From the IMG/VR virus record IMGVR_UViG_3300013093_000029, positions 27,255-91,254 of that record: a stretch of 64,000 bases of DNA. The stretch is one strand, 5' to 3'. The notes under the pieces are model-generated. The model was given only the letters and a program-made list of their open reading frames with translations. It had not been told where the DNA came from and searched no databases. Made by a program: the position numbers and the translations under genes. This document shows, piece by piece, positions 1 through 64,000 of the stretch (position 1 is its first letter; the number at the start of each line of letters is the position of its first letter). Source of the stretch: a virus.

Positions 1-2723
1 TGACTTGCAGTTACCACGGCAGCCATTACGTTACCAGTTACATTCAAGTAACCAGTTACTGATTCATTACCATTGACTGTCAATGCGTTGAATGTGCCAG
101 CAGTTGCTAAAATGTTGCCTGAGGAGTTAATAAAGCCACTTGATACTGTTAATGTACCATTTTGTGTTGTTGCTCCATTAACTGTCAAACCACTTAATGT
201 GCCACTAGCACCTAAAATATTACCAGTTACATTCAAGTAACCAGTTACTGACTCATTACCATTAACTGTTAGTGCATTAAATACACCGGCAGTAGCTAAT
301 ACGTTACCTGTAGTATTAATTTGACCTGCATTTAGTTGTGCTGTCATTACGTTACCAGTTACATTCAAGTAACCAGTAATTGTTTCATTGCCATTAATTG
401 TTAATGCGTTAAATGTTGCAGCTTGACCTAGTACGTTACCTGTACTGTTTAGTTGTCCTGCTACTAGTGTTCCGCCGATACCAGCACCGCCTGCTACAAT
501 TAAAGCACCAGTGCCTGTTGTAGTTGCGGCTGTTGTATTAACTAAGTTTAAGTTACCAGCTTTAATTGGATCGTAAACAGTAGTACCATCAAGCGTGATA
601 TAGCTTGCACTTGGCTCTGCCAGGTTACTTACAAATTTCCAAGTGTTATCTGTAGGATCACGGAATACGCTAGTATGTTGGTATTGGTTGATTGTACCTA
701 GACCTACGCCAGTGAACGCACTGTAGAAACCAATATCATAATTGTATGGTGTTGTTACATTTGGTCTTAGATATAGTAGCGGATCTTGTACAGTAATAAC
801 GTTAGCTTGAACACCAATGATGTTGCTAACAAATAAATTACCGCCAATCCAAACGTCTTGGCTGAAGCTTGCGCCACCAGCAACCTGCAATGCACCAGTT
901 GATGCACCAGTTGCTTGAGTAGTGTTTGTTATTGTTGTAATGCCACCAACACCTAGTGTGTTGTTAATTTGTGTAGCACCACCAATAGTTGCTGTAAGTG
1001 CAATATTCGCTGCACCTGCAACACTAATACCACCGTTAGGTACTACAATAGCACCTGTACCTTGTGTAGTAGTTGCTATACTTGCGTTAGCCCATAGACT
1101 GTTCGAAACCCCCAATATACTCAATGTACCAGTAGCACCCAAAATGTTACCAGTTACATTCAAGTAGCCAGTTACAGTTTCGTTGCCATTAACTGTTAGG
1201 GCGTTAAATGTACCAGCTTGTCCTAATACGTTACCAGTTGTATTAATTTGACCTGCATTTAGTTGTGGGGTTGAGACGTTACCAGCACTGTTAATATATC
1301 CAGTTGATGTAATACCACTAAATGTGCCTTGTGCGCCTAATATGTTGCCAGTTACATTCAAGTAACCAGTCACTGACTCGTTTCCATTTACCGTTAATGC
1401 GTTAAATATACCCGCTGTTGCTTCTACATTACCTGTAGTATTAACTTGGCCTGCATTTAACTGTGGTGTCGAAATGTTGCCTGCAGCATTAATATAGCCA
1501 CTAATAGTTTCATTTCCGTTTACTGTTAATGCGTTAAATGTACCAGCTGTTGCTAGAACATTACCTGTTGTATTAACCTGTCCTGCATTTAGTTGTGCAG
1601 TTGAAATATTGCCTGTGGTGTTGATATAACCGTAGGCTGAAATATTACCATTGACACGTAAGTCGTTGTATATACCAGCAGTGGCAATAACGTTACCTGT
1701 CGTATTAATTTGTCCTGCGTTTAGTTGTGGTGTTGAAATATTACCACTGGTATTAATATAACCAGTTGAATTTATAGCACCAAACACACCAACAGCGGCA
1801 CTTACATTGCCTGTTGTGTTGAAATATACAGGGCCGCCTGCCGAAGTTTGTGTAATATTACCTACTACGTTAACCCATGATCCGCTAACTTGGCCTGCTA
1901 GACCCAGTGAAGTATTACCAAATACGCTTAAGCCAGTTGATAGTACATTGCCTGGTGTATTAAAGTTAGCAGCAAACACAGTAGCATTACTATTAAATCC
2001 GCCTGCGCCTACTAGAATATTTGATACGTTAATAACTGAGGAATTTGTAGTACCGTTGACAGTTAATGCGTTATGTACTGCACCTGTTGATAATACATTA
2101 CCAGTTGTATTAATTTGACCTGCGTTTAGTTGCGGAGTTGATATATTACCTGCGGCATTGATGTAACCACTAATGGTTTCATTGCCATTTACTGTAAGTG
2201 CGTTAAACACACCACCGCTGGCTAATACGTTACCACTTACGTTTAAACTTGCGGTTGTAATTATGTTTGTTACAGAAATAGTACCAATGTTTGCTTGACC
2301 TGGTACATTTAAGCTACCAACACTTAAACGTGATAAGCCTGCGCTGTTAACGTTACCGTAGGTTGTACCTGTTTCGTTAGTAGCAATAAGACGGAATTCG
2401 CCAAAGTACTCACTCCAGATAATAGCTTGGTTTTGACTAGTACCACGATTGAAAATTAAACCTTCATCGTAACTATTAGTACCACTAAAACCATTGTTTA
2501 GTACTACCAATGGATCGTTAACGTAAGTGTTGGTACTAGCAATAGTTGTATATGAGCTAGAACCTAATACAAACAAGTTACCCGAAATTAATAAGTCACC
2601 TGGTACTGTTACGTTACTAGAAAATAGTGAACCTGTAATAGATCCGTCTGCAATTTTCTGACTAGCAATAATAGTTTTGCTATAGATTTGATTATTCAGT
2701 ATTCTGGTTAATGCACCTGACAT
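1..2723 (-). CDS. Repeat-rich tail-fibre or virion fibre protein (3' end outside window)
   Basis: The frame runs open from an ATG at 2723-2721 off the left edge, giving at least 907 residues. A GGAG ribosome site sits about 7 bases before the ATG. The N-terminal region (about residues 1-100, starting MSGALTRILNNQIYSK) is unique; most of the rest is built from variants of a unit of about 40 residues with the core TGNVLATAGTFNALTVNGNE followed by GYLNVTGN. A non-repeat block around 600-1000 (about residues 570-700) separates the two repeat arrays. The Gly/Asn/Thr-rich beta-type repeat is typical of trimeric phage fibres. It is the last gene in view of the minus-strand structural block. Function as a fibre is inferred from composition and position; its receptor and true C-terminus are unknown. 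Confidence 0.75.
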   Translation of the reverse strand, partial: MSGALTRILNNQIYSKTIIASQKIADGSITGSLFSSNVTVPGDLLISGNLFVLGSSSYTTIASTNTYVNDPLVVLNNGFSGTNSYDEGLIFNRGTSQNQAIIWSEYFGEFRLIATNETGTTYGNVNSAGLSRLSVGSLNVPGQANIGTISVTNIITTASLNVSGNVLASGGVFNALTVNGNETISGYINAAGNISTPQLNAGQINTTGNVLSTGAVHNALTVNGTTNSSVINVSNILVGAGGFNSNATVFAANFNTPGNVLSTGLSVFGNTSLGLAGQVSGSWVNVVGNITQTSAGGPVYFNTTGNVSAAVGVFGAINSTGYINTSGNISTPQLNAGQINTTGNVIATAGIYNDLRVNGNISAYGYINTTGNISTAQLNAGQVNTTGNVLATAGTFNALTVNGNETISGYINAAGNISTPQLNAGQVNTTGNVEATAGIFNALTVNGNESVTGYLNVTGNILGAQGTFSGITSTGYINSAGNVSTPQLNAGQINTTGNVLGQAGTFNALTVNGNETVTGYLNVTGNILGATGTLSILGVSNSLWANASIATTTQGTGAIVVPNGGISVAGAANIALTATIGGATQINNTLGVGGITTITNTTQATGASTGALQVAGGASFSQDVWIGGNLFVSNIIGVQANVITVQDPLLYLRPNVTTPYNYDIGFYSAFTGVGLGTINQYQHTSVFRDPTDNTWKFVSNLAEPSASYITLDGTTVYDPIKAGNLNLVNTTAATTTGTGALIVAGGAGIGGTLVAGQLNSTGNVLGQAATFNALTINGNETITGYLNVTGNVMTAQLNAGQINTTGNVLATAGVFNALTVNGNESVTGYLNVTGNILGASGTLSGLTVNGATTQNGTLTVSSGFINSSGNILATAGTFNALTVNGNESVTGYLNVTGNVMAAVVTAS
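29..2260 (-). repeat. Intragenic near-identical repeats in the fibre gene
   Basis: The string ttaccagttacattcaagta recurs nearly unchanged near 31, 222, 353, 1144 and 1341, and related variants occur near 1490, 1610 and 2150. Each marks the same part of the protein repeat (GNV/GYLN with LTVNGNE). Spacing is irregular but keeps the reading frame, so these are coding repeats and not a CRISPR array. Confidence 0.8.
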
Positions 2724-2807
2724 GGAAAACTCCGCTTTAAATTATATTTTACACTATTATTTGCCTGCGGTTCCATATCCCCAAGGCCTACGATGTGTGG
2801 TTTAATG

Positions 2808-2815
2808 TATTTATG
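2808..2815 (-). promoter_or_regulatory. Candidate late promoter (CATAAATA)
   Basis: CATAAATA on the minus strand, about 85 bases before the ATG of the fibre gene that starts at 2723. It matches the octamer found before other structural genes here and resembles the T4 late promoter TATAAATA. It lies in the 107-base gap between two fibre genes. Confidence 0.4.
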
Positions 2816-2830
2816 CTGAGTTTGGGAAAA

Positions 2831-4279
2831 CTAAAGTGGGTAAAAATTGCGGCTAACTGTAAGATAAGTGTTAGATATCACAGGAGTATATTGAATTTGA
2901 ACATTACTACCGCTGATGCTTGCTGATATATTACCTAGCACATTACCAATAGTAATCACCCCATAGGTTGTCGAAGTTGCTGTAGTACCGTTATGTGTAA
3001 CTAAGGTTTCGTAACTTTGTACATCACCGGCATTAACAGCTTGAATTACGTATTTTGCAGTTCTATAACTAGTGGTACTATAACTATCAATGGTTGCAGC
3101 CACATTAGGTGTTGCTATTAAGGTATTGGCTAGATTGTTATAGAATCCAGTGGTCTGGATGTTACCAACCATGTTTATATTATATCTGTCTAAGGTTACA
3201 GATGTGTAATTATTAAAACTCAATCCGCCAACAGTAACAGCACTAGGTGCCATTAAACGTACTTCAATTGAATCCGTTGTTAATGGAATTTCAGTAAATT
3301 GAATTTGGTTATTATTAATGATATTATATGAATAACCAGGTTGTTGAATAGTACCGTTGATGCTTACAAACACACCAGATGAAGTTGTATTAGAACTTAG
3401 TGCATAGGTATTACTTGTGCCATCAGGGTTGATAGTCTGACTACTAATTGTTGCCTGTCCTGGTGATATCCAGTTAGTACCGTCATAGTATTCAATTGTT
3501 TTACTTGTGGTATTAAAACGTGTATATCCTACATAAGCACTACTTGGTCTAGATGATTGATCACCAGCTGGCAGTCCCAATGCATCGGTACCTAAAATCT
3601 GTACAATACCTGTGCCAGGTGCATTTAATACAATATTGCCGTTGGTCTCTTTAGTTGAAATAGTGTTACCACTAAATGTAAAGTTGCCTAAAATAGCATT
3701 ACCAATATTGCTAGGCGTGGGTAATCCTAGATTGCCCGCATAAACCCCGCCGCTGATATAAACACTATTACCTGCAAAGCTAATAGGGCTACCACCGCTA
3801 TACGGTGTGTTGTTGCTGTTAAAGTTTAAGATACCTGCTTGATAGTCAAATACCCATAGGTCATTACTACCACTACCAGTGGCAAATACCTGTGTACCTT
3901 TACTAGCTACGTTAGCAGCATTACCACTAGGTGCAATATAGACTTTAATTTGATAAGTTGATCCAAACTCTGGTGGTACCCAGAATGTACGTCCTGTTTG
4001 CCATGTCAATGTTGGAGTAGGAATGCCTGCTGTGCTAGTACATTCTACAGGAAATGCTGTCGGATATACTGTTACAACACTGCTATTACTTGACGGAATA
4101 ACTCCGGGAATTTGATCAGAATTTTGTAAGATTTTATCAGCACGAATTTGTAGCGGGCTTGGATTAGGTTCGTTAGTTGCGTCGATGTTACCACTAATAT
4201 CAGTCTTAGCGGCACCGTAGACTATTTTCTTCCAAAGATAGTCAACCTTCTGCGAATCTGGTGCGTTCTGTATCGCCAT
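2831..4279 (-). CDS. Virion structural protein, 482 aa, fibre-type
   Basis: I do not recognise a named family. The N-terminal 90 residues (MAIQNAPDSQKVDYLWKKIV) are non-repetitive. The middle is Gly/Asn/Ser-rich and holds a segment of the type YVGYTRFNTTSKTIEYYDGTNW (about 250-272), a pattern common in phage fibres that also appears in the 147-residue protein encoded at 7233-7676. The C-terminal half is Thr/Asn/Ser-rich beta sequence. Its ATG overlaps the TAA of the upstream gene (TAATG), so the two are probably translationally coupled. By composition and neighbours this is a fibre or baseplate-decoration protein. Confidence 0.6.
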   Translation of the reverse strand: MAIQNAPDSQKVDYLWKKIVYGAAKTDISGNIDATNEPNPSPLQIRADKILQNSDQIPGVIPSSNSSVVTVYPTAFPVECTSTAGIPTPTLTWQTGRTFWVPPEFGSTYQIKVYIAPSGNAANVASKGTQVFATGSGSNDLWVFDYQAGILNFNSNNTPYSGGSPISFAGNSVYISGGVYAGNLGLPTPSNIGNAILGNFTFSGNTISTKETNGNIVLNAPGTGIVQILGTDALGLPAGDQSSRPSSAYVGYTRFNTTSKTIEYYDGTNWISPGQATISSQTINPDGTSNTYALSSNTTSSGVFVSINGTIQQPGYSYNIINNNQIQFTEIPLTTDSIEVRLMAPSAVTVGGLSFNNYTSVTLDRYNINMVGNIQTTGFYNNLANTLIATPNVAATIDSYSTTSYRTAKYVIQAVNAGDVQSYETLVTHNGTTATSTTYGVITIGNVLGNISASISGSNVQIQYTPVISNTYLTVSRNFYPL

Positions 4280-7194
4280 TATGACACCGCCAATGTGGTA
4301 ACTGTTTGACCACTTGCTAAAGCTATTCTAATCAATGCTACGTTGTTGGTTGCAGATGACATACTTACTGTACCTAGTGTCATTGTATATGCGGCATTTA
4401 ATGCCACGTTGGCTGATACCAATGCTCCGCTACCGCAACCGTTTGATCCGTTACCGCCAGCTCCTGTATTAGCTCCAGGTTTACCACTACCAGCATAGCT
4501 AACTGTAGCATCTAACCAACCATTTAATGTACTTGTACTATCAATTGCTGTTCCCGGTGCGGCTATCCATAATCCAGCAATCCCAGCCGGTGCTACTAAG
4601 TTTAAGTTAAAGTTTGAAATACCTGTACGTTGGAAGCCCATGGTAAAGTATTGATAACTTGTGCCGTCACCACTACGATTAGGTCCTACTGGCAGATATC
4701 CAGTGCTGTAATTAGCTGTTGAGTAACGTAGCACCCCTAAACGAATAGTAGCTTCTCTAGTACCAGCAACACCAGGATCACTAGTTTCATTATAAGTGTT
4801 TGCTGTAGACATAAAGTTTGTAGTGTTTACATAGCTAGGCGTATGTGTTGTACTTGATAAGAAGTATGTACTACGCACCGCTGGGTTTGTATTAGCTGAT
4901 GTATTTGCTGATATAGCAATTTCACTAATACCACTTTGTGCTGCTGTGTGTACTTGGATAGCTGTGTTTGTATAGTAGTTTGAACTAGTGCCATTAACAC
5001 TAGTCACAGTTAATACTAAGTTTGCTATGCTACGAACAGCCGATGCAGTTACTGATACTGTTAGTGGGTTTAATGTATATGAACTGTATGCTCCAGTATT
5101 AGCGATAGGTGTACCACCACTTAACATTGTTACCGCAGTGTTGCTTACCGTTGCGTAGGTATACGTAGCCGCAGTGACTATGGCACTACTTGTACCTTCT
5201 TGGAATTGCCCTGTGCTGATGCTCACAGGACTGCCGTTATAATATGTTTGCCCTATCCAACTACTGATAGTAGTATTACCAACTAACACAGTAGGACTAC
5301 CTGTATTATAATATGGTACACCAGAAACATATCTGTAAGTACCGTTGGTGCTAGGTATAGTAATACCAGATGCCGCTGTTGGAACTGATGTTATATTGTC
5401 AACTACAAAGTCTACGTTACTAGTTCTACCAGTTGTTGAATGTATTATGCCGAATCTGTTTATGCCTATAGGTAATTTGCTACCAGTTGCGGTAACGTTG
5501 GCCGTAAAGCCAGACCCCCAACCTGGATAGTATATCGAGCTAGCAAAGGTTGTTGCAGCACCTGTTTGTGCAAATAAATTATAATCGCTAAGAGTAATGA
5601 CCCAAAGATTGCCGTATAACCCTGTTGTTTGTGAGTTTGCAAAATTAACATTACCCGAGTCTACACCGTTGACTAAAGAAGCTAAAACTCCTGCATTAGC
5701 ATTATAAGTTAATGTGTTAGTTATTGTACCACCACTGGCACTAACAGTAGTTTGATTGTAGGTAGCGCGGTTAACTGAAGCTCCGACTGTTAATGTTGTT
5801 CCGCCTGTGTTATCTGTAACACTAGCTGCTAGGTACGGACTTGTACCTACACTTGTGCCGTATGTTAATGATCGTGTACTTACACCATATGGTGTAGCTG
5901 GTACGTTGGCATAGACTTTTAATGCTACGTTTGAGTATAGCGGTAAGATTGCTGGGTTAGCAAGATTATCTGTTAGTAATGCTAGATTAACACCCCATTG
6001 CCCTGAGCCACTATTTCCATTATATGTATAGGCCAAGTTAGCACCTAATACCCCGCCAGGACTTGTATTGTTTGCTATGTTAGATACTGTACCATCACCC
6101 CACAGTACTGACCAAGTTACTGTGCTGGTATTTGTGTTGGTTGTGGTATTTTGTAGATAAATTGTATTACCTTGGATGGCATATAAATTATTACCACTAT
6201 GAATTGTTCCACCTGTATTAGTTCTATACAGATTGTAACTCATCACTGGGTTAGGACCGTAAATCTGTATGTACCCAGGAATTTGGAATGCCGCTGAATT
6301 ACTTGGCACAGCACCATTGGTGTTGGTTGCTGTAACCGCTACAGTAAACGGAGTACCCGCATTAGTAGCGTAGGTATGTGTGGCTGTAGTAGAACTTGTT
6401 GTAGTATTTGCACTTCCGTCACCCCAACTAATTACATATTGGTTAACATTACCTTGCGGTACCATTGTTAATAAAATAGTTTGACCTTGGCCACCTGCTG
6501 TTACATTGCTTGAGAATGTAACTGTACGAACAAAGGTATTAGTAAACAAGTTTTCTGCCACTGAATTTAAAATATCAATAGCATCTGTAACAGTAGTAGA
6601 TGTAGTAAAGCCTAAATAGGCTGCATTGTTGCCAGCTAAGTTACCATCTGACGGAGTACCTAACGGAATTACATTGCCTATAACATCTGCAGAAATTGCA
6701 CTATCAACGTATGATTTAGTTGCAGCATCTGTACCTGTAATTGGAGTTGCAACGTTGATAATTCTATTGTTACCAGCGTTTAGATTGCCGCCAACAAACA
6801 AGTTGCCTATGCTTACGTTAGCTACTACTAGATTGCCGGAAATAGTTAAGTTTTGTAGTACACCAACATTAGTGATATTAGGTTGATTTGCAGTTACTAA
6901 CGTACCTGTAAGATAGTTAGATTGCACATTAGCAAAATAACCAGTGCGCCACCAATTAGTTGTAGTCCCGAGATCGTAACTTACATTGGCCCCAGTATAA
7001 ACATGTCCATTGCTAGTATTAATGTTACCGCTAACATCTAAATCGTATTGCGGTGCACTGTTGTTAATACCAATACGGTAGTTTGTTACGTCCCAGTATT
7101 GTAGAGTTAGGCCAGATGAGGTTATACTAAGGTCTGTACCTTGGCGGTCTAAATTACTTAGTAGTGAATACCCCGGAATGCGACTGATTGCCAT
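4279..7194 (-). CDS. Large virion structural protein with PKD-like domains, 971 aa
   Basis: An N-terminal module (residues 1-170) has the phrases ISGNLVV and LFVGGNLNAGN, and then DAATKSYVDSAI, a motif common in phage fibres. Residues about 225-300 and 340-420 contain WGDGSANT...THTYATNAGTPF and LWGDGTVSN...LAYTYNG, which fit the WGDGT/HxY pattern of PKD-like immunoglobulin folds. The remainder is Thr/Ser/Asn-rich beta sequence and the last 60 residues are Gly/Ala-rich. A candidate late promoter lies 24 bases upstream. It is likely a long fibre or receptor-binding protein; this role is inferred. Confidence 0.65.
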   Translation of the reverse strand: MAISRIPGYSLLSNLDRQGTDLSITSSGLTLQYWDVTNYRIGINNSAPQYDLDVSGNINTSNGHVYTGANVSYDLGTTTNWWRTGYFANVQSNYLTGTLVTANQPNITNVGVLQNLTISGNLVVANVSIGNLFVGGNLNAGNNRIINVATPITGTDAATKSYVDSAISADVIGNVIPLGTPSDGNLAGNNAAYLGFTTSTTVTDAIDILNSVAENLFTNTFVRTVTFSSNVTAGGQGQTILLTMVPQGNVNQYVISWGDGSANTTTSSTTATHTYATNAGTPFTVAVTATNTNGAVPSNSAAFQIPGYIQIYGPNPVMSYNLYRTNTGGTIHSGNNLYAIQGNTIYLQNTTTNTNTSTVTWSVLWGDGTVSNIANNTSPGGVLGANLAYTYNGNSGSGQWGVNLALLTDNLANPAILPLYSNVALKVYANVPATPYGVSTRSLTYGTSVGTSPYLAASVTDNTGGTTLTVGASVNRATYNQTTVSASGGTITNTLTYNANAGVLASLVNGVDSGNVNFANSQTTGLYGNLWVITLSDYNLFAQTGAATTFASSIYYPGWGSGFTANVTATGSKLPIGINRFGIIHSTTGRTSNVDFVVDNITSVPTAASGITIPSTNGTYRYVSGVPYYNTGSPTVLVGNTTISSWIGQTYYNGSPVSISTGQFQEGTSSAIVTAATYTYATVSNTAVTMLSGGTPIANTGAYSSYTLNPLTVSVTASAVRSIANLVLTVTSVNGTSSNYYTNTAIQVHTAAQSGISEIAISANTSANTNPAVRSTYFLSSTTHTPSYVNTTNFMSTANTYNETSDPGVAGTREATIRLGVLRYSTANYSTGYLPVGPNRSGDGTSYQYFTMGFQRTGISNFNLNLVAPAGIAGLWIAAPGTAIDSTSTLNGWLDATVSYAGSGKPGANTGAGGNGSNGCGSGALVSANVALNAAYTMTLGTVSMSSATNNVALIRIALASGQTVTTLAVS

Positions 7195-7217
7195 TAATAA
7201 TTATCCAACCTTTACAC

Positions 7218-7225
7218 TATTTATC
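7218..7225 (-). promoter_or_regulatory. Candidate late promoter (GATAAATA)
   Basis: GATAAATA on the minus strand, 24 bases before the ATG of the 971-residue structural gene. Same octamer and similar spacing as before several other virion genes in the window. Confidence 0.5.
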
Positions 7226-7232
7226 TGGATAA

Positions 7233-7676
7233 TTAAGCTATGTTTGAAACTGTGCTTGCGAATCCGCTAATGATTGTGATAGTTGCGCCGCTACTTGGGG
7301 GGCTACTAAAAATAATATTTCCTGTGCCATCGAATGTATAGTTGGTGTTAGGGATCTGATACACTGATCCTGCATGAACTATAACTTTAAGTTCGTCGCC
7401 TGACACAAACGGCACCGGCGGATTCCAAAAGCGTGTTTTTGATCCATCAGCTCCTATTGGACTAAATGAAGATATAGTAACATTGCCTTGTGTGGCCACA
7501 GCATTCCACCCGCCTACACCGGATGTGTTAGAAAAGAATTCTAACTTGTTTGTAGTGGTGTTCCAACGTACTTGCGCATTAGCGGCTGGGTTAGGCCCAA
7601 CAGTACTAGTCCCAGTTGGCACACCTAGAGCATAAGCCGCACCACTGAATACTTGATTTTTAAGCATGCGTCCCAT
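7233..7676 (-). CDS. Small virion structural protein, 147 aa
   Basis: The protein begins MGRMLKNQVFSG, recalling the MGRPIK starts of two neighbours. It then has VRWNTTTNKLEFFSN, the 'RxNTTTNKLEFxx' pattern seen in fibre and decoration proteins of marine T4-like phages. The C-terminal half (FWNPPVPFVSGDELKVIVHA...YTFDGTGNIIFSSPPSSGATI) resembles small beta-sandwich virion modules. It follows the 101-residue gene by 3 bases and is probably co-translated with it. A precise role is not known. Confidence 0.6.
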   Translation of the reverse strand: MGRMLKNQVFSGAAYALGVPTGTSTVGPNPAANAQVRWNTTTNKLEFFSNTSGVGGWNAVATQGNVTISSFSPIGADGSKTRFWNPPVPFVSGDELKVIVHAGSVYQIPNTNYTFDGTGNIIFSSPPSSGATITIISGFASTVSNIA

Positions 7677-7679
7677 GAA

Positions 7680-7985
7680 TTAGATTCCTACGTAGTTTAC
7701 TGTTGCACTAATTGAACCACCCGAGTTAGCTCTAATATAATCACCGCTAGCTAAAACTAATTTTTCTTTGTCAACAACATAGGTATCTGACGGAGCAATT
7801 TGAATTTCTTTATATACAATGTTAGCTGTAGTGCTATATGGAGCTCCATTACCAGTAACCCAAACGTTCAAGTTAGCTGCACCTGATCCCCAATTACAAA
7901 AATACATAGTTGAAATAACTGTATTGCCTGTACTTGCATAGATATTACTTGTTGCTAGTGTAAGTGTTGTGCTAATTAATGCCAT
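7680..7985 (-). CDS. Small virion structural protein, 101 aa
   Basis: A compact protein predicted all-beta (TLTLATSNIYASTGNTVIST; then YKEIQIAPSDTYVVDKEKLVLASGDYIRANS). The 'IAPSDTYVVDKEKLVLASGDYIRA' region resembles small decoration or fibre-attachment proteins of T4-like phages, recalled from memory only. AGGA lies before the ATG. It sits between two other fibre-type genes and is probably part of the same late transcript. Confidence 0.55.
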   Translation of the reverse strand: MALISTTLTLATSNIYASTGNTVISTMYFCNWGSGAANLNVWVTGNGAPYSTTANIVYKEIQIAPSDTYVVDKEKLVLASGDYIRANSGGSISATVNYVGI

Positions 7986-7995
7986 TTAATAAATC

Positions 7996-8637
7996 CTATA
8001 AGAATAACGAAAAGCCAAATGCTCTACGTTTTGTAACTAATTCTTCGTTACTAGATGCTGTACCTGTTACATATATCCCTGTTTGACCTGCGCCTTCGGC
8101 AGCGGCATTAACTACAGTACTACCTAATGCTGATGTGTATGTAACATTAGCATACTTCATTTGTAGCGCACCTTGCAAAGTGATATAAGAAGTTGCTGTA
8201 ACGTTGGCATATATAGTATAACCGTTAACATTTAGGTTAGCACCTAATACAGGCGCTTTATCGTCAAATACTGTAGTTAAACCAGTGCCAGATGTTGTTA
8301 TATTTGCAAAATTGCCACCAGTTTGGTCACTAACTTGCCAACTCTTTACTGTTTCATTCCATTGGAATTTAACATTTGGTAGTGTACCGCGATCAATAAT
8401 AACACCAGAAGTAGTACCTAATGTACTAACACCTGCGCCAGTTTCGCCGTCATTCAATGTAATAAAGTTATCAGTGATACTTAAAACATTGCTTGAGATT
8501 TCTGCTGTGTTGCCACGAACGTATAAGTTACCAGTAATGTATACTGTATCAGTATCTAAGGTAATGTTACTAGTAACACCAGTTTTGAATGGTGTTTGTA
8601 TAACTAAATTACCATTGAGTTTTTTAACTGTAGCCAT
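7996..8637 (-). CDS. Fibre-type virion structural protein, 213 aa
   Basis: The N-terminus (MATVKKLNGNLVIQTPFKTG) leads into DTVYITGNLYVRGNTAEI, LSITDNFITLNDGETG and GVIIDRGTLPNVKFQWNE. This series is the standard N-terminal or shaft module of T4-like marine phage fibres; a shorter variant (LFVLGSSSYT, DPLVVLNNGFSG) opens the fibre gene that starts at 2723. The C-terminus carries ITLQGALQMKYANVTYTS. A GATAAATA candidate late promoter lies 20 bases upstream. It is likely a fibre or fibre-attachment protein. Confidence 0.6.
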   Translation of the reverse strand: MATVKKLNGNLVIQTPFKTGVTSNITLDTDTVYITGNLYVRGNTAEISSNVLSITDNFITLNDGETGAGVSTLGTTSGVIIDRGTLPNVKFQWNETVKSWQVSDQTGGNFANITTSGTGLTTVFDDKAPVLGANLNVNGYTIYANVTATSYITLQGALQMKYANVTYTSALGSTVVNAAAEGAGQTGIYVTGTASSNEELVTKRRAFGFSLFL

Positions 8638-8656
8638 CTAAATATTCCGTTTACAT

Positions 8657-8664
8657 TATTTATC
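8657..8664 (-). promoter_or_regulatory. Candidate late promoter (GATAAATA)
   Basis: GATAAATA on the minus strand, 20 bases before the ATG of the 213-residue gene and just downstream of a terminator that ends the preceding minus-strand transcript. A stop followed at once by a new start is consistent with a real promoter. Confidence 0.55.
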
Positions 8665-8682
8665 ACAAAAGTTAGAGATAAA

Positions 8683-8709
8683 AAAATAGCGGCTTAGAGC
8701 CGCTATTTT
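8683..8709 (-). terminator. Rho-independent terminator
   Basis: A 12-base perfect stem (8683-8694 with 8698-8709, core AGCGGCT/AGCCGCT) and a 3-base loop. Read on the minus strand it is followed by a run of T, as expected for a terminator of the 9631-8723 gene and those upstream of it. Confidence 0.85.
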
Positions 8710-8722
8710 CATTAACTAAAAA

Positions 8723-9631
8723 TTAGTTATTTGTTGCGATTTGAACTGATACACCATTAACTGGTGAGTTAGGACTTACTACCCATGCTACTTTCTGATC
8801 AATAACAAATTGTACACCGTTAATTGGGTGTAAGGTTGCTGTACGATCACATAAGTGTTTAACATAGTAAGTATTACCATCGCTGTCTGTGGCTGTAATA
8901 GTCATCCAACCTGCACCTAACGGACCACCGTTTGTAACTACTAAAGCATTACCTGTTAGTACGCAATTATCTGTACCATCAGCGTTAGTTACATTGTAAC
9001 GACGAGCACCTTTCTGTGCGTTGATGTCTGCTAATTTAGCAATAGTTCCGCTAGAAATCCAAGCATTGGCCGCAATAACGTTAGCTGTAACATCTGGTGT
9101 GTATAATACCGCTGTTAATGCACCACCGTAACCTACGTCACCGAATGCAATAGTAGTACCTGCTAACGGTGCTGTGTTAGCACTTGACATAGTAACTACA
9201 TTAGTACCGTATACGTTAATAGATGTAATAGTTGCCGAGGCACTGAACCCTACGTTAGCTACCATACCTAAGTATAAACCAGATGTAGTTGAAACAGTAA
9301 CGTTGCCGTTAGCTGGATATACAGAAGTAGCAGTAACTACCACGTTAGATGGTTTAACAATTGAAATAGCCGGAGCCGTTACATAACCACTACCTGATGT
9401 AATTACTGACGTTGTTGCAATAACCCCGTTAGCAAATTCAGTATCGCCAACAACCGCTGTAATACCACCAATTGGACTTGGTGCTACTGTGAAGCTAATA
9501 CCTTGTGAATATGCTGTTCCTGGATTAGTAATAGTTACACTAGCTAGACCTTCGCCGCCTGCACCATCAAATACTTCGCCATCATTGACGTTACCAACGC
9601 CAAAATATTTTCTTTTAATTGGTCTTCCCAT
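8723..9631 (-). CDS. MGRPIK-type virion structural protein, 302 aa
   Basis: Begins MGRPIKRKYFG, a start shared with the next gene upstream and, from memory, with virion proteins of T4-like marine phages. Residues 28-105 have two 'GxxY/GY' beta repeats (ITNPGTAYSQGISF; VITSGSGYVTAPAISI). These, together with the following GLYLGMVANV and VVTMSSANTAP, also occur in the same order near residues 3840-3980 of the 4567-residue protein on the plus strand. The C-terminal third (MTITATDSDGNTYYVKHLCDR and HPINGVQFVIDQKVAWV) is separate. AAGGAG lies 7 bases before the ATG. Likely a head or tail decoration protein; role inferred. Confidence 0.65.
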   Translation of the reverse strand: MGRPIKRKYFGVGNVNDGEVFDGAGGEGLASVTITNPGTAYSQGISFTVAPSPIGGITAVVGDTEFANGVIATTSVITSGSGYVTAPAISIVKPSNVVVTATSVYPANGNVTVSTTSGLYLGMVANVGFSASATITSINVYGTNVVTMSSANTAPLAGTTIAFGDVGYGGALTAVLYTPDVTANVIAANAWISSGTIAKLADINAQKGARRYNVTNADGTDNCVLTGNALVVTNGGPLGAGWMTITATDSDGNTYYVKHLCDRTATLHPINGVQFVIDQKVAWVVSPNSPVNGVSVQIATNN

Positions 9632-9641
9632 GATATTCTCC

Positions 9642-10064
9642 TTAGTTTGTAGCTACGTTAGCCATTGTAGATGTAGCTGCAATTTGAATATCATAAGCCC
9701 AACGATTGCCATTCCAGTCGACTACCCAGTGATCTTGTAATTCTTTAGCATAGAATTGTGTACCTGTGTAGTCATAACATATAACACTTGCTTGACCGGC
9801 TGCTAGATTACCAATGTCTGTGTTACGTAGATACACTGTAGTGTTAGCGTTAAAACTTGAGCTGTCGGCTACATCAAATCTGTGTTTACTACGTTGTTTG
9901 TATGCAAAACCGTGTGCATGTGTTGTGCCTGTTGAGTCTGCATATTGGAAATCGATTGTGTATACGCCTGTTACTGCGTATGGTGCACCAATTGTACCAC
10001 CAATGCCACTAGCATATCCGATATCGTTTGTACTGCCTGATGTTAATTTAATAGGACGTCCCAT
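9642..10064 (-). CDS. MGRPIK-type small virion structural protein, 140 aa
   Basis: Begins MGRPIKLTSGSTND, sharing the first six residues with its downstream neighbour. The C-terminal 50 residues (VICYDYTGTQFYAKELQDHW then VVDWNGNRWAYDIQ) parallel the end of that neighbour (TYYVKHLCDRT; AWVVSPN), so the two are probably divergent relatives with different middles. AAGGAG precedes the ATG. The leader from the candidate late promoter is about 80 bases and contains two small hairpins. It is placed just downstream of the capsid gene block, consistent with a decoration protein. Confidence 0.6.
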   Translation of the reverse strand: MGRPIKLTSGSTNDIGYASGIGGTIGAPYAVTGVYTIDFQYADSTGTTHAHGFAYKQRSKHRFDVADSSSFNANTTVYLRNTDIGNLAAGQASVICYDYTGTQFYAKELQDHWVVDWNGNRWAYDIQIAATSTMANVATN

Positions 10065-10143
10065 TTGTTTTTCTCCTTATGGTTGGCGTTCTAGGCCTAC
10101 GCGGTGGGTGCCGCATAAACTCCCCTTACGGAGCGAACACATA

Positions 10144-10151
10144 TATTTATC
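10144..10151 (-). promoter_or_regulatory. Candidate late promoter (GATAAATA)
   Basis: GATAAATA on the minus strand, 80 bases before the ATG of the 140-residue gene. It is only five bases from the -35 box of the plus-strand promoter at 10157, so the two would face away from each other. Confidence 0.5.
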
Positions 10152-10156
10152 GTAGC

Positions 10157-10185
10157 TTGACTTTTAACAGCTTAGATAGTATAAT
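10157..10185 (+). promoter_or_regulatory. sigma70-type promoter TTGACT-17-TATAAT
   Basis: TTGACT at 10157-10162 and a perfect TATAAT at 10180-10185 with the optimal 17-base spacer. It lies 29 bases before a 108-residue gene with a strong ribosome site. This is the clearest host-type promoter in the window and differs from the GATAAATA sites before the virion genes. Confidence 0.8.
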
Positions 10186-10213
10186 TACGGTTCATTTGTA
10201 TAAGGAGTTTAAT

Positions 10214-10540
10214 ATGACTTGGTACAACGCAAAATACAAAGGTGTTAAGCCCGTTTTTAAGGGCGGTGCTACTAACTACAATACTATTAACGCTACTAAG
10301 AAATATGTAGAATATTTTTTAGACATACAAGACATGAATGAATTACTTAGAACTACTAAAAGTTTTGATATTAAAATGGATTTGTTATATTGTTTAGATA
10401 AGGCAGAAAGTAAACGTGCGTGGAATTTTAGGCATCCTAACTTTTGTCAAAAGGATGCTAACGTACTGCTACAAGCTGTAAGAAATGTTAAACGCAAAGA
10501 TGGCTATGATATAACAGAACGTTTTGAGTATTATGCTTAG
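10214..10540 (+). CDS. Small protein of unknown function, 108 aa (moron-like)
   Basis: I do not recognise the family. I chose the ATG at 10214 because AAGGAG lies 6 bases before it and the promoter at 10157-10185 ends 28 bases upstream; a longer frame from 10079 would place the promoter inside the gene. The protein starts MTWYNAKYKGVKPVFKGG and is basic (many Lys and Arg) with no membrane segment. About residues 28-80 look helical (INATKKYVEYFLDIQDMNEL). It is the only plus-strand gene inside a long minus-strand structural block and has its own promoter and terminator. A regulatory or host-takeover role is possible but not shown. Confidence 0.8.
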   Translation: MTWYNAKYKGVKPVFKGGATNYNTINATKKYVEYFLDIQDMNELLRTTKSFDIKMDLLYCLDKAESKRAWNFRHPNFCQKDANVLLQAVRNVKRKDGYDITERFEYYA

Positions 10541-10544
10541 ATAA

Positions 10545-10572
10545 AAAAATAGCACCCGAAGGTGCTATTTTT
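10545..10572. terminator. Bidirectional Rho-independent terminator
   Basis: A 12-base perfect stem (10545-10556 with 10561-10572; core AGCACC/GGTGCT) with the stable loop CGAA, flanked by A-run on the left and T-run on the right. It lies between the convergent ends of the 108-residue gene (plus) and the capsid gene (minus) and can stop both. Confidence 0.85.
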
Positions 10573-10597
10573 ATTTTCATATCCTAAAGAATAAATC

Positions 10598-11767
10598 TTA
10601 TTGGAATGATAGGTTGCTAATACCAATCGCTTCTAAGTAGTCAGCTGCATTACCTAGAGATGAAGCAGTATTTGTAAGCTCAGCATAACCATAACGTGTC
10701 ATAAAGCCTACTACTGGTTCAAACGTATTTGGATCTAGAACAACACCAGAACTCATTAGAGGCACATATGGGCAATAGAACGCAGCTGCATCAGCTTCGC
10801 TAGAACCTTTGTAACCTACTAATACTGCTGTACCTGTTGCTGCAAATGAGTTAACATAGATCTTCATAGCATTGTTTAAAGTACCAACTAGTTTTGTGTT
10901 AGTTGGAGCTTCGAAAGTACCTTCTGTTGAACGAGCAAAAGCTGAAGTTGTAGCAGATTGTAGTACTGTTAATGCTTCTGGACTTACAACTGCCCAGTTA
11001 GCTGCACCGCGACGTGTACGTTGAGCGATCAAGTTTGCAGCGCGGTTAATTAAAACTGCTAGAGCTGCGTGCTCGTCACCTACGAATGTAGCTGTACCAG
11101 ATACTGTAGCTTGGTTGTAGTTGTATGTGTTACCTGAAAGTGCCATTAGAGATGCTAAAATCTCTTGGTCAATTTCAACTGTAATTTCTTGAGCCAAAGC
11201 TGCCATAATTTCAGCTTCAACATCTAAACCGTGCATACTTTGTGCATCTTGAGCTGCCTCAAATGTCCAACGTGCGCTTAATTTACGTGTTTTAGCTTCA
11301 ACAACTTGTTTCAAGATTTGTACGTTGATACGGTTACCAGGTACACCTTCAAGTGTTGATGTTGAAGCTGCTTTACCTGCTGTTGTACCAGAGTACGCTG
11401 TTGCAATCTTGAATGGACTTAATGCCTCATCACCACCGTTTGTGCTGTCGCCTGAAGTTGCAGTAACTTGATCAGCGTAACGAACACGTAGAGTGTGGAT
11501 TTGAGCCACTGGGCCAGTCATTGGTTGTACACCAACGATTTCATTCGCAATAACTGTCGGCATTACACGACGAATTACTGGAAGAATAACGCGGTTTAAT
11601 GTAGCTACGTTACCAACAGCAGTAGCGCCACTGGTTGCAGTTTCCATCAAGTGTTTCTTAGTATTTTCTAAGATAACAGCCATTGTAGTTCTTTTAGAAC
11701 CTTGTAGACCTTCTAACAGGGCGTCTTTGGTCTCATTCCAACGGCCTTCTAATAGTTGGGTTGTCAT
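10598..11767 (-). CDS. gp23: Major capsid protein, gp23-like
   Basis: Forms the shell of the T4-type head. At 389 residues it is shorter than T4 gp23 (521) but close to marine T4-like forms. Recognisable segments include the N-terminal amphipathic stretch (LLEGRWNETKDALLEGLQG), VILPVIRRVMPTVIANEIVG (about 59-78), PMTGPVAQIHTLRVRY and WAVVSPEALTVLQ. Triplets of the L/I-x-E type that T4 prohead protease prefers occur near the N-terminus (ILE at 32-34, LME at 40-42). AAGGAAA precedes the ATG. It follows gp21 and gp22 in the same order as in T4 and ends at the terminator at 10545-10572. No separate gp24 vertex gene is seen in the window. Confidence 0.95.
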   Translation of the reverse strand: MTTQLLEGRWNETKDALLEGLQGSKRTTMAVILENTKKHLMETATSGATAVGNVATLNRVILPVIRRVMPTVIANEIVGVQPMTGPVAQIHTLRVRYADQVTATSGDSTNGGDEALSPFKIATAYSGTTAGKAASTSTLEGVPGNRINVQILKQVVEAKTRKLSARWTFEAAQDAQSMHGLDVEAEIMAALAQEITVEIDQEILASLMALSGNTYNYNQATVSGTATFVGDEHAALAVLINRAANLIAQRTRRGAANWAVVSPEALTVLQSATTSAFARSTEGTFEAPTNTKLVGTLNNAMKIYVNSFAATGTAVLVGYKGSSEADAAAFYCPYVPLMSSGVVLDPNTFEPVVGFMTRYGYAELTNTASSLGNAADYLEAIGISNLSFQ

Positions 11768-11796
11768 TTCTTATTTTCCTTAAAAAAAGTTTACTA

Positions 11797-12894
11797 CTAT
11801 TTTAGCCCTGCTAAACGTTTGATATCAATGACATTGTCACCGTTTTCAATTACGTCAATTTTAGCAGATTTATCACCTGTCACTTCTTTACGACTTTCAG
11901 CAATCATCACTTTCTCAGCTTTGACTGTTGGTGCGTTGTTTAGAACTGCTGGTAGATACTTATCGTATGCAGTTTGTAGTCTTTCTGTCTGCACACTCTC
12001 AAGAAGACTGATCATTACTTCAGCTTTCTCTTTGTTTAATGGTTTTAATAACTCTGTCATTTTCTCTTTACGAGCAATGCTTTCGTTAATAACTCGAACT
12101 TCACGGTTCTTAGTTTCAACTAATGCTTCTTTTTCAGCAATAACTTGTTTGCTTTCAGCTAATTGACGTTCTTTCTTAGCTAATTGAGCTTGAAGTTTAG
12201 CAAATTCTTTGTTCTCATTTAAGTGAGTAACAGCAAATTCTGCTGCGTATGCTTCAAATAAGCGACGACCGAACATGTTCTCACGAGCAGTTTGGATGTC
12301 TTCTTTTAGTTGAGCTAATTCTGACCCTAGGTTTTGTGCTACTGCTTCTTTAACAAGTTTAGAGCTACGTTTTACAAATGCTTGTTGTAATTCAGCTAAT
12401 TTTGATTTAGCTTCAGCAACAAGTTTAACTTTTGTTTCAACTACAGCTTGTTTGTCTTGTTCAAACTCTTTGATCTCTTCAGCTAATGCACGGATAACAA
12501 ATTTTTCTAACTTAGCAATGCTTTCGTTTTGAACTTTTTTATCTGTACGTAACTCTTTGATCTCTTCAGCTAATTTACCAACCATAAAGTCGTTAAATTT
12601 ACCTGTGCTTTCAACCATTTGACGTTTAAATTTCACGCGGTCTTCTGCAAGAGCTTGTTTCTCATCGGCGAACTCTTTAAGTTCAGCGGTAAGACTTTCA
12701 GTAACCATTTTGTCTAGAGCTTCAACCATTACAGCTTTGTCATGTGAATAGCGGTTTGCGAATTCTTCACGCAATTCAGCGCGAATCGTTTCACGTGCTT
12801 CATTAATTTGACTTTCCCAAGCTTCTGTAATAGCAGTTTGGGTAGACTCATTAATAATGCCGCTTTCCAACAATGGTTTGATAGCGTCTAACAT
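11797..12894 (-). CDS. gp22: Prohead core scaffold, gp22-like
   Basis: Assembly scaffold around which gp23 forms the prohead; in T4 it is digested by gp21. The 365 residues are highly charged and almost wholly helical coiled coil, with long Lys/Glu heptad runs (for example about residues 60-290: KQALAEDRVKFKRQM, EEIKELRTDKKVQNESIAKL). AGGAG precedes the ATG. The gene lies between gp21 and gp23, its canonical place. Assignment rests on coiled-coil character plus fixed gene order, since scaffold sequences diverge fast. Confidence 0.85.
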   Translation of the reverse strand: MLDAIKPLLESGIINESTQTAITEAWESQINEARETIRAELREEFANRYSHDKAVMVEALDKMVTESLTAELKEFADEKQALAEDRVKFKRQMVESTGKFNDFMVGKLAEEIKELRTDKKVQNESIAKLEKFVIRALAEEIKEFEQDKQAVVETKVKLVAEAKSKLAELQQAFVKRSSKLVKEAVAQNLGSELAQLKEDIQTARENMFGRRLFEAYAAEFAVTHLNENKEFAKLQAQLAKKERQLAESKQVIAEKEALVETKNREVRVINESIARKEKMTELLKPLNKEKAEVMISLLESVQTERLQTAYDKYLPAVLNNAPTVKAEKVMIAESRKEVTGDKSAKIDVIENGDNVIDIKRLAGLK

Positions 12895-12903
12895 TCTGAT
12901 CTC

Positions 12904-13545
12904 CTATTTAATTTTAAGATCTTTGATTAAGCGTGTTACATGCTCTTTCAAATACTTTTGTACTTTTTGATCTGCACTGGCTTCACGTGCCATTTCGAAT
13001 ACCTTACTGCCACCACGCATATTCATCAGTCCTTCGTAAATCGCTGTTGGATACGCATTAGGTGCGCTTGGTTGTGCAACTACATCTACTGTGACTATTT
13101 CAAAGTCACTTACTTTGCCATCAGCCTCGTTAACGTTACCGCTACCGCGACTAGATACGCCTAGTTTCACACCTGACTCTAACATAGTCTGAACTAACTG
13201 ACCCATTGGAGTAGGTAAAATCTTTAATTTGCCAAAGCCATTAGGTCCATCCATCCACATATCTGTAATCATGTGGCTTACACGGTCTAGGTTAATTTTC
13301 AAATCATCAGGGTGATCTACTTCGCCTAAAACGCTGTAGCCACCCTTGATTTGTTCATTTAACGTAGAAACGGCTTTTTCAATTTCATTTACAGGGTACA
13401 CACGCTCATTGTGATTACGTACACCACCTTGAATGAATATACCTTTCATATAACAGTTCTTGCCTTTGCCGTCATGTGAATCCTCAGTAAGGATCTCCAA
13501 TCTTGCCGCATCGTATGTTAAGTTTTCTTTAAGGTATAAAGCCAT
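12904..13545 (-). CDS. gp21: Prohead core protease, gp21-like
   Basis: Serine protease that processes the prohead. The 213 residues carry the family's usual blocks: NCYMKGIFIQGGVRNHNERVYP (about 30-51), GGYSVLGEVDHPDD with the probable catalytic His (about 71), and VKLGVSSRGSGNV with the probable catalytic Ser (about 131). DFEIVTVDVVAQPSAPNAYP follows. It sits directly before gp22 and gp23. Size agrees with T4 gp21 (212). Confidence 0.93.
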   Translation of the reverse strand: MALYLKENLTYDAARLEILTEDSHDGKGKNCYMKGIFIQGGVRNHNERVYPVNEIEKAVSTLNEQIKGGYSVLGEVDHPDDLKINLDRVSHMITDMWMDGPNGFGKLKILPTPMGQLVQTMLESGVKLGVSSRGSGNVNEADGKVSDFEIVTVDVVAQPSAPNAYPTAIYEGLMNMRGGSKVFEMAREASADQKVQKYLKEHVTRLIKDLKIK

Positions 13546-13558
13546 TTTTGTTTCCTAA

Positions 13559-14485
13559 TTAAGCACGTGGTTTAAGTGTGCTTTGTTTGTTTACTGGACG
13601 ACTACCGTCATTACCAGCTAATTTACCTTCACCAGCGCCTTTCTTCTCAGCACCGTGGCCGCCGTCACCTTTACCGTCCCAAACTTTCTTGCTACCTGGT
13701 ACGTTTTTGAATTGACCTGCGTGTGGTAAATCACCTTTCTTTTTAGCATTTGGATGTGGTGTTGTGCCATCTGGAGCAGTTTCTGCTTTACCAGTAGCAA
13801 TGTTTTTGCCGCTAGCTGAACCGGCACCTAGTGGATTTTTACCTGCTACAATACCTTTATCATTAACTGTTGGTTTTTGGCTACGTGCACCTGTACCAGC
13901 TAAAGCACCTTCTGAATTACCAGGAGCTGCTACTTTTTCTACATATTCACGAACGATAGATTCATCCAAATCTTCGTCGTCTTCTTCGTCTTCGTCATCT
14001 TCTTCTTTTGACTCGTACATGCCTTCCATTTCATCTTCAGCACCAAATTCTTCTTCGTGGCCAAATTCTGGATCATCAATACCGTCATGATGTTCTGGCT
14101 CGTGAGCTTCATCAGCCATTAGTGCATCAAATTCAGCTTTAAGTTCGTCAAGTGCATCTTCAAGATCTAAAACGCGATCTTCGATTTCTGCTTCTTCGTG
14201 TTCTTCGCCGCCAAATTCTTCTTCACCGCCGAATTCACCTTCTGTGTCTTCATCGCTACCAAAGTCTTCATCTTCTTCTTCAGAAATGCCTTCTTCGTCT
14301 GATGTAACTTCGTCAACTAAGTTTTCAACTTCGTTGCCGCCGATTGTTTCATCTAAATCTTCTTCTTCTACTAAGCTCTCATAGATGTCGCGAGATTTCT
14401 CAACAACGATCTGATGGAATAATTCACGAGCTTTGTCATTTTCATCATTAATGATGAACTCAACTAACTGTTCGTATTTGTTCAT
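13559..14485 (-). CDS. Acidic prohead core-associated protein, 308 aa
   Basis: Located between the portal side genes and gp21, the place of T4 gp67/gp68. The N-terminal 50 residues (MNKYEQLVEFIINDENDKAR) are helical. Residues about 40-175 are extremely rich in Glu and Asp (runs of EEED, DEDDEED), interrupted by a short coiled-coil segment. The last 130 residues are Gly/Lys/Ala-rich, positively charged and low in complexity. Such an acid-then-base layout suits a head core component. AAGGAG precedes the ATG. From memory, similar proteins occur at this point in T4-like marine phages. The exact T4 counterpart is uncertain. Confidence 0.7.
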   Translation of the reverse strand: MNKYEQLVEFIINDENDKARELFHQIVVEKSRDIYESLVEEEDLDETIGGNEVENLVDEVTSDEEGISEEEDEDFGSDEDTEGEFGGEEEFGGEEHEEAEIEDRVLDLEDALDELKAEFDALMADEAHEPEHHDGIDDPEFGHEEEFGAEDEMEGMYESKEEDDEDEEDDEDLDESIVREYVEKVAAPGNSEGALAGTGARSQKPTVNDKGIVAGKNPLGAGSASGKNIATGKAETAPDGTTPHPNAKKKGDLPHAGQFKNVPGSKKVWDGKGDGGHGAEKKGAGEGKLAGNDGSRPVNKQSTLKPRA

Positions 14486-14612
14486 TATGAACTCCTTGTG
14501 ATAATATAAGTTTCGAAACTTACATCTGTATGATGTATTATGTTTATATATTTACAAAATTTATTAAAAAGTGGGGTTTTATGCTATGTTTTTGAGTCAA
14601 AACGAGAGATAA

Positions 14613-14837
14613 CTACATTCCACCTTGTTCTTGCGGTGGTGCTTTGTATTGAATTTGCACAGCGTCAATCTTCTTTTCATGTTCTAATTTACGAATGTCA
14701 TTCATGATTCTTAGACGATTTAGCTGTTTTAAAGTTAATTTAGTCTTGCGGAGGTCTTTGAGTTTGATAACAGAATTGTCATCTTTCTCATCATAATATC
14801 CCGCAGGAGTAGGTTCAAGAATTTCAAATAGGTTCAT
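14613..14837 (-). CDS. Small conserved head-module protein, 74 aa
   Basis: Starts MNLFEILEPTPAGYYDEKDD; the middle is basic and helical (LKDLRKTKLTLKQLNRLRIM) and the end is Gln/Pro/Gly-rich. I chose the ATG at 14837; the frame could also start at a TTG at 14852, five residues earlier. No clear ribosome site precedes either. It lies directly after the portal gene, where T4 has the small gp67 prohead core protein, but it is not acidic like T4 gp67, so equivalence is only positional. Confidence 0.6.
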   Translation of the reverse strand: MNLFEILEPTPAGYYDEKDDNSVIKLKDLRKTKLTLKQLNRLRIMNDIRKLEHEKKIDAVQIQYKAPPQEQGGM

Positions 14838-14857
14838 AACGTTATTTACCAAAAATA

Positions 14858-16579
14858 TTATAAACCTAATCCGCCACCTTGTGAGCCAGCACCTGTGGGT
14901 GCGCTTTGAGGAGCACCTGCTTCTTGTGCGCCTCCTTGTGGCGTACCTTGTGCGCCTGCTTCCGGTGCTTCTTGTGGACTTAGAGTGTCCATATCTTGTT
15001 GCAGACCGGCATTTGTAACACCTACAGCACGTAGACCAGCTTGTGGTATTTCTGTATCTTCAACAGCACCGTTTTCTTGTGCCCATAATTCATCATTACG
15101 TTGCATTTCTTCTTCACTTAGGTCCAAGTAACGTTCTAATAAGAAACGTTTGCTCAAGTAAGGAATAGGCTCTAGCTGTGTAAATGTGCTAATACGAACT
15201 TGATCGACTTCTGCTTGACGATACTTAGCAAAGTTTTGTGGTTCGTTAAAACGCAATTCAAATAGTGCATTATCAATATTAATACCTCTCCAACGCATAA
15301 ACATCTTAAATTCGTTGTCAAGTTTTTCTGCAATCATCTTTTGAAGGCGCATACAATATTGATTAAAGCGCCACTCTTGGATCAATGCTGTGGTTGTTTT
15401 ACCGTCACTGAATGTACGTTCACCTTCATCTGTACCTGTAGGTAAGTATGAGCTAGGTATACGTAGACCACGGAACATTTTGTTAGTAAAATAACGCAGG
15501 TCAGTAATTTCACCTAGGTTTTGACCACCTGGGAATACATCTACGCTACTACCACGGCCGTCTGCTGTAACAGGGAAGAAATAATCCTCGTTCGTTGACA
15601 GTGGATTGTATGTAGCATCCATCATGTTAACACCGCCACCAGTTTGTGTAGGGATACGACGTTGGTGAATTTCATTTTTAACACGATCAACATAGGCCAT
15701 GGCCATGTGGGTTGGCATGTTACCTACGTCAATTTTGAATACACGACGTTCTGGTGCACGTTGTATGCGGTAAATGATAATACTATCTTCTAATAGTTCT
15801 TTTTGTTTAAAAATCTTAAAGATACTTTCTAATACACTAGTACCGAATGGCCAATTTAGGTCTAGACCTTCTGTTAGACTTAGATGTACTACGTGTTCTG
15901 CATCAATAACAGCTTCGTTTTTAGCATGACTAAAACGGCTACCCCCACTGTACGGAGTTTGCGGTTGTACATAACTACCACTAGGTCCACCTACTTGTGG
16001 GTGATTAATAAATGTATCACTCGAGCTTAAGGCTGTGGCTGTTAAGTTTTGGAAGTTAATATTTAGATCTTTGATAACATATTGTTCCGGCTTCTTGCCT
16101 TCTGCTTCGTTAACAATAACCTTAGTTACTTTAAACATTTCTGTCCAGTATAACTTAAAGTCTTCTGGATCACGTAGGAATACTTGATCACCGTACTTAA
16201 TACAGTTACGGAATAGTTTAAACAGGCGTTTGTTTAGGTCGTTTAATGTTACCCACTGTTGTAGTTGATCTTTTAGAATCTTAACTTCGTTGTCTGTTGG
16301 ATCTTCTTTGAAGAATAGGTCAAATCCTGTGCCGTTTTCAATGTTAGTTTGTGTACTAAACTCAGCAATAATGTCTAGGGCAGCATTAATTTCACTGTCC
16401 ATGTCCATTTGCTCGTATTGGTTGTATCGTTCTGTACGATTTGGATGCCCAATGTACACTTCTGGTAGTTGACTCGCAAAGTTGCGATAGCCTGCGTCTG
16501 GTAAATTATTATTACCACCGCCCAGTGGGCTCATCATACCGCTAGTGTTAGCAGTCTTAAAATACTTTTTCCACGCCAT
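14858..16579 (-). CDS. gp20: Portal vertex protein, gp20-like
   Basis: Forms the dodecameric portal through which DNA enters the head. The 573 residues include MDMDSEINAALDIIAEFSTQ (about 58-77), GTSVLESIFKIFKQKELLED, IIIYRIQRAPERRVFKIDVG (about 270-289), FFPVTADGRGSSVDVFPGGQ and RGLRIPSSYLPTGTDEGERT, all hallmark blocks of T4 gp20. The last 60 residues are Gln/Gly/Ala/Pro-rich and disordered. A candidate late promoter lies 20 bases upstream. It heads the head-module order gp20, small genes, gp21, gp22, gp23 as in T4. Confidence 0.96.
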   Translation of the reverse strand: MAWKKYFKTANTSGMMSPLGGGNNNLPDAGYRNFASQLPEVYIGHPNRTERYNQYEQMDMDSEINAALDIIAEFSTQTNIENGTGFDLFFKEDPTDNEVKILKDQLQQWVTLNDLNKRLFKLFRNCIKYGDQVFLRDPEDFKLYWTEMFKVTKVIVNEAEGKKPEQYVIKDLNINFQNLTATALSSSDTFINHPQVGGPSGSYVQPQTPYSGGSRFSHAKNEAVIDAEHVVHLSLTEGLDLNWPFGTSVLESIFKIFKQKELLEDSIIIYRIQRAPERRVFKIDVGNMPTHMAMAYVDRVKNEIHQRRIPTQTGGGVNMMDATYNPLSTNEDYFFPVTADGRGSSVDVFPGGQNLGEITDLRYFTNKMFRGLRIPSSYLPTGTDEGERTFSDGKTTTALIQEWRFNQYCMRLQKMIAEKLDNEFKMFMRWRGINIDNALFELRFNEPQNFAKYRQAEVDQVRISTFTQLEPIPYLSKRFLLERYLDLSEEEMQRNDELWAQENGAVEDTEIPQAGLRAVGVTNAGLQQDMDTLSPQEAPEAGAQGTPQGGAQEAGAPQSAPTGAGSQGGGLGL

Positions 16580-16598
16580 ATTTGTTTAACCTAGGTTG

Positions 16599-16606
16599 TA
16601 TTTATT
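16599..16606 (-). promoter_or_regulatory. Candidate late promoter (AATAAATA)
   Basis: AATAAATA on the minus strand, 20 bases before the portal ATG. Same spacing as the other octamers in the window; first base differs from the commoner GATAAATA. Confidence 0.4.
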
Positions 16607-16637
16607 ATTTAACTAAAATTACAGTTTGCTATAAATT

Positions 16638-19241
16638 TTAATTAGTGTTTGCTGCTACTCTAGCTGTATGATCTACGTTTTGTTTCATTAGTCTAGCAAT
16701 TTCTGCTAAATGAGCTGTAGCTTCTGCAGAACTAACATCACCGCGTTCCTCGTCGTCCCATTGTTTATATACTTTCTTAATAGGATCTGCTTCTGGACGT
16801 TTCATAAACTCTTCTTGCAGTTGATTTACGTCAAAACCTTCAAAGCCTTTCATACGATCTTTAATCACACCCCAACGATCTTCATTCATGCTAACCTTTG
16901 GTTGATAATCGTTTTCTCCGAATCGCTGACCTTTCATTTCACGCATAGCATCAATAGCTGTTACCAGACTTTCAACTGTGGCATTACTCAATACGCTACT
17001 AGGTCCGTTAGTAGTAACCGGACTAGTTGCTGTTTGATTAAATCCTTGAAGTTGTTTAGCTATTTCAGCTTGCAATACCGGCGAGTTGACTACAGTTTTG
17101 TCCATACCGTCATCGCCGGTTAGGTTTCCAGATTGTAACTTCATGGCATTTATTACATCAAGTAATTTACCAGTTGATACTGTACTTAATACACTACTCG
17201 GGCCACTAATAAGTTCAGGGCCGTTTTCACCAGCAATACCTAGTTTACCTACACCAATTGCACCACCTTTATCATGTTTAGCAACGGATTTCATGTAATC
17301 AGATTGCCAATCACTAGGCTTATTAGCCTGTGCAGCATTTGCATTTTGTGTAGCAGCAAAATCTCTTATACGTTTTTCATATTCTGCTTGCGTTTCATTT
17401 GGTTGTTTTAAGAACGCTGTACTTGATGCTCCTACTCCTTCGGCTTTATTTTCGCCTGTAGCTACTTGTGTCATAGCCGCAGTTCTATTTTCTTTTGCGA
17501 TCCCAGGAGTATGAGTTTTAATACCAAGATCAGCAAGCATATCCTGTACTTGGCTTAACATTGCTTTGCTTACTTCGGCAAATTTTGCTATAGCAGGTGT
17601 TAATTCTTGTTGAAGTGCTTTTTTCAAATCTTGCGCAGCTTCTTCTGCGCCTGTTACACTCTTAGTTAGATCATCATTTGCATCTTTTTGTGTTACTCCA
17701 GCCTCTGCTCCATCTACAGCAGCTTTTGTATATTGATTGTTGGCATCAATTTGTTTAGACATTGATGCAGAAAGATCTTTTATAGCACCATCAGCAAAAT
17801 ATCCAGCACGAGCCAATCCTTGGTTAGAGAGAATAGATTTATTAATCGTTTCACCGTACTTGGCATTTAAATCTGCACCTTTTTTGTAAGTTAATGTATT
17901 ACTTTCCCATGCTGCATATAATTCACTGGCTTTATCTTTAGCACCTCTTACTTGTGCTTCATACATTGCACCTTCTTCGTTAATAACTGCGCCATGTGAT
18001 GCAACACGATCTTTGAAATTTTTCAGCTCAAGATCTGTCATACTTGTCATAGCCTGCTGAATAGCAGCTTGTTGTTCAGGTGATTTTTTAGCCAATTCCT
18101 GTCTAAATATTAGTTCTTTAGATGCTTGTTCAGCAACTTCCATTTTCTTTTTAGCATCTTCACCTGTAATACTAGCAATTAAACGTAGATTTTCTGCATA
18201 TTTTTGTGTAGCATCTTGCACATTCTTATCAGTAACTGTTTTACCAGTGATACGCATCTGTTTAGTAACATCGGCCATTAGACCTACTTGTTCTTCAAAC
18301 CCGTAACCTAATTTTAATAGCTGTTCTTGTGCGCCCGATTCTTTTAGTGCCTTACCGACACGACCTAACATCTTAGTGCCTTCAGTTACACTAATGCCAG
18401 CTGATGCAATCTTTTCACTGCTGGCTTTAACAACATTTGACATTTGCTCAATAGTTAAACCGGCATCTCCTGCGGCATTGCGCATACCAGTCATGCCATC
18501 AGTAAACAGAGCCCCGCTAGCCGACATTTGATTAAATGCTTTGTATGTTTTTTCTACTTCTTTGCTTAAGATCTCAACACCAAACTTAGCTAATTTAGTC
18601 ATTGACTCTGAACTAGCGTCTAGTGCTGATCCGAGTATTTTTGCCGCGCCGCCGACTATAAATCCAAGTCCTTCAGTTTCGACTCCTGCAGCCATAGCTA
18701 CATCACCAAAGGTACTTAATAGCTTACCAGCGCCTTTAGCCGCAGATCCTGCCATGTCAATGCCTGCGGTCATCAGATCTGTAGATAATTGTGTTCCGCT
18801 AGCATCGTCTTGAAGATTTTTTACAAATTGTGCTGTACCTTGAGCAGCTCGACCTAGTATGTCTTTAGTTGCTTTACTAGTTGCATCTGCATATTTCTTA
18901 GTGGCTTCTTCAGCCATTTTAGTAGCAGCGGTCTTGGCTAACTCTGCTTTCATTGATTTCTTAACCGCTATTTCAGCCGCATCAGTAGTTTCATCTAGAT
19001 CTTCAATAGAATCATTGAGTTCATCAATTTTCTTTTTTAGGTCGTCATAGGTGGCTTTTTGCTTTTTAGCGTCTTTGGTTAACTTGTCAATTTCTTTTTG
19101 GAATTTTTCAGCAGATTTTCCAGACTTTTCGTAGATATCGTTTAAGTCCTTGCTGTTTGCGCCAAATCGTTCTAGGAATTCAGCAAACGCTCTTAATTGT
19201 TCTTCATTCATGCTTTTATAGACCTTGGTTTTAGCTACCAT
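16638..19241 (-). CDS. Tail tape-measure-like protein, 867 aa
   Basis: Expected to set tail length and fill the tail tube. I chose the ATG at 19241 (MVAKTKVYKSMNEEQLRAF) because the TATAAATA octamer at 19267-19274 would otherwise fall at or inside the longer frame, which starts at 19265. Residues about 30-110 are coiled coil. Residues 150-220 are Gly/Ala-rich and hydrophobic (GLGFIVGGAAKILGSALDAS). A long helical central region follows. KGGAIGVGKLGIAGENGPEL is the GE-GPEL motif frequent near the end of tape measures. SGPSSVLS/NGPSSVLS units occur twice nearby. The gene lies opposite gp26/gp51-like genes, which fits tail chaperones placed beside their tape measure. The match to T4 gp29 itself is not certain. 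Confidence 0.75.
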   Translation of the reverse strand: MVAKTKVYKSMNEEQLRAFAEFLERFGANSKDLNDIYEKSGKSAEKFQKEIDKLTKDAKKQKATYDDLKKKIDELNDSIEDLDETTDAAEIAVKKSMKAELAKTAATKMAEEATKKYADATSKATKDILGRAAQGTAQFVKNLQDDASGTQLSTDLMTAGIDMAGSAAKGAGKLLSTFGDVAMAAGVETEGLGFIVGGAAKILGSALDASSESMTKLAKFGVEILSKEVEKTYKAFNQMSASGALFTDGMTGMRNAAGDAGLTIEQMSNVVKASSEKIASAGISVTEGTKMLGRVGKALKESGAQEQLLKLGYGFEEQVGLMADVTKQMRITGKTVTDKNVQDATQKYAENLRLIASITGEDAKKKMEVAEQASKELIFRQELAKKSPEQQAAIQQAMTSMTDLELKNFKDRVASHGAVINEEGAMYEAQVRGAKDKASELYAAWESNTLTYKKGADLNAKYGETINKSILSNQGLARAGYFADGAIKDLSASMSKQIDANNQYTKAAVDGAEAGVTQKDANDDLTKSVTGAEEAAQDLKKALQQELTPAIAKFAEVSKAMLSQVQDMLADLGIKTHTPGIAKENRTAAMTQVATGENKAEGVGASSTAFLKQPNETQAEYEKRIRDFAATQNANAAQANKPSDWQSDYMKSVAKHDKGGAIGVGKLGIAGENGPELISGPSSVLSTVSTGKLLDVINAMKLQSGNLTGDDGMDKTVVNSPVLQAEIAKQLQGFNQTATSPVTTNGPSSVLSNATVESLVTAIDAMREMKGQRFGENDYQPKVSMNEDRWGVIKDRMKGFEGFDVNQLQEEFMKRPEADPIKKVYKQWDDEERGDVSSAEATAHLAEIARLMKQNVDHTARVAANTN

Positions 19242-19266
19242 AAATATAAAATATGGTACTATCAAT

Positions 19267-19274
19267 TATTTATA
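19267..19274 (-). promoter_or_regulatory. Candidate late promoter (TATAAATA)
   Basis: An exact T4-type TATAAATA on the minus strand, 26 bases before the chosen ATG of the tape-measure gene. It lies in the 45-base gap between that gene and the oppositely directed gp26-like gene. Confidence 0.6.
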
Positions 19275-19286
19275 GGAAATAAAAAC

Positions 19287-20153
19287 ATGAGTCAAACTCC
19301 ATCGTTTAATCAAGCTAACCCATTAGCTAGACACTTTAGACAACCAGTGATCTACACTAAACTACCTAGTCGCGGTCAGTTTTGGCCAGAAGGTAGTATA
19401 GACATCCCTGTTACAGGTGAAATTCCTATTCTAGCAATGAGTACTAAAGACGAAGTTATTCTACGCACACCAGATGCACTGTTAAACGGGCAAGGTGTTA
19501 TTGATGTTATTCAAAGTTGCTGTCCAACTATTAAGAACGCATGGGAAACTCCTAGTATTGACGTAGACAGCATTATTATCAGTATTCGTATTGCTAGTTA
19601 TGGTAATAATATGGAGTTTACCAGCACTTGCCCACACTGTAATACCCAGCATGACTATAGCGTTGATCTAGGAGTAGTTCTACAGGGCATCGAAACACCT
19701 AACTACAGTAGAGGTGTTGACGTAGATGGTCTTAAAATTAAACTACGTCCGCAACCATACTTTAGTCTTAACAAAACTAACATCATTGCTTTTGAAGAAC
19801 AGCAATTGTTACGATCACTACAGATGATTGAAGATAATTCAGACGAAGCACAGGCTAAATTTAATGCACAGCTGAATAAACTAATCGATCTTAACATTAT
19901 GATCACTGCCGACAGTACAGAAAGCATTACCACAGAAGACGGACAACTAGTAACTGATCGTAGTTTTATCAAAGAGTTCTACACAAACTGTGATAATAAA
20001 ACAGTTAAAGCGGTTAAAGCTCGTTTAGATGAATATAACAAACAAGCCAACATTAAACCATTTAATGTTATCTGTAGCGAAGAAGACTGCGCTAAGCCAT
20101 TTGATATTGATATTATATTCGATTTTGCAAGTTTTTTCGGAAAAGGCTCTTAA
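19287..20153 (+). CDS. gp26: Baseplate hub or tail-assembly protein, gp26-like
   Basis: The 288-residue product starts MSQTPSFNQANPLARHFRQP; earlier in-frame ATGs fall within the opposite gene's start region. The YTKLPSRGQFWPEG (about 31-45), LRTPDALLNGQGVIDVIQSC (about 71-90) and SIIISIRIASYGNNMEFTST blocks match the protein annotated gp26 (hub subunit) in T4-like cyanophages. Two cysteine pairs (CPHC near 118 and CSEEDC near 268) suggest a zinc ribbon. The 3' end carries a T TTT TTC slippery site in the correct phase, four codons before the stop, that would join this protein to the gp51-like frame. A role as a tail-assembly chaperone for the neighbouring tape measure is inferred. Confidence 0.8.
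   Translation: MSQTPSFNQANPLARHFRQPVIYTKLPSRGQFWPEGSIDIPVTGEIPILAMSTKDEVILRTPDALLNGQGVIDVIQSCCPTIKNAWETPSIDVDSIIISIRIASYGNNMEFTSTCPHCNTQHDYSVDLGVVLQGIETPNYSRGVDVDGLKIKLRPQPYFSLNKTNIIAFEEQQLLRSLQMIEDNSDEAQAKFNAQLNKLIDLNIMITADSTESITTEDGQLVTDRSFIKEFYTNCDNKTVKAVKARLDEYNKQANIKPFNVICSEEDCAKPFDIDIIFDFASFFGKGS
20132..20138 (+). promoter_or_regulatory. Candidate -1 ribosomal frameshift site (T TTT TTC)
   Basis: In the gp26 frame the codons read agT TTT TTC, the X XXY YYZ pattern. A one-base backward slip continues as cgg aaa agg ctc and runs straight into the gp51-like frame, which is open from 20111. The unshifted frame stops at 20153. The fusion would have 360 residues against 288. I see no clear downstream pseudoknot. 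Confidence 0.6.
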
Positions 20154-20173
20154 CTCTAGATAACGCCAGCGTC

Positions 20174-20368
20174 GTGTCCTTACTCGAAGGATATGACAAA
20201 GAAGTAAGAGCCTTAAAAGATGATGCGTTACGTATGTGTTGGTATATGCGTGGTGGGTTAAGTTATGATGATGCTATGTTGCTAAGTCAAACAGAAAAAG
20301 AAATTATCAATAAGATAGTTAAAGATAATTTAGAAACTACCCAAAAGAGTCATTTGCCTTTCTTTTAA
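20174..20368 (+). CDS. gp51: Hub assembly protein, gp51-like, likely made as frameshift extension
   Basis: Residues EGYDKEVRALKDDALRMCWY and MLLSQTEKEIINKIVKDNLE, ending SHLPFF, match my memory of the short gp51-type protein beside gp26 in T4-like marine phages. As a free gene it would have to start at a GTG (20174) with no ribosome site. The same frame is open upstream to 20111, across the slippery site at 20132-20138, so the natural product is more likely the C-terminal 76 residues of a gp26-gp51 fusion. The gpG/gpGT chaperones of other tailed phages are made this way. Confidence 0.7.
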   Translation: MSLLEGYDKEVRALKDDALRMCWYMRGGLSYDDAMLLSQTEKEIINKIVKDNLETTQKSHLPFF

Positions 20369-20915
20369 TAAAAGTCATTATATTACATACAAGAGTAGTT
20401 GTGTGGCATATATTCTAGACTAATCCATTTGTGTAGTATAATTCGTAATATATTCCATACAAGAAAGATGTCTCTGACATCTGCGTTATCGCTATCGCTC
20501 AACGCTTTTTCTTCTAATCTAAATTACGTTAGTTATTTTGAATTACTGTACTGCTCTTAAACGTTATCATCCAGATTTGGTCATACTTCACCTATCCGAG
20601 GCAAAGTATAAGTCGCATCATCCGAGTTGACAGTCATACTAACTAAAAGAGATTGTTAATCAATAACACGGAGGCGGTCAGCCGGTACCCCCTACTCTAG
20701 CTTCTTCTGACGGGTGCTGTATAGCCATAGTTAGCTAACTATACTAGTCACGTGAGTTGTATTGCTTTTTCTTCAGAGCTCACATCATTTGGCGTTTAGG
20801 CCTAATTGATCGTCGGTGCCATCCAGTGTGTAGTCTACTCTACACGTTCCAAGTGCGGCCATTACGCGAGCACCATCTCCTCTGGATACAGAACTTAATC
20901 TGCAATAGGGCTAAT
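20369..20915. ncRNA. 547-base gene-free region with many inverted repeats; candidate structured RNA
   Basis: No convincing protein gene on either strand, and visibly richer in G and C than the flanking genes. Perfect inverted repeats include 20467-20472/20476-20481 (GATGTC/GACATC), the palindrome at 20727-20742, GTGTAG/CTACAC at 20828-20833/20840-20845 and GTGC/GCAC at 20853-20856/20870-20873. The last two hairpins are enclosed by ATCCAG/CTGGAT (20821-20826/20882-20887), making a three-way junction. A TATAAT lies at 20437-20442 without a good -35. I find no tRNA, tmRNA or group I intron signature. Strand is unknown. A replication or packaging site is an alternative. Confidence 0.45.
20483..20513 (+). 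terminator. Possible terminator after gp26/gp51
   Basis: GCGTT (20483-20487) pairs with AACGC (20501-20505) around a 13-base loop, followed by TTTTTCTTC. The stem is short and the loop large, so it would be a weak terminator, or part of a larger RNA fold. Confidence 0.35.
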
Positions 20916-21353
20916 TTACTTCTTTATTACTAGATCTTTTACTGAATTCTTGCCAAGTTTAATTTGTATAATGCCGTTGTAGTTGTTTTCACGAAGTAAT
21001 ACATGTTCTGTGAATTGGTAGTAGGCCTCTAAGTAGTTTGTTTCGCCTCTACTGTTACATAAATGAATTATGTCACGAGTAAAGTTTTCTTTGCCATGTG
21101 TGTCAATATCTGCTTGTAGTCGCGGACTAGATCCCCAGTAGGTCTTCCAATCTGTTTCTACAACTTCACGACGTTTGTTTTTCTTGCCTTTTAGAGGTGG
21201 TCTCTTTTTGATAGTAGTGAAATATTTGCGGCCAACATAATCGTGACCATTTATATTATTTGTAATTCTGTAGATAAAACCATAATAAGTGCCGATATCC
21301 TCGGATTCAAATGCTACACCGTTATAAATCCAAGGATAATCGTATGATGCCAT
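20916..21353 (-). CDS. GIY-YIG nuclease-superfamily protein, 145 aa
   Basis: Residues about 22-45 read TYYGFIYRITNN then DYVGRKYF, the GIY and YIG strands with the conserved Arg after YVG. A later NYLEAYY (about 105) supplies the expected Glu. A Lys/Arg-rich insert (PPLKGKKNKRREVV) and SPRLQADIDTHGKENFTRDI follow the usual order. Homologous small proteins are common in T4-like phages, where they are labelled Seg-like or homing endonucleases. It has only the nuclease core, with no DNA-binding extension. It abuts the structured gene-free region. Whether it acts in homing or DNA repair cannot be read from sequence. Confidence 0.75.
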   Translation of the reverse strand: MASYDYPWIYNGVAFESEDIGTYYGFIYRITNNINGHDYVGRKYFTTIKKRPPLKGKKNKRREVVETDWKTYWGSSPRLQADIDTHGKENFTRDIIHLCNSRGETNYLEAYYQFTEHVLLRENNYNGIIQIKLGKNSVKDLVIKK

Positions 21354-21356
21354 AAG

Positions 21357-21548
21357 TTATTTAGCGGCTTTAGCTGCGTTTTTCTTCTCTTGAATTTCTG
21401 CACGACGAGCTTTGGTTAGTTTACCTAGGTCGCCCAATGCACCACGAGCACGTGTTCCTGCCGCTGCTACACCTTTTTCTTCAAATTTAGCATGTTCTGT
21501 TAAGTATGCTTCATATGCTGCTACGATTTGTTCATGATTTGTTGCCAT
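21357..21548 (-). CDS. Small basic helical protein, 63 aa
   Basis: Ala/Lys/Arg/Glu-rich (GVAAAGTRARGALGDLGKLT then RRAEIQEKKNAAKAAK), predicted helical, with an AAGGAG ribosome site. The Lys/Ala-rich end recalls histone H1-like nucleoid proteins. I recall similar short proteins in T4-like marine phages without a known function. DNA binding is a guess from charge. It lies three bases before the GIY-YIG gene and after the radical SAM pair, likely on one transcript. Confidence 0.6.
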   Translation of the reverse strand: MATNHEQIVAAYEAYLTEHAKFEEKGVAAAGTRARGALGDLGKLTKARRAEIQEKKNAAKAAK

Positions 21549-21569
21549 TTTTTACTTCTCCTTGTGAAA

Positions 21570-22586
21570 TTACCATTCTGTTGCGTACTGCTGATTTACC
21601 ACTGATATATTACATTTAGTCCTACATTCGGTCCTGGAGAAAATTTCAAACTCTTCGCTCCAATACTGGTCATTTAGGACCTCATTTAATGATCTTTGAT
21701 TCAGATCAAACTGGTTCTTACTTACATCTAACCACTCGTTGTTATGTGAATATCTATTTGCTACCCAACAACAAGGAAATAAATGTCCTTGACTGTTGAT
21801 AAACAAACCCTTATTACCGATTCCACATAACGGAGTTACTTCGCCAAACGTTTCTGCTTGGTTATATAATCTTAAATTAGTTTTTGCACCTACTGTACTT
21901 TCTTTACGTTCATTGAATTGTGTAAAAATCCGTTGGAATCTGTAGTTAGTACTAATTAAGTTATCCTTGGGCTGTAATTGGTCGCTTTCTGGGTATATAC
22001 TATATACTTTATTAAACTTTGTACTTAACGTCAACTGAAATTGATCAAACCCTAGTTCTTTGGCCAACAATTTCATATCATCTAATTTATCTTCGTTAAA
22101 TTTAAATGCAATAGCATCCCAGGTCATATAAACATGACTGCTATTGCGTAAGGTAGTAACGCCTTGAATGATACTCGACCAATTGCTGTTTATACGATAT
22201 TGTTCGTTACTGCCTTGATCCCATCCATCCAAACTAAAGTGAATATGATCATTATGATCTAATGCTTGCCCTAGTCTAGCCCACCAGTCAACATTTTTAT
22301 AGCTACCGTTGGTAACAATAACAAATTTCACTGGTTTAACACTTTTAATATATTCGATCACGTCTATTAAGCTATGTGCATATATAGGATCACCATCGTC
22401 GCCACAAAACGTAATCTTTTCTACGTTGTCTTGTATAAATTCTGGAGTAAAATTCTTCTTAAAGAAATTTAAACTTAATTCTGTGTTTACTAAGGTGTCG
22501 GGAACTTCTGTGCGAGCACAGCGCGGACATTTTAATGTACACTTACTGGATATTTCGATATGCCAATGCCACGTTGCTAATTTCAA
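21570..22586 (-). CDS. Radical SAM/SPASM-domain enzyme (first of pair), 338 aa
   Basis: Residues 16-23 read CTLKCPRC, the CxxxCxxC site that holds the radical-SAM [4Fe-4S] cluster. FCGDDGDPIYA (about 61-71) matches the glycine-rich SAM-binding strand, and FSLDGWDQGSNEQYR follows. The C-terminal part (CGIGNKGLFINSQGHLFPCC, about 249-268, then ECRTKC near 322) is a SPASM-type auxiliary cluster region, found in enzymes that modify peptides or proteins. The start is a TTG overlapping the stop of the paralogue (TTGA). Substrate is unknown; targets could be a virion or host protein. It is 30% longer in linker regions than its neighbour but has the same layout. Confidence 0.82.
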   Translation of the reverse strand: MKLATWHWHIEISSKCTLKCPRCARTEVPDTLVNTELSLNFFKKNFTPEFIQDNVEKITFCGDDGDPIYAHSLIDVIEYIKSVKPVKFVIVTNGSYKNVDWWARLGQALDHNDHIHFSLDGWDQGSNEQYRINSNWSSIIQGVTTLRNSSHVYMTWDAIAFKFNEDKLDDMKLLAKELGFDQFQLTLSTKFNKVYSIYPESDQLQPKDNLISTNYRFQRIFTQFNERKESTVGAKTNLRLYNQAETFGEVTPLCGIGNKGLFINSQGHLFPCCWVANRYSHNNEWLDVSKNQFDLNQRSLNEVLNDQYWSEEFEIFSRTECRTKCNISVVNQQYATEW

Positions 22587-23446
22587 AATTCGACCTCACG
22601 TTGCCATTGGTTTGAGTAACTTGTACCATTTAAGTTTTTTGTACAGGTTGCAACACAAGTTGCATTAGGTGATATCGAATCCCAGGATTCTTGCACAATG
22701 TTAAAATAGTCAATAGTGTGACTAGTATTGCCCAACCAGCAACACGGATACACTATACCCTTGGTAGAAATATATAGACTTTGTTCTTTAAGAGCAACAC
22801 AATCAATAGTTCCGATATTTACACTAGGATTTTTCCATCCGGTAGGGGGATTTAAAAAAGATATAGGGTGATTAGTATGCCGACGACTAACTTTAGCTCG
22901 AAACCATTTAAATCCTAATTCTTTTGCTAATGTTTGTGCTTGATCTACCTGATGTTGATTATGTTCAAATACTAACATTTCCCAGTGAGCTCTACCGCCG
23001 GCGGCAATAAATGCCTGCGCATTTTCTATAACCTTATCCCAACCAACATTTACTCTGTATATGTGATTGGTATCGTTTAATCCGTCGATACTAAAAATTA
23101 CATAATCTTTCTGATAAGATAACATTGCACCTAAAGAACTCCACCAAGTAGTAGACCGTAGACCTCCATTAGTATTCATACCTAATGTTATTGTGGGATT
23201 TAATTTACGAAAATAGCTATAAATTTCTAAGGTGTGCTTGCCTGCGGCAGGATCGCCATAATTTCCACACATATACATCTTGTCTAATGCTTTGATAGTA
23301 TCTTCTGAAATAGCATCTGCTATATTATCTACAGTTAAATGGTGCAGCACAGACTTATCAAACGTAGGATCAGTTTCTCTGCTACATTGCGGACATGCAG
23401 CATTACAAGCATCTGTAGGTTCTACGTGTAATATTTTAGGTAACAT
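22583..23446 (-). CDS. Radical SAM/SPASM-domain enzyme (second of pair), about 287 aa
   Basis: I chose the ATG at 23446 (MLPKILHVEPTDACNAACPQ), which places the CNAACPQC cluster motif at residue 14, as in its paralogue; ATGs at 23452 or 23476 would add 2 or 10 residues. MCGNYGDPAAGKHT is the glycine-rich SAM strand and FSIDGLNDTNHIYR the next conserved strand. The C-terminus has CVALKEQSLYISTKGIVYPC and CVATC, a SPASM-like cluster region. The gene overlaps the end of gp46 and the TTG start of its paralogue, so all are co-translated. It is not the 7-deazaguanine enzyme QueE, whose motif is different. Substrate unknown. Confidence 0.82.
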   Translation of the reverse strand: MLPKILHVEPTDACNAACPQCSRETDPTFDKSVLHHLTVDNIADAISEDTIKALDKMYMCGNYGDPAAGKHTLEIYSYFRKLNPTITLGMNTNGGLRSTTWWSSLGAMLSYQKDYVIFSIDGLNDTNHIYRVNVGWDKVIENAQAFIAAGGRAHWEMLVFEHNQHQVDQAQTLAKELGFKWFRAKVSRRHTNHPISFLNPPTGWKNPSVNIGTIDCVALKEQSLYISTKGIVYPCCWLGNTSHTIDYFNIVQESWDSISPNATCVATCTKNLNGTSYSNQWQREVEF

Positions 23447-25211
23447 CAACATCAGTATTATATGTAGTAAATCCATTCTCTTTTACTACTGTTAAAATAT
23501 TGTTTACACGACCCGCTAGTTCATCTTTATGCGATACTAACCAAATAGATTTGTTATTCTCTCTGGTCATTTTCTTAAGGATAGCAAGAGCATTTTCTAC
23601 ACCCGACGTATCCATACCGCTGTCAACAAGTTCGTCGATAAACAATAAGTTAATTGGTTGATATAAACTTTCCCACACATCACGGAATGCCCATGATAAG
23701 CTAAGGATAAGTCTATTGCGCTCTCCACGGCTTAAGTTATCAAAATCTAACTCTCTGCCTAATTCTTCAATTTGTACACTTAGATCATTTAAGAATTTAA
23801 CCTGATGTGGTAATCCAATTTTATCTAAGTAGTGGCTTAAGCGAGCATTTAAATAGCTTAAGTTCTGATCAATAATGCGTTTACGAATATAACTGTCTTT
23901 ATTAGTTAGTAATTTATGTAGGAACTCTTGGTGTTCTTTAATACGTACTAGTTCATTCATATTAGTATAATCAATTTCAGCAAGTGCTGTAGTGCGCATT
24001 TCAGCTATCTGTTCTGTATAAGGATCAGTTTCTGCTTGCTTACTTATTAATTGTGTTTGTAAACTAGCCACAGTACTACGATGATGGATAGCATCTTCTT
24101 CTTTATCATAGTAAACTTTAGGTGGCGCACCTAATTCTCCTAATGCTGATTTGGCATCGCCTAGGTCTAATAGTAATTTCTCAGCGGTACTATAAGCTAA
24201 AGCTGACTCCTCTAATGATGCTTGTTTAGTTGCTAATACTTCTTCATGCTTGCTATCGTGTAAGTCTTGACCGCAAGCATAACATTTGTGATTGTTTAAG
24301 TCGGCAATTTCTTTGTCTAATTTTTTAATAGTTTTTTGCTCGCGATCCATATCGTTGCTAGCACGCTGTAAAGCTGTGTTAAGGTCTGTTAGGTCTCTAC
24401 GCTTTTGATTGTATGCTGTGAGTTTTTTGTGAGCAGCAATTTCAGCGTCAATGTCGATGTGGGATAATTCTTCAATGGCAGCTACTAGCTTTGACACATC
24501 CTCAATATGTTTAGTAGTCCACATAGTTTGGCGACGTTCTAAGCTAACAATCTGTTCTTCGATACGCTTATTAGCATCAGTAATTGCTTTGATGTTAAAT
24601 TCTTCTTGAGTAATCGCATCTCTGGTTGCTTTACTTTGCTCTTTAAGTGCTTCTGCTTTTTCACTTAATAGAGTAATACCAAGTAATTGTTCAATAATAG
24701 CACGCTGATCATTCGCCTTAAGACTTAAAAACGGTTCTGTGTAGGTGTTAAGTGCAACAATGTGCTTGAACATGTCATGAGACATGCCTAGCAAGCGTTC
24801 AATTTCGGCTTGTGTTTCTCGACTGTCACCTTGACTGTTATCATCTTTAGCTTCTTGTTCGATATCTCCAATATAAAACTTCATTACATTATGTTTACGA
24901 CCGCGCTCAATCTTATAGTCGACCCCATTTACTTCAAAATCAATAGTAACTAACATGTTCTTAGCGTTAGTTTTATTGATCAAGTTATCTTTACGAATAT
25001 TAGTTAGAGCATTGCCGTATAAGGCATAACTTAATGCGTTAATGATAGTAGTTTTACCTGTACCATTACGTGCTCCGCTGTCATCACCACCTAAGTCAAT
25101 ATTCTCGCCTAGGACTAAGGTCAAGTCCTTGCGATCAAAGTTGACGGCCTGCGTAGCATTACCCACACTCATAAAGTTTTTAACTGTAAGATATTTGATA
25201 CGGAAACTCAT
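23436..25211 (-). CDS. gp46: Recombination endonuclease subunit, gp46-like (Rad50/SbcC family)
   Basis: ATPase that works with gp47 to resect DNA ends for recombination and recombination-dependent replication. The 591 residues show Walker A GARNGTGKTT (about 45-54), a long coiled coil (about 180-470) broken by the zinc-hook CYACGQ (about 305), the ABC signature LSRGERNRL (about 503) and Walker B NLLFIDELVDSGMD (about 532). Length fits T4 gp46 (560). Its ATG overlaps the gp47 stop (ATGA), showing tight coupling. Confidence 0.96.
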   Translation of the reverse strand: MSFRIKYLTVKNFMSVGNATQAVNFDRKDLTLVLGENIDLGGDDSGARNGTGKTTIINALSYALYGNALTNIRKDNLINKTNAKNMLVTIDFEVNGVDYKIERGRKHNVMKFYIGDIEQEAKDDNSQGDSRETQAEIERLLGMSHDMFKHIVALNTYTEPFLSLKANDQRAIIEQLLGITLLSEKAEALKEQSKATRDAITQEEFNIKAITDANKRIEEQIVSLERRQTMWTTKHIEDVSKLVAAIEELSHIDIDAEIAAHKKLTAYNQKRRDLTDLNTALQRASNDMDREQKTIKKLDKEIADLNNHKCYACGQDLHDSKHEEVLATKQASLEESALAYSTAEKLLLDLGDAKSALGELGAPPKVYYDKEEDAIHHRSTVASLQTQLISKQAETDPYTEQIAEMRTTALAEIDYTNMNELVRIKEHQEFLHKLLTNKDSYIRKRIIDQNLSYLNARLSHYLDKIGLPHQVKFLNDLSVQIEELGRELDFDNLSRGERNRLILSLSWAFRDVWESLYQPINLLFIDELVDSGMDTSGVENALAILKKMTRENNKSIWLVSHKDELAGRVNNILTVVKENGFTTYNTDVDVT

Positions 25212-26224
25212 AGATGTCTGTAGATATCCAATAATAAATTAGGATCGTAATGATCACTGTTAATGTTTGTTAGATTATTTGTAACGATAGTATCAATACT
25301 TTCAAACTGTACATTACCTAGTTGAATATCTTGGCCGATATCCATATTTTTAGCAGGTATCAGTGTAAGCTCACGTAAATTATAAGTTCCTACAAAAGTT
25401 TCTTTAATAAAAGTAGCTTCTTCGTAGGTAATATCAACATCAATATTAACGCGACAGTGCATATCCTTCAGTAACAAGTTTTCTGGAATACGTAGAATAT
25501 CACTTAGATTGTACACACGATATTTAGGTTGGTCAGGCCAATTGTGAAACTCTGGTTCCTTGCCCCAATCTAAGATCATCATACCTCTGTCGTCGTCACT
25601 AGCATCGGCATAATTATGTGGGAAACAATTACCGATATAGGTAATATTTTTAGAATGTTGACGCTTATGAAAGTGTCCGCTGAATACGTGTTCTATATGA
25701 CCAAAATGTTCACCACGTAGTTCGCCGTGTTCTGGCATTTGTACCATAGCATTCATAAAGAAATGCGGCAATTCAAAATGCCCAAATACGTATTTGCCCT
25801 TTAGCTTAGGTATCCGCTTATGATCGTCGCCGACAAGCCAAGGAGCAATGACAACGTCACTGTCTGAAAACCAGTCATTAACAATTTTAACGTTGGGTAG
25901 GTGTTTTGCCCATTCCACGCTTTGTACGTCACGCTTGTCTCTATAGTAGAGATCGTGATTGCCAGGGATAAAATATACAATATCAAATGCGGCATTTAAT
26001 AACTCCAGGGCTTGTAAACTGTAGTTAAGAGTGACAATGTTAATTGCCGCACGATTATTATGCCAGTCGCCAAGGAAGAAACAGGTTTCACACCCTTCTT
26101 CTTTAGCTTTAGTAATAAACCATTTAACAAAGGTTAAACAATCGTCATTGTGTGCTTGGCTGTTAGACTTTAATCCGAAATGAATGTCAGTACAAACAGC
26201 CGCTTTTTTAAATAAATTAGCCAT
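25208..26224 (-). CDS. gp47: Recombination nuclease subunit, gp47-like (Mre11/SbcD family)
   Basis: Metallophosphoesterase nuclease of the gp46/47 complex. The five metal-binding blocks are visible in order: CTDIHFG (about 12-18), FFLGDWHNN (about 49-57), FIPGNHDLYY (about 86-95), VFGHFELPHF (about 150) and HVFSGHFHKRQ (about 178-188). The 338 residues match T4 gp47 (339). It lies directly upstream of gp46 and downstream of gp55. Confidence 0.96.
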   Translation of the reverse strand: MANLFKKAAVCTDIHFGLKSNSQAHNDDCLTFVKWFITKAKEEGCETCFFLGDWHNNRAAINIVTLNYSLQALELLNAAFDIVYFIPGNHDLYYRDKRDVQSVEWAKHLPNVKIVNDWFSDSDVVIAPWLVGDDHKRIPKLKGKYVFGHFELPHFFMNAMVQMPEHGELRGEHFGHIEHVFSGHFHKRQHSKNITYIGNCFPHNYADASDDDRGMMILDWGKEPEFHNWPDQPKYRVYNLSDILRIPENLLLKDMHCRVNIDVDITYEEATFIKETFVGTYNLRELTLIPAKNMDIGQDIQLGNVQFESIDTIVTNNLTNINSDHYDPNLLLDIYRHL

Positions 26225-26276
26225 AGTTATAGTGTATACGAATCCTTGTAGTAAGGTCTAGTTAAATGTAGCCAAA

Positions 26277-27158
26277 TTATTCATCCGCACCCCAACCACC
26301 TCCACCCCAATCGCCTTGTCGAGTGTACGAAGGAGTATAGTTGTTCATTTCTAAGATATCATCACGAATGTTTTGATTGCGCTTTTCGATGTTTAGAACA
26401 CGAGTAAATGAATTTGTAATTGCAGCTGTATAATAAGCGAATGGATTTTGTGATTTGCTTTCGTCGAATTGAAGACCGATTTGACTTAATTGTAGTAGTG
26501 CTTGACTACGCATTTCGTCATTGTAGGTATAACCACGCCAGTTACTACGTGTAGCATAACGTTCGCATAATTTGATGAACATGTGTGCTAGTTTAGCTGT
26601 CATAGCACCATGATCTTTACTAAACTTGCCTTTTTCTAAGTCACCTTTCCAATGGCTTTTGCCTACTAGATAAGGAGTATTATTTTCATCTACTTTATAG
26701 TGCATGAATGGAGGGAAGTTACATTTAGTATACTTAGTTGCACCTTTAACTACAACTGGCTCGTCGTATTCGGTTTCAAAGTTGTCTTCATCTGCGTCGT
26801 ATTCTTCTTGAGCTTTGGCATCAGCTTTCTTTTGCTTCGCTTCGTCGATGGGTATATGTTCCCAGGTCATAACACGGAACACTACATCTGTACTTGGAGT
26901 ATCTTTTAAAGGGGAAGTGTATTCGTCTAATTTCTTTTTAACACCGTTGAGTAGATCTTGTTCTTGTAGTTCTTTACCTAAACGTTCTATACGGGCTTTG
27001 CGTGCTTCTTCTATATGTTTTTTAGTAATTTTGTCGACGCTAGGTACAATCATATCGTAGTCTTTATAACTAGGATCTATAAAACTACAAAACGTTGACT
27101 TACTTTTGTGAATTTCTTTTAATATATCTTTATTATTTAGGTAATTTACCTTTCTCAT
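26277..27158 (-). CDS. gp55: Late sigma factor, gp55-like
   Basis: Directs host RNA polymerase to late promoters. The first 30 residues (MRKVNYLNNKDILKEIHKSK) match the protein labelled gp55 in T4-like cyanophages. The sigma region-2-like core is near residues 205-265: GYTYNDEMRSQALLQLSQIG, then PFAYYTAAITNSFTRVLNIE. The total of 293 residues exceeds T4 gp55 (185); the extra is an acidic insert around 95-150. The C-terminus ends in a Gly/Trp run. The GATAAATA octamers upstream of virion genes in this window are its likely targets. The gp55 gene itself has no such octamer nearby on its strand. Confidence 0.9.
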   Translation of the reverse strand: MRKVNYLNNKDILKEIHKSKSTFCSFIDPSYKDYDMIVPSVDKITKKHIEEARKARIERLGKELQEQDLLNGVKKKLDEYTSPLKDTPSTDVVFRVMTWEHIPIDEAKQKKADAKAQEEYDADEDNFETEYDEPVVVKGATKYTKCNFPPFMHYKVDENNTPYLVGKSHWKGDLEKGKFSKDHGAMTAKLAHMFIKLCERYATRSNWRGYTYNDEMRSQALLQLSQIGLQFDESKSQNPFAYYTAAITNSFTRVLNIEKRNQNIRDDILEMNNYTPSYTRQGDWGGGGWGADE

Positions 27159-27198
27159 GGTTAGAGGAATCCTTTTAATATACTACTATAATACAGTC

Positions 27199-27206
27199 AA
27201 TAAATA
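27199..27206 (+). promoter_or_regulatory. Candidate late promoter (AATAAATA)
   Basis: AATAAATA on the plus strand, 24 bases before the ATG of the gp48-like gene, in the gap between divergent gp55 and baseplate genes. It would open the baseplate transcript. Confidence 0.45.
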
Positions 27207-27230
27207 CAGTAAAGCAAGAGGTTTTAGATA

Positions 27231-28283
27231 ATGGCATTAAATTTAGGTGGTTTATTCAACCAATCAGCTGGTAGCTCAACCACCCAGGCATTAACTGGGG
27301 GTACTAGTGTATTCTCTTTATTAGATCCAAGCAATGCTCGCAACGCTATTTCTGGGCTATTGCCAGGCGGAATGAGTAGTGCTGCCAAAGCTACACCTAA
27401 TATAGGCTTCCAAACCGCTGGTGGAAATGGTGGTGCAACGGCCGCAAATGAAAATGACTGGCGAGTAAGAATAAGTTTATCTCCAGGAGCCAAGATTTGG
27501 TATCAAGATCCAACATTGATATCAAATGCTCTAATGTATCCACTAGTTGAAACCAATGGTGTAGTGTTCCCATATACACCAGCTATTACTATCAACCATA
27601 ATGCTAACTACAGTACTGCACAGCTTACACATAGTAATTATCCCGCGCATTTCTACAACTATTCAGAAGTGGCAGACATACAGATAGGCGGCGAATTTAC
27701 TGTACAAAACCCAAGCGATGGCCAATACCTAATGGCGGCCATATACTTTTTCCGTTCAGCAACTAAGATGTTCTTTGGACAAGGTGATAATGTAGGTAAC
27801 CCACCACCAATGGTATATCTAGATGGATATGGAAGTCACTACTTTCCGCATGTTCCTTGCGTAGTTACTAGCTTTCAGCATCAATTACCTGATGATGTAG
27901 ACTACATTCAAGTGCCTATCAGCAGAACTACTATGCAGGAGTCGCAGATTTCTCCATCTAGTGCTACAAATAATACAACACCAGACCTTGCAACCAACAG
28001 TATCACAGGTCCTAACGGTGAAACGTATACTCCAAATTGGAACTTTACCGGATCAGCAACGGGTGATGCTGCCCTAGCAGCTAACAATAACACAATGAAT
28101 ACTACAAAAACACAGTATAGTACTATTACAACTACTACACGCTTACCAACGAGAAGTAGCATTTCAATTACATTAAAACCAATGTATAGTCGTAAAAATC
28201 TTGCTGATAACTTTGATCTTAACAAATTTGCCCAAGGAATGTTGTTGGCTAATCCAACCACAGGTGCAGGAGGATTTATCTAA
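27231..28283 (+). CDS. gp48: Baseplate tail-tube cap protein, gp48-like
   Basis: The N-terminal 70 residues are Gly/Ser/Ala-rich. DWRVRISLSPGAKIWYQDPT (about 77-96), FPYTPAITINHNANYSTAQL, HSNYPAHFYNYSEVADIQIG and GEFTVQNPSDGQYLMAAIYF follow, and the end is LKPMYSRKNLADNFDLNKFA. This series fits the tube-cap family of T4-like phages. T4 gp54 is a paralogue, so gp48 versus gp54 is less certain than family membership. It is first in the baseplate operon; its stop overlaps the start of the next gene (TAATG). Confidence 0.8.
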   Translation: MALNLGGLFNQSAGSSTTQALTGGTSVFSLLDPSNARNAISGLLPGGMSSAAKATPNIGFQTAGGNGGATAANENDWRVRISLSPGAKIWYQDPTLISNALMYPLVETNGVVFPYTPAITINHNANYSTAQLTHSNYPAHFYNYSEVADIQIGGEFTVQNPSDGQYLMAAIYFFRSATKMFFGQGDNVGNPPPMVYLDGYGSHYFPHVPCVVTSFQHQLPDDVDYIQVPISRTTMQESQISPSSATNNTTPDLATNSITGPNGETYTPNWNFTGSATGDAALAANNNTMNTTKTQYSTITTTTRLPTRSSISITLKPMYSRKNLADNFDLNKFAQGMLLANPTTGAGGFI

Positions 28284-28585
28284 TGACTGTTAATTATAGT
28301 AAATCTAGCCCATACGCTAACACAAACTTTTACGGTTTCTTTTTAGATGTCGCTACATTGCCTAATATTCCTATAGATCCTACGGATGTACTATATGAAA
28401 TTGATGCTATCTATGAAAGTCGCCCAGACTTATTAGCCTACGACTTATATGGTGATCCTAGCCTATGGTGGGTATTTTGTATACGTAATCCTAATGTACT
28501 TCAAGATCCTACATATGATTTTGTTCCTGGGGTAACTATCTATATCCCGCAAAAACAAAATTTAGTAGCGGCTCTAGGACTATAA
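28283..28585 (+). CDS. gp53: Baseplate wedge protein, gp53-like
   Basis: The 100-residue protein is dominated by LAYDLYGDPSLWWVFCIRNP and FVPGVTIYIPQ, the signature of gp53-type wedge proteins with a LysM-like fold. It is about half the length of T4 gp53 (196), as expected for the marine T4-like short form. It is translationally coupled to gp48 and ends five bases before the hub gene. Confidence 0.8.
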   Translation: MTVNYSKSSPYANTNFYGFFLDVATLPNIPIDPTDVLYEIDAIYESRPDLLAYDLYGDPSLWWVFCIRNPNVLQDPTYDFVPGVTIYIPQKQNLVAALGL

Positions 28586-28590
28586 TATAA

Positions 28591-31500
28591 ATGTCAATAA
28601 CTCCAGCACCATCACTTAGTCAGGTAATACAAAGTGCTAGCGGCTATTTAATAGCTCTAACCACAGGCGGTGAAACAGTTAAGCTAACTGGTAATGCCAA
28701 TTGGCGCAACAACAATCCTGGTAATCTGCGCCCTACAGCATTTACAAGAGCTCAACCCGGTTTCATTGGTGTAGCTGATACAAGCAGCGGACAATTTGCT
28801 GTGTTTGACACTTATGCACACGGCGCACTAGCTCAGCAGACCCTATTGTTTAGTACTACAGCGTATGCAGGACTTACTATAGCTCAGGCAATTGCCAAGT
28901 ATGCTCCGGCAACTGAGAATAATGTACAATCTTATATTTCATCTGTGGTTAATGCCCTAGGAGTTGCAGCCAGCACATTAATGAACGCATTGACCCCTAG
29001 TCAACAGCAGACATTAGTGACATCTATGCAGAAAGTGGAAGGATATGTTCCAGGACAAGTACAAAAAATATCAGACCCTTCATCTTTAACTAATGCGTCT
29101 ACACCTAATCCGTCGGAGGCTAATTCTGCAGATGCTTCTCAAGTTTATGTAGTGAATAATTCGCCACCTATACCTAACAGATTAGCTAATTATGCAAACT
29201 ACATATATTCGTTAAGTTTACACATGTTAACAAATGAGGAATATAATAATATTGTAGTCACACAACAATATACTCCTAAGAATGTTATTATTGCCAGTGC
29301 TGGCCGTCATGGTGTTAATTTTCCTCGTAACCCTAATTGGAGTGAAGATTTTTACTTTGAAAACTTTACTATGCAGACTATTATTAGTCCCAATGATGAA
29401 AGTAGAAACACCAATGCTATAAAATGTAGTTTTGAAATCATAGAACCATATGGTTTTACTATGGTTGAAAGAATTCTTAAAACCACACAAGATCTGGGTG
29501 GTAGCAACTATCTTGACATGCCATATCTAGTGCAGATTGATTTCTTCGCAATGGATGATGCAGGCACGATCACAGGAGCATTGCCTGATTTACAAAAACG
29601 TCTTCCTGTTAAATTTACCAAGATGGATATCAAGGTAACTGAGCGCGGCGCATCATATACTGTGAATGCTATACCATTTGGCCATGATGGATTTACTGGC
29701 TCGGCAATCACAGTACCATCTAACATGGAAGTTACAGCAAAAACCGTAGCAGACTTTTTCCAAAGCGTTGAAGGAACATCAGCAGACTCATTTGCACAAG
29801 CTGTAGTAGCTAGCTCAGATTTGTCACAACGTCAAACAACAGATGCTCAAGCAGCGGCTAATCTAAATGCTCCTACTATGTTGTACAATTCTCTACAACA
29901 AAATTCTGTTATTAATGTAGATTCTTTTGGTACAGCAATTAACGCTTATTTTGCTGGTCTTAAAAATGCAGGCAAAATTTCTATAGCAGATATCTATAGA
30001 TTTGAATTCTTGCCAGACCCCGATACAGGGCAGGATGTTATAGGATCATCTACTTTTGTTGATCCTGCAGCTAATACTCCTAAAGCAACGCCAATGAAGA
30101 AGAATTCAGACGTTAAAGAAACTATTAGTATGAAATTGTCTGATGTAGGTAATAGTCAAAATACATACGATACTACCCGTGGCATTTTTAGTATTAACTA
30201 TGGTACAGCAATTGATAAACTATTAGAATATGTAATACGTAATAGTTCTTATATACATGATCAATTGGTTATCCCTGATGGTATGTCAGATGCTGACTAT
30301 CAAGCACGTAAAGATCAAATGAAAGATAAGCCACTTAAATGGTTTAAGATTGTGCCTAAGATTAGACTATTGGGATATGACACAATAAGAAAATTATGGG
30401 CTAAAGAATATACCTATTCAGTACAGCCTTATAAAATGTATAATCTACGTAGTGATATTGCACCACAAGGTATTGTAGTAAATCCAGTCAAGGCCTACAA
30501 CTATATATTCACAGGTAAAAATAGTGATATAATACATTTAGACATTGTTTTTAATACTTTGTTCTATACTCAACAGACAGCTTATAGAAATAATCAAGGT
30601 GAAACAAGCCCAACAGCTGAAAGTATTAACACTGATTACCAATATCAGAATGCACCTAATTATTCTGGCGGTGATGCTCCATTAGGAGTTAATTACGATG
30701 CTGTGATGCCGTTAGTTATGAAACCTGTGGTGCAGAACTCTAAGGCTGTGGCTACGGGTAATCCGACAGATGCCAAAGCTGTGGGCGCTGCGGATTTAGC
30801 AGAAAGTATTATGAGTAGTAGTTCAGCTGACATGCTGACTATTAAGATGTCAATTATTGGTGATCCTGATTATATCAAACAAGATGACGTATTTTATGGG
30901 CCATCGGCGGCACTTACTACTGAAATAGCCAACTCATTTGATCCACGACTATTACCAAATGGTGGTAGTTTAACTATGGATCAAAGCGGATTATATGTTC
31001 AAGTATTGTTTAAAGTTCCTAGAGATATTGATGACAGTACAGGATTTATGAAATATGATGCTGGCCAACGAAACAGTGTATTTAGTGGCTTATATCAAGT
31101 TCTTACTGTGACTAGTACTTTTACTAAAGGTGAGTTTACACAAGAACTTACAATGAATCGTATACCACGACAAGTGGCCTTTGATTATGTAAGTGCTACT
31201 AACAATACAACCTCTAATGCAAGACCAGCATCTAGTAATGTCGCGTCAACTATAGTAAATTCAGTAACAGCAACACCAACCCCTAGTTCAGCGGCCGCAG
31301 CAGATACCGCGGTTGATCAAACTCCAGGACAAAATCAACAAACAGCGGCAACTAATATCTCAGCTCAAGATGCAGCCGATACGCCTACACCAACAGCAGC
31401 ACAACAAGATTTAGCCAACGTAAGAGCTAGTGGTACTACTACAGATATTAATAGTCAAAATGCTCCACAAGAAACACCACAAGTACAGACACCAACAGTA

Positions 31501-31920
31501 ACAGATATTAATACACAATTCTTAGGTACCGCAAAAACTACAGCAATAGAAGTTAGAGATTTAGTAATGCACAGAAATAGTGTATATAATTTAGCACGAG
31601 CTACAGATAGTGGACTAACTAGATTAATTGACCAATATATTGCACAAGACCCTGCTAACGGTGACCTGACAGATAATGAATTGGCAGCTAAATATCCAGA
31701 CGTTGCTACACTAGTAGCAAGAAAACAAAACTTATTAGCACAACAAAAACAATTGAATCAACAGATTACAGATACAGCAAATTCAATAGTTCAAAGCGAA
31801 CCGCAGAAAGCTACACTCAACGTAGATATTACGTTTAATAGTACAGCTAAAGGCCCGTCGCCAACTATAGTAGTAGGCGGCCAACGACTATTAGAATTTG
31901 GAACTACACCAGGATCATAA
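28591..31920 (+). CDS. Baseplate hub protein with lysin-like N-terminal domain, 1109 aa
   Basis: Residues about 33-145 contain NWRNNNPGNLRP, GQFAVFDTYAHGALAQ and TIAQAIAKYAPATENN, a pattern I associate with peptidoglycan-degrading domains in phage structural proteins. Residues about 250-400 (FYFENFTMQTIISPNDESRN, FEIIEPYGFTMVERILKTTQ, PYLVQIDFFAMDDAG) and IYRFEFLPDPDTG to KWFKIVPKIRLLGYDTIRKL resemble the hub ring in T4-like marine phages, where the gene before gp5 occupies the gp27 slot. Residues about 870-970 are Ala/Thr/Pro/Gln-rich linker. A lysin built into the hub would help the tail cross the cell wall. Equivalence with gp27 is positional. Confidence 0.65.
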   Translation: MSITPAPSLSQVIQSASGYLIALTTGGETVKLTGNANWRNNNPGNLRPTAFTRAQPGFIGVADTSSGQFAVFDTYAHGALAQQTLLFSTTAYAGLTIAQAIAKYAPATENNVQSYISSVVNALGVAASTLMNALTPSQQQTLVTSMQKVEGYVPGQVQKISDPSSLTNASTPNPSEANSADASQVYVVNNSPPIPNRLANYANYIYSLSLHMLTNEEYNNIVVTQQYTPKNVIIASAGRHGVNFPRNPNWSEDFYFENFTMQTIISPNDESRNTNAIKCSFEIIEPYGFTMVERILKTTQDLGGSNYLDMPYLVQIDFFAMDDAGTITGALPDLQKRLPVKFTKMDIKVTERGASYTVNAIPFGHDGFTGSAITVPSNMEVTAKTVADFFQSVEGTSADSFAQAVVASSDLSQRQTTDAQAAANLNAPTMLYNSLQQNSVINVDSFGTAINAYFAGLKNAGKISIADIYRFEFLPDPDTGQDVIGSSTFVDPAANTPKATPMKKNSDVKETISMKLSDVGNSQNTYDTTRGIFSINYGTAIDKLLEYVIRNSSYIHDQLVIPDGMSDADYQARKDQMKDKPLKWFKIVPKIRLLGYDTIRKLWAKEYTYSVQPYKMYNLRSDIAPQGIVVNPVKAYNYIFTGKNSDIIHLDIVFNTLFYTQQTAYRNNQGETSPTAESINTDYQYQNAPNYSGGDAPLGVNYDAVMPLVMKPVVQNSKAVATGNPTDAKAVGAADLAESIMSSSSADMLTIKMSIIGDPDYIKQDDVFYGPSAALTTEIANSFDPRLLPNGGSLTMDQSGLYVQVLFKVPRDIDDSTGFMKYDAGQRNSVFSGLYQVLTVTSTFTKGEFTQELTMNRIPRQVAFDYVSATNNTTSNARPASSNVASTIVNSVTATPTPSSAAAADTAVDQTPGQNQQTAATNISAQDAADTPTPTAAQQDLANVRASGTTTDINSQNAPQETPQVQTPTVTDINTQFLGTAKTTAIEVRDLVMHRNSVYNLARATDSGLTRLIDQYIAQDPANGDLTDNELAAKYPDVATLVARKQNLLAQQKQLNQQITDTANSIVQSEPQKATLNVDITFNSTAKGPSPTIVVGGQRLLEFGTTPGS

Positions 31921-31923
31921 CAC

Positions 31924-33996
31924 ATGGCATTAGATCATAGAGTTGGCAATAAGGTTGTTAAAAATGCTCGTCGCGAAGAAGCATCAGGTACTCGCGTTGA
32001 TCCTTATCCATATATAGGCATTGTTAAAAATAATTTAGATCCAACACGTAGCGGACGTTTACAAGTTTATATTCCAGATCTAGGTGGTCCACCGGATGAT
32101 CCTAAAAACTGGCGCACAGTAAGTTATAGTAGTCCGTTTATGGGATATACTAGTCAGACAGAACTTTCAACAGATCGCCCACCCACTACTAACGCATTTG
32201 GCACAGTTCATCATACCTATGGTATGTGGATGGTCCCGCCTGATGTGGGTATAGAAGTTATTTGTATTTTTATCGCGGGTGACCCTCTACGTGGATACTG
32301 GATAAGCTGTGTTAATCCTAACCTTAGCCACTACATGGTTCCTGGTCTAGCTGGAACGCAAAATGTCGATCTTACTAGCCTAACGCCAGGACAACGTAAA
32401 ACAGTTCAAGACGGTGATATCTTACCAGTAGTTGAATTTAATGAATATACCAGCGACTTTACTAATGCCGCTTTTTACAATAACAATAAACCAGTACACA
32501 CATATCAATGGGCAATATATCAAAAGCAAGGTCTAGATAAAGACGTCGTACGTGGCCCACAATCTAGTAGTAGTCAACGTGAAAGTCCTAGTTATGTATT
32601 TGGTATTAGTACACCGGGTCGTCCTGTAAATGATCCAGCAGATGATACTAACTATTTGTCAAACCTCACAACAGGTACAATAGATCCTAAGTACAATACT
32701 GTAAAATCACGTAAAGGTGGCCATGTATTTGTTATGGACGATGGTTCTACCCTAGGTGATGATCAACTTATACGTTTACGTACCGCAGGTGGACATCAGA
32801 TATTAATGCACGATTCGAACGAGTCGTTATATATTTCTCATGCTAATGGCTATAGCTGGGTTGAACTAACTAAGGACGGCAAGATTTTAGCCTACAGTAA
32901 GAACGGCATGGCTTTGCGTACAGAAGGCGATTTTAATATTGTGGCAGGTGGTGACTTTAACCTTGATGTAACAGGTAAAATTAACATTAAATCAGGTGCT
33001 AGCGTAGCATTAGAAACACCGTTGGCAAACTTTCTTGTAGCTGGTAAGTTAAGTGTAACAGCCACAGGTGGAACAGAATTAAAAACAGGATCATTTAAAG
33101 TAGATAGTGATGGCAAAATAGGTCTTAATGCAGGTGGTCCTATCGCTGTCCAAGGTGCAAGTTTTAAACAACAAAGTGGAGGTACAGATTCACTTAAAGC
33201 ACTGACTCCTATTACACCTAACAAACTACCAGATACAGCATCAACAGGTGCTAGCTGGGTTAGTACTCCTGGTAAGTTAGAAACTATTGCTACAGTGGCA
33301 CCAACACATGAACCATATGCTCGAGGTACTAAGGCCACAGCATTTACTCCATCTAGCCCTGGAATTCAACCGGGCGGCTATAGCGGTAGTGTTGATCAAA
33401 CTAAACAAAATGATACATCTGGAGTAAAAAATCCAGCAGGTCTTAAAGATATACGCAATCAGCCTGCGGCAACTAATGCTGTAGCAAATCTAACCAAAGA
33501 TCAAACAACAGCATATCTCGCACAGATAGGCAAGAGTGAAAGTGGTGGTAACTATAATACCACTAACCAATTAGGCTATGTGGGCAAATATCAATTTGGT
33601 TGGCCTGCACTCTTTGATGGTGGCTATATTAAGAGCACAGTTAAAAGTAATGCAGGTCTACAAAATCCAAATGCCTGGACTGGCAAGAATGGCATTAGTA
33701 GTGTACAAGACTGGCTAAACAACGGCAACGAACAAGAAGCCGCTATGTTGGTATATACCCAAAGAAACTATACTAGTATGTGTAATATTGGTGCTGTATC
33801 AGCTGACCAAAGTCCGGAAGATGTTGCAGGTATGTTGGCATGCGCACACTTACTAGGCCCAGGCGGTGCTAAACAATGGCGTAATGGGCAAGGTGGATCA
33901 GACGCTAATGGAACCACAGGTGATACATACTTCCAAAAAGGCAAATATGCTGTAGCTGTGCTAGCCCCACAATTACAGTCAGTAAATAACGGCTAA
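31924..33996 (+). CDS. gp5: Baseplate hub spike with lysozyme-like domain, gp5-like
   Basis: Residues about 25-130 form the OB-fold (PYPYIGIVKNNLDPTRSGRL, VYIPDLGG, then MWMVPPDVGIEVICIFIAGD), the hub-binding part of T4 gp5. Residues about 280-420 are short beta repeats (GGDFNLDVTGKINIKSGASV) typical of the needle beta-helix. Residues about 530-690 contain GKSESGGNYNTTNQLGYVGK and YQFG, a lytic transglycosylase-type catalytic layout with a Glu at the start. T4 gp5 has its lysozyme domain in the middle; here it is at the end. Length 690 against T4 575. Confidence 0.88.
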   Translation: MALDHRVGNKVVKNARREEASGTRVDPYPYIGIVKNNLDPTRSGRLQVYIPDLGGPPDDPKNWRTVSYSSPFMGYTSQTELSTDRPPTTNAFGTVHHTYGMWMVPPDVGIEVICIFIAGDPLRGYWISCVNPNLSHYMVPGLAGTQNVDLTSLTPGQRKTVQDGDILPVVEFNEYTSDFTNAAFYNNNKPVHTYQWAIYQKQGLDKDVVRGPQSSSSQRESPSYVFGISTPGRPVNDPADDTNYLSNLTTGTIDPKYNTVKSRKGGHVFVMDDGSTLGDDQLIRLRTAGGHQILMHDSNESLYISHANGYSWVELTKDGKILAYSKNGMALRTEGDFNIVAGGDFNLDVTGKINIKSGASVALETPLANFLVAGKLSVTATGGTELKTGSFKVDSDGKIGLNAGGPIAVQGASFKQQSGGTDSLKALTPITPNKLPDTASTGASWVSTPGKLETIATVAPTHEPYARGTKATAFTPSSPGIQPGGYSGSVDQTKQNDTSGVKNPAGLKDIRNQPAATNAVANLTKDQTTAYLAQIGKSESGGNYNTTNQLGYVGKYQFGWPALFDGGYIKSTVKSNAGLQNPNAWTGKNGISSVQDWLNNGNEQEAAMLVYTQRNYTSMCNIGAVSADQSPEDVAGMLACAHLLGPGGAKQWRNGQGGSDANGTTGDTYFQKGKYAVAVLAPQLQSVNNG

Positions 33997-34004
33997 ATAT
34001 TACT

Positions 34005-34382
34005 ATGGCTACAGTATATAAAGGTTTTAGTACAATAGGTCCAAGTAACAATTTCCGTTTAACGGATTTTGACCTAATCAAACAGGATATTATTAACCAC
34101 TTTAACATTCGTAAAGGTGAGAAATTAATGAATCCTAACTTTGGTACGATTATATGGAATGTACTATATGAGCCATTCACTGAAGATCTAAAAAGTGTAA
34201 TTATCACAGATATCACAGCCGTTGCTGGCTATGATCCTCGTGTGAGCTTTGATAACATTATTGTTACAGAATATGATCAGGGCATACAAATAGAACTACA
34301 ATTACGCTACGTTTTAACCAATCAAGTCAACACTATGCTGCTTAATTTTAACGGCACAACACAGAAACTATCCGTGATGTAA
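34005..34382 (+). CDS. gp25: Baseplate wedge protein, gp25-like
   Basis: A 125-residue protein with LTDFDLIKQDIINHFNIRKG, EKLMNPNFGTIIWNVLYEPF and IIVTEYDQGIQIELQLRYV, the compact gp25/GpW fold conserved in contractile tails and type VI secretion sheaths. T4 gp25 has 132 residues. It lies between gp5 and gp6 as in many T4-like marine phages. Confidence 0.94.
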   Translation: MATVYKGFSTIGPSNNFRLTDFDLIKQDIINHFNIRKGEKLMNPNFGTIIWNVLYEPFTEDLKSVIITDITAVAGYDPRVSFDNIIVTEYDQGIQIELQLRYVLTNQVNTMLLNFNGTTQKLSVM

Positions 34383-34405
34383 TTAACTACGCTGTTTATT
34401 TCTAA

Positions 34406-34413
34406 GATAAATA
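34406..34413 (+). promoter_or_regulatory. Candidate late promoter (GATAAATA)
   Basis: GATAAATA on the plus strand, 20 bases before the gp6 ATG, in the 51-base gap after gp25. Confidence 0.5.
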
Positions 34414-34433
34414 CATTATATTAGGAATAAAGT

Positions 34434-37400
34434 ATGGCAACCACAACGAGACAGACTAGTTTATTAGTCGCAGAAGACTGGACTAAACTATATCAAACGT
34501 TCCGCAACGCAGACTTTCAAAGTTACGACTATGAAACGCTACGTGCTTCGATGATCAGTTATCTTCAATTATACTATCCTGAAGATTTTAACGATTACAT
34601 TGAAAGTTCTGAATTTATTGCGCTAATTGATATGATTTCCTTCTTAGGACAATCATTAGCCTTCCGCGGCGATTTAAATGCTCGTGAAAACTTTATCGAT
34701 ACAGCACAACGTCGTGACAGTATCTTAAAATTAGCACGTCTGATCTCATATAATCCTAAACGTAATATTAACAGCAAAGGCTATTTAAAATTTGACAGTG
34801 TGTCAACTACAGAAACAGTATATGATAGCAACGGGATTAATCTAAGCAATCTAATTATCAATTGGGCCGATAGTGCTAACAGTAATTGGTTAGAACAATT
34901 TACTATCGTATTAAATGCGGCACTACAAAGCAATCAAGTAATTGGTAAACCAGCTAGTAGTCAAATTATTGCTGGAGTAACTACAGAAGAATATAACATA
35001 AATTATATTCCTAGTAGACTAGCTATCTATCCATTTAAATCTACAGTTGGTGGTACCAGCATGGATTTTGAATTTGTAAGCCCAACCACTACAGGCCAAA
35101 ATTATGTTTATGAGGCAGCACCATTTATAAGTGCACCATTTAATTTCCTATATAAAAATGACGGTCTAGGTAATGGTAGCAACAACACAGGCTATTTCTT
35201 ATACTTTGTACAAGGTACACTACAAAGTCAAGACTTTAATTTTGCAGAAAGTATTCCAAATCGCACCTATAGTATCAACGCTAATAATATCAACAATAGT
35301 GATATTTGGCTTTATATGGTAAACAGTGATGGCACATTGGGTGAGATGTGGACACAAACTCCTGCTGTGGCTAACACTAATGTTATCTATAATAATAGTT
35401 CAACACGTGACATTTATCAAGTTAATACACGTGCTAGTGATCAAATTGATCTAGTATTCGGTGACGGCGCATTTGCGACCATTCCACAAGGTAATTTCCG
35501 TTTATACTATAGAATATCAAACGGTCTACAATACAAAATTACACCTGACGAAATGCAAGGTGTGGTTATGTCACTTAACTACCTAAGTCAATCAGGTCGT
35601 GTAGAAGTATTAAACATTACAGCTAGTCTACAGTATACAATTGCTAATGCAACTACACGTGAAAGTCTGGACGAGATTAGACAAAAAGCGCCGCAACAAT
35701 TCTATACACAGAATCGTATGATCACAGGTGAAGACTACAACATCTTACCTTATACGCTATTCTCAAACATTTTAAAAGTAAAAGCTGTTAACCGTACTAG
35801 TTCTGGTATTAGTCGTTATCTTGATGTTATTGACGTAACAGGCAAATATTCTAGTACTAATATTTTTGCTGAAGATGGCATATTGTATCGTGATAATTTT
35901 ACCAGCACATTCAGCTTTGATTATTATACATCAAATGACATTTATCGTGTTATCTACGATCAAGTTGCTCATATAGCGCAGGCATCAGAAACACTTCAAT
36001 TGTTCTATGCTGACTATCCACTGATTACATTAACTAACATCTATTGGCATACATCGACAACTATTGCTAATGGTAGCACAGGTTACTTTGTTGACGTAAA
36101 CGGAAATATTTTACAAATCGGCAACTATGTTGCTAACAGTAACAAATATATTCAACAAGGTAGTATTGTTAGACTTAGTGCAGGTCCAGGAAACTACTTT
36201 AACAGTCAAAATTATGTTCAAACAGGAACACCAAGCAAACCGGGTGACAAATATTATATCTACGCAGCTATCGAATTGGTTGATGCTGATGGTACTAATA
36301 GTGGTCAAGGTAACCTTGCTAGTGGTGCAGGACCTGTAACTATTAACCAAGTTATTCCAGCAACAGGGCTTAACGGATCAGCGCAAACAATCATTGGTGA
36401 CAAAGTATTTGCTGTATTTAATAACAACTTTTCTAATACCTTAGTACAATCAATGGTAGGTTACATACAGGCCTATGCTAACTTCGGTCTACGTTATGAT
36501 ACATCAACAGGTGCTTGGACTATTATTCTGCCAGGCAATTTAAATTTAAACGGTGAGTTTGACTTAACTTATGCAGGCGATACTAGTGGGCAAGCATTAG
36601 ACAGCAGCTGGATTATTGCATTCCAGACAGTAGGTAAAACTTATACAGTACTATATCGTGGGTTAAGCTATATTTTTGAAAGTGTCCAAGAAACTAATTT
36701 TTATTATGACGGCACAACTAAGATTTACGACTCTAAGACAGGACTAACAGTTCACGACCAAGTTAAAGTATTAAAAGTTAATAGTAATCCAGATGACAAT
36801 AATCCATTGGCTCTGGACTATACTTGGTATATTAATAAGGCCATTACTGAAGTTGATGGTTATGTAGATATTAATAAAATTTCCGTGACATTTAGTGATA
36901 ATAACAATGACGGTATTCCAGATAATCCTGAATTATTTGATCTTATTGTTAATCCAAGTGTAAACACCATTGACAAATATGTGTATTTCCAAGAAACTGT
37001 GGGGTATGATAACTTTACAGTTCAAACTCCTGTAGACAACGCTACAGTTATTTCGATGTACTCTACATTGCGTGCTATTGAACAGGCTAAAACACTATAT
37101 CAAAATGGACAATTGTTCTATATTCCGGCAATTGATACATTCTATCAATTAAGTGTAAGTGGTGCTGTTTATACTGTTTCTGAAGTTACTGGTTATACAG
37201 CTAAATTAGGTCGTCAAGACCTGTACTTCCAATATCGTCATAACAGTCCAAATAATAGACGTATCGATCCCAGTCCTAATAATATTATTGACTTATATGT
37301 ATTAACACAACAATATACGGCAGATTATCTAGCTTGGATACAAGATACATCGGGTCAAGTTACACAACCAATTGCACCCACTAGCGAAGAATTAGAATCA

Positions 37401-37853
37401 GATTATAGCACACTAGATAACTATAAGGCCATCAGTGATACTATCATTTACAATCCTGCGGCATTTAAACCCTTGTTCGGTGCCAAAGCAGACCCAACAC
37501 TACAAGCAACATTTAAAGTAGTTAAGAATCCTAATGTAGTTATTAGTGATAATGAAGTTAAAACAAGTTTGATTGCTGCAATCAATAGTTATTTTGATGT
37601 AGCAAATTGGGACTTTGGTGAAACATTCTACTTCAGTGAATTAGCAAGTTATTTGCATGTTCAATTAGCTCCAAACGTTTCAAGTATTATCCTTGTTCCA
37701 GCTAACCAAGCAGAAGTATTTGGCAGTTTGTTACAGGTAAATGCTAATATCAATGAAGTTATTACAAGTGCAGCCACAGTTGATAATGTACAAATTATCA
37801 CAGCAATTACAGCAGCACAAATAAATCAAACTGGTACAGTAATAGTAGCTTAA
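34434..37853 (+). CDS. gp6: Baseplate wedge protein, gp6-like, 1139 aa
   Basis: The N-terminus has the hallmark gp6 blocks: YDYETLRASMISYLQLYYPE (about 31-50), FNDYIESSEFIALIDMISFL, GDLNARENFIDTAQRRDSIL and KLARLISYNPKRNINSKGYL. Around 400-440 it has ITASLQYTIANATTRESLDE, IRQKAPQQFYTQNRMITGED, the conserved J/gp6-type 'AP...Y..QNRMIT.EDY' element shared with other contractile-tail baseplates. Length 1139 against T4 660, because of beta-rich inserts in the second half. It forms the wedge ring with gp25 and gp53. Confidence 0.93.
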   Translation: MATTTRQTSLLVAEDWTKLYQTFRNADFQSYDYETLRASMISYLQLYYPEDFNDYIESSEFIALIDMISFLGQSLAFRGDLNARENFIDTAQRRDSILKLARLISYNPKRNINSKGYLKFDSVSTTETVYDSNGINLSNLIINWADSANSNWLEQFTIVLNAALQSNQVIGKPASSQIIAGVTTEEYNINYIPSRLAIYPFKSTVGGTSMDFEFVSPTTTGQNYVYEAAPFISAPFNFLYKNDGLGNGSNNTGYFLYFVQGTLQSQDFNFAESIPNRTYSINANNINNSDIWLYMVNSDGTLGEMWTQTPAVANTNVIYNNSSTRDIYQVNTRASDQIDLVFGDGAFATIPQGNFRLYYRISNGLQYKITPDEMQGVVMSLNYLSQSGRVEVLNITASLQYTIANATTRESLDEIRQKAPQQFYTQNRMITGEDYNILPYTLFSNILKVKAVNRTSSGISRYLDVIDVTGKYSSTNIFAEDGILYRDNFTSTFSFDYYTSNDIYRVIYDQVAHIAQASETLQLFYADYPLITLTNIYWHTSTTIANGSTGYFVDVNGNILQIGNYVANSNKYIQQGSIVRLSAGPGNYFNSQNYVQTGTPSKPGDKYYIYAAIELVDADGTNSGQGNLASGAGPVTINQVIPATGLNGSAQTIIGDKVFAVFNNNFSNTLVQSMVGYIQAYANFGLRYDTSTGAWTIILPGNLNLNGEFDLTYAGDTSGQALDSSWIIAFQTVGKTYTVLYRGLSYIFESVQETNFYYDGTTKIYDSKTGLTVHDQVKVLKVNSNPDDNNPLALDYTWYINKAITEVDGYVDINKISVTFSDNNNDGIPDNPELFDLIVNPSVNTIDKYVYFQETVGYDNFTVQTPVDNATVISMYSTLRAIEQAKTLYQNGQLFYIPAIDTFYQLSVSGAVYTVSEVTGYTAKLGRQDLYFQYRHNSPNNRRIDPSPNNIIDLYVLTQQYTADYLAWIQDTSGQVTQPIAPTSEELESDYSTLDNYKAISDTIIYNPAAFKPLFGAKADPTLQATFKVVKNPNVVISDNEVKTSLIAAINSYFDVANWDFGETFYFSELASYLHVQLAPNVSSIILVPANQAEVFGSLLQVNANINEVITSAATVDNVQIITAITAAQINQTGTVIVA

Positions 37854-37871
37854 TAGAAAAACGGAACCATA

Positions 37872-40800
37872 ATGGCAACAAGAAAAACCTATAAATTTTT
37901 ACCTACAGTATTTCAAAGCGATACGAATAAGAAATTCCTAGCCGCTACGATGGATCAGTTAGTAACTGAACCTAATTTAGAAACGCTGTATGGATATATT
38001 GGTCGTAAATTTGCTCCTACTTATAGGTCAGGTGATAGTTATGTTATTGAAAATAACACTACTAGACAAGACTATCAATTAGAACCTGCGGTGGTAATTC
38101 GCAATAATCAAAACGATGTTACCTTTGTTGCAGATTATGTAGACCTACTAGACAAGATTGGTTATTATGGTGGATTAACTAATGATCATAGTCGCTTGTT
38201 CCAACAAGAATACTATTCATTTGATCCTAAGATTAGTTTTGATAAATTAATCAACTTTAGTCAATACTATTGGATACCTAATGGTCCTGATCCAGTGGGG
38301 GTAAGCACGACTGGAGTTCAATTAACAGAAACATACACTGTAACACGTGATGCAGCAAACGGTCGTTATGTCTATACTACTAACGGTGTAGTTGATAATA
38401 GTATTACACTTGCACGCGGAGGTTCTTATCAATTTGTTGTAGATCAACCAGGTGTACCATTCTGGATACAAACAGAAACAGGTATAGATGGTGTAATAAG
38501 TGCTACACCGACACTAAGCTCACGTAACATATATGGTGTAACCAACAATGGTACAGACGTAGGCACTATTACATTTAACGTACCACAAATTACAGGGCAA
38601 GATCGTTGGGTAAACATGCAGACTGTTTTCAATGCAGATTATGCTACTCCTATCCCATACACTCAATTATCAAACAAAACGCTTAGCCAGTTCCTAGCCG
38701 CGTATCCACAATACGGTGGCATCACAGGACAATTAAATGGCAAATACACAATCTTTGTTGATGTAAGCTCATGGTCTAATGTCGGTGAAGCCGCGTGGAC
38801 TAATCCTACTGTAGTAGATGATGATGGTGATGTAATTCCAGGATATGATGCCGGAATAGTTATCCCTAATGCACAACGATATAATGTATGGCGTGTGGTT
38901 TATGTTGATCTGGGTCAAAAATTACGTCTAGATACGCCTATTGCGGCCGATGTTGCCGCAGGCTCAAGTCTAACTGTAGGTGGTAATGTAACTGTATTAT
39001 CATATGATGCTGTAGCTGGACAACAATATGTTTATATTCCTAGCAGTGTAGACGTACCAGCTAATGCCACAGTTAAACGTACTGATGTAGTAACATCATT
39101 GTCAGCAACACAATCAGGAACAAATTATATCACAGTAACATCAACAGTTGGATTAGAAGCTAAAATGCCTGTGGTATTTGTAGGCAATCCTGCTACCGGC
39201 GGAATTGTATCAGGCACTACTTATTATATTAGTCAGGTAATTGATCAACGAACATTTACTATCAGTGCAACATCTGGAGGTAGTGTATTTGCGTTAACTA
39301 CTGACACTGGTATTATGGCTGTTACAGCATCTTACACTGAAATTTTACCAAGCACTATGGTAGTAAGCATATCTAAAGGTGATCCACTATTAAAATTAGT
39401 TCACACACAAACTGTAAATGTAAATGAACAAGTATATATTAAGATTGGTCTAGTAAATGCTAATAAAAAATTCTATAAAGACTATGATGGATTCTTTTAT
39501 GAATCACCGTTGATCACAGCACCTATTAGTCAACTATGGATTCAAGATGGTAGTCTTGCTGAAATCTACTCTCCGATTAAACTCGTAGACTATTCCGGTT
39601 GGACGATTGACGTTGAAAATGACATTATTGGCCAACAAAATTATACAAGTCCTAATGGAGTTGAATTTACCACAGGTCTTAAAGTACAATTTGGTGACGA
39701 CGTAACTCCTGCATACTATCAAAATTCTCAGTTCTATGTAGAACAAGTGGGTGATCAAAATGAAGGTATTCAACTAGTAAAAGTGGATGAACTAGTAACA
39801 CCTGAATTATACAATGACGAAATAGCTATCAATTACCCAGGTGAATATTTCCCTGACTATATTACAATTAACCGTGCTAGTAAAGATCGTAACGCATGGT
39901 CACGTAATAATCGTTGGTTCCATATAGATGTAATTACAGCTACAGCGGCCTATAATGGCACTGTACCTACATTTTCAAATGGTATACGCGGTCAACGCCC
40001 TATTGTACAATTTGAAGTTGATTTGCAATTGTTTAATGCTGGACGTATTGCTAAATTGCCTATTGACATTTTAGATACTACTATCCAGGACGCATTTACA
40101 CAATTACAAGGGCAATCTTATACTAATGTATTTGGTATAGACCTATTTGACAGCAACGGAAATCCATTATATCCAAACGGCTTACGTGTTATTTTTGGTG
40201 CAGATAACGATCCACTTGTTAAAAATAAAATATATCTATTAACACTAGTACAATATAGTGTTGATCAATTCCAACAACCAACAGGCACATATTACATTCA
40301 ACTTACCAAAGCAGATGATGGTGACGTAAGTGCTTATGATACTACCGTAGTTAATCTTGGCATACATAAAGGTAGCCAATGGTGGTATGATGGTATTAAT
40401 TGGAATTCGAGTCAACAAAAAACATATCTACAACAACCGCCGTTATTTGATGTATTAGACAGTACTATAGATTTAACCACAGGTAATATAGTTGAGGGTA
40501 AGAGCCTAAGTCAATATACACGTAGCACATTTGTTGGTACACAAATATTTGGATACAATCGTGTAACTACAGGAACAGCAGATATAGTATTAAGTAGAGG
40601 TCCAGTAGCACCTATTCTTGATGCTAATGGTAATTCTATTACTGATTTCTATTTAAGTTATAAAAACTTCGCCACTCAAGGTGATATTAATTTCCAAAAC
40701 TTCTTTAATACTGATACCTTCAGTTACTTTAACGATGCTGGAAAAATTATTACAGAGAATGTTAATGTTGGATATATTCAAAAGATTCTAGATAATCAAA

Positions 40801-43800
40801 CATTGGTACCAAAAAATACTTGGTTAACAGTACCTGAGCAAAGTAAACAATATCAATTATTCAGTTATGTGTATAATGGAACCAATAATCCATTTGCAAT
40901 TGATATTGCTCCAGCAAGCGGTGAACAAAGTATTCCGTATGTTAAAGTTTTCCGAAACTTTGCTTATGTGACTCCGTCTAATTGGTCATTGGCAAATAAC
41001 GCCGTTACTATATCGTCTACACTGTCTACTAATGATCAAATTGATATTTTAGTATATAGCGATGAAGTTAGTAAAACAGCATTTTACCAAGTACCACAAA
41101 ATCTAGACTTAAATGCGCAAAACGTTGACATCGATATGTTGACCCTAGGCCAATTGCGTAATCACCTAGTAGGACTGGCACAGAACAGTACTATCGTTAC
41201 TGGTGATGTATTAGCACAAAGTAATCTACGTGATGTTGATATTAAACAGCAAGGAGGTACTATTCTTAAACATAGTGCTCCTACTCCTTATGCTAGTTTA
41301 TTCTTAATTGACGACCAAGCTAACTTTATCAACAGTGTTCGCTATGCTCAACAAGAATATACTAAATTTAAAAACAAGTTCTTAGAATTAAGTATAAGTC
41401 TTGAAGGTATCGATCCTACAGATCCAGTGACTAGTGTTGATACAATTTTAACAAAAATAAATCAAGTTAAAAATAAATCATTCCCTTGGTACTATAGTGA
41501 TATGGTACCTTACGGTCCACTAAAAAATATTGTAGGCCAAATTGGCAATGTTGATGGATTTGAAATATTTGATCCATTAAAAACTAATTATGAAATTACA
41601 GCTATTTTTAACGATACACAATTAAGCAATCAAGCTGTACTAGTTTATCAAAATAATCAACAGTTAGTCAACGGAGTAGATTATAGTTTTAGTACAGATA
41701 CTCCGAGTATTAATTTTAATGTAACATTAAATGTTGGCGACATTATTAAGATTGTTGAATATAGCAATACTGATGGTAATTATATACCAGAGACTCCTAC
41801 TAAACTAGGTTTATGGCCAAGCTATATTCCAGAAATATTTTTAGATGACACATATAGAACACCAACTACAGTTATCCGTGGACACGATGGTAGTGTTACA
41901 CCTAGCTTCGGTGACTACCGTGATCAATTCTTATTAGAATTGGAACTACGTATCTATAATAATATCAAGTTACCTGCAAATACAACATTCAGCGATATTT
42001 TTGCTGTAATACCGGGTAAATTTAGATCAAGTGATTATACTCTGGCTGAACTAGATCAAATTCTGAGTAAGAGTTTCTTAACTTGGATAGGCAATAACAA
42101 ACTTGACTATAGTACAAACAATACATTTAATTCCAATGATCCATTTACATGGAACTATGCGACAAGTCATGATCGTATCAGCAATGAATTACTACCAGGT
42201 AGTTGGCGTGCCTGTTACCAATATTTCTATGACACATATCGTCCACATCTAACACCATGGGAAATGCTGGGCTTTACAAGTATGCCAAATTGGTGGGAAG
42301 GTTTCTATGGTCCGGCACCATACACTGGTGGTAATACTGTTCTATGGGATGACTTAGAAGCAGGAAATATTCGTTATGGTGCTCGTCAAGGAATTGACCT
42401 ACACTATGCTCGCCCCGGACTATCATCAGTAATTCCTGTGGATGCTAACGGCAATTTACTAAGCCCGGCACAAATACTTTGCCAAACATTTAATAGTAAA
42501 CGTTCTGGTGCAGCATGGGCGGTAGGACAACAAGGTCCTGTAGAATTTGCTTGGCGTATGAGTAGTGACTTCCCTTATGCTGTTCAGCAGGCATTGGCAT
42601 TAGCAAAACCAGCTAAGTATTTTGGTACACTAATCGATGTAACCACATACTCTCCACTAAATGCCTTGTATACATATACAACTAGTTTAGAAGGTATTAC
42701 CACAGAAGTTACACAATATCTAGAAGCTACTACAAATCAACCAATAACACAATCGGCTATTGATTTTAATGGTGATACTACATCAGGTACTACCTATCGT
42801 GGTGCTGGGTATATTAACTGGATTGCCAATTATTTAATCAATCAAGGTGTAACTCCTTCTACATATTTGTTGTCTTTAATACAAGATTTCCAAGTCAATT
42901 TAACTTACAAAGTAAGTGGTTTTACTGATCAAAATTATCTAGAAGTCCTTGCTGAACAAGTTAGTCCAACAAGTACTAACGATAGCATTCTTATACCTAA
43001 CGAAAATTACACAGTATACCTAAATGAGAAACCTGTACCTATAGATGAAATTGTTTACAGTGCGGTGATCATTGAAAAAACAACCAACGGCTACACAGTT
43101 CGTGGCTACGACCTGTTTAATAGTTACTTTACAATTATTCCTAGTGTTGTGAATAACAATGCTAGTCAGATTAAAGTATTAAACAGTACCGCAACAATCT
43201 ACAAAGACTATCAAAATGTACTAATGAATGTGCCGTACGGTTACGAATTTACTACACAACAACAAGTAGTTGACTTTATGATCAGCTATGAACGTTATCT
43301 AATGTCACAGGGTTGGACATTCACTGATGTAGATCCTCAACTAAGTGAAATTAAAGATTGGAGATTGAGCAGTAAAGAATTCTTATACTGGGCACAACAA
43401 GGTTGGAAACCGGGCAGTATTTTGGTAGTAAGTCCTGTTTCAAATAGCCTAAATGCTATTACCAGCGGTAGCATAACAGAAGGTATTGAAGACAGCCAAT
43501 ACGGTAGTCGTGTTGTTGACCAAAACTTTAACTTAGTTAAAAATAACAAATATACTGTATACAGAACACCTACAGAATTCAATGTACAACTACAGGATCC
43601 TGCTAGTGTTATTGGTTATGTAAAAGTATCATTGGTTCAGTATGAACACTCATTGATATTTGATAATACCACAGTGTTTAATGATGTTATCTATCAACCA
43701 GAAAGCGGTAACCGTCAATTCCGTTTAAAACTAATCGGCCAACGCACAGCTAACTGGAATGGTAGTTTGAGTCCAGAAGGGTTTATATATAACAATGGTC

Positions 43801-46800
43801 AAGTGTCTGATTGGTATCAAGGTAAAGACTACTTACAAGGGGATCTTGTACAATACAAGAGCCAATACTATACAGCCTTGCAAGATGTACCTGCGAATAC
43901 TACATTCCAGTTCCAATATTGGCAAGTATTGAGCTCAAATGAAATACAAAAAGGCCTATTACCTAATTTTAGCACACTTGCTGTAGAAAGTCAAGGATAT
44001 TATGATAGCTACGCTGCAATACGTAACAAAAGCCAATTGGCTTACAGTCACGCTCTTATTGGCTTTAGAGAACGTCAATATCTTGCTGATCTAGGTCTAA
44101 CAGAAACTAGTCAAATTGAATTCTACAAAGGTTATATTGCACAAAAAGGTACTAAAAATGCGGTAGATGCGTTTACTAAAGCAACTATCAATAACATCAC
44201 AAGTAATATTGCTCTTTACGAAGAATGGGCGGTGCGTGTTGGCGAGTATGGCGCATTGACTAGTAACCCATTTGTAGAAATTCCGTTAGATGAAAAAGCA
44301 TTTGGCGTAAACCCGAGTGTAGCAAGTTTTGTAGATACAGCAGATAATAACCTAGCTGATGGAATTACAACATTCAATGATACACAGTTGTTTAAATCAT
44401 ACGGTGCATATTCTGCCAACGTAGCATTAAATAGAACCAGTGATAGCGATTATGACAATGACATTCCTACAGCAGGTTATGTAAACATTGACGATATTGA
44501 TTTACAAATCTTTGATCTGACTAACTATGTTGATCTAGACAATAATATTGCTGATATGGGTAGTGGTTATCTTATTTGGGTAGCTAAAGACTTTACACAA
44601 AATTGGAATGTATACCGTGTAACTGAGACCAATAATCTAATTACCGCTGTAACAAACAGCCTAAATGGATATATCACTTATACTACTGAAAAACCGCATG
44701 GATTTGTCAAATATGACATATTCTTGGTTAAGAATTTTGATTCATTGTTTGATGGATTCTATCAAGTATTACAAGTAAACGGAGCATCAACAGTATTAGT
44801 AAAATATGCTGGATCGATTACAGATATTGCAAACCTAACTACTAAAACTGGTAGTGGTTTATTATTCCGCATGGACAGTATGCGTTTCCCATACATGGAA
44901 AATAGCCGTATCTATGCGCTAACAAGCCCGCCAAATGGTTGGAAAGTAGGCGATAAGATTTGGATCGACAATGATGCTGCAACTACACCTGTGCAAGGTC
45001 AGCCATTTGGCACGCAACCTAGCGGAACATGGAAAGTATATGAAAAACAACATCCGTGGACACTAGAACAAGAAGTTAAAAAAGGCCTAAGCGAATACGC
45101 TAATACTGATGCATTTGGTTCTAGTGTTAAAATGTCGGCTGATGGATTGATCATTGTTAGTGGTGCGCCAGGACACAATTCAGGTCAAGGCCAAGTAAGT
45201 ACATTCCTACGTGATTATAGCGGTAACTTCAATGAAGCACTAACATTAAATCCTCTAGGATCTAATACATCAGGATTTGGTTATGCTGTAGATATTGCAA
45301 CAACTCCAATTGGTGATTCTTCTATTGCTGTTGGTGCTCCTACTAGTTGGTCTGGAAATGGATTAGTTTATGTATATAATAAACTGTTAAACAGTTACTC
45401 GATTGATGTTAGTCAAATTATTTCAGGCAACGTAGCAGGTGATCAATTTGGTACAAGCATAGCGTTTAACCAAGACGGTGAATGGATGTATGTAGGTGCA
45501 CCTGGTAATAATTCAGTATATGCTTACGGTTTAAAACGTTATGTTCAAACACAACGCCAAATTACCAGTGTTAACAATAAAAATACCATGTACCTAAGTG
45601 GTGCTGTTACAGCCCTGCCGGGCGATGTTATTATTCAATCTAACACAGGTGCAAGAGCAACTGTGGTTAGTGTAACATCTAGCTCAGAAATTGTTGTAAG
45701 TAGTCTTACAAACTTTGTTGCGGCATCTTTGGGTACTAGTGGTAATGTAATACTAGGCAACTTAACTGTACTTGCTAACCTTAGTGTTTTAAGTAGTGGT
45801 AATTTAACAGCTTATACAGTATATCCATTTAACTTTGCAAGTAATGCCGTGACTAATAGTATTAATATTACAGCATTTACTCCTGATGCTACTGTGGGCG
45901 GTGATGCTAACAGTTTATCAATTACCAGTGTAAGTAACACTTATATTCCTAATGTAGATTATACATTTGACTATGCTAATTTACGAGTTAACTTTACAGC
46001 TAATATTTCAGCGTCATCAATTACAATTACTCAACGCCCTTACTATGCTCTAGTACAAAAATTAAACACATCTAATACATGGGCACGATTTGGTTACGCT
46101 GTAGCATCTAGCTTCGATGGCGCACAAGTTGCTGTAGGTGCCCCTGGGGATACAGTAGCAGATGCTAACGGAGTGTTACAATCTGGCGCAGGTTCTGTGT
46201 TTGTATATGATCGTGTGATTGAAGCATTTAATTCAGTTACTGATGCGGTTCCTGGTACAGGCGGCCAAGATTATCAAACAGAAAATCCTATTGCTAATGT
46301 ACACAAAGTTACAGTTGATGATATTGAAACAACCGCCTATACTGTAGTCGGTACTAATAAAATTAGATTTACAAACCCACCAGACGTTGGCCATGTAATA
46401 TTTGTTGAAGTTAATACATTTAACGTGCTAGAACAATTAATTGGTGTTAACAGTCTACAAGGTGGTTTGCAAGCTATCCAAGCTAATGCACAATTCGGTA
46501 CCACACTAACTATCTGTTCAAACAACTGTGCGATTTATGTAGGTGCTCCTTACTGGAACAACGGCACTGAATATAACAGTGGTGCTGTATGGAAATTCCA
46601 TAATCGTGGCAGACTATACGGTACTAACACTGGTTATCATTTAAACCCAGTATTTACTAAAGGTGATACAATACGTCTGAACAACTTCGAAATCACAGCC
46701 GCTAATATTAGTACACCAAGTTCTAGTGTAGTGTCATTAAATGACCTAGTTACAAACATTAACAATGCCAAGATCTTAGGTGTTACGGCTGTAAATCAAA

Positions 46801-49800
46801 ATGGTTATTTAAGATTAAATTCAGATGTTACTATTGTTAAAGATCAATTGCGCATTTTATCGGGTATACGTCAAACAGGTAGTGCTGGTATCTACTCAGC
46901 AGCTGACTTACGTGTATTTGCATACATGCAGATTATTGTTAACCCATATGGTCAAGCTGGTGAATATTTTGGTAGTAAGATTAAACTGGCTAGCAACGCA
47001 TATATGCTAGTAATTGGCAGCGGGCGAGGAACTACTAAGGAATTTACAACCTTTGACGTAAACACCACAACGAAGGGAACAATATTTGACACAGCAACTA
47101 CTCGTTTACATGACCCTATACCAGGTAGTGGTAGCGTTTATATTTACGAACTATACGATGATCCACGTAATGCTGTAGAGCATCCGGGACGCTATAGTTT
47201 CTGCCAACAACTAGATCCAGGTACACTAGTGCCAGGTGCAGAGTTTGGATATGCCCTAGATATCGAAGGCACATATATTACTATTTCAGCACCGGGTGCA
47301 ACTGTTACTGGGGCCGCAAATAACTCAGGCACAGTATATGTATTCCGTAATCCGACACTAGCACGTGGCTGGGGATTGATTAGATACCAACAACCTAAAG
47401 TTGACTTAGATAGCGTATCACGTGCTTATCTATATAATAGTCAAACTAGCACAATTTTAGACAATTTAGAATTTATTGATCCAGCTAAAGGGCGTATCCT
47501 AGGTCAAGCAGAAGAAAATATTTCATTTAAAACTGAATACGATCCTGCTGTGTACAACAATGGATTTAGCACCACAGCTGATATCAATACTAATGTATTC
47601 TGGGGCGCCGACCAAGTAGGCAAACTATGGTGGGATCTAAGCACTGTTCGCTTTGTTGATTATGAACAAGATACCTTGACATATCGTAGTCTACATTGGG
47701 GAGAATTATTTGCAGGTAGCTCAATTAATGTCTATGAGTGGATTGAAAGTTCAGTACCACCAAGCCAATACATTAACACATATGGCTCTGCCCACGGCAC
47801 TCCTAAAAATGCAGATGACAGTGCATACGTGGAAATAATTCGTGTAGATCAAACTACTGGCATCATCAGTAATGTTTACTATTTCTGGATATATGGTGAT
47901 ACACACTTAGATGCAACATTATTAAATCGTTCACTACCTGTGCAAGCGGTTGCAGATTATATAGCTAACCCAGGATCACAGGGTATTGCTTATGCGGCAA
48001 TGATCAAGAGTGACGCTATTGCATTCTACAATGTTGCTGATTACCTAAGTGCCGATAATACAATCATGCACTTAGATCATCAGTTAGTAATTAACACTGA
48101 TATGATTCACAGTGAATATGAATTGTTACAAAAAGGTAATCCCAATGATCCTATTCCAACTAAACTGGTTAATAAATTAATTGACAGTCTAGCTGGTATT
48201 GATCAACAAGGATCTACAGTTCCGGATCCAGCACTAAGTTTAGCTGATCGTTACGGTATTGATATTCGTCCACGTCAAAGTATGTTTGTTGATAGATTGG
48301 CCGCTGTTAATCAGTTAGTAGAATTTGTTAACAGTATATTTGCTGCTAATCCTATAGCTGAGCAATTTAGTCTAGGAGATTTAAATGCTCAAGAAGCAGA
48401 ACCTAGCTTTAAACGCGGCGAATATAATCAAGCGGTAGCAACAGAAGTTGAATTGTCATACATTGATACGACAGCACTTGCTCCTGGATATCTAGTGCTG
48501 GTCCACAGCGATACTACACAAGATGGACTATGGGTATTGTATAGTCTAACCGCAGATAAAACATGGTTAATTGAACGAGTACAAAGTTACAAGACTAGTA
48601 TCTACTGGAACTATGCTGATTGGTATGCTAGCGGATATAGTGCAACAACTAGACCAGACTTTAGTGTAGAAACTACAGTTGATGCTCTTGCATTACAAGC
48701 GGCAGCAGGTATTGTAATTTATATTAAAAATGCCACAGGTAACAATACATGGCAATTAGTTGTAGCTAATAGTGACGGTACATTAAGTGTAGTAGGTATC
48801 CAAAATGGTACACTACAACTAGATACTACATTAGGTGATTATGTAGATAACGGCTTAGGATTTGGTAATCAAGACTTTGACAGTAATCGTTATGATCAAA
48901 ACCCTAACAATGAACTACGTGCTATTGTAACAGCCTTATATAACGATATCTTTAAAAATACCCTACAAGGTGAATTTAACAATTTATTCTTTGTATTAAT
49001 CAACTACTTATTAACAGAACAAGTGTATGTAGATTGGCTATTTAAATCTAGTTTCATTAGTATTACACATCAATTGCGTACACTAAGTCAATTCCCAAGT
49101 TACGTTGTTGACAATCAAACATATTATCAAGACTATATTGATGAAGTTAAACCATATCGTACTAAGATTCGTGAATATTTATTGAACTACACAGGCGATG
49201 ATACATTTGGTGGTGATATTACTGACTTTGATTTGCCTGCTTACTATGATACTACAGGTACTACACCAATATTCCGTAGTCCAAGCGGCGAAGCACCTTA
49301 TACTAATGCAGATTCAAACCTATGGACATCATGGCCGTATAACCAATGGTACAATAACCGTGCTCTTGTACTTGATAGCATCAGAATTGAAAATGCTGGC
49401 ACAGGATATATTCTACCTCCAGTGGTTACTATTACCAGTATAGATGGCAATGGCAACGGTGCAGCAGCCACGGCAACTATAAATGGTAGCACAGGTAGTA
49501 TTACAGCAATTACAGTTACTAACAGTGGACAAGGATATACAGCAACACCAACAGTGACAATAAATGGTGCTGTAGTCGGAAACATCACAGTTATTGGTGG
49601 TAATGCTAACTTAACATCATTAACTTATACTGTAAATTCAACTGCTGGTTTGTTCATGGGTATGAGTGCAAATGCTGTGTTTGCATCAGACACTGTAATT
49701 ATAGCTGTCGATGCTGCGAATAGTCAAATTACTATGTCGTCGGCTAACATTACCACATTTACAAGCAATGCAATTAGCTTTGGCTACGCAGGTATTAACT

Positions 49801-51575
49801 CGGGTACCCAGGCAAAAGCCTATGCTGTAATGAAGAATCCGGTAGTGCGCTCATTTGATAGTACTCTTAAATTTGACCGTACTACATATACCAGCAATGT
49901 TAAAGTATGGTCAGCTAACACTACCTACACACAAACTAGTTTTGATGCCAACGGTCGTGTAACCAGTGGCGATATTATTACATACGCAATGCAAGATGGT
50001 AATGTAATGATACGTAAAGCATACTTTGTAAATGCAAACATTACTACTACATCGCAATTTATACCTAGTGATTATACAGTATGTCCAACTAGTTACTTTA
50101 GTAATGCCAATGATCGTATTGTTGGTTATTATGAACCTGCTAATACTATGCCAGTAGTAGACAGCGTACAAACCGCGGTAACTGTAGCTAATGCAGCTTC
50201 AAATACTAATACTATCTATGTCTACAATTCTGCTAGTCTTACCAAGAATATGTATATTAGCGAAAGCGGTGTTACATCAGGTTATGTAACAGGCATATTA
50301 GGTAATATTACCTTACAGGTTAATAGTTTAGGTCACTTCTATGGTAATCTACGTAATGGTAGTACAGCAATTGAAAACATCAGTAACATGTCTAATCTAC
50401 AAGTTGGTCAATATGTAACTGGTGCTAATATTGGGTTTGATGCTACTATCGTCAGCATCAACTATACTACAAATAGTGTTAATTTAACTGACACAATCAA
50501 CGGCAATGTTACATTGGCTAATATTAGCTTTGGTGGCATTCCAATCAAAGTAAGTCAAGTTACTCTAACCACTAATGTAACATTGGCTACTGATACAACA
50601 ATCTATGCTCGTTACGACAGCTTAGAGCAACTAATACCAGGTGTAACATATCCAGGTGCATTAACGCAAGGTGCATCATTCAAATTAAGTCCGCTATTTG
50701 GTCGTAACTATGATATTGCAGCATTCGATCCAGTACAATTTAATAAAGATGGCGTTGGTTTACTATCAATCAATACTTATGATCAAGTGTTGACCAGTGA
50801 CTTCACTGACCTTGCGCTAGGCACACGACCAGAAGATATTACCACTTCGGGTGGCGAGTTTGTTGATACATATCACAGTCATGCTCCAGAAGAGTTGATC
50901 CCTGGTATTACATTTGACACATTAGACATGCGTGTTTACACTAGAATTAATGGTGGTAATGGCATTATTGCTTATCGTATTTTTGATAATATGATCAATA
51001 AACCAGCATACTTGAAAATTTCAACAGCTAATACAACATCACTGGCAACTAGTTTAAGTATTACAGATGCTAATATCTATGTTGCTGATGCTACTAGACT
51101 AACTGATCCTAGCCCACTGTATGCTGTTCCTGGTATAGTGTTTATCAATGGCGAACGTATTACATACTACCAAAAAACAATATACACCCCTGTAGCATGG
51201 TCAGCAAATACAGTTTATGCCAACGGTACAGCAATTAGTCATGCAGGTAATAACTATATTGTTACTGGTAATGTTGATGCTACAACCTGGACAAATGTAA
51301 ACTCAGCTAATATTTCATACCTACCAGGCACAAATGTATTAAGTCAACTACGTCGAGGCACACAAGGTACAGGGGCAAATGTATTGTACCCGGTCGGTAC
51401 TAGTGTAGTAGATGCTAGTGCTAGTCAAGAATTGCCTAATACAAGTTACGGTACACTAATGAACTACGCTAACGTTCTATATAATCCAGGCATAGGTATA
51501 GCCACAGATGGTAAAGGATTAGCTGCATCAACAACAGCTGCTGCACAGTTCATGAAAGCATGGCCAATACTGTAG
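37872..51575 (+). CDS. Giant virion protein, 4567 aa, with seven FG-GAP-like repeats
   Basis: One uninterrupted frame of 13.7 kb immediately after gp6, the slot of T4 gp7. The first 130 residues (RKTYKFLPTVFQSDTNKKFL; FDKLINFSQYYWIPNGPDP) and blocks such as RPHLTPWEMLGFTSMPNWWE and HSHAPEELIPGITFDTLDMR recall giant structural proteins of T4-like marine phages. Seven FG-GAP units start near residues 2413, 2471, 2524, 2738, 2873, 3031 and 3124 (for example DQFGTSIAFNQDGEWMYVGA), predicting a seven-bladed integrin-type propeller. Residues about 3840-3980 share beta modules with the 302-residue minus-strand protein. Residues about 177-240 (GGSYQFVVDQPGVPFWI) look like a cupredoxin-type fold. Likely a baseplate-peripheral or fibre protein; equivalence with gp7 is unproven. 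Confidence 0.8.
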   Translation: MATRKTYKFLPTVFQSDTNKKFLAATMDQLVTEPNLETLYGYIGRKFAPTYRSGDSYVIENNTTRQDYQLEPAVVIRNNQNDVTFVADYVDLLDKIGYYGGLTNDHSRLFQQEYYSFDPKISFDKLINFSQYYWIPNGPDPVGVSTTGVQLTETYTVTRDAANGRYVYTTNGVVDNSITLARGGSYQFVVDQPGVPFWIQTETGIDGVISATPTLSSRNIYGVTNNGTDVGTITFNVPQITGQDRWVNMQTVFNADYATPIPYTQLSNKTLSQFLAAYPQYGGITGQLNGKYTIFVDVSSWSNVGEAAWTNPTVVDDDGDVIPGYDAGIVIPNAQRYNVWRVVYVDLGQKLRLDTPIAADVAAGSSLTVGGNVTVLSYDAVAGQQYVYIPSSVDVPANATVKRTDVVTSLSATQSGTNYITVTSTVGLEAKMPVVFVGNPATGGIVSGTTYYISQVIDQRTFTISATSGGSVFALTTDTGIMAVTASYTEILPSTMVVSISKGDPLLKLVHTQTVNVNEQVYIKIGLVNANKKFYKDYDGFFYESPLITAPISQLWIQDGSLAEIYSPIKLVDYSGWTIDVENDIIGQQNYTSPNGVEFTTGLKVQFGDDVTPAYYQNSQFYVEQVGDQNEGIQLVKVDELVTPELYNDEIAINYPGEYFPDYITINRASKDRNAWSRNNRWFHIDVITATAAYNGTVPTFSNGIRGQRPIVQFEVDLQLFNAGRIAKLPIDILDTTIQDAFTQLQGQSYTNVFGIDLFDSNGNPLYPNGLRVIFGADNDPLVKNKIYLLTLVQYSVDQFQQPTGTYYIQLTKADDGDVSAYDTTVVNLGIHKGSQWWYDGINWNSSQQKTYLQQPPLFDVLDSTIDLTTGNIVEGKSLSQYTRSTFVGTQIFGYNRVTTGTADIVLSRGPVAPILDANGNSITDFYLSYKNFATQGDINFQNFFNTDTFSYFNDAGKIITENVNVGYIQKILDNQTLVPKNTWLTVPEQSKQYQLFSYVYNGTNNPFAIDIAPASGEQSIPYVKVFRNFAYVTPSNWSLANNAVTISSTLSTNDQIDILVYSDEVSKTAFYQVPQNLDLNAQNVDIDMLTLGQLRNHLVGLAQNSTIVTGDVLAQSNLRDVDIKQQGGTILKHSAPTPYASLFLIDDQANFINSVRYAQQEYTKFKNKFLELSISLEGIDPTDPVTSVDTILTKINQVKNKSFPWYYSDMVPYGPLKNIVGQIGNVDGFEIFDPLKTNYEITAIFNDTQLSNQAVLVYQNNQQLVNGVDYSFSTDTPSINFNVTLNVGDIIKIVEYSNTDGNYIPETPTKLGLWPSYIPEIFLDDTYRTPTTVIRGHDGSVTPSFGDYRDQFLLELELRIYNNIKLPANTTFSDIFAVIPGKFRSSDYTLAELDQILSKSFLTWIGNNKLDYSTNNTFNSNDPFTWNYATSHDRISNELLPGSWRACYQYFYDTYRPHLTPWEMLGFTSMPNWWEGFYGPAPYTGGNTVLWDDLEAGNIRYGARQGIDLHYARPGLSSVIPVDANGNLLSPAQILCQTFNSKRSGAAWAVGQQGPVEFAWRMSSDFPYAVQQALALAKPAKYFGTLIDVTTYSPLNALYTYTTSLEGITTEVTQYLEATTNQPITQSAIDFNGDTTSGTTYRGAGYINWIANYLINQGVTPSTYLLSLIQDFQVNLTYKVSGFTDQNYLEVLAEQVSPTSTNDSILIPNENYTVYLNEKPVPIDEIVYSAVIIEKTTNGYTVRGYDLFNSYFTIIPSVVNNNASQIKVLNSTATIYKDYQNVLMNVPYGYEFTTQQQVVDFMISYERYLMSQGWTFTDVDPQLSEIKDWRLSSKEFLYWAQQGWKPGSILVVSPVSNSLNAITSGSITEGIEDSQYGSRVVDQNFNLVKNNKYTVYRTPTEFNVQLQDPASVIGYVKVSLVQYEHSLIFDNTTVFNDVIYQPESGNRQFRLKLIGQRTANWNGSLSPEGFIYNNGQVSDWYQGKDYLQGDLVQYKSQYYTALQDVPANTTFQFQYWQVLSSNEIQKGLLPNFSTLAVESQGYYDSYAAIRNKSQLAYSHALIGFRERQYLADLGLTETSQIEFYKGYIAQKGTKNAVDAFTKATINNITSNIALYEEWAVRVGEYGALTSNPFVEIPLDEKAFGVNPSVASFVDTADNNLADGITTFNDTQLFKSYGAYSANVALNRTSDSDYDNDIPTAGYVNIDDIDLQIFDLTNYVDLDNNIADMGSGYLIWVAKDFTQNWNVYRVTETNNLITAVTNSLNGYITYTTEKPHGFVKYDIFLVKNFDSLFDGFYQVLQVNGASTVLVKYAGSITDIANLTTKTGSGLLFRMDSMRFPYMENSRIYALTSPPNGWKVGDKIWIDNDAATTPVQGQPFGTQPSGTWKVYEKQHPWTLEQEVKKGLSEYANTDAFGSSVKMSADGLIIVSGAPGHNSGQGQVSTFLRDYSGNFNEALTLNPLGSNTSGFGYAVDIATTPIGDSSIAVGAPTSWSGNGLVYVYNKLLNSYSIDVSQIISGNVAGDQFGTSIAFNQDGEWMYVGAPGNNSVYAYGLKRYVQTQRQITSVNNKNTMYLSGAVTALPGDVIIQSNTGARATVVSVTSSSEIVVSSLTNFVAASLGTSGNVILGNLTVLANLSVLSSGNLTAYTVYPFNFASNAVTNSINITAFTPDATVGGDANSLSITSVSNTYIPNVDYTFDYANLRVNFTANISASSITITQRPYYALVQKLNTSNTWARFGYAVASSFDGAQVAVGAPGDTVADANGVLQSGAGSVFVYDRVIEAFNSVTDAVPGTGGQDYQTENPIANVHKVTVDDIETTAYTVVGTNKIRFTNPPDVGHVIFVEVNTFNVLEQLIGVNSLQGGLQAIQANAQFGTTLTICSNNCAIYVGAPYWNNGTEYNSGAVWKFHNRGRLYGTNTGYHLNPVFTKGDTIRLNNFEITAANISTPSSSVVSLNDLVTNINNAKILGVTAVNQNGYLRLNSDVTIVKDQLRILSGIRQTGSAGIYSAADLRVFAYMQIIVNPYGQAGEYFGSKIKLASNAYMLVIGSGRGTTKEFTTFDVNTTTKGTIFDTATTRLHDPIPGSGSVYIYELYDDPRNAVEHPGRYSFCQQLDPGTLVPGAEFGYALDIEGTYITISAPGATVTGAANNSGTVYVFRNPTLARGWGLIRYQQPKVDLDSVSRAYLYNSQTSTILDNLEFIDPAKGRILGQAEENISFKTEYDPAVYNNGFSTTADINTNVFWGADQVGKLWWDLSTVRFVDYEQDTLTYRSLHWGELFAGSSINVYEWIESSVPPSQYINTYGSAHGTPKNADDSAYVEIIRVDQTTGIISNVYYFWIYGDTHLDATLLNRSLPVQAVADYIANPGSQGIAYAAMIKSDAIAFYNVADYLSADNTIMHLDHQLVINTDMIHSEYELLQKGNPNDPIPTKLVNKLIDSLAGIDQQGSTVPDPALSLADRYGIDIRPRQSMFVDRLAAVNQLVEFVNSIFAANPIAEQFSLGDLNAQEAEPSFKRGEYNQAVATEVELSYIDTTALAPGYLVLVHSDTTQDGLWVLYSLTADKTWLIERVQSYKTSIYWNYADWYASGYSATTRPDFSVETTVDALALQAAAGIVIYIKNATGNNTWQLVVANSDGTLSVVGIQNGTLQLDTTLGDYVDNGLGFGNQDFDSNRYDQNPNNELRAIVTALYNDIFKNTLQGEFNNLFFVLINYLLTEQVYVDWLFKSSFISITHQLRTLSQFPSYVVDNQTYYQDYIDEVKPYRTKIREYLLNYTGDDTFGGDITDFDLPAYYDTTGTTPIFRSPSGEAPYTNADSNLWTSWPYNQWYNNRALVLDSIRIENAGTGYILPPVVTITSIDGNGNGAAATATINGSTGSITAITVTNSGQGYTATPTVTINGAVVGNITVIGGNANLTSLTYTVNSTAGLFMGMSANAVFASDTVIIAVDAANSQITMSSANITTFTSNAISFGYAGINSGTQAKAYAVMKNPVVRSFDSTLKFDRTTYTSNVKVWSANTTYTQTSFDANGRVTSGDIITYAMQDGNVMIRKAYFVNANITTTSQFIPSDYTVCPTSYFSNANDRIVGYYEPANTMPVVDSVQTAVTVANAASNTNTIYVYNSASLTKNMYISESGVTSGYVTGILGNITLQVNSLGHFYGNLRNGSTAIENISNMSNLQVGQYVTGANIGFDATIVSINYTTNSVNLTDTINGNVTLANISFGGIPIKVSQVTLTTNVTLATDTTIYARYDSLEQLIPGVTYPGALTQGASFKLSPLFGRNYDIAAFDPVQFNKDGVGLLSINTYDQVLTSDFTDLALGTRPEDITTSGGEFVDTYHSHAPEELIPGITFDTLDMRVYTRINGGNGIIAYRIFDNMINKPAYLKISTANTTSLATSLSITDANIYVADATRLTDPSPLYAVPGIVFINGERITYYQKTIYTPVAWSANTVYANGTAISHAGNNYIVTGNVDATTWTNVNSANISYLPGTNVLSQLRRGTQGTGANVLYPVGTSVVDASASQELPNTSYGTLMNYANVLYNPGIGIATDGKGLAASTTAAAQFMKAWPIL

Positions 51576-51592
51576 TTTAATAGTTGTAGATT

Positions 51593-51754
51593 ATGGATAA
51601 GATAAATAAGAATATGGATGAAAATAAACAAGAACAACAAGTAAATCCGCAACCTCAAAAGCAACCTGATGAAAGGGGTGGAGTTTATGTTCAAGGATAT
51701 ATCAAAATATTTGACCCTGAGACTAAAGAAGAATTTGTAAATGGAAGAGCATAA
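51593..51754 (+). CDS. Very small protein, 53 aa, related to the next protein's N-terminus
   Basis: ATG at 51593, or an in-frame ATG at 51614 giving 46 residues. The first half is Gln/Lys/Asn/Pro-rich. The second half (VYVQGYIKIFDPETKEEFVN) is a clear relative of residues 8-25 of the following 204-residue protein (IKGFLKIFDPISMEVYV). It is too short for a standard length cut-off, but homology to the neighbour, and a memory of the same tiny gene in other T4-like marine phages, support it. The candidate late promoter at 51601 favours the second start. Function unknown. Confidence 0.6.
   Translation: MDKINKNMDENKQEQQVNPQPQKQPDERGGVYVQGYIKIFDPETKEEFVNGRA
51601..51608 (+). promoter_or_regulatory. 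Candidate late promoter (GATAAATA)
   Basis: GATAAATA on the plus strand, 12 bases after the end of the giant gene's trailer begins and about 150 bases before the 204-residue gene. It overlaps the first codons of the 53-residue frame, which argues for the later start of that gene. Confidence 0.45.
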
Positions 51755-51757
51755 GAT

Positions 51758-52372
51758 ATGATGTCGATGACGAATTTAAGCATTAAAGGTTTTTTAAAGA
51801 TATTTGACCCTATCAGCATGGAAGTATATGTTGATAAGTGTAATGCTATCCATTATGAAAATTTTAGTATTGCTCTGGCACAAAATGTCGCTAATAAAGG
51901 TACTAATTTTATTACAGAAATGCACTTTGGTAACGGCGGCACTACCGTTGACCCTACTGGTGTTATTACATACTTGCCTACAAATACTAACGTAGCTAAT
52001 GCTGATCTATATAGTCCAACATATTGGAAAATTGTAGATGACACAAATGCAGCTAACCAAGATCCAGTTAATAATAAGATGGTTGTAAACCATACTCCTG
52101 GTTTAAAATATACTGACATTGTAGTTAGTTGTCTATTAGACTATGGTGAGCCGAGTGGTCAGGCTGTATTTGATAACAGCCAATCATTAAATGGTGATTT
52201 TGTATTTGATGAACTAGGTTTATTTGGCTATGTGCAAGGTGCAAGCGGTCTAGGAGCTGGCTTGCCACTATTAACACATGTAATTTTTAGTCCAGTGCAA
52301 AAGGCACTGAATAGACTTATTCAAATTGACTACACCGTGAGAGTTCAAACGTTAACAAACTTGACAGCATAA
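51758..52372 (+). CDS. Baseplate or fibre-attachment structural protein, 204 aa
   Basis: Starts near ATGs at 51758, 51761 or 51767; GGAAGAG lies 8 bases before the first. The N-terminus LSIKGFLKIFDPISMEVYVD, then CNAIHYENFSIALAQNVANK, resembles proteins between the wedge and fibre genes of T4-like marine phages. FITEMHFGNGGTTVDPTG recalls the 'ITHxALGxGG' part of tail-collar proteins. The remainder is beta-type with LNRLIQIDYTVRVQTL at the end. It stands between the giant protein and the first fibre and may connect them; that role is inferred from position only. Confidence 0.6.
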   Translation: MMSMTNLSIKGFLKIFDPISMEVYVDKCNAIHYENFSIALAQNVANKGTNFITEMHFGNGGTTVDPTGVITYLPTNTNVANADLYSPTYWKIVDDTNAANQDPVNNKMVVNHTPGLKYTDIVVSCLLDYGEPSGQAVFDNSQSLNGDFVFDELGLFGYVQGASGLGAGLPLLTHVIFSPVQKALNRLIQIDYTVRVQTLTNLTA

Positions 52373-52385
52373 TTAGGATAATAAA

Positions 52386-54080
52386 ATGTCGTACATAATT
52401 AATTTACCAAACGGATCATTACTAACAACAATCTTAGATGGAACTATAGATAACACCGCATCGAGTTTAACGTTAGTTGGTCGTAACTATAGTGGATATG
52501 GGCAGATCATAGCTACTGACTTAGTGGCCTTGCTTGTTAATTTTAGTAACAATGTAAGCCCTGCTAGTCCATTACAAGGACAAATTTGGTACGATAGTGG
52601 TAATAATGTATGTAAAGTATACACAGGTAGTATCTGGAAAAACATTGGCGCTGCTACAGTAGCACCGCCTACATCAATACCTAGTACAACAATTGCTGGC
52701 GACTTCTGGTGGGATAGCCAAAACAAACAATTATATTGCTACGATGCTACATTGGGGTGGACTCTAGTAGGTCCAGGTTATAGCTATGTATCAGGTAAGA
52801 GTGGTGCAATTACCGAACAACTTTCAGACGGTACTGTGTGGCATGATGTTGTATCATTGTACTTAGATGGTAATCGTACAGCAATTATCAGCCAAAATCA
52901 ATTTACTCCAAATGTCAGCATTACAGGATTCAGCGGCCAACTACAAGTTGGTTATAATATGTCTAGTTCTGGGACACAGGGTTATATCTGGGGTACAGCT
53001 AACAACTCTAGTTACCTAGGCGGCCAACCAGCGGCTAATTATTTTACAAACTATCAAAACAATATCGGTACAGGTAGTTTAACTTTACAAAGTAATGCAG
53101 GTGTTACTCTCGGTACTCTTGGTACACTAGTGGCTAACGTTACTAGTAGCGGCACTGGTAGATTGTACAATACATATCTAGGCGGTAATGTAAGTTTCCA
53201 TGTAAACTCGACATTAAACGGCCAAGAAAAATCATTATGGGTTAACGGTTACGATGGCTATGTATATGTTAACTCAGACCCAATTGGACTAATGGGTGTT
53301 ACTACTAAACAATATGTTGACGGTAACATTGTATTAAAAGCAAATATAGCAAGCCCAACACTAACAGGCACACCAGCAGCACCAACACCTACAGCAGGCG
53401 ATAACAGCACAACTATTGCTACTACAGCATTTGTGCAAGGTGCAAATTTGGCATTAAAAGGTTACGTTGATTTTGCTAACACTATTCAAAGCCAACAGAC
53501 TTCACTGAGAGCAAATATTGCTAGCCCAACCTTTACTGGAACACCACAAGCACCAACGCCATTAGTTGGTGATAATAGTGCCAATGTTGCTACAACAGGA
53601 TTTGTATACCAAGCCAATGTCGGTATGCAAGGTTATGTGATAAGCAAATTTAACGACACTATATTATACGGTTCACCTACAGCACCAACAGCGCCAGTAG
53701 GTACAGCTAACTCTATGGTTGCTACAACGGCATTTGTTGTTAATAATTCAGGTTTATTCCCATACAAAATTTATCAACAAAATAGTTGGATGTGGATCAA
53801 CGATACTGGCGTAGGCAGTGCTAACCTAGTACTTGACGGTACAACTGTATTGACAGCTACCTCAAGTGGTGTAGTATTAGCTAGCGGAGCAACCGCAACA
53901 ACACAAAGCCAAACTTATAATGGTTCTGGTGATAGCACAGTGGCTACTACACAATATGTTAAATCAGCTACAAACTGGTGGGGCGGTAGTGCTAAGTGGG
54001 TAAGTACTGATGCGCCTAACCCAGGTGTAAACGATGTTGGATCTAATGATGGTGACATCTGGTTCCAATATACTAATTAA
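52386..54080 (+). CDS. Tail-fibre protein, 564 aa, first of three paralogues
   Basis: The N-terminal 130 residues (TLVGRNYSGYGQIIATDLVA, LQGQIWYDSGNNVCKVYTGS, GDFWWDSQNKQLYCYDATLG) are shared with the genes at 54095 and 55944. Residues about 315-460 hold three copies of the collar/fibre repeat GTPxAPTPxxGDNSxxxATTxFV, well known in tailed-phage fibres. The last 20 residues (NPGVNDVGSNDGDIWFQYTN) have the GDIWFQ ending also found in the next gene. AGGA precedes the ATG. Confidence 0.8.
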   Translation: MSYIINLPNGSLLTTILDGTIDNTASSLTLVGRNYSGYGQIIATDLVALLVNFSNNVSPASPLQGQIWYDSGNNVCKVYTGSIWKNIGAATVAPPTSIPSTTIAGDFWWDSQNKQLYCYDATLGWTLVGPGYSYVSGKSGAITEQLSDGTVWHDVVSLYLDGNRTAIISQNQFTPNVSITGFSGQLQVGYNMSSSGTQGYIWGTANNSSYLGGQPAANYFTNYQNNIGTGSLTLQSNAGVTLGTLGTLVANVTSSGTGRLYNTYLGGNVSFHVNSTLNGQEKSLWVNGYDGYVYVNSDPIGLMGVTTKQYVDGNIVLKANIASPTLTGTPAAPTPTAGDNSTTIATTAFVQGANLALKGYVDFANTIQSQQTSLRANIASPTFTGTPQAPTPLVGDNSANVATTGFVYQANVGMQGYVISKFNDTILYGSPTAPTAPVGTANSMVATTAFVVNNSGLFPYKIYQQNSWMWINDTGVGSANLVLDGTTVLTATSSGVVLASGATATTQSQTYNGSGDSTVATTQYVKSATNWWGGSAKWVSTDAPNPGVNDVGSNDGDIWFQYTN

Positions 54081-54094
54081 AGTAAGGTAAAAGA

Positions 54095-55378
54095 ATGGCA
54101 TACTCAATAACGACTACATCAGGTGCTCAAGTAGCAACTGTACAAGACGCAACAATTAACACTACGTCTACAGCTCTAACACTTATTGGTAGAGACTACG
54201 CAGGATATGGTGCGTTTCTTAATGAAAACTTTGTACATCTATTAGAAAATTTTGCCAATGGTACAGCACCGGGACAAAAACTTACAGGTCAAATTTGGTA
54301 TGACACTAGTGTAAACACATTAAAAGTTTGGAACTCAAATCTAAATGGTGGTGTTTGGAAACCAATTAGCAGTTCACTGGCACAAGATTCACAACCTAGT
54401 AACTCAACATCAAGCCAAGGTGACCTATGGTTTGATACTATTAACAATCAACTACATGCTTATAATAATGGTTGGCAATTAATTGGTCCACCTAACGCAA
54501 CCACAGGTGGTATTACATCTGGTGCGGTAGTTCAATCAGTTAAAGATAGTAGTGGTAACCCACACGTATGTGTATTCATATACATTCAAAACATTGTAAT
54601 GGGTATTTGGAGTGACGTTAGTGCGTTTACTCCACAAACTTCTATCAACGGATTTACTATAATTAATCCTGGCCTTAATTTAGTTAGTTCATCAGCTGTA
54701 CCTGGATCACAATTTACAGGCGATGTAAGCAACGCTCTAGCATTAAATGGTGTTACGGCTAGCCAATTTCTACGTGCAGATCAAAATACAAATACCCCAT
54801 ACCAATTAGGTGTTGGTAATTTAATAGTCGGCTCATCACTGGGTCTATCTCAATTTAGTAGTAATAATGAAGTAAGAGTTACTAGTTTAGTGAATGGATA
54901 CAATTTAAATATCTATTCCAATGTTGGCGTTACTCCTACTAGATCTATAGGTATTAGTGGCTCTGATGGTAGCGTTACTATAGATAATAATCTAACAGCA
55001 AGTGGCTCGTTTAATGTTGCTGGTACTACTACATTAAGTGGTGCAACTACGTTGGTTAATATAACAACATTACAAAATAAGATTGTGCCAAATGCTAATG
55101 GAACAATTGACATTGGCGCCAGTGCAACGGCATTTAATAATGTCTATGCTACAAACTTTAATGGTACGTTAGTCGGTAATGTGGTTGCTAGTGCGGCTAC
55201 AATAGGCAATGCAACGGTTAACGGATCTATAATAATTGCTGGTAATGTGGTTGCTACGCAAACATACGTGGCAAGTTATACACAAACAGCTGGCCAAAAT
55301 TCACAAGGTGCAAAAATTATCAGTACAAGTGCACCAACTGGCGCAGCTAATCAAGGTGACATTTGGTACCAAGTTTAA
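54095..55378 (+). CDS. Tail-fibre protein, 427 aa, second paralogue
   Basis: Shares the N-terminal module with both flanking paralogues (TLIGRDYAGYGAFLNENFVH, LTGQIWYDTSVNTLKVWNSN, GDLWFDTINNQLHAYNNGWQ). It lacks the GTPxAPT repeats but has LNGVTASQFLRADQNTNTPY and the end APTGAANQGDIWYQV, like the first paralogue. The shaft includes VVASAATIGNATVNGSIIIA, similar to the repeats in the minus-strand fibre gene at 1-2723. AAGG precedes the ATG. Confidence 0.78.
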   Translation: MAYSITTTSGAQVATVQDATINTTSTALTLIGRDYAGYGAFLNENFVHLLENFANGTAPGQKLTGQIWYDTSVNTLKVWNSNLNGGVWKPISSSLAQDSQPSNSTSSQGDLWFDTINNQLHAYNNGWQLIGPPNATTGGITSGAVVQSVKDSSGNPHVCVFIYIQNIVMGIWSDVSAFTPQTSINGFTIINPGLNLVSSSAVPGSQFTGDVSNALALNGVTASQFLRADQNTNTPYQLGVGNLIVGSSLGLSQFSSNNEVRVTSLVNGYNLNIYSNVGVTPTRSIGISGSDGSVTIDNNLTASGSFNVAGTTTLSGATTLVNITTLQNKIVPNANGTIDIGASATAFNNVYATNFNGTLVGNVVASAATIGNATVNGSIIIAGNVVATQTYVASYTQTAGQNSQGAKIISTSAPTGAANQGDIWYQV

Positions 55379-55381
55379 TCT

Positions 55382-55906
55382 ATGACAATCAATGTTTATG
55401 ATAATTACCAATGGAAAACACCAAAAGCAATGTATGTTTGGAATGCCAATGCTTGGACTGAAACAAAGTCAGTAAGCATTTATTCAAATGGCTCTTGGCA
55501 TACTCTGCATAATACCGCTGTAATTTCGTCTAATGTTACTAATGCAAACTTGTATTCGATTATGGGTAGTCCTACTGAACCTATTAACATAAAGGTCACA
55601 GTAGCTGCTGGGGTATGGGTTACTAGTGTTAACGCTAACGTTGCTAGTTTTAGCGTAAGCGGATTTCCAGCAGGTAGTAGAATTTATTTGGTTAACCAAG
55701 GCACTATTCGGGGTGCTACAGGTAATACAGGATGGCCGGGCGGCAATGCTATATCGACTGTAAATTCATTAACCATTAACAACACTGGCTCTATCATTGG
55801 TGGATCAGCAAATGCCATCGTAAGTGCAGGACAGGGTTATTATTTAAGTGGTAGCTCACTTACTAATTTTGAGAATAGCGGAACATTGCTAGGACTAGTT
55901 AAATAA
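55382..55906 (+). CDS. Small fibre-tip or adhesin-like structural protein, 174 aa
   Basis: Three bases after the second fibre gene, with no clear ribosome site, so probably coupled to it. The first 45 residues (INVYDNYQWKTPKAMYVWNA; SVSIYSNGSWHTLHN) resemble short modules that attach distal parts of fibres. Residues about 105-160 are Gly/Asn-rich (IRGATGNTGWPGGNAIST, GSIIGGSANAIVSAGQGYYL), as in glycine-rich tip proteins that set host range, such as those of gp38 type. Function as a tip is inferred. Confidence 0.6.
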   Translation: MTINVYDNYQWKTPKAMYVWNANAWTETKSVSIYSNGSWHTLHNTAVISSNVTNANLYSIMGSPTEPINIKVTVAAGVWVTSVNANVASFSVSGFPAGSRIYLVNQGTIRGATGNTGWPGGNAISTVNSLTINNTGSIIGGSANAIVSAGQGYYLSGSSLTNFENSGTLLGLVK

Positions 55907-55910
55907 CTAA

Positions 55911-55918
55911 GATAAATA
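55911..55918 (+). promoter_or_regulatory. Candidate late promoter (GATAAATA)
   Basis: GATAAATA on the plus strand, 25 bases before the ATG of the third fibre paralogue, in a 37-base gap. Confidence 0.5.
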
Positions 55919-55943
55919 ATATAATATTAAATAGGTTACAAAT

Positions 55944-57830
55944 ATGTCATATACAGTTACTACAACAGCTGGTAAAACCGTAGCTACAGTAGCAGACGGT
56001 ACAGTTAATACCACAGCTACAAGCCTTACCCTTATTGGTAAGAACTATGCTGGTTATGGTATTTTCTTAAACGAAAACTATGTTACTTTACTAGAGAACT
56101 TTAGTAATAGCACACCACCAAGCGCACCATTAACAGGTCAACTATGGTACGATAATGTAAATGATATCTTAAAAGTATATAACTCAGCTTCAAACGTTTG
56201 GAAACCTATTTCAAGTTCAATTTCCCAAGGTACCGCACCTAGTGCTAGCATTTCAGTTACCGGTGATATCTGGTGGGACACAACTAACGCACAATTAAAA
56301 ATATGGTCAGGTAGTGCTTGGATCACGATTGGTCCTACATACACAGCAACATCTGGTACATCAGGCCCAGTTACACAAAGCATCAACGATACTGGCGGCA
56401 ACCCACACGTAGTAACTATGTTCTATGTGTCGAATAGTATTATTGCTATCTTAAGCAAAGATGCTACCTTTACACCACAAACAGCAATACCTGGATTTAG
56501 TACAATTATTCCGGGTATGAACTTAATCAGTCAAAGTACACTATCAGGTGCACAATTCACAGGTGCTACAACAGGAGCAAGTACATTGGGTGGACTATCA
56601 GCTAGCCAATTCTTGCGTAGTGATATTGCACAAACAACCAATTACGCATTTGGTGCAGCCGGCGGCTTAACTGTAGGTAGTGATCTAAGTATTACTACTA
56701 GCTCGGGTACAGCGGTATTTGCAGAAAGCACAAATAATAAAAATATTGTATTTAATATAAACCAAAGCAATACCCCAACTACAGCATTAACCCTACAAGC
56801 ATCTACTAACACAGTAGCAGTAGCTGGCCCATTAACAGTAGGCAGCGGAGCAACAGTTACAGGTGCTATTACAGGTACAAGTTACTTAAACGTAGCAGGC
56901 AATGTCATGTCTGCTGGTGGTATCTTTAACGGATTAACAGTCAATGGAGCAACAAACCATTCTGGAAATATTACACCAACAGCAAATAATGTATCGTATT
57001 TAGGTAATGCCACAAATAGATACAACACAATTTACGGTGTAAACTTAGATGTGTTGACATTAACTACTGGCGGTGCAACAACATTTACACAGGTTAATAG
57101 TAGCGGTAACGTATTAGCACAAGCTGGTACATTTAACGACATGACCATTAATGGTATTACTAGAGTTACTGGTCTTACAAACTACTTAAATGTAACTGGT
57201 AATATTATGGGTGCTACGGCTACGTTTGGCACAGCAAACGTAAACGGTGCGATTAACTCAACTGGCCTTATTAATACAAGCGGCAACGTAAGTGCTAGCC
57301 AAGGTAGCTTTGGATCTATTGTTATCACAGGTAGCATGACACCATCTGCTAACATTTCAGCTAGCCAAAACTTAGGTAGTGCATCTAATTGGTTTGGTAC
57401 TGTATATTCTAATAGATTCCAAGGCGTATCAGTTAACGCATTATACGCTGACTTGGCAGAAAATTATTCAGCTGACGCCGCCTATGAGCCAGGTACAGTT
57501 GTACAACTCAGTGGCGAACAAGAAATTACTATTTGTGATATAGATCTAAGCGATAATGTATTTGGAGTAGTAAGTACTGATCCGGCATATTTGATGAACA
57601 GTGGATTAACTGGTGAATATGTTGCAGCTGTGGCGTTAATAGGACGTACACCTGTTAGAGTAACAGGACAGGTTACAAAAGGTGATCGTTTAGTATCGGC
57701 AGGTAATGGTCTAGCACGAGCAGCAACTAATGGTGAAGCAACATCATTTAATGTAATTGGCCGTAGTTTAGAAGACAAAACAACGTTGACAGAAGGCATC
57801 GTTGAAGCTATAGTTAAATTAAACAGTTAA
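55944..57830 (+). CDS. Tail-fibre protein with C-terminal Peptidase_G2-type domain, 628 aa
   Basis: N-terminal module as in the two paralogues (TLIGKNYAGYGIFLNENYVT; LTGQLWYDNVNDILKVYNSA). The shaft (about 190-490) contains LNVAGNVMSAGGIFNGLTVN and similar NATVNG/TGNI repeats akin to the fibre gene at 1-2723. The C-terminal 130 residues (ALYADLAENYSADAAYEPGT, VFGVVSTDPAYLMNSG, GRTPVRVTGQVTKGDRLVSA) match the Peptidase_G2 autoproteolytic chaperone domain of phage fibres, which helps trimer folding and then may cut itself off. Confidence 0.85.
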   Translation: MSYTVTTTAGKTVATVADGTVNTTATSLTLIGKNYAGYGIFLNENYVTLLENFSNSTPPSAPLTGQLWYDNVNDILKVYNSASNVWKPISSSISQGTAPSASISVTGDIWWDTTNAQLKIWSGSAWITIGPTYTATSGTSGPVTQSINDTGGNPHVVTMFYVSNSIIAILSKDATFTPQTAIPGFSTIIPGMNLISQSTLSGAQFTGATTGASTLGGLSASQFLRSDIAQTTNYAFGAAGGLTVGSDLSITTSSGTAVFAESTNNKNIVFNINQSNTPTTALTLQASTNTVAVAGPLTVGSGATVTGAITGTSYLNVAGNVMSAGGIFNGLTVNGATNHSGNITPTANNVSYLGNATNRYNTIYGVNLDVLTLTTGGATTFTQVNSSGNVLAQAGTFNDMTINGITRVTGLTNYLNVTGNIMGATATFGTANVNGAINSTGLINTSGNVSASQGSFGSIVITGSMTPSANISASQNLGSASNWFGTVYSNRFQGVSVNALYADLAENYSADAAYEPGTVVQLSGEQEITICDIDLSDNVFGVVSTDPAYLMNSGLTGEYVAAVALIGRTPVRVTGQVTKGDRLVSAGNGLARAATNGEATSFNVIGRSLEDKTTLTEGIVEAIVKLNS

Positions 57831-57839
57831 GGAATAGAA

Positions 57840-58778
57840 ATGGCGTACTCATCAGGTGGATTAATAGCAGCAACGGACTATAACACATTTGCGTCCGGTG
57901 CAACAACTAACGCTTCAAATAATTTAAATTTTGTTTGGAGTACGGGCAATGGATCTTATGGATATGGACAAACCGCTGTTGGGCAAGTAGCATCTACTAA
58001 CACAGTAACAGCTACTCAATGGGCTAGTCTTATTAATACATTAAATAATGCGTTAACACACCAAGCTGGTTCGGGTAGTGGTATTAGTGCGCCAACCGCA
58101 GGTGGTACTATTACTTGGTTAAGTACACTGTCAAGCAGTATTGGTACAGCATATTCTAATAGGTTAAATTATGCTGCCCAAGGTAGTACAACTACAGGTA
58201 GCGGATATGGCTATGAGATTACTGGCACAAATGCTACATTTTCTGGGACATTTACGCGAACAATAACATGGTCAAGTGGAGATGCAGCACGTTATTTCTT
58301 TAACTGTGGTGGCCAAATTAATTGGGTAATTACAAGTGCAGCAAATAATAACGGAACGCTACGTAGTGCTGACTTAGCTACTCAGTGGGCAACATATCAA
58401 GCAGGCGGTAGCATTAAAAATAACTCAGCTGTGCCTCGTACGGGTTCCGGTGGTACAGTAAATACCAGCGCAACTAGTTTAGGATACTGGAGTTTAACGA
58501 CATCGGCTCAGACTATTAGTCAAATTACATCAGCTAATTATCGTTATGAATATAACAGTGATTATACCTATGTTCAAGCATACACAAGCGCACAGAATGC
58601 GTCAGGCAACGGCGATCACGGTGCTGTAATTTATCTAGTATTTGGTTGGTATATGTATGAAACATACGCTGGTCTAAATGACAACGTCGACGTAACGGTT
58701 AACCATCGTATTGACATTGTAGCTCCAAGTACTAGCGGTGGTCTTTCAGCATCGTGGGGTCTTCCAACTATCACATAA
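57840..58778 (+). CDS. Virion structural protein, 312 aa, fibre-associated
   Basis: Ser/Thr/Gly/Asn-rich with few charges. Residues 1-60 (AATDYNTFASGATTNASNNL; WSTGNGSYGYGQTAVGQV) and 69-200 (TITWLSTLSSSIGTAYSN; RYFFNCGGQINWVITSAA) resemble putative fibre or decoration proteins of marine T4-like phages. AAGGAA precedes the ATG. It is the last gene of the fibre run; the next genes have another promoter type. Role inferred. Confidence 0.65.
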   Translation: MAYSSGGLIAATDYNTFASGATTNASNNLNFVWSTGNGSYGYGQTAVGQVASTNTVTATQWASLINTLNNALTHQAGSGSGISAPTAGGTITWLSTLSSSIGTAYSNRLNYAAQGSTTTGSGYGYEITGTNATFSGTFTRTITWSSGDAARYFFNCGGQINWVITSAANNNGTLRSADLATQWATYQAGGSIKNNSAVPRTGSGGTVNTSATSLGYWSLTTSAQTISQITSANYRYEYNSDYTYVQAYTSAQNASGNGDHGAVIYLVFGWYMYETYAGLNDNVDVTVNHRIDIVAPSTSGGLSASWGLPTIT

Positions 58779-58782
58779 TTGG

Positions 58783-58811
58783 TTGCTTTTTGCAGCCATT
58801 GGTGCTATACT
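58783..58811 (+). promoter_or_regulatory. sigma70-type promoter with extended -10 (TTGCTT-17-TATACT)
   Basis: TTGCTT at 58783-58788, a 17-base spacer, and TATACT at 58806-58811 preceded by TGC (extended -10 form TGnTATACT). A start near 58818 gives a leader of only about 8 bases before the ATG at 58826, which has no ribosome site. It separates the late fibre run from the sugar-modification block. Confidence 0.6.
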
Positions 58812-58825
58812 AGATAATTACTAGT

Positions 58826-59140
58826 ATGAGCGACTTAGACAAACTTACCCAAGAAATACGTTTAGCCACTGACTATCAAGTCAATAAGCGTATCTTACGA
58901 GAAAAAATTCAAACTGACCTACAGGTAACACATAACAGCGGACTGTTTAAGGTTAACCCAGAGCTGATAGCGTTCCTCAACGCCTGGGACTCTAGTGAAT
59001 TATACCTAGAAGATACCTATAACAACCCAATCAAAGTAAACAGACTTGAGTTTCTAGAACTGTGTAAACAACATTATCAAATGGTAATGAACACATGGCA
59101 TATTCAACATGATGAAATCAAACGTGCCCGCAAAGTCTAG
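58826..59140 (+). CDS. Conserved hypothetical protein, 104 aa
   Basis: I recall this type of protein (MSDLDKLTQEIRLATDYQVN; FLELCKQHYQMVMNTWHIQH) in other T4-like marine phage genomes but know no function. It is helical, with charged residues throughout and no membrane segment. It overlaps the next gene by 32 bases and is the first gene after the extended -10 promoter, possibly with a very short leader. Confidence 0.7.
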   Translation: MSDLDKLTQEIRLATDYQVNKRILREKIQTDLQVTHNSGLFKVNPELIAFLNAWDSSELYLEDTYNNPIKVNRLEFLELCKQHYQMVMNTWHIQHDEIKRARKV

Positions 59141-59918
59141 AGGTGTACTACTATTTGCATTTAACACAGAAAAGACCAGCTATGTTACTATAGCTGAACG
59201 TTCTGCACGCATTGTTAAACACACCACAGGGCTTCCTGTTACCTTGGTTACAGAACAAGGAACCACCGCAGAAGGGTTTGACAACATAATATATGTTGGC
59301 AATGAACTTAAAAATTACAAAGTGGGCGAGCAAGGAAGCTGGCGTAATGGCGACCGTTGGCGTGCATATGAACTAAGTCCCTACGATGAAACTATCCTAA
59401 TAGACAGCGACTATCTAATGTTAGATGATAATTTACTTAAGTTATTAGAACAAGACTTTGACTATCGCATAATGTCATACAATAATAAACCTGCCACAGC
59501 CTGGACTCTAAAGATGGGCTTGTTTAGTCATGATTACCTTTGGGCTACTGTAGTTCTATTCCGCAAAACAGCTCGTACTAAACTGTTATTTGATCTAGTT
59601 GGGCGCATTCAACGCAATTATCTATACTATGTGAAACTCTATCACATGCGTGAAGGTAACTTCCGCAATGACTATGCTTTTACTATTGCTAACAATATCC
59701 TAAATGGCTACGATCTAAGTTTTGGTCAAGGTATAGTTACACCTATGCTGACATTTGCTGATGTAACTACTAGCATTACAGTTAAAAACTCTATGCTAGT
59801 GGTCAAAGAACGTGAAAAAGCCTATGTAATACCTCGTCAGAACATACATGTTATGGACAAAGGATATTTACTCAGCGATAACTTTGGCAACTTTGTGGAT
59901 ACTGTATGCGCAGAATAG
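59109..59918 (+). CDS. Glycosyltransferase-like protein (GT-A type), 269 aa
   Basis: Residues about 13-30 (GVLLFAFNTEKTSYVTIAER) and the strand ETILIDSDYLML (about 93-104) fit a nucleotide-sugar-binding Rossmann half with a DxD metal motif (DSD). NDRW-type and HDYLWATVVLFRKT segments follow as in GT-A enzymes. The start is one of two adjacent ATGs (59109, 59112), inside the preceding gene. It is a distant relative of the next gene. Donor and acceptor are unknown; phage or host glycans are both possible. Confidence 0.65.
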   Translation: MMKSNVPAKSRGVLLFAFNTEKTSYVTIAERSARIVKHTTGLPVTLVTEQGTTAEGFDNIIYVGNELKNYKVGEQGSWRNGDRWRAYELSPYDETILIDSDYLMLDDNLLKLLEQDFDYRIMSYNNKPATAWTLKMGLFSHDYLWATVVLFRKTARTKLLFDLVGRIQRNYLYYVKLYHMREGNFRNDYAFTIANNILNGYDLSFGQGIVTPMLTFADVTTSITVKNSMLVVKEREKAYVIPRQNIHVMDKGYLLSDNFGNFVDTVCAE

Positions 59919-60772
59919 CTCAACATCAAGCACAGCAAGGTTTCTTTACCATTGCGCAGAATACTCCAGATGTAGATTATCTACAGCTAGCATACCTACA
60001 GGCCTTGAGCATTAAGTTAACCATGCCAGATAGCCTATATGCTGTGGCTGTTGATAAACCAACACTAGAATCTGTAACTGACCAGCATCGCCAGGTATTT
60101 GACTATATTATTACCATAGAGCATGATGAAGCTGTCAATGACGATTGGAAGTTACGCAATGAATGGCAAGTGTTTTTCCTAACTCCGTTTAAAGAAACTA
60201 TTAAATTAGAAAGTGATATTGTGTTTACCCGTAGTATTGCTCATTGGTGGCATACCTTTAGATTAAAGAACATTGTACTTAGTCAAGGATGTAAAGATTA
60301 CTATGGTAAGAACAGCATGGATAGAACATATCGCCAACTGTTTGATGATAATCAATTACCTGATGTATATAATGGACTGATGTATTATCGTTATAGCCCG
60401 GAAGCCGCTGAGTTCTTTTGGTACGCACGACACATATTTCAAAACTGGAATATAGTTAAAGACCTATTAATTAAGTGCTACGACGATGAGCCTACTACAG
60501 ATGTAGTGTATGCTCTAGCGGCTAAGATAGTAGGGGTAGAAACCTGTACTATTCCTGGTGTAGATTTTATTAACTTTACACATATGAAGCCTGCAATTAA
60601 CAAATTTAGTTCAGCATTACCATGGCATGAATTAGCTGTATACGAACTTGAATTACCTATGGTTAGAATTAACAACATTAACCAATACCACCCTCTACAT
60701 TACCAAGATAAGAGTTGGGCCTCAGATGAACTAATCAAGGAATACGAAGATGGATTGGCAAGAAGAGTTTAA
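59906..60772 (+). CDS. Glycosyltransferase-like protein (GT-A type), 288 aa
   Basis: Same layout as the upstream gene: an N-terminal Rossmann half (FFTIAQNTPDVDYLQLAYLQ), then EWQVFFLTPFKETIKLESDI (about 85-105), where the usual DxD becomes ESD. DVYNGLMYYRYSPEAAEFFW and PTTDVVYALAAKIVG follow. It overlaps both neighbours (13 and 23 bases). The ESD in place of DxD may alter metal use or indicate a non-catalytic partner. Confidence 0.6.
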   Translation: MRRIAQHQAQQGFFTIAQNTPDVDYLQLAYLQALSIKLTMPDSLYAVAVDKPTLESVTDQHRQVFDYIITIEHDEAVNDDWKLRNEWQVFFLTPFKETIKLESDIVFTRSIAHWWHTFRLKNIVLSQGCKDYYGKNSMDRTYRQLFDDNQLPDVYNGLMYYRYSPEAAEFFWYARHIFQNWNIVKDLLIKCYDDEPTTDVVYALAAKIVGVETCTIPGVDFINFTHMKPAINKFSSALPWHELAVYELELPMVRINNINQYHPLHYQDKSWASDELIKEYEDGLARRV

Positions 60773-61103
60773 TGCGGCTATAGCTGCAATGGCAATCGTG
60801 CCAGAACCTATAGAATATCGCTTGCATTATGATGATGGCGGTAATATTATTATGTGTACGATGCAGCAACACCCAAAAGACACAGAATACTTGGTTGTAG
60901 ATAAAGAAATCTACGAAAATTATGCTCGTTATCGTGTAAATGTTGATAAAAAACGTCTAATAAAGATTGACATAAACCCAGGGGTGAGTGTACAATTAAA
61001 ACGTAGCAATCAAGGATTTAAAACTGTAAAACATCATGCTGGCTTATTAATAGAGCCAGATGAAACCTATGAAGATATAGAATACTATGACACAACTTAT
61101 TGA
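60750..61103 (+). CDS. Hypothetical protein, 117 aa
   Basis: I do not recognise a fold. EYRLHYDDGGNIIMCTMQQH and YLVVDKEIYENYARYRVNVD suggest a small beta-rich protein; the end is acidic and Tyr-rich (DETYEDIEYYDTTY). It overlaps the genes on each side (23 and 17 bases), so it is an integral part of the same translation unit and may assist the glycosyltransferase-like proteins. I recall similar proteins in marine phages. Confidence 0.65.
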   Translation: MDWQEEFNAAIAAMAIVPEPIEYRLHYDDGGNIIMCTMQQHPKDTEYLVVDKEIYENYARYRVNVDKKRLIKIDINPGVSVQLKRSNQGFKTVKHHAGLLIEPDETYEDIEYYDTTY

Positions 61104-61980
61104 TATAGCTGACTTGGACGTAATTTACCTAACATATGACGAACCTAATAAAGAACAAAATTGGATTAAAATTCAAAACATGGTACCATGGGCAAAAAGG
61201 GTTGACGGGGTTAAGGGATCTGACGCCGCACACAAAGCGTGCGCTGACATCAGTGATACAGATCGTTTTGTGGTCATTGACGGTGATAATATTCCCGATC
61301 CACAATTTTTTAACCTTCAGCTTGCTCTCGATGATACTAGTAGCGGATGCGTATTTCGCTGGCGTGCTCGCAACTTTATTAATGGGCTACAGTACGGAAA
61401 CGGAGGTCTAAGTTGCTGGACTAAAGAATTTGTCTATGCAATGAAAACGCATGAAGCCACTGACGGTGATAGTAAGAATGATGTAGAGTTTTGTTTTTAC
61501 CCTAACTATTGGGCCATGGCAGATTGTTATAGTACAACTTACCCAAATCAAACACCATTTCAAGCATGGAGAGCAGGCTTTAGAGAAGGTGTTAAGATGT
61601 GTTTAGATCGAGGCACTAAGCCTAGCCTACAAGAGTTTGAAAGTAAAGTGCATCATCGCAACTATGATCATTTGTGTATTTGGCAAACAGTAGGAGCAGA
61701 TGTGGAGCATGGTTTTTGGGCAATATATGGCGCACGCTTGGGCACATGTTTAACAATGCTAGAAGATTGGGATTATCGTAAGGTGCAAGATTTTGATGAA
61801 CTGTCTTTGTTGTGGGAAAAATATAAAGATCCTCAGCCTGGAACGAGTACAGAATACGGCATGCGCTTACGCCAACGTCTAGGCTTGCCTATTGTAGACA
61901 TGGATGTAGAACAGAGTCGTTTCTTCAAACATCATTATAAGAGTAATTTCCGTAATCGTGGAATAATGGAGAGAGAATGA
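61087..61980 (+). CDS. Glycosyltransferase-like protein, 297 aa
   Basis: DVIYLTYDEPNKEQNWIKIQ (about 10-29), WAKRVDGVKGSDAAHKACA and DRFVVIDGDNIPDPQFFNL (about 58-76, DGD at 64-66) match a GT-A-type family common in T4-like marine phages. GNGGLSCWTKEFVYAMKT and PFQAWRAGFREGVKM are also characteristic. Its stop overlaps the next start (ATGA). The DGD is the expected metal-binding motif. Target glycan is unknown. Confidence 0.68.
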   Translation: MTQLIDIADLDVIYLTYDEPNKEQNWIKIQNMVPWAKRVDGVKGSDAAHKACADISDTDRFVVIDGDNIPDPQFFNLQLALDDTSSGCVFRWRARNFINGLQYGNGGLSCWTKEFVYAMKTHEATDGDSKNDVEFCFYPNYWAMADCYSTTYPNQTPFQAWRAGFREGVKMCLDRGTKPSLQEFESKVHHRNYDHLCIWQTVGADVEHGFWAIYGARLGTCLTMLEDWDYRKVQDFDELSLLWEKYKDPQPGTSTEYGMRLRQRLGLPIVDMDVEQSRFFKHHYKSNFRNRGIMERE

Positions 61981-62831
61981 AATTACTCAATGACTCTTTA
62001 ACTAACTATTTTGATTTTAAATTTAACATGGATTCTGCGGGGAATCAGGTAAGTTGGTGCCCTTATAATTTTGTGGACAATAATAAAAAGAACCTTGTAA
62101 TCACCATTGGTGATTCTTGGACCTGGGGCGCTGATATATGTGATGGCGATGCTACAGAACAAAGACTTAAGGATGTATTTGGAGCAATTATAGCAAATGA
62201 ACTTTCAGCTGATTTTTTAAATTTAGGGCAAAGCGGATCTTGTAATTTTCATATACTGCGACGACTAGAAGAACTCGACGCTATCATACCACTCCTCGAA
62301 TACGACAAAATTTTAATAATTTGTGTGTACACAGAGGCATGCAGATCTATAGATAGCGAGTATGATAGAAAAATTGATTATATAAAGTGGTTTAAGAATA
62401 ATAATTTTCAAGATATATTAAAATATCACAATGGTCTATTTCAAGAAACTATTGTTGATCTAGAAAAGAAGCACCCGCATGTCAAATTAGTAATTGGCAA
62501 TAACTTTGTAGAACCAATTGGCATGGATACACGTTTAAATATATTGTCTAAAAATTGGGTAGAAGTATATAATGAACAAGCCATTCATGGCGAATATGTC
62601 AGACCCTGTTATGTAATGAGCCATTGGGTTTTTGACAAAATTAGAGATTTTATTATTTTGATGTACCCTGATATTGACCGTGTTGAATTTAATAATTGGA
62701 TGATAGGGCTGATAGAAACAGCAAAAGACAGAAAAGAATTTACAATAAATCCAACATATTTTAAAGGTATAAGCCATCCTCTTAAGCTAGGACACAAAAT
62801 ATGGGCAAATTATATTCTTGAGAATTTATAA
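61977..62831 (+). CDS. SGNH hydrolase-like protein, 284 aa
   Basis: Three SGNH signatures are visible in order: TIGDSWTWG (about 39-47, with the likely nucleophile Ser), NLGQSGSCNFHILRR (about 82-96, Gly and Asn blocks) and ISHPLKLGHKIWANYIL (about 266-282, His block). SGNH enzymes remove or transfer acyl groups on sugars and lipids. Next to glycosyltransferase-like genes, a role in acetylating or deacetylating a glycan is reasonable. No signal peptide is seen. It overlaps both neighbours (ATGA and TAATG). Confidence 0.72.
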   Translation: MKLLNDSLTNYFDFKFNMDSAGNQVSWCPYNFVDNNKKNLVITIGDSWTWGADICDGDATEQRLKDVFGAIIANELSADFLNLGQSGSCNFHILRRLEELDAIIPLLEYDKILIICVYTEACRSIDSEYDRKIDYIKWFKNNNFQDILKYHNGLFQETIVDLEKKHPHVKLVIGNNFVEPIGMDTRLNILSKNWVEVYNEQAIHGEYVRPCYVMSHWVFDKIRDFIILMYPDIDRVEFNNWMIGLIETAKDRKEFTINPTYFKGISHPLKLGHKIWANYILENL

Positions 62832-63799
62832 TGAAATATACATTAGAACTTGAGAATGATATATTATGGAATATTATTCCATTGGTTGCTTTTTTAAAAA
62901 ATAACGAAGGCAAAGATATTGAATTAACCGTAAATCAAGAATCTCATTGCCTACGGTTTTGTCGAGTGTATGAACTATTAGATATATTTGAGTTTAACTC
63001 TGTGACAATTTTTACCCGTAACGCATTAGAATATCATGACAAGTATAGAATTATGAATAATAATTGTTCTTGTTCTTGGAATTATTGGTTAGATAACGGA
63101 GCAACCTACTTTAATCAAAAAACAGATTATAGATGGAACGGAAATAAATTATTTGGATGCTTTTATGGAAGACCGACAGCTGCCAGACTAGGCATAGCAA
63201 GTCATTTATATAAAGAATATGTTAATAAATCTTTATTGTGTATAAAATTTAAAAATATTAACGAAGATGACCGAAAATTATTTGAGTTAGAACGGTTATA
63301 TTCTTGGCACCCAGAAATGTTGCATCTATTATCTAATTTAATTGATAATAATATTAATCAATATTACAATTTTCCAGCATATAACTATGCCAGCGGAGAT
63401 TATGATTTTAATCATCCATTAAACGAGTTATATAGTGATATTTTTGTTGATATAGTAGTCGAAGCACATAATTTAGGTAATAGCTTTTATCCGACAGAAA
63501 AAATAGCTAGAGCTATATTATGTAAGAAACCGTTTATTGTAATGGCTACAAAAAATTATTTGTATTATTTAAAACAAATAGGGTTTAAAACATTTACTGA
63601 CTTGTGGGATGAAAATTACGATTTTCTCTATGGAAAAGATAGATACTATGCTATAATACAATTAATTGACAAATTAGCATCGATGAGTCAAAACGAAATA
63701 CAACAATTACATGAAAAAAGTCAGGATATAGTTGAACATAACTATAATTTATTAACTTCACTTTCATTTAGTAAACTTATAGTGAGAAAGCATGACTAA
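62831..63799 (+). CDS. Glycosyltransferase-like protein, 322 aa
   Basis: The C-terminal part (FYPTEKIARAILCKKPFIVM, about 218-237, then YYLKQIGFKTFTDLWDENYD) is a pattern I associate with GT-B-type and fucosyltransferase-like proteins, in which TEKI...KPFIV binds the sugar nucleotide. The N-terminal half is not recognised; it has a Cys-rich patch (NNCSCSW near 80). Lower G+C and many Asn and Ile residues relative to nearby structural genes may indicate separate acquisition. Confidence 0.6.
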   Translation: MKYTLELENDILWNIIPLVAFLKNNEGKDIELTVNQESHCLRFCRVYELLDIFEFNSVTIFTRNALEYHDKYRIMNNNCSCSWNYWLDNGATYFNQKTDYRWNGNKLFGCFYGRPTAARLGIASHLYKEYVNKSLLCIKFKNINEDDRKLFELERLYSWHPEMLHLLSNLIDNNINQYYNFPAYNYASGDYDFNHPLNELYSDIFVDIVVEAHNLGNSFYPTEKIARAILCKKPFIVMATKNYLYYLKQIGFKTFTDLWDENYDFLYGKDRYYAIIQLIDKLASMSQNEIQQLHEKSQDIVEHNYNLLTSLSFSKLIVRKHD

Positions 63800-64000
63800 A
63801 TCAAAATTTATGAGCGCAGCAGAAGAAATGAAAGACAAACTAGGTCCTAGTCTTTGCTTGGCTAAATGGCAACAGGTAAGCCTACACCTACCAACAGGAC
63901 TTAACAATAGCTGTTACCATCCCCCATTACATGAGATTGATGCGGCACCTTTAGTGTTTCATCCTAGTGCCTTACATAACACAGCATATAAGAAAGAACA
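63792..64000 (+). CDS. Probable twitch-type radical SAM protein (3' end outside window)
   Basis: ATG at 63792 overlaps the end of the previous gene; the frame is open to the window end (69 codons). LCLAKWQQVSLHLPTGLNNS, then CYHPPLHEI and PSALHNTAYKKEQ, match my memory of the N-terminal region of short phage radical SAM proteins of the 'twitch' type. The cluster motif is beyond the edge, so this is a recognition call and not proof. If correct it is the third radical SAM gene in the window. Confidence 0.5.
   Translation, partial: MTKSKFMSAAEEMKDKLGPSLCLAKWQQVSLHLPTGLNNSCYHPPLHEIDAAPLVFHPSALHNTAYKKE

Follow-up and report, generated by a model that had tools for sequence, protein, structure and literature searches.

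The window analysed here, a stretch of 64,000 nucleotides from a virus (IMG/VR record IMGVR_UViG_3300013093_000029, positions 27,255 to 91,254), very probably encodes a tail assembly chaperone in two forms, the longer of which is produced by a -1 frameshift near the end of a gp26-like gene. Comparison of this locus (Table 1) with its relatives makes a strong case, drawn from sequence, that the frameshift is programmed.

The gp26-like protein matches the T4_baseplate family PF12322 (E 1.4e-15, 58 bits against a curated cut-off of 24.5) and phrog_150, 'baseplate hub' (E 2.2e-17), in profile comparisons, and is the sole match of its kind in the 91,254-base virus record to which the window belongs. 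Its ATG at 19287 is preceded by AGGA, a four of six match to AGGAGG. The gene ends in AGT TTT TTC GGA AAA GGC TCT TAA, where TTT (20133-20135) and TTC (20136-20138) are 0-frame codons and four codons separate the slip from the stop. No stop interrupts the -1 frame between 20111 and the TAA at 20366-20368, and locus L001 is identical in this respect. A slip into this frame would yield a fusion of 284 + 76 = 360 aa with the predicted junction ...DFASFF-RKRLL. The initial annotation had placed T TTT TTC in exact phase at 20132-20138, four codons before the stop, with a -1 slip entering the frame open from 20111 at the junction ASFF-RKRLL, and its coordinates, frame logic and junction are all correct. 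TTTTTTC occurs seven times on the two strands of the window, and only the copy at 20132-20138 has a phased frame open for at least 100 codons; a chance heptamer was rejected on the basis of this sole long-open phased copy and its conservation among relatives.

Table 1. Features of the gp26-like locus, in window coordinates.
Feature	Position	Strand	Remarks
gp26-like gene (T4_baseplate family), putative short chaperone form	19287..20153	+	288 aa
Slippery heptamer T TTT TTC, X XXY YYZ phase	20132..20138	+	read from sequence
-1 frame extension	20138..20368	+	76 codons after the slip; stop 20366-20368
Predicted stem, 5′ arm AAGGCUCUUA	20143..20152	+	starts 4 nt after the slip
0-frame stop TAA	20151..20153	+	first two bases inside the 5′ arm of the stem
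Predicted inner hairpin GUCGUGUCCUU/AAGGAUAUGAC	20171..20197	+	predicted in the window; contains GTG 20174
GTG-started ORF, mechanical call	20174..20368	+	64 aa; judged not an independent gene
Predicted stem, 3′ arm UAAGAGCCUU	20205..20214	+	pairs with AAGGCUCUUA

The slip site is conserved among the relatives. An in-phase T TTT TTC and an open -1 frame are present at all 89 readable junctions of the window clade and in all 80 cyanophage-type loci (the best 80 of 276, S-PM2 included), where the heptamer always lies exactly one codon before the stop (80/80). The window clade consists of L002-L011, L149-L228 and the window itself, excluding L204 and L224, whose contigs end before the stop and leave the junction beyond them; L149 and L004 are the same contig, leaving 88 distinct loci, and in L152, L158, L171 and L228 the -1 frame runs open as far as the contig reaches. 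These two sets, 169 loci in 95 clusters at 80% gp26 identity, were assembled without regard to the heptamer; a separate count of 109 clusters came from loci selected for having it. Across the 95 clusters, the two phenylalanines are always encoded by TTT TTC (log10 P about -68) and the preceding base is always T (log10 P about -18), both values holding only if the clusters were independent, which they are not. This T is kept although the residue that it ends is S, N, T, D, H or A (codons AGT 39, AAT 32, TCT 13, ACT 4, GAT 3, CAT 2 and GCT 2).

Among the 22 named records, T TTT TTC is found in 15, a T6 run with another last base in three, and no heptamer in four; T TTT TTG occurs in RHph_I1_9 and its relative L229, and T TTT TTT in pf16. 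The T6 run as such is present at 187 of the 191 junctions read. The relatives taken in were 8 of 61 records, 12 of 701 and one (RB43) of 1339, together with viral-contig relatives numbering 80 of 276 and the best 80 of at least 596. The initial annotation had proposed comparing related phages for a conserved heptamer and open -1 frame, and the comparison bears its expectation out in 169/169 loci of the two sets and 15/22 named records, favouring a frameshift with exceptions, since four of the 22 named records lack the heptamer. These are K474, VP-1, Kevin and IME-SM1, with VP-1 and Kevin filed under Ackermannviridae. The second ORF is still in -1 phase in K474 (L041 2208-2405), VP-1 (L045 2211-2417) and Kevin (L049 3247-3423), and is annotated from an ATG overlapping the stop (TAATG) in the first two. 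VP-1 also has GTTTTTC, resembling the GTTTTT motif given in the available text of the Adele paper (PMC12846349), and a switch of mechanism is possible in these three phages. The IME-SM1 record (L040 2215-2230) has five T where its sister Bhz51 (L145) has six, such that the annotated gp26 continues in another frame; the missing T is possibly a sequencing error.

Beyond the 0-frame stop, the -1 frame carries a coding signal. In codons 8-13, pN/pS is 0.60 in the -1 frame versus 1.18 and 0.90 in the other two, as calculated from the 34 sequences without a start in codons 0-13 among the 56 with a stop four codons after the slip. By this measure, the -1 frame is under protein-level selection before any start codon.

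A stem located 4-6 nt past the slip, which the initial annotation had missed, covaries in the aligned sequences. Downstream RNA structure is usual, though not universal, for programmed -1 frameshifting. An 85-nt fold of the window that reaches the 3′ arm has a z-score of -4.09, with one of 200 shuffles as good, and the covarying 8-bp core starts 6 nt past the slip. For the stem tests, near-duplicates among the 89 window-clade loci were removed to give 71 sequences, 47 of which have the canonical 5′ arm GGCTNTT. Within these 47, two distant pairs covary: C or T in the 5′ arm is matched by G or A in the 3′ arm in 46 (the exception is C-A), and A or G is matched by T or C in 46 (the exception is G-T, which still pairs), with Fisher values of 2e-11 and 1e-10, respectively, that are not corrected for relatedness. 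The second pair involves two synonymous leucine codons, TTA and TTG, and the one used is linked to a codon about 50 nt further on. On the gp26 tree of the 47 sequences, the two 5′-arm positions change six and four times over 92 branches, and every 3′-arm change (5/5 and 3/3) falls on a branch where the 5′ arm changed too. Pair counting over 67 aligned relatives finds 63.6% of cells paired, versus 57.8% when shuffled and no more than 49.4% when slid. For the outer helix the figure is 73.2% of cells and for the inner 52.1%, leaving the candidate of a conserved inner hairpin unsupported. RNAalifold gives no consensus structure on all 67 aligned sequences, nor on the 47 with length variants included (one run was unaligned for one-codon insertions), and recovers the 8-bp stem only on 43 gapless sequences picked by the 5′ arm alone.

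Local folding differs between the groups. Over the 50 nt after the slip, the mean z-score is -2.98 in cyanophages, with 73% of 22 sequences below -2 versus 9% of controls, and -1.26 in named phages, with 47% of 15 sequences below -2 versus 7%. In the window clade, the mean is -0.54, with 23% of 70 sequences below -2 versus 9% of controls, a weak result, with the 3′ arm of the stem outside the 50 nt; a short 3′ hairpin in the window itself was rejected, the 50-nt fold having a z-score of +0.9. Self-complementarity exceeds 500 of 500 permutations across sequences in both clades (70 window-clade and 21 cyanophage sequences). Six window-clade loci (L009, L010, L172, L175, L185 and L212) keep the post-slip stem with a closer 3′ arm, indicating that the size of the hairpin shifts while its start stays near the slip. 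One Rfam match near the site was below its family threshold and was judged to be due to chance.

If the locus works as proposed, most ribosomes would complete gp26 (288 aa), and some would stall at the downstream RNA stem with tRNA-Phe on both codons of U UUU UUC. A slip back by one base would then bypass the UAA and add 76 residues, producing a gp26-extension protein of 360 aa. By analogy with lambda gpG/gpGT, the short form may coat the tape measure protein, and the rarer long form may recruit tail tube or baseplate hub subunits by means of its extra domain; in T4, the same pair would be supplied by two paralogous genes, gp26 as the short form and gp51 as the long. Sequence comparison supplies the conserved slip site, the open and selected -1 frame, the covarying stem and the paralogy of gp26 and gp51; for this scheme we infer the efficiency of the slip, the fusion protein, the stimulatory effect of the stem, the chaperone action and the binding partners.

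The -1 ORF was named gp51-like in the initial annotation, a name that fits its position and not its sequence, as the window-clade extension has no detectable similarity to gp51 of T4 (0.3%) or of cyanophages (0.5%). By hhalign, it is related to the -1 frames of Phosso/Atu_ph07, RaK2-type phages and PA5oct (99.7, 96.6 and 96.2%, respectively), and a weak bridge (15.8%, P 0.0016; reversed controls P at least 0.057) joins the RaK2 group to the VH7D/P19/ACP17/Bhz51/pf16 set. The cyanophage -1 extension matches the C-terminus of T4 gp51 (hhalign 91%, E 9.5e-7) as well as the whole protein (73%, 3e-5). T4 has gene 26 and gene 51 as distinct, divergently oriented genes, and the former contains no T TTT TTC. 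PF12322 at full length covers residues 1-206 of T4 gp26 and 1-201 of gp51, and both proteins match phrog_150, indicating that they are paralogues; gp51 has 48 residues beyond the shared domain. Judged by these alignments, T4 gp51 is a gp26 with a C-terminal extension, and the frameshift and the gene pair therefore look like two routes to short and long tail chaperones. A record-wide search with phrog_150 (E at most 0.1) finds two body copies in T4 and RB43 and one in each of the other 21 records, including a single match in each of the fragment records G001-G004; the second, short match in S-PM2, P-HM1 and pf16 is a -1-frame piece overlapping the first. RB43 (L046 2501-3794) carries gp26 in tandem behind a fused gp51, an arrangement intermediate between the frameshift unit and the divergent pair of T4. 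Direct hhalign comparison of the window-clade gp26 profile with the single T4 sequences is weak (14.8% for gp26 and 6.4% for gp51), and the link between the window and T4 gp26 rests for this reason on PF12322 and phrog_150. A convincing E-value to phrog_634 is confined to T4 and S-PM2, with one weak match elsewhere, in Atu_ph07.

The AlphaFold model of gp26 has a mean pLDDT of 85, and that of the extension is helical with a pLDDT of 81. Foldseek matches the gp26 model to 62 predicted viral proteins at E at most 0.001, several of them annotated as baseplate hub, and to no solved structure at that threshold, tail assembly chaperones included; the extension model, compared with viral models, has no match at E at most 0.001. 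In VIA, rank 3 is the HK97 tail chaperone 2ob9 (Z 5.8, rmsd 4.4, 100/107 residues) and rank 6 is yqbn 3klu (Z 5.7, rmsd 8.7, 92/119), which we take to be a tail chaperone relative; both are tied with unrelated chains and are for that reason suggestive only. Short and long forms with a common N-terminal body are predicted from the frames, and in T4 both exist as genes. The proposal in the initial annotation that T4-type gp26 and gp51 belong to the functional class of gpG/gpGT gains support from their being paralogues with one domain, gp51 having the C-terminal extra.

S-PM2, P-HM1, Phosso, BF and others are publicly annotated with two separate ORFs, and it is conceivable, if improbable, that the locus is two overlapping genes, the second translated by termination-reinitiation and not by a frameshift. 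The stop-overlapping ATG of K474 and VP-1, which lack the heptamer, would suit such coupling, as would the near-slip start codons of many cyanophage-type loci: the first ATG is codon 5 in 45 of the 80. An ATG also lies at -1 codons 3-5 in Phosso, Atu_ph07, SD-1_S14, VH7D, Bhz51, RHph_I1_9 and S-PM2, and start codons ahead of the slip are found in 4 of 89 window-clade and 2 of 18 named loci, making a free second product possible in those relatives. In the window itself, the -1 frame has no start codon before or at the slip and only a GTG at codon 14 (20174) and ATGs at codons 34 and 38 beyond it. The initial annotation had argued that a free gp51 would need this GTG with no ribosome site, and the GTG indeed has no Shine-Dalgarno sequence (best match to AGGAGG 3/6) and sits inside the predicted inner hairpin; independent initiation at 20174, which the annotation had set against its own proposal, is accordingly not credible in the window, and a separate gene starting there was rejected. 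Throughout the window clade, the first ATG is at least 25 codons past the slip or absent from the scanned stretch in 55 of 89 loci, the selection on the -1 frame acts ahead of the starts, and coupling leaves the invariant phased heptamer unexplained. Slippage of the polymerase on the T6 run, joining the frames through a mixed mRNA population, is less probable still, to the point of being hardly tenable. The near-universal T6 run and the T missing from IME-SM1 relative to Bhz51 are in its favour; polymerase slippage, however, requires neither codon phase, nor the final C, nor a stem 4-6 nt on, all of which are conserved, and six T is short for it.

A frameshift could also be real and the pair be a component or catalyst of the baseplate hub instead of a chaperone of the gpG/gpGT class, a reading that we regard as unlikely, though less so than the two above. 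Pfam, PHROGs and T4 annotation names all say baseplate hub, the available text of PMC3004832 reports genetic studies placing gp26 in the hub, and the Foldseek search gave no significant match to a solved tail assembly chaperone. The architecture speaks for a chaperone, with a short and a long product that come from a single-copy frameshift here and from two paralogues in T4, as do the tape measure-like neighbour in some relatives, the appearance of both the HK97 chaperone and yqbn within the top six VIA matches, and the tail chaperone assignment published for T4-like phages (Vladimirov et al. 2022, as cited by others). The chaperone made in two lengths by a -1 frameshift remains the preferred reading of the locus.

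Taken as a whole, a broader history is somewhat favoured, in which the gp26/gp51 frameshift unit with its own 3′ stem is ancestral in the contractile tails of the T4 superfamily (cyanophages, jumbo phages and uncultured lineages), and duplication, tandem in RB43 and split in T4, replaced the frameshift. The two long-unexplained hub assembly proteins of T4 would then derive from this unit, with gp51 as the long chaperone, and the ratio of short to long form would be set by the recurring stem, whose synonymous leucine codons vary together with a codon about 50 nt further on. The order of events, frameshift and then duplication, is presumed in this scheme.

The initial annotation also described the pair as facing a tape measure-like gene, which is incorrect in orientation: the neighbouring gene (16638-19265, minus strand, 875 aa) is divergent from gp26, the two lying back to back. 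This protein has no match to tape measure families. Phosso, PA5oct, BF and SD-1_S14 have a large gene separating portal from gp26, while the annotated gene before gp26 in Atu_ph07 encodes a small hypothetical protein. The BF copy matches three tape measure PHROGs at about 3e-6, those of Phosso, PA5oct and SD-1_S14 match none, and the RaK2 record notes similarity of its copy to a tape measure; the tape measure identity of the window neighbour is weakly supported. On the other side of the locus, about 550 bases (20369-20915) hold only short mechanical ORFs (at most 58 aa) and no above-threshold Rfam match. They are followed on the minus strand by a 145 aa ORF (20916-21353) starting YYGFIYRITN...YVGRK, by its motif presumably a GIY-YIG homing endonuclease, two adjoining ORFs with CxxxCxxC-type motifs (21570-23476) that we take to be radical SAM proteins, and two ORFs (23436-26224) that on reading resemble the T4 gp46/gp47 recombination nuclease subunits. 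Recombination endonuclease genes are also annotated near gp26 in Atu_ph07 and BF.

Short and long tail chaperones in T4-like phages, and their membership in the gpG/gpGT class, are already in print (Vladimirov, Gautam and Davidson 2022, Virology 566:9-15, as cited in PMC10885494 and PMC12846349). According to the excerpted text of PRFect (PMC10885494), citing that work, some T4-like phages have short and long fused chaperone genes instead of a frameshift, and the Adele paper (PMC12846349), in the part available, cites it for poly-T slippery sequences in T4-like TAC-N genes and describes an invariant GTTTTT in two other families. A frameshift of this kind is thus already known. The literature matches listed, in which Vladimirov et al. 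2022 is represented through citations only, contain no report of a slip site or stem in the phages described here. The present additions, which may overlap with that paper, are a member from an uncultured lineage, the slip across jumbo phages, cyanophages and some Straboviridae (VH7D, P19), and the covarying stem. No annotated record of the frameshift type that was examined joins the frames; two genes are drawn, the second being called 'hub assembly catalyst' or hypothetical, or the second is left out. In the available portion of PMC3004832, gp26 and gp51 are listed as hub assembly chaperones, with gp51 essential and of unknown function, and the comparison offers a concrete role for both. Some phages apparently use a frameshift, and others duplicated genes, to make the same short and long pair, which amounts to a natural experiment, and with the covarying stem the frameshift can be tested in a small reporter.

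Several known systems resemble this locus. As in lambda gpG/gpGT (PMC5009743, in the text available), a tape measure-like gene adjoins the locus in some relatives; unlike lambda, the slip is T TTT TTC, the covarying stem is long-range, and the relatives are contractile-tailed phages of the T4 superfamily. T4 gp26 and gp51 have the same PF12322/phrog_150 domain, with gp26 as the short protein and a gp26-like body plus a C-terminal extension as the long, but T4 has two separate genes without the heptamer or a gp51-type -1 overlap, whereas the window and the great majority of examined relatives have one gene, a -1 overlap and a slip. The cyanophage gp26/gp51 loci (S-PM2, P-HM1) share the heptamer, one codon before the stop in their case, the -1 overlap and a post-slip hairpin, and differ in an extension that is not detectably similar to that of the window and in a hairpin that is mostly local instead of long-range. 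In Vandenendeviridae and Andersonviridae, a predicted and conserved poly-T -1 frameshift likewise joins TAC-N and TAC-NC, as the accessible text of the Adele paper (PMC12846349) describes, with GTTTTT as its motif in contrast to the T TTT TTC of the window.
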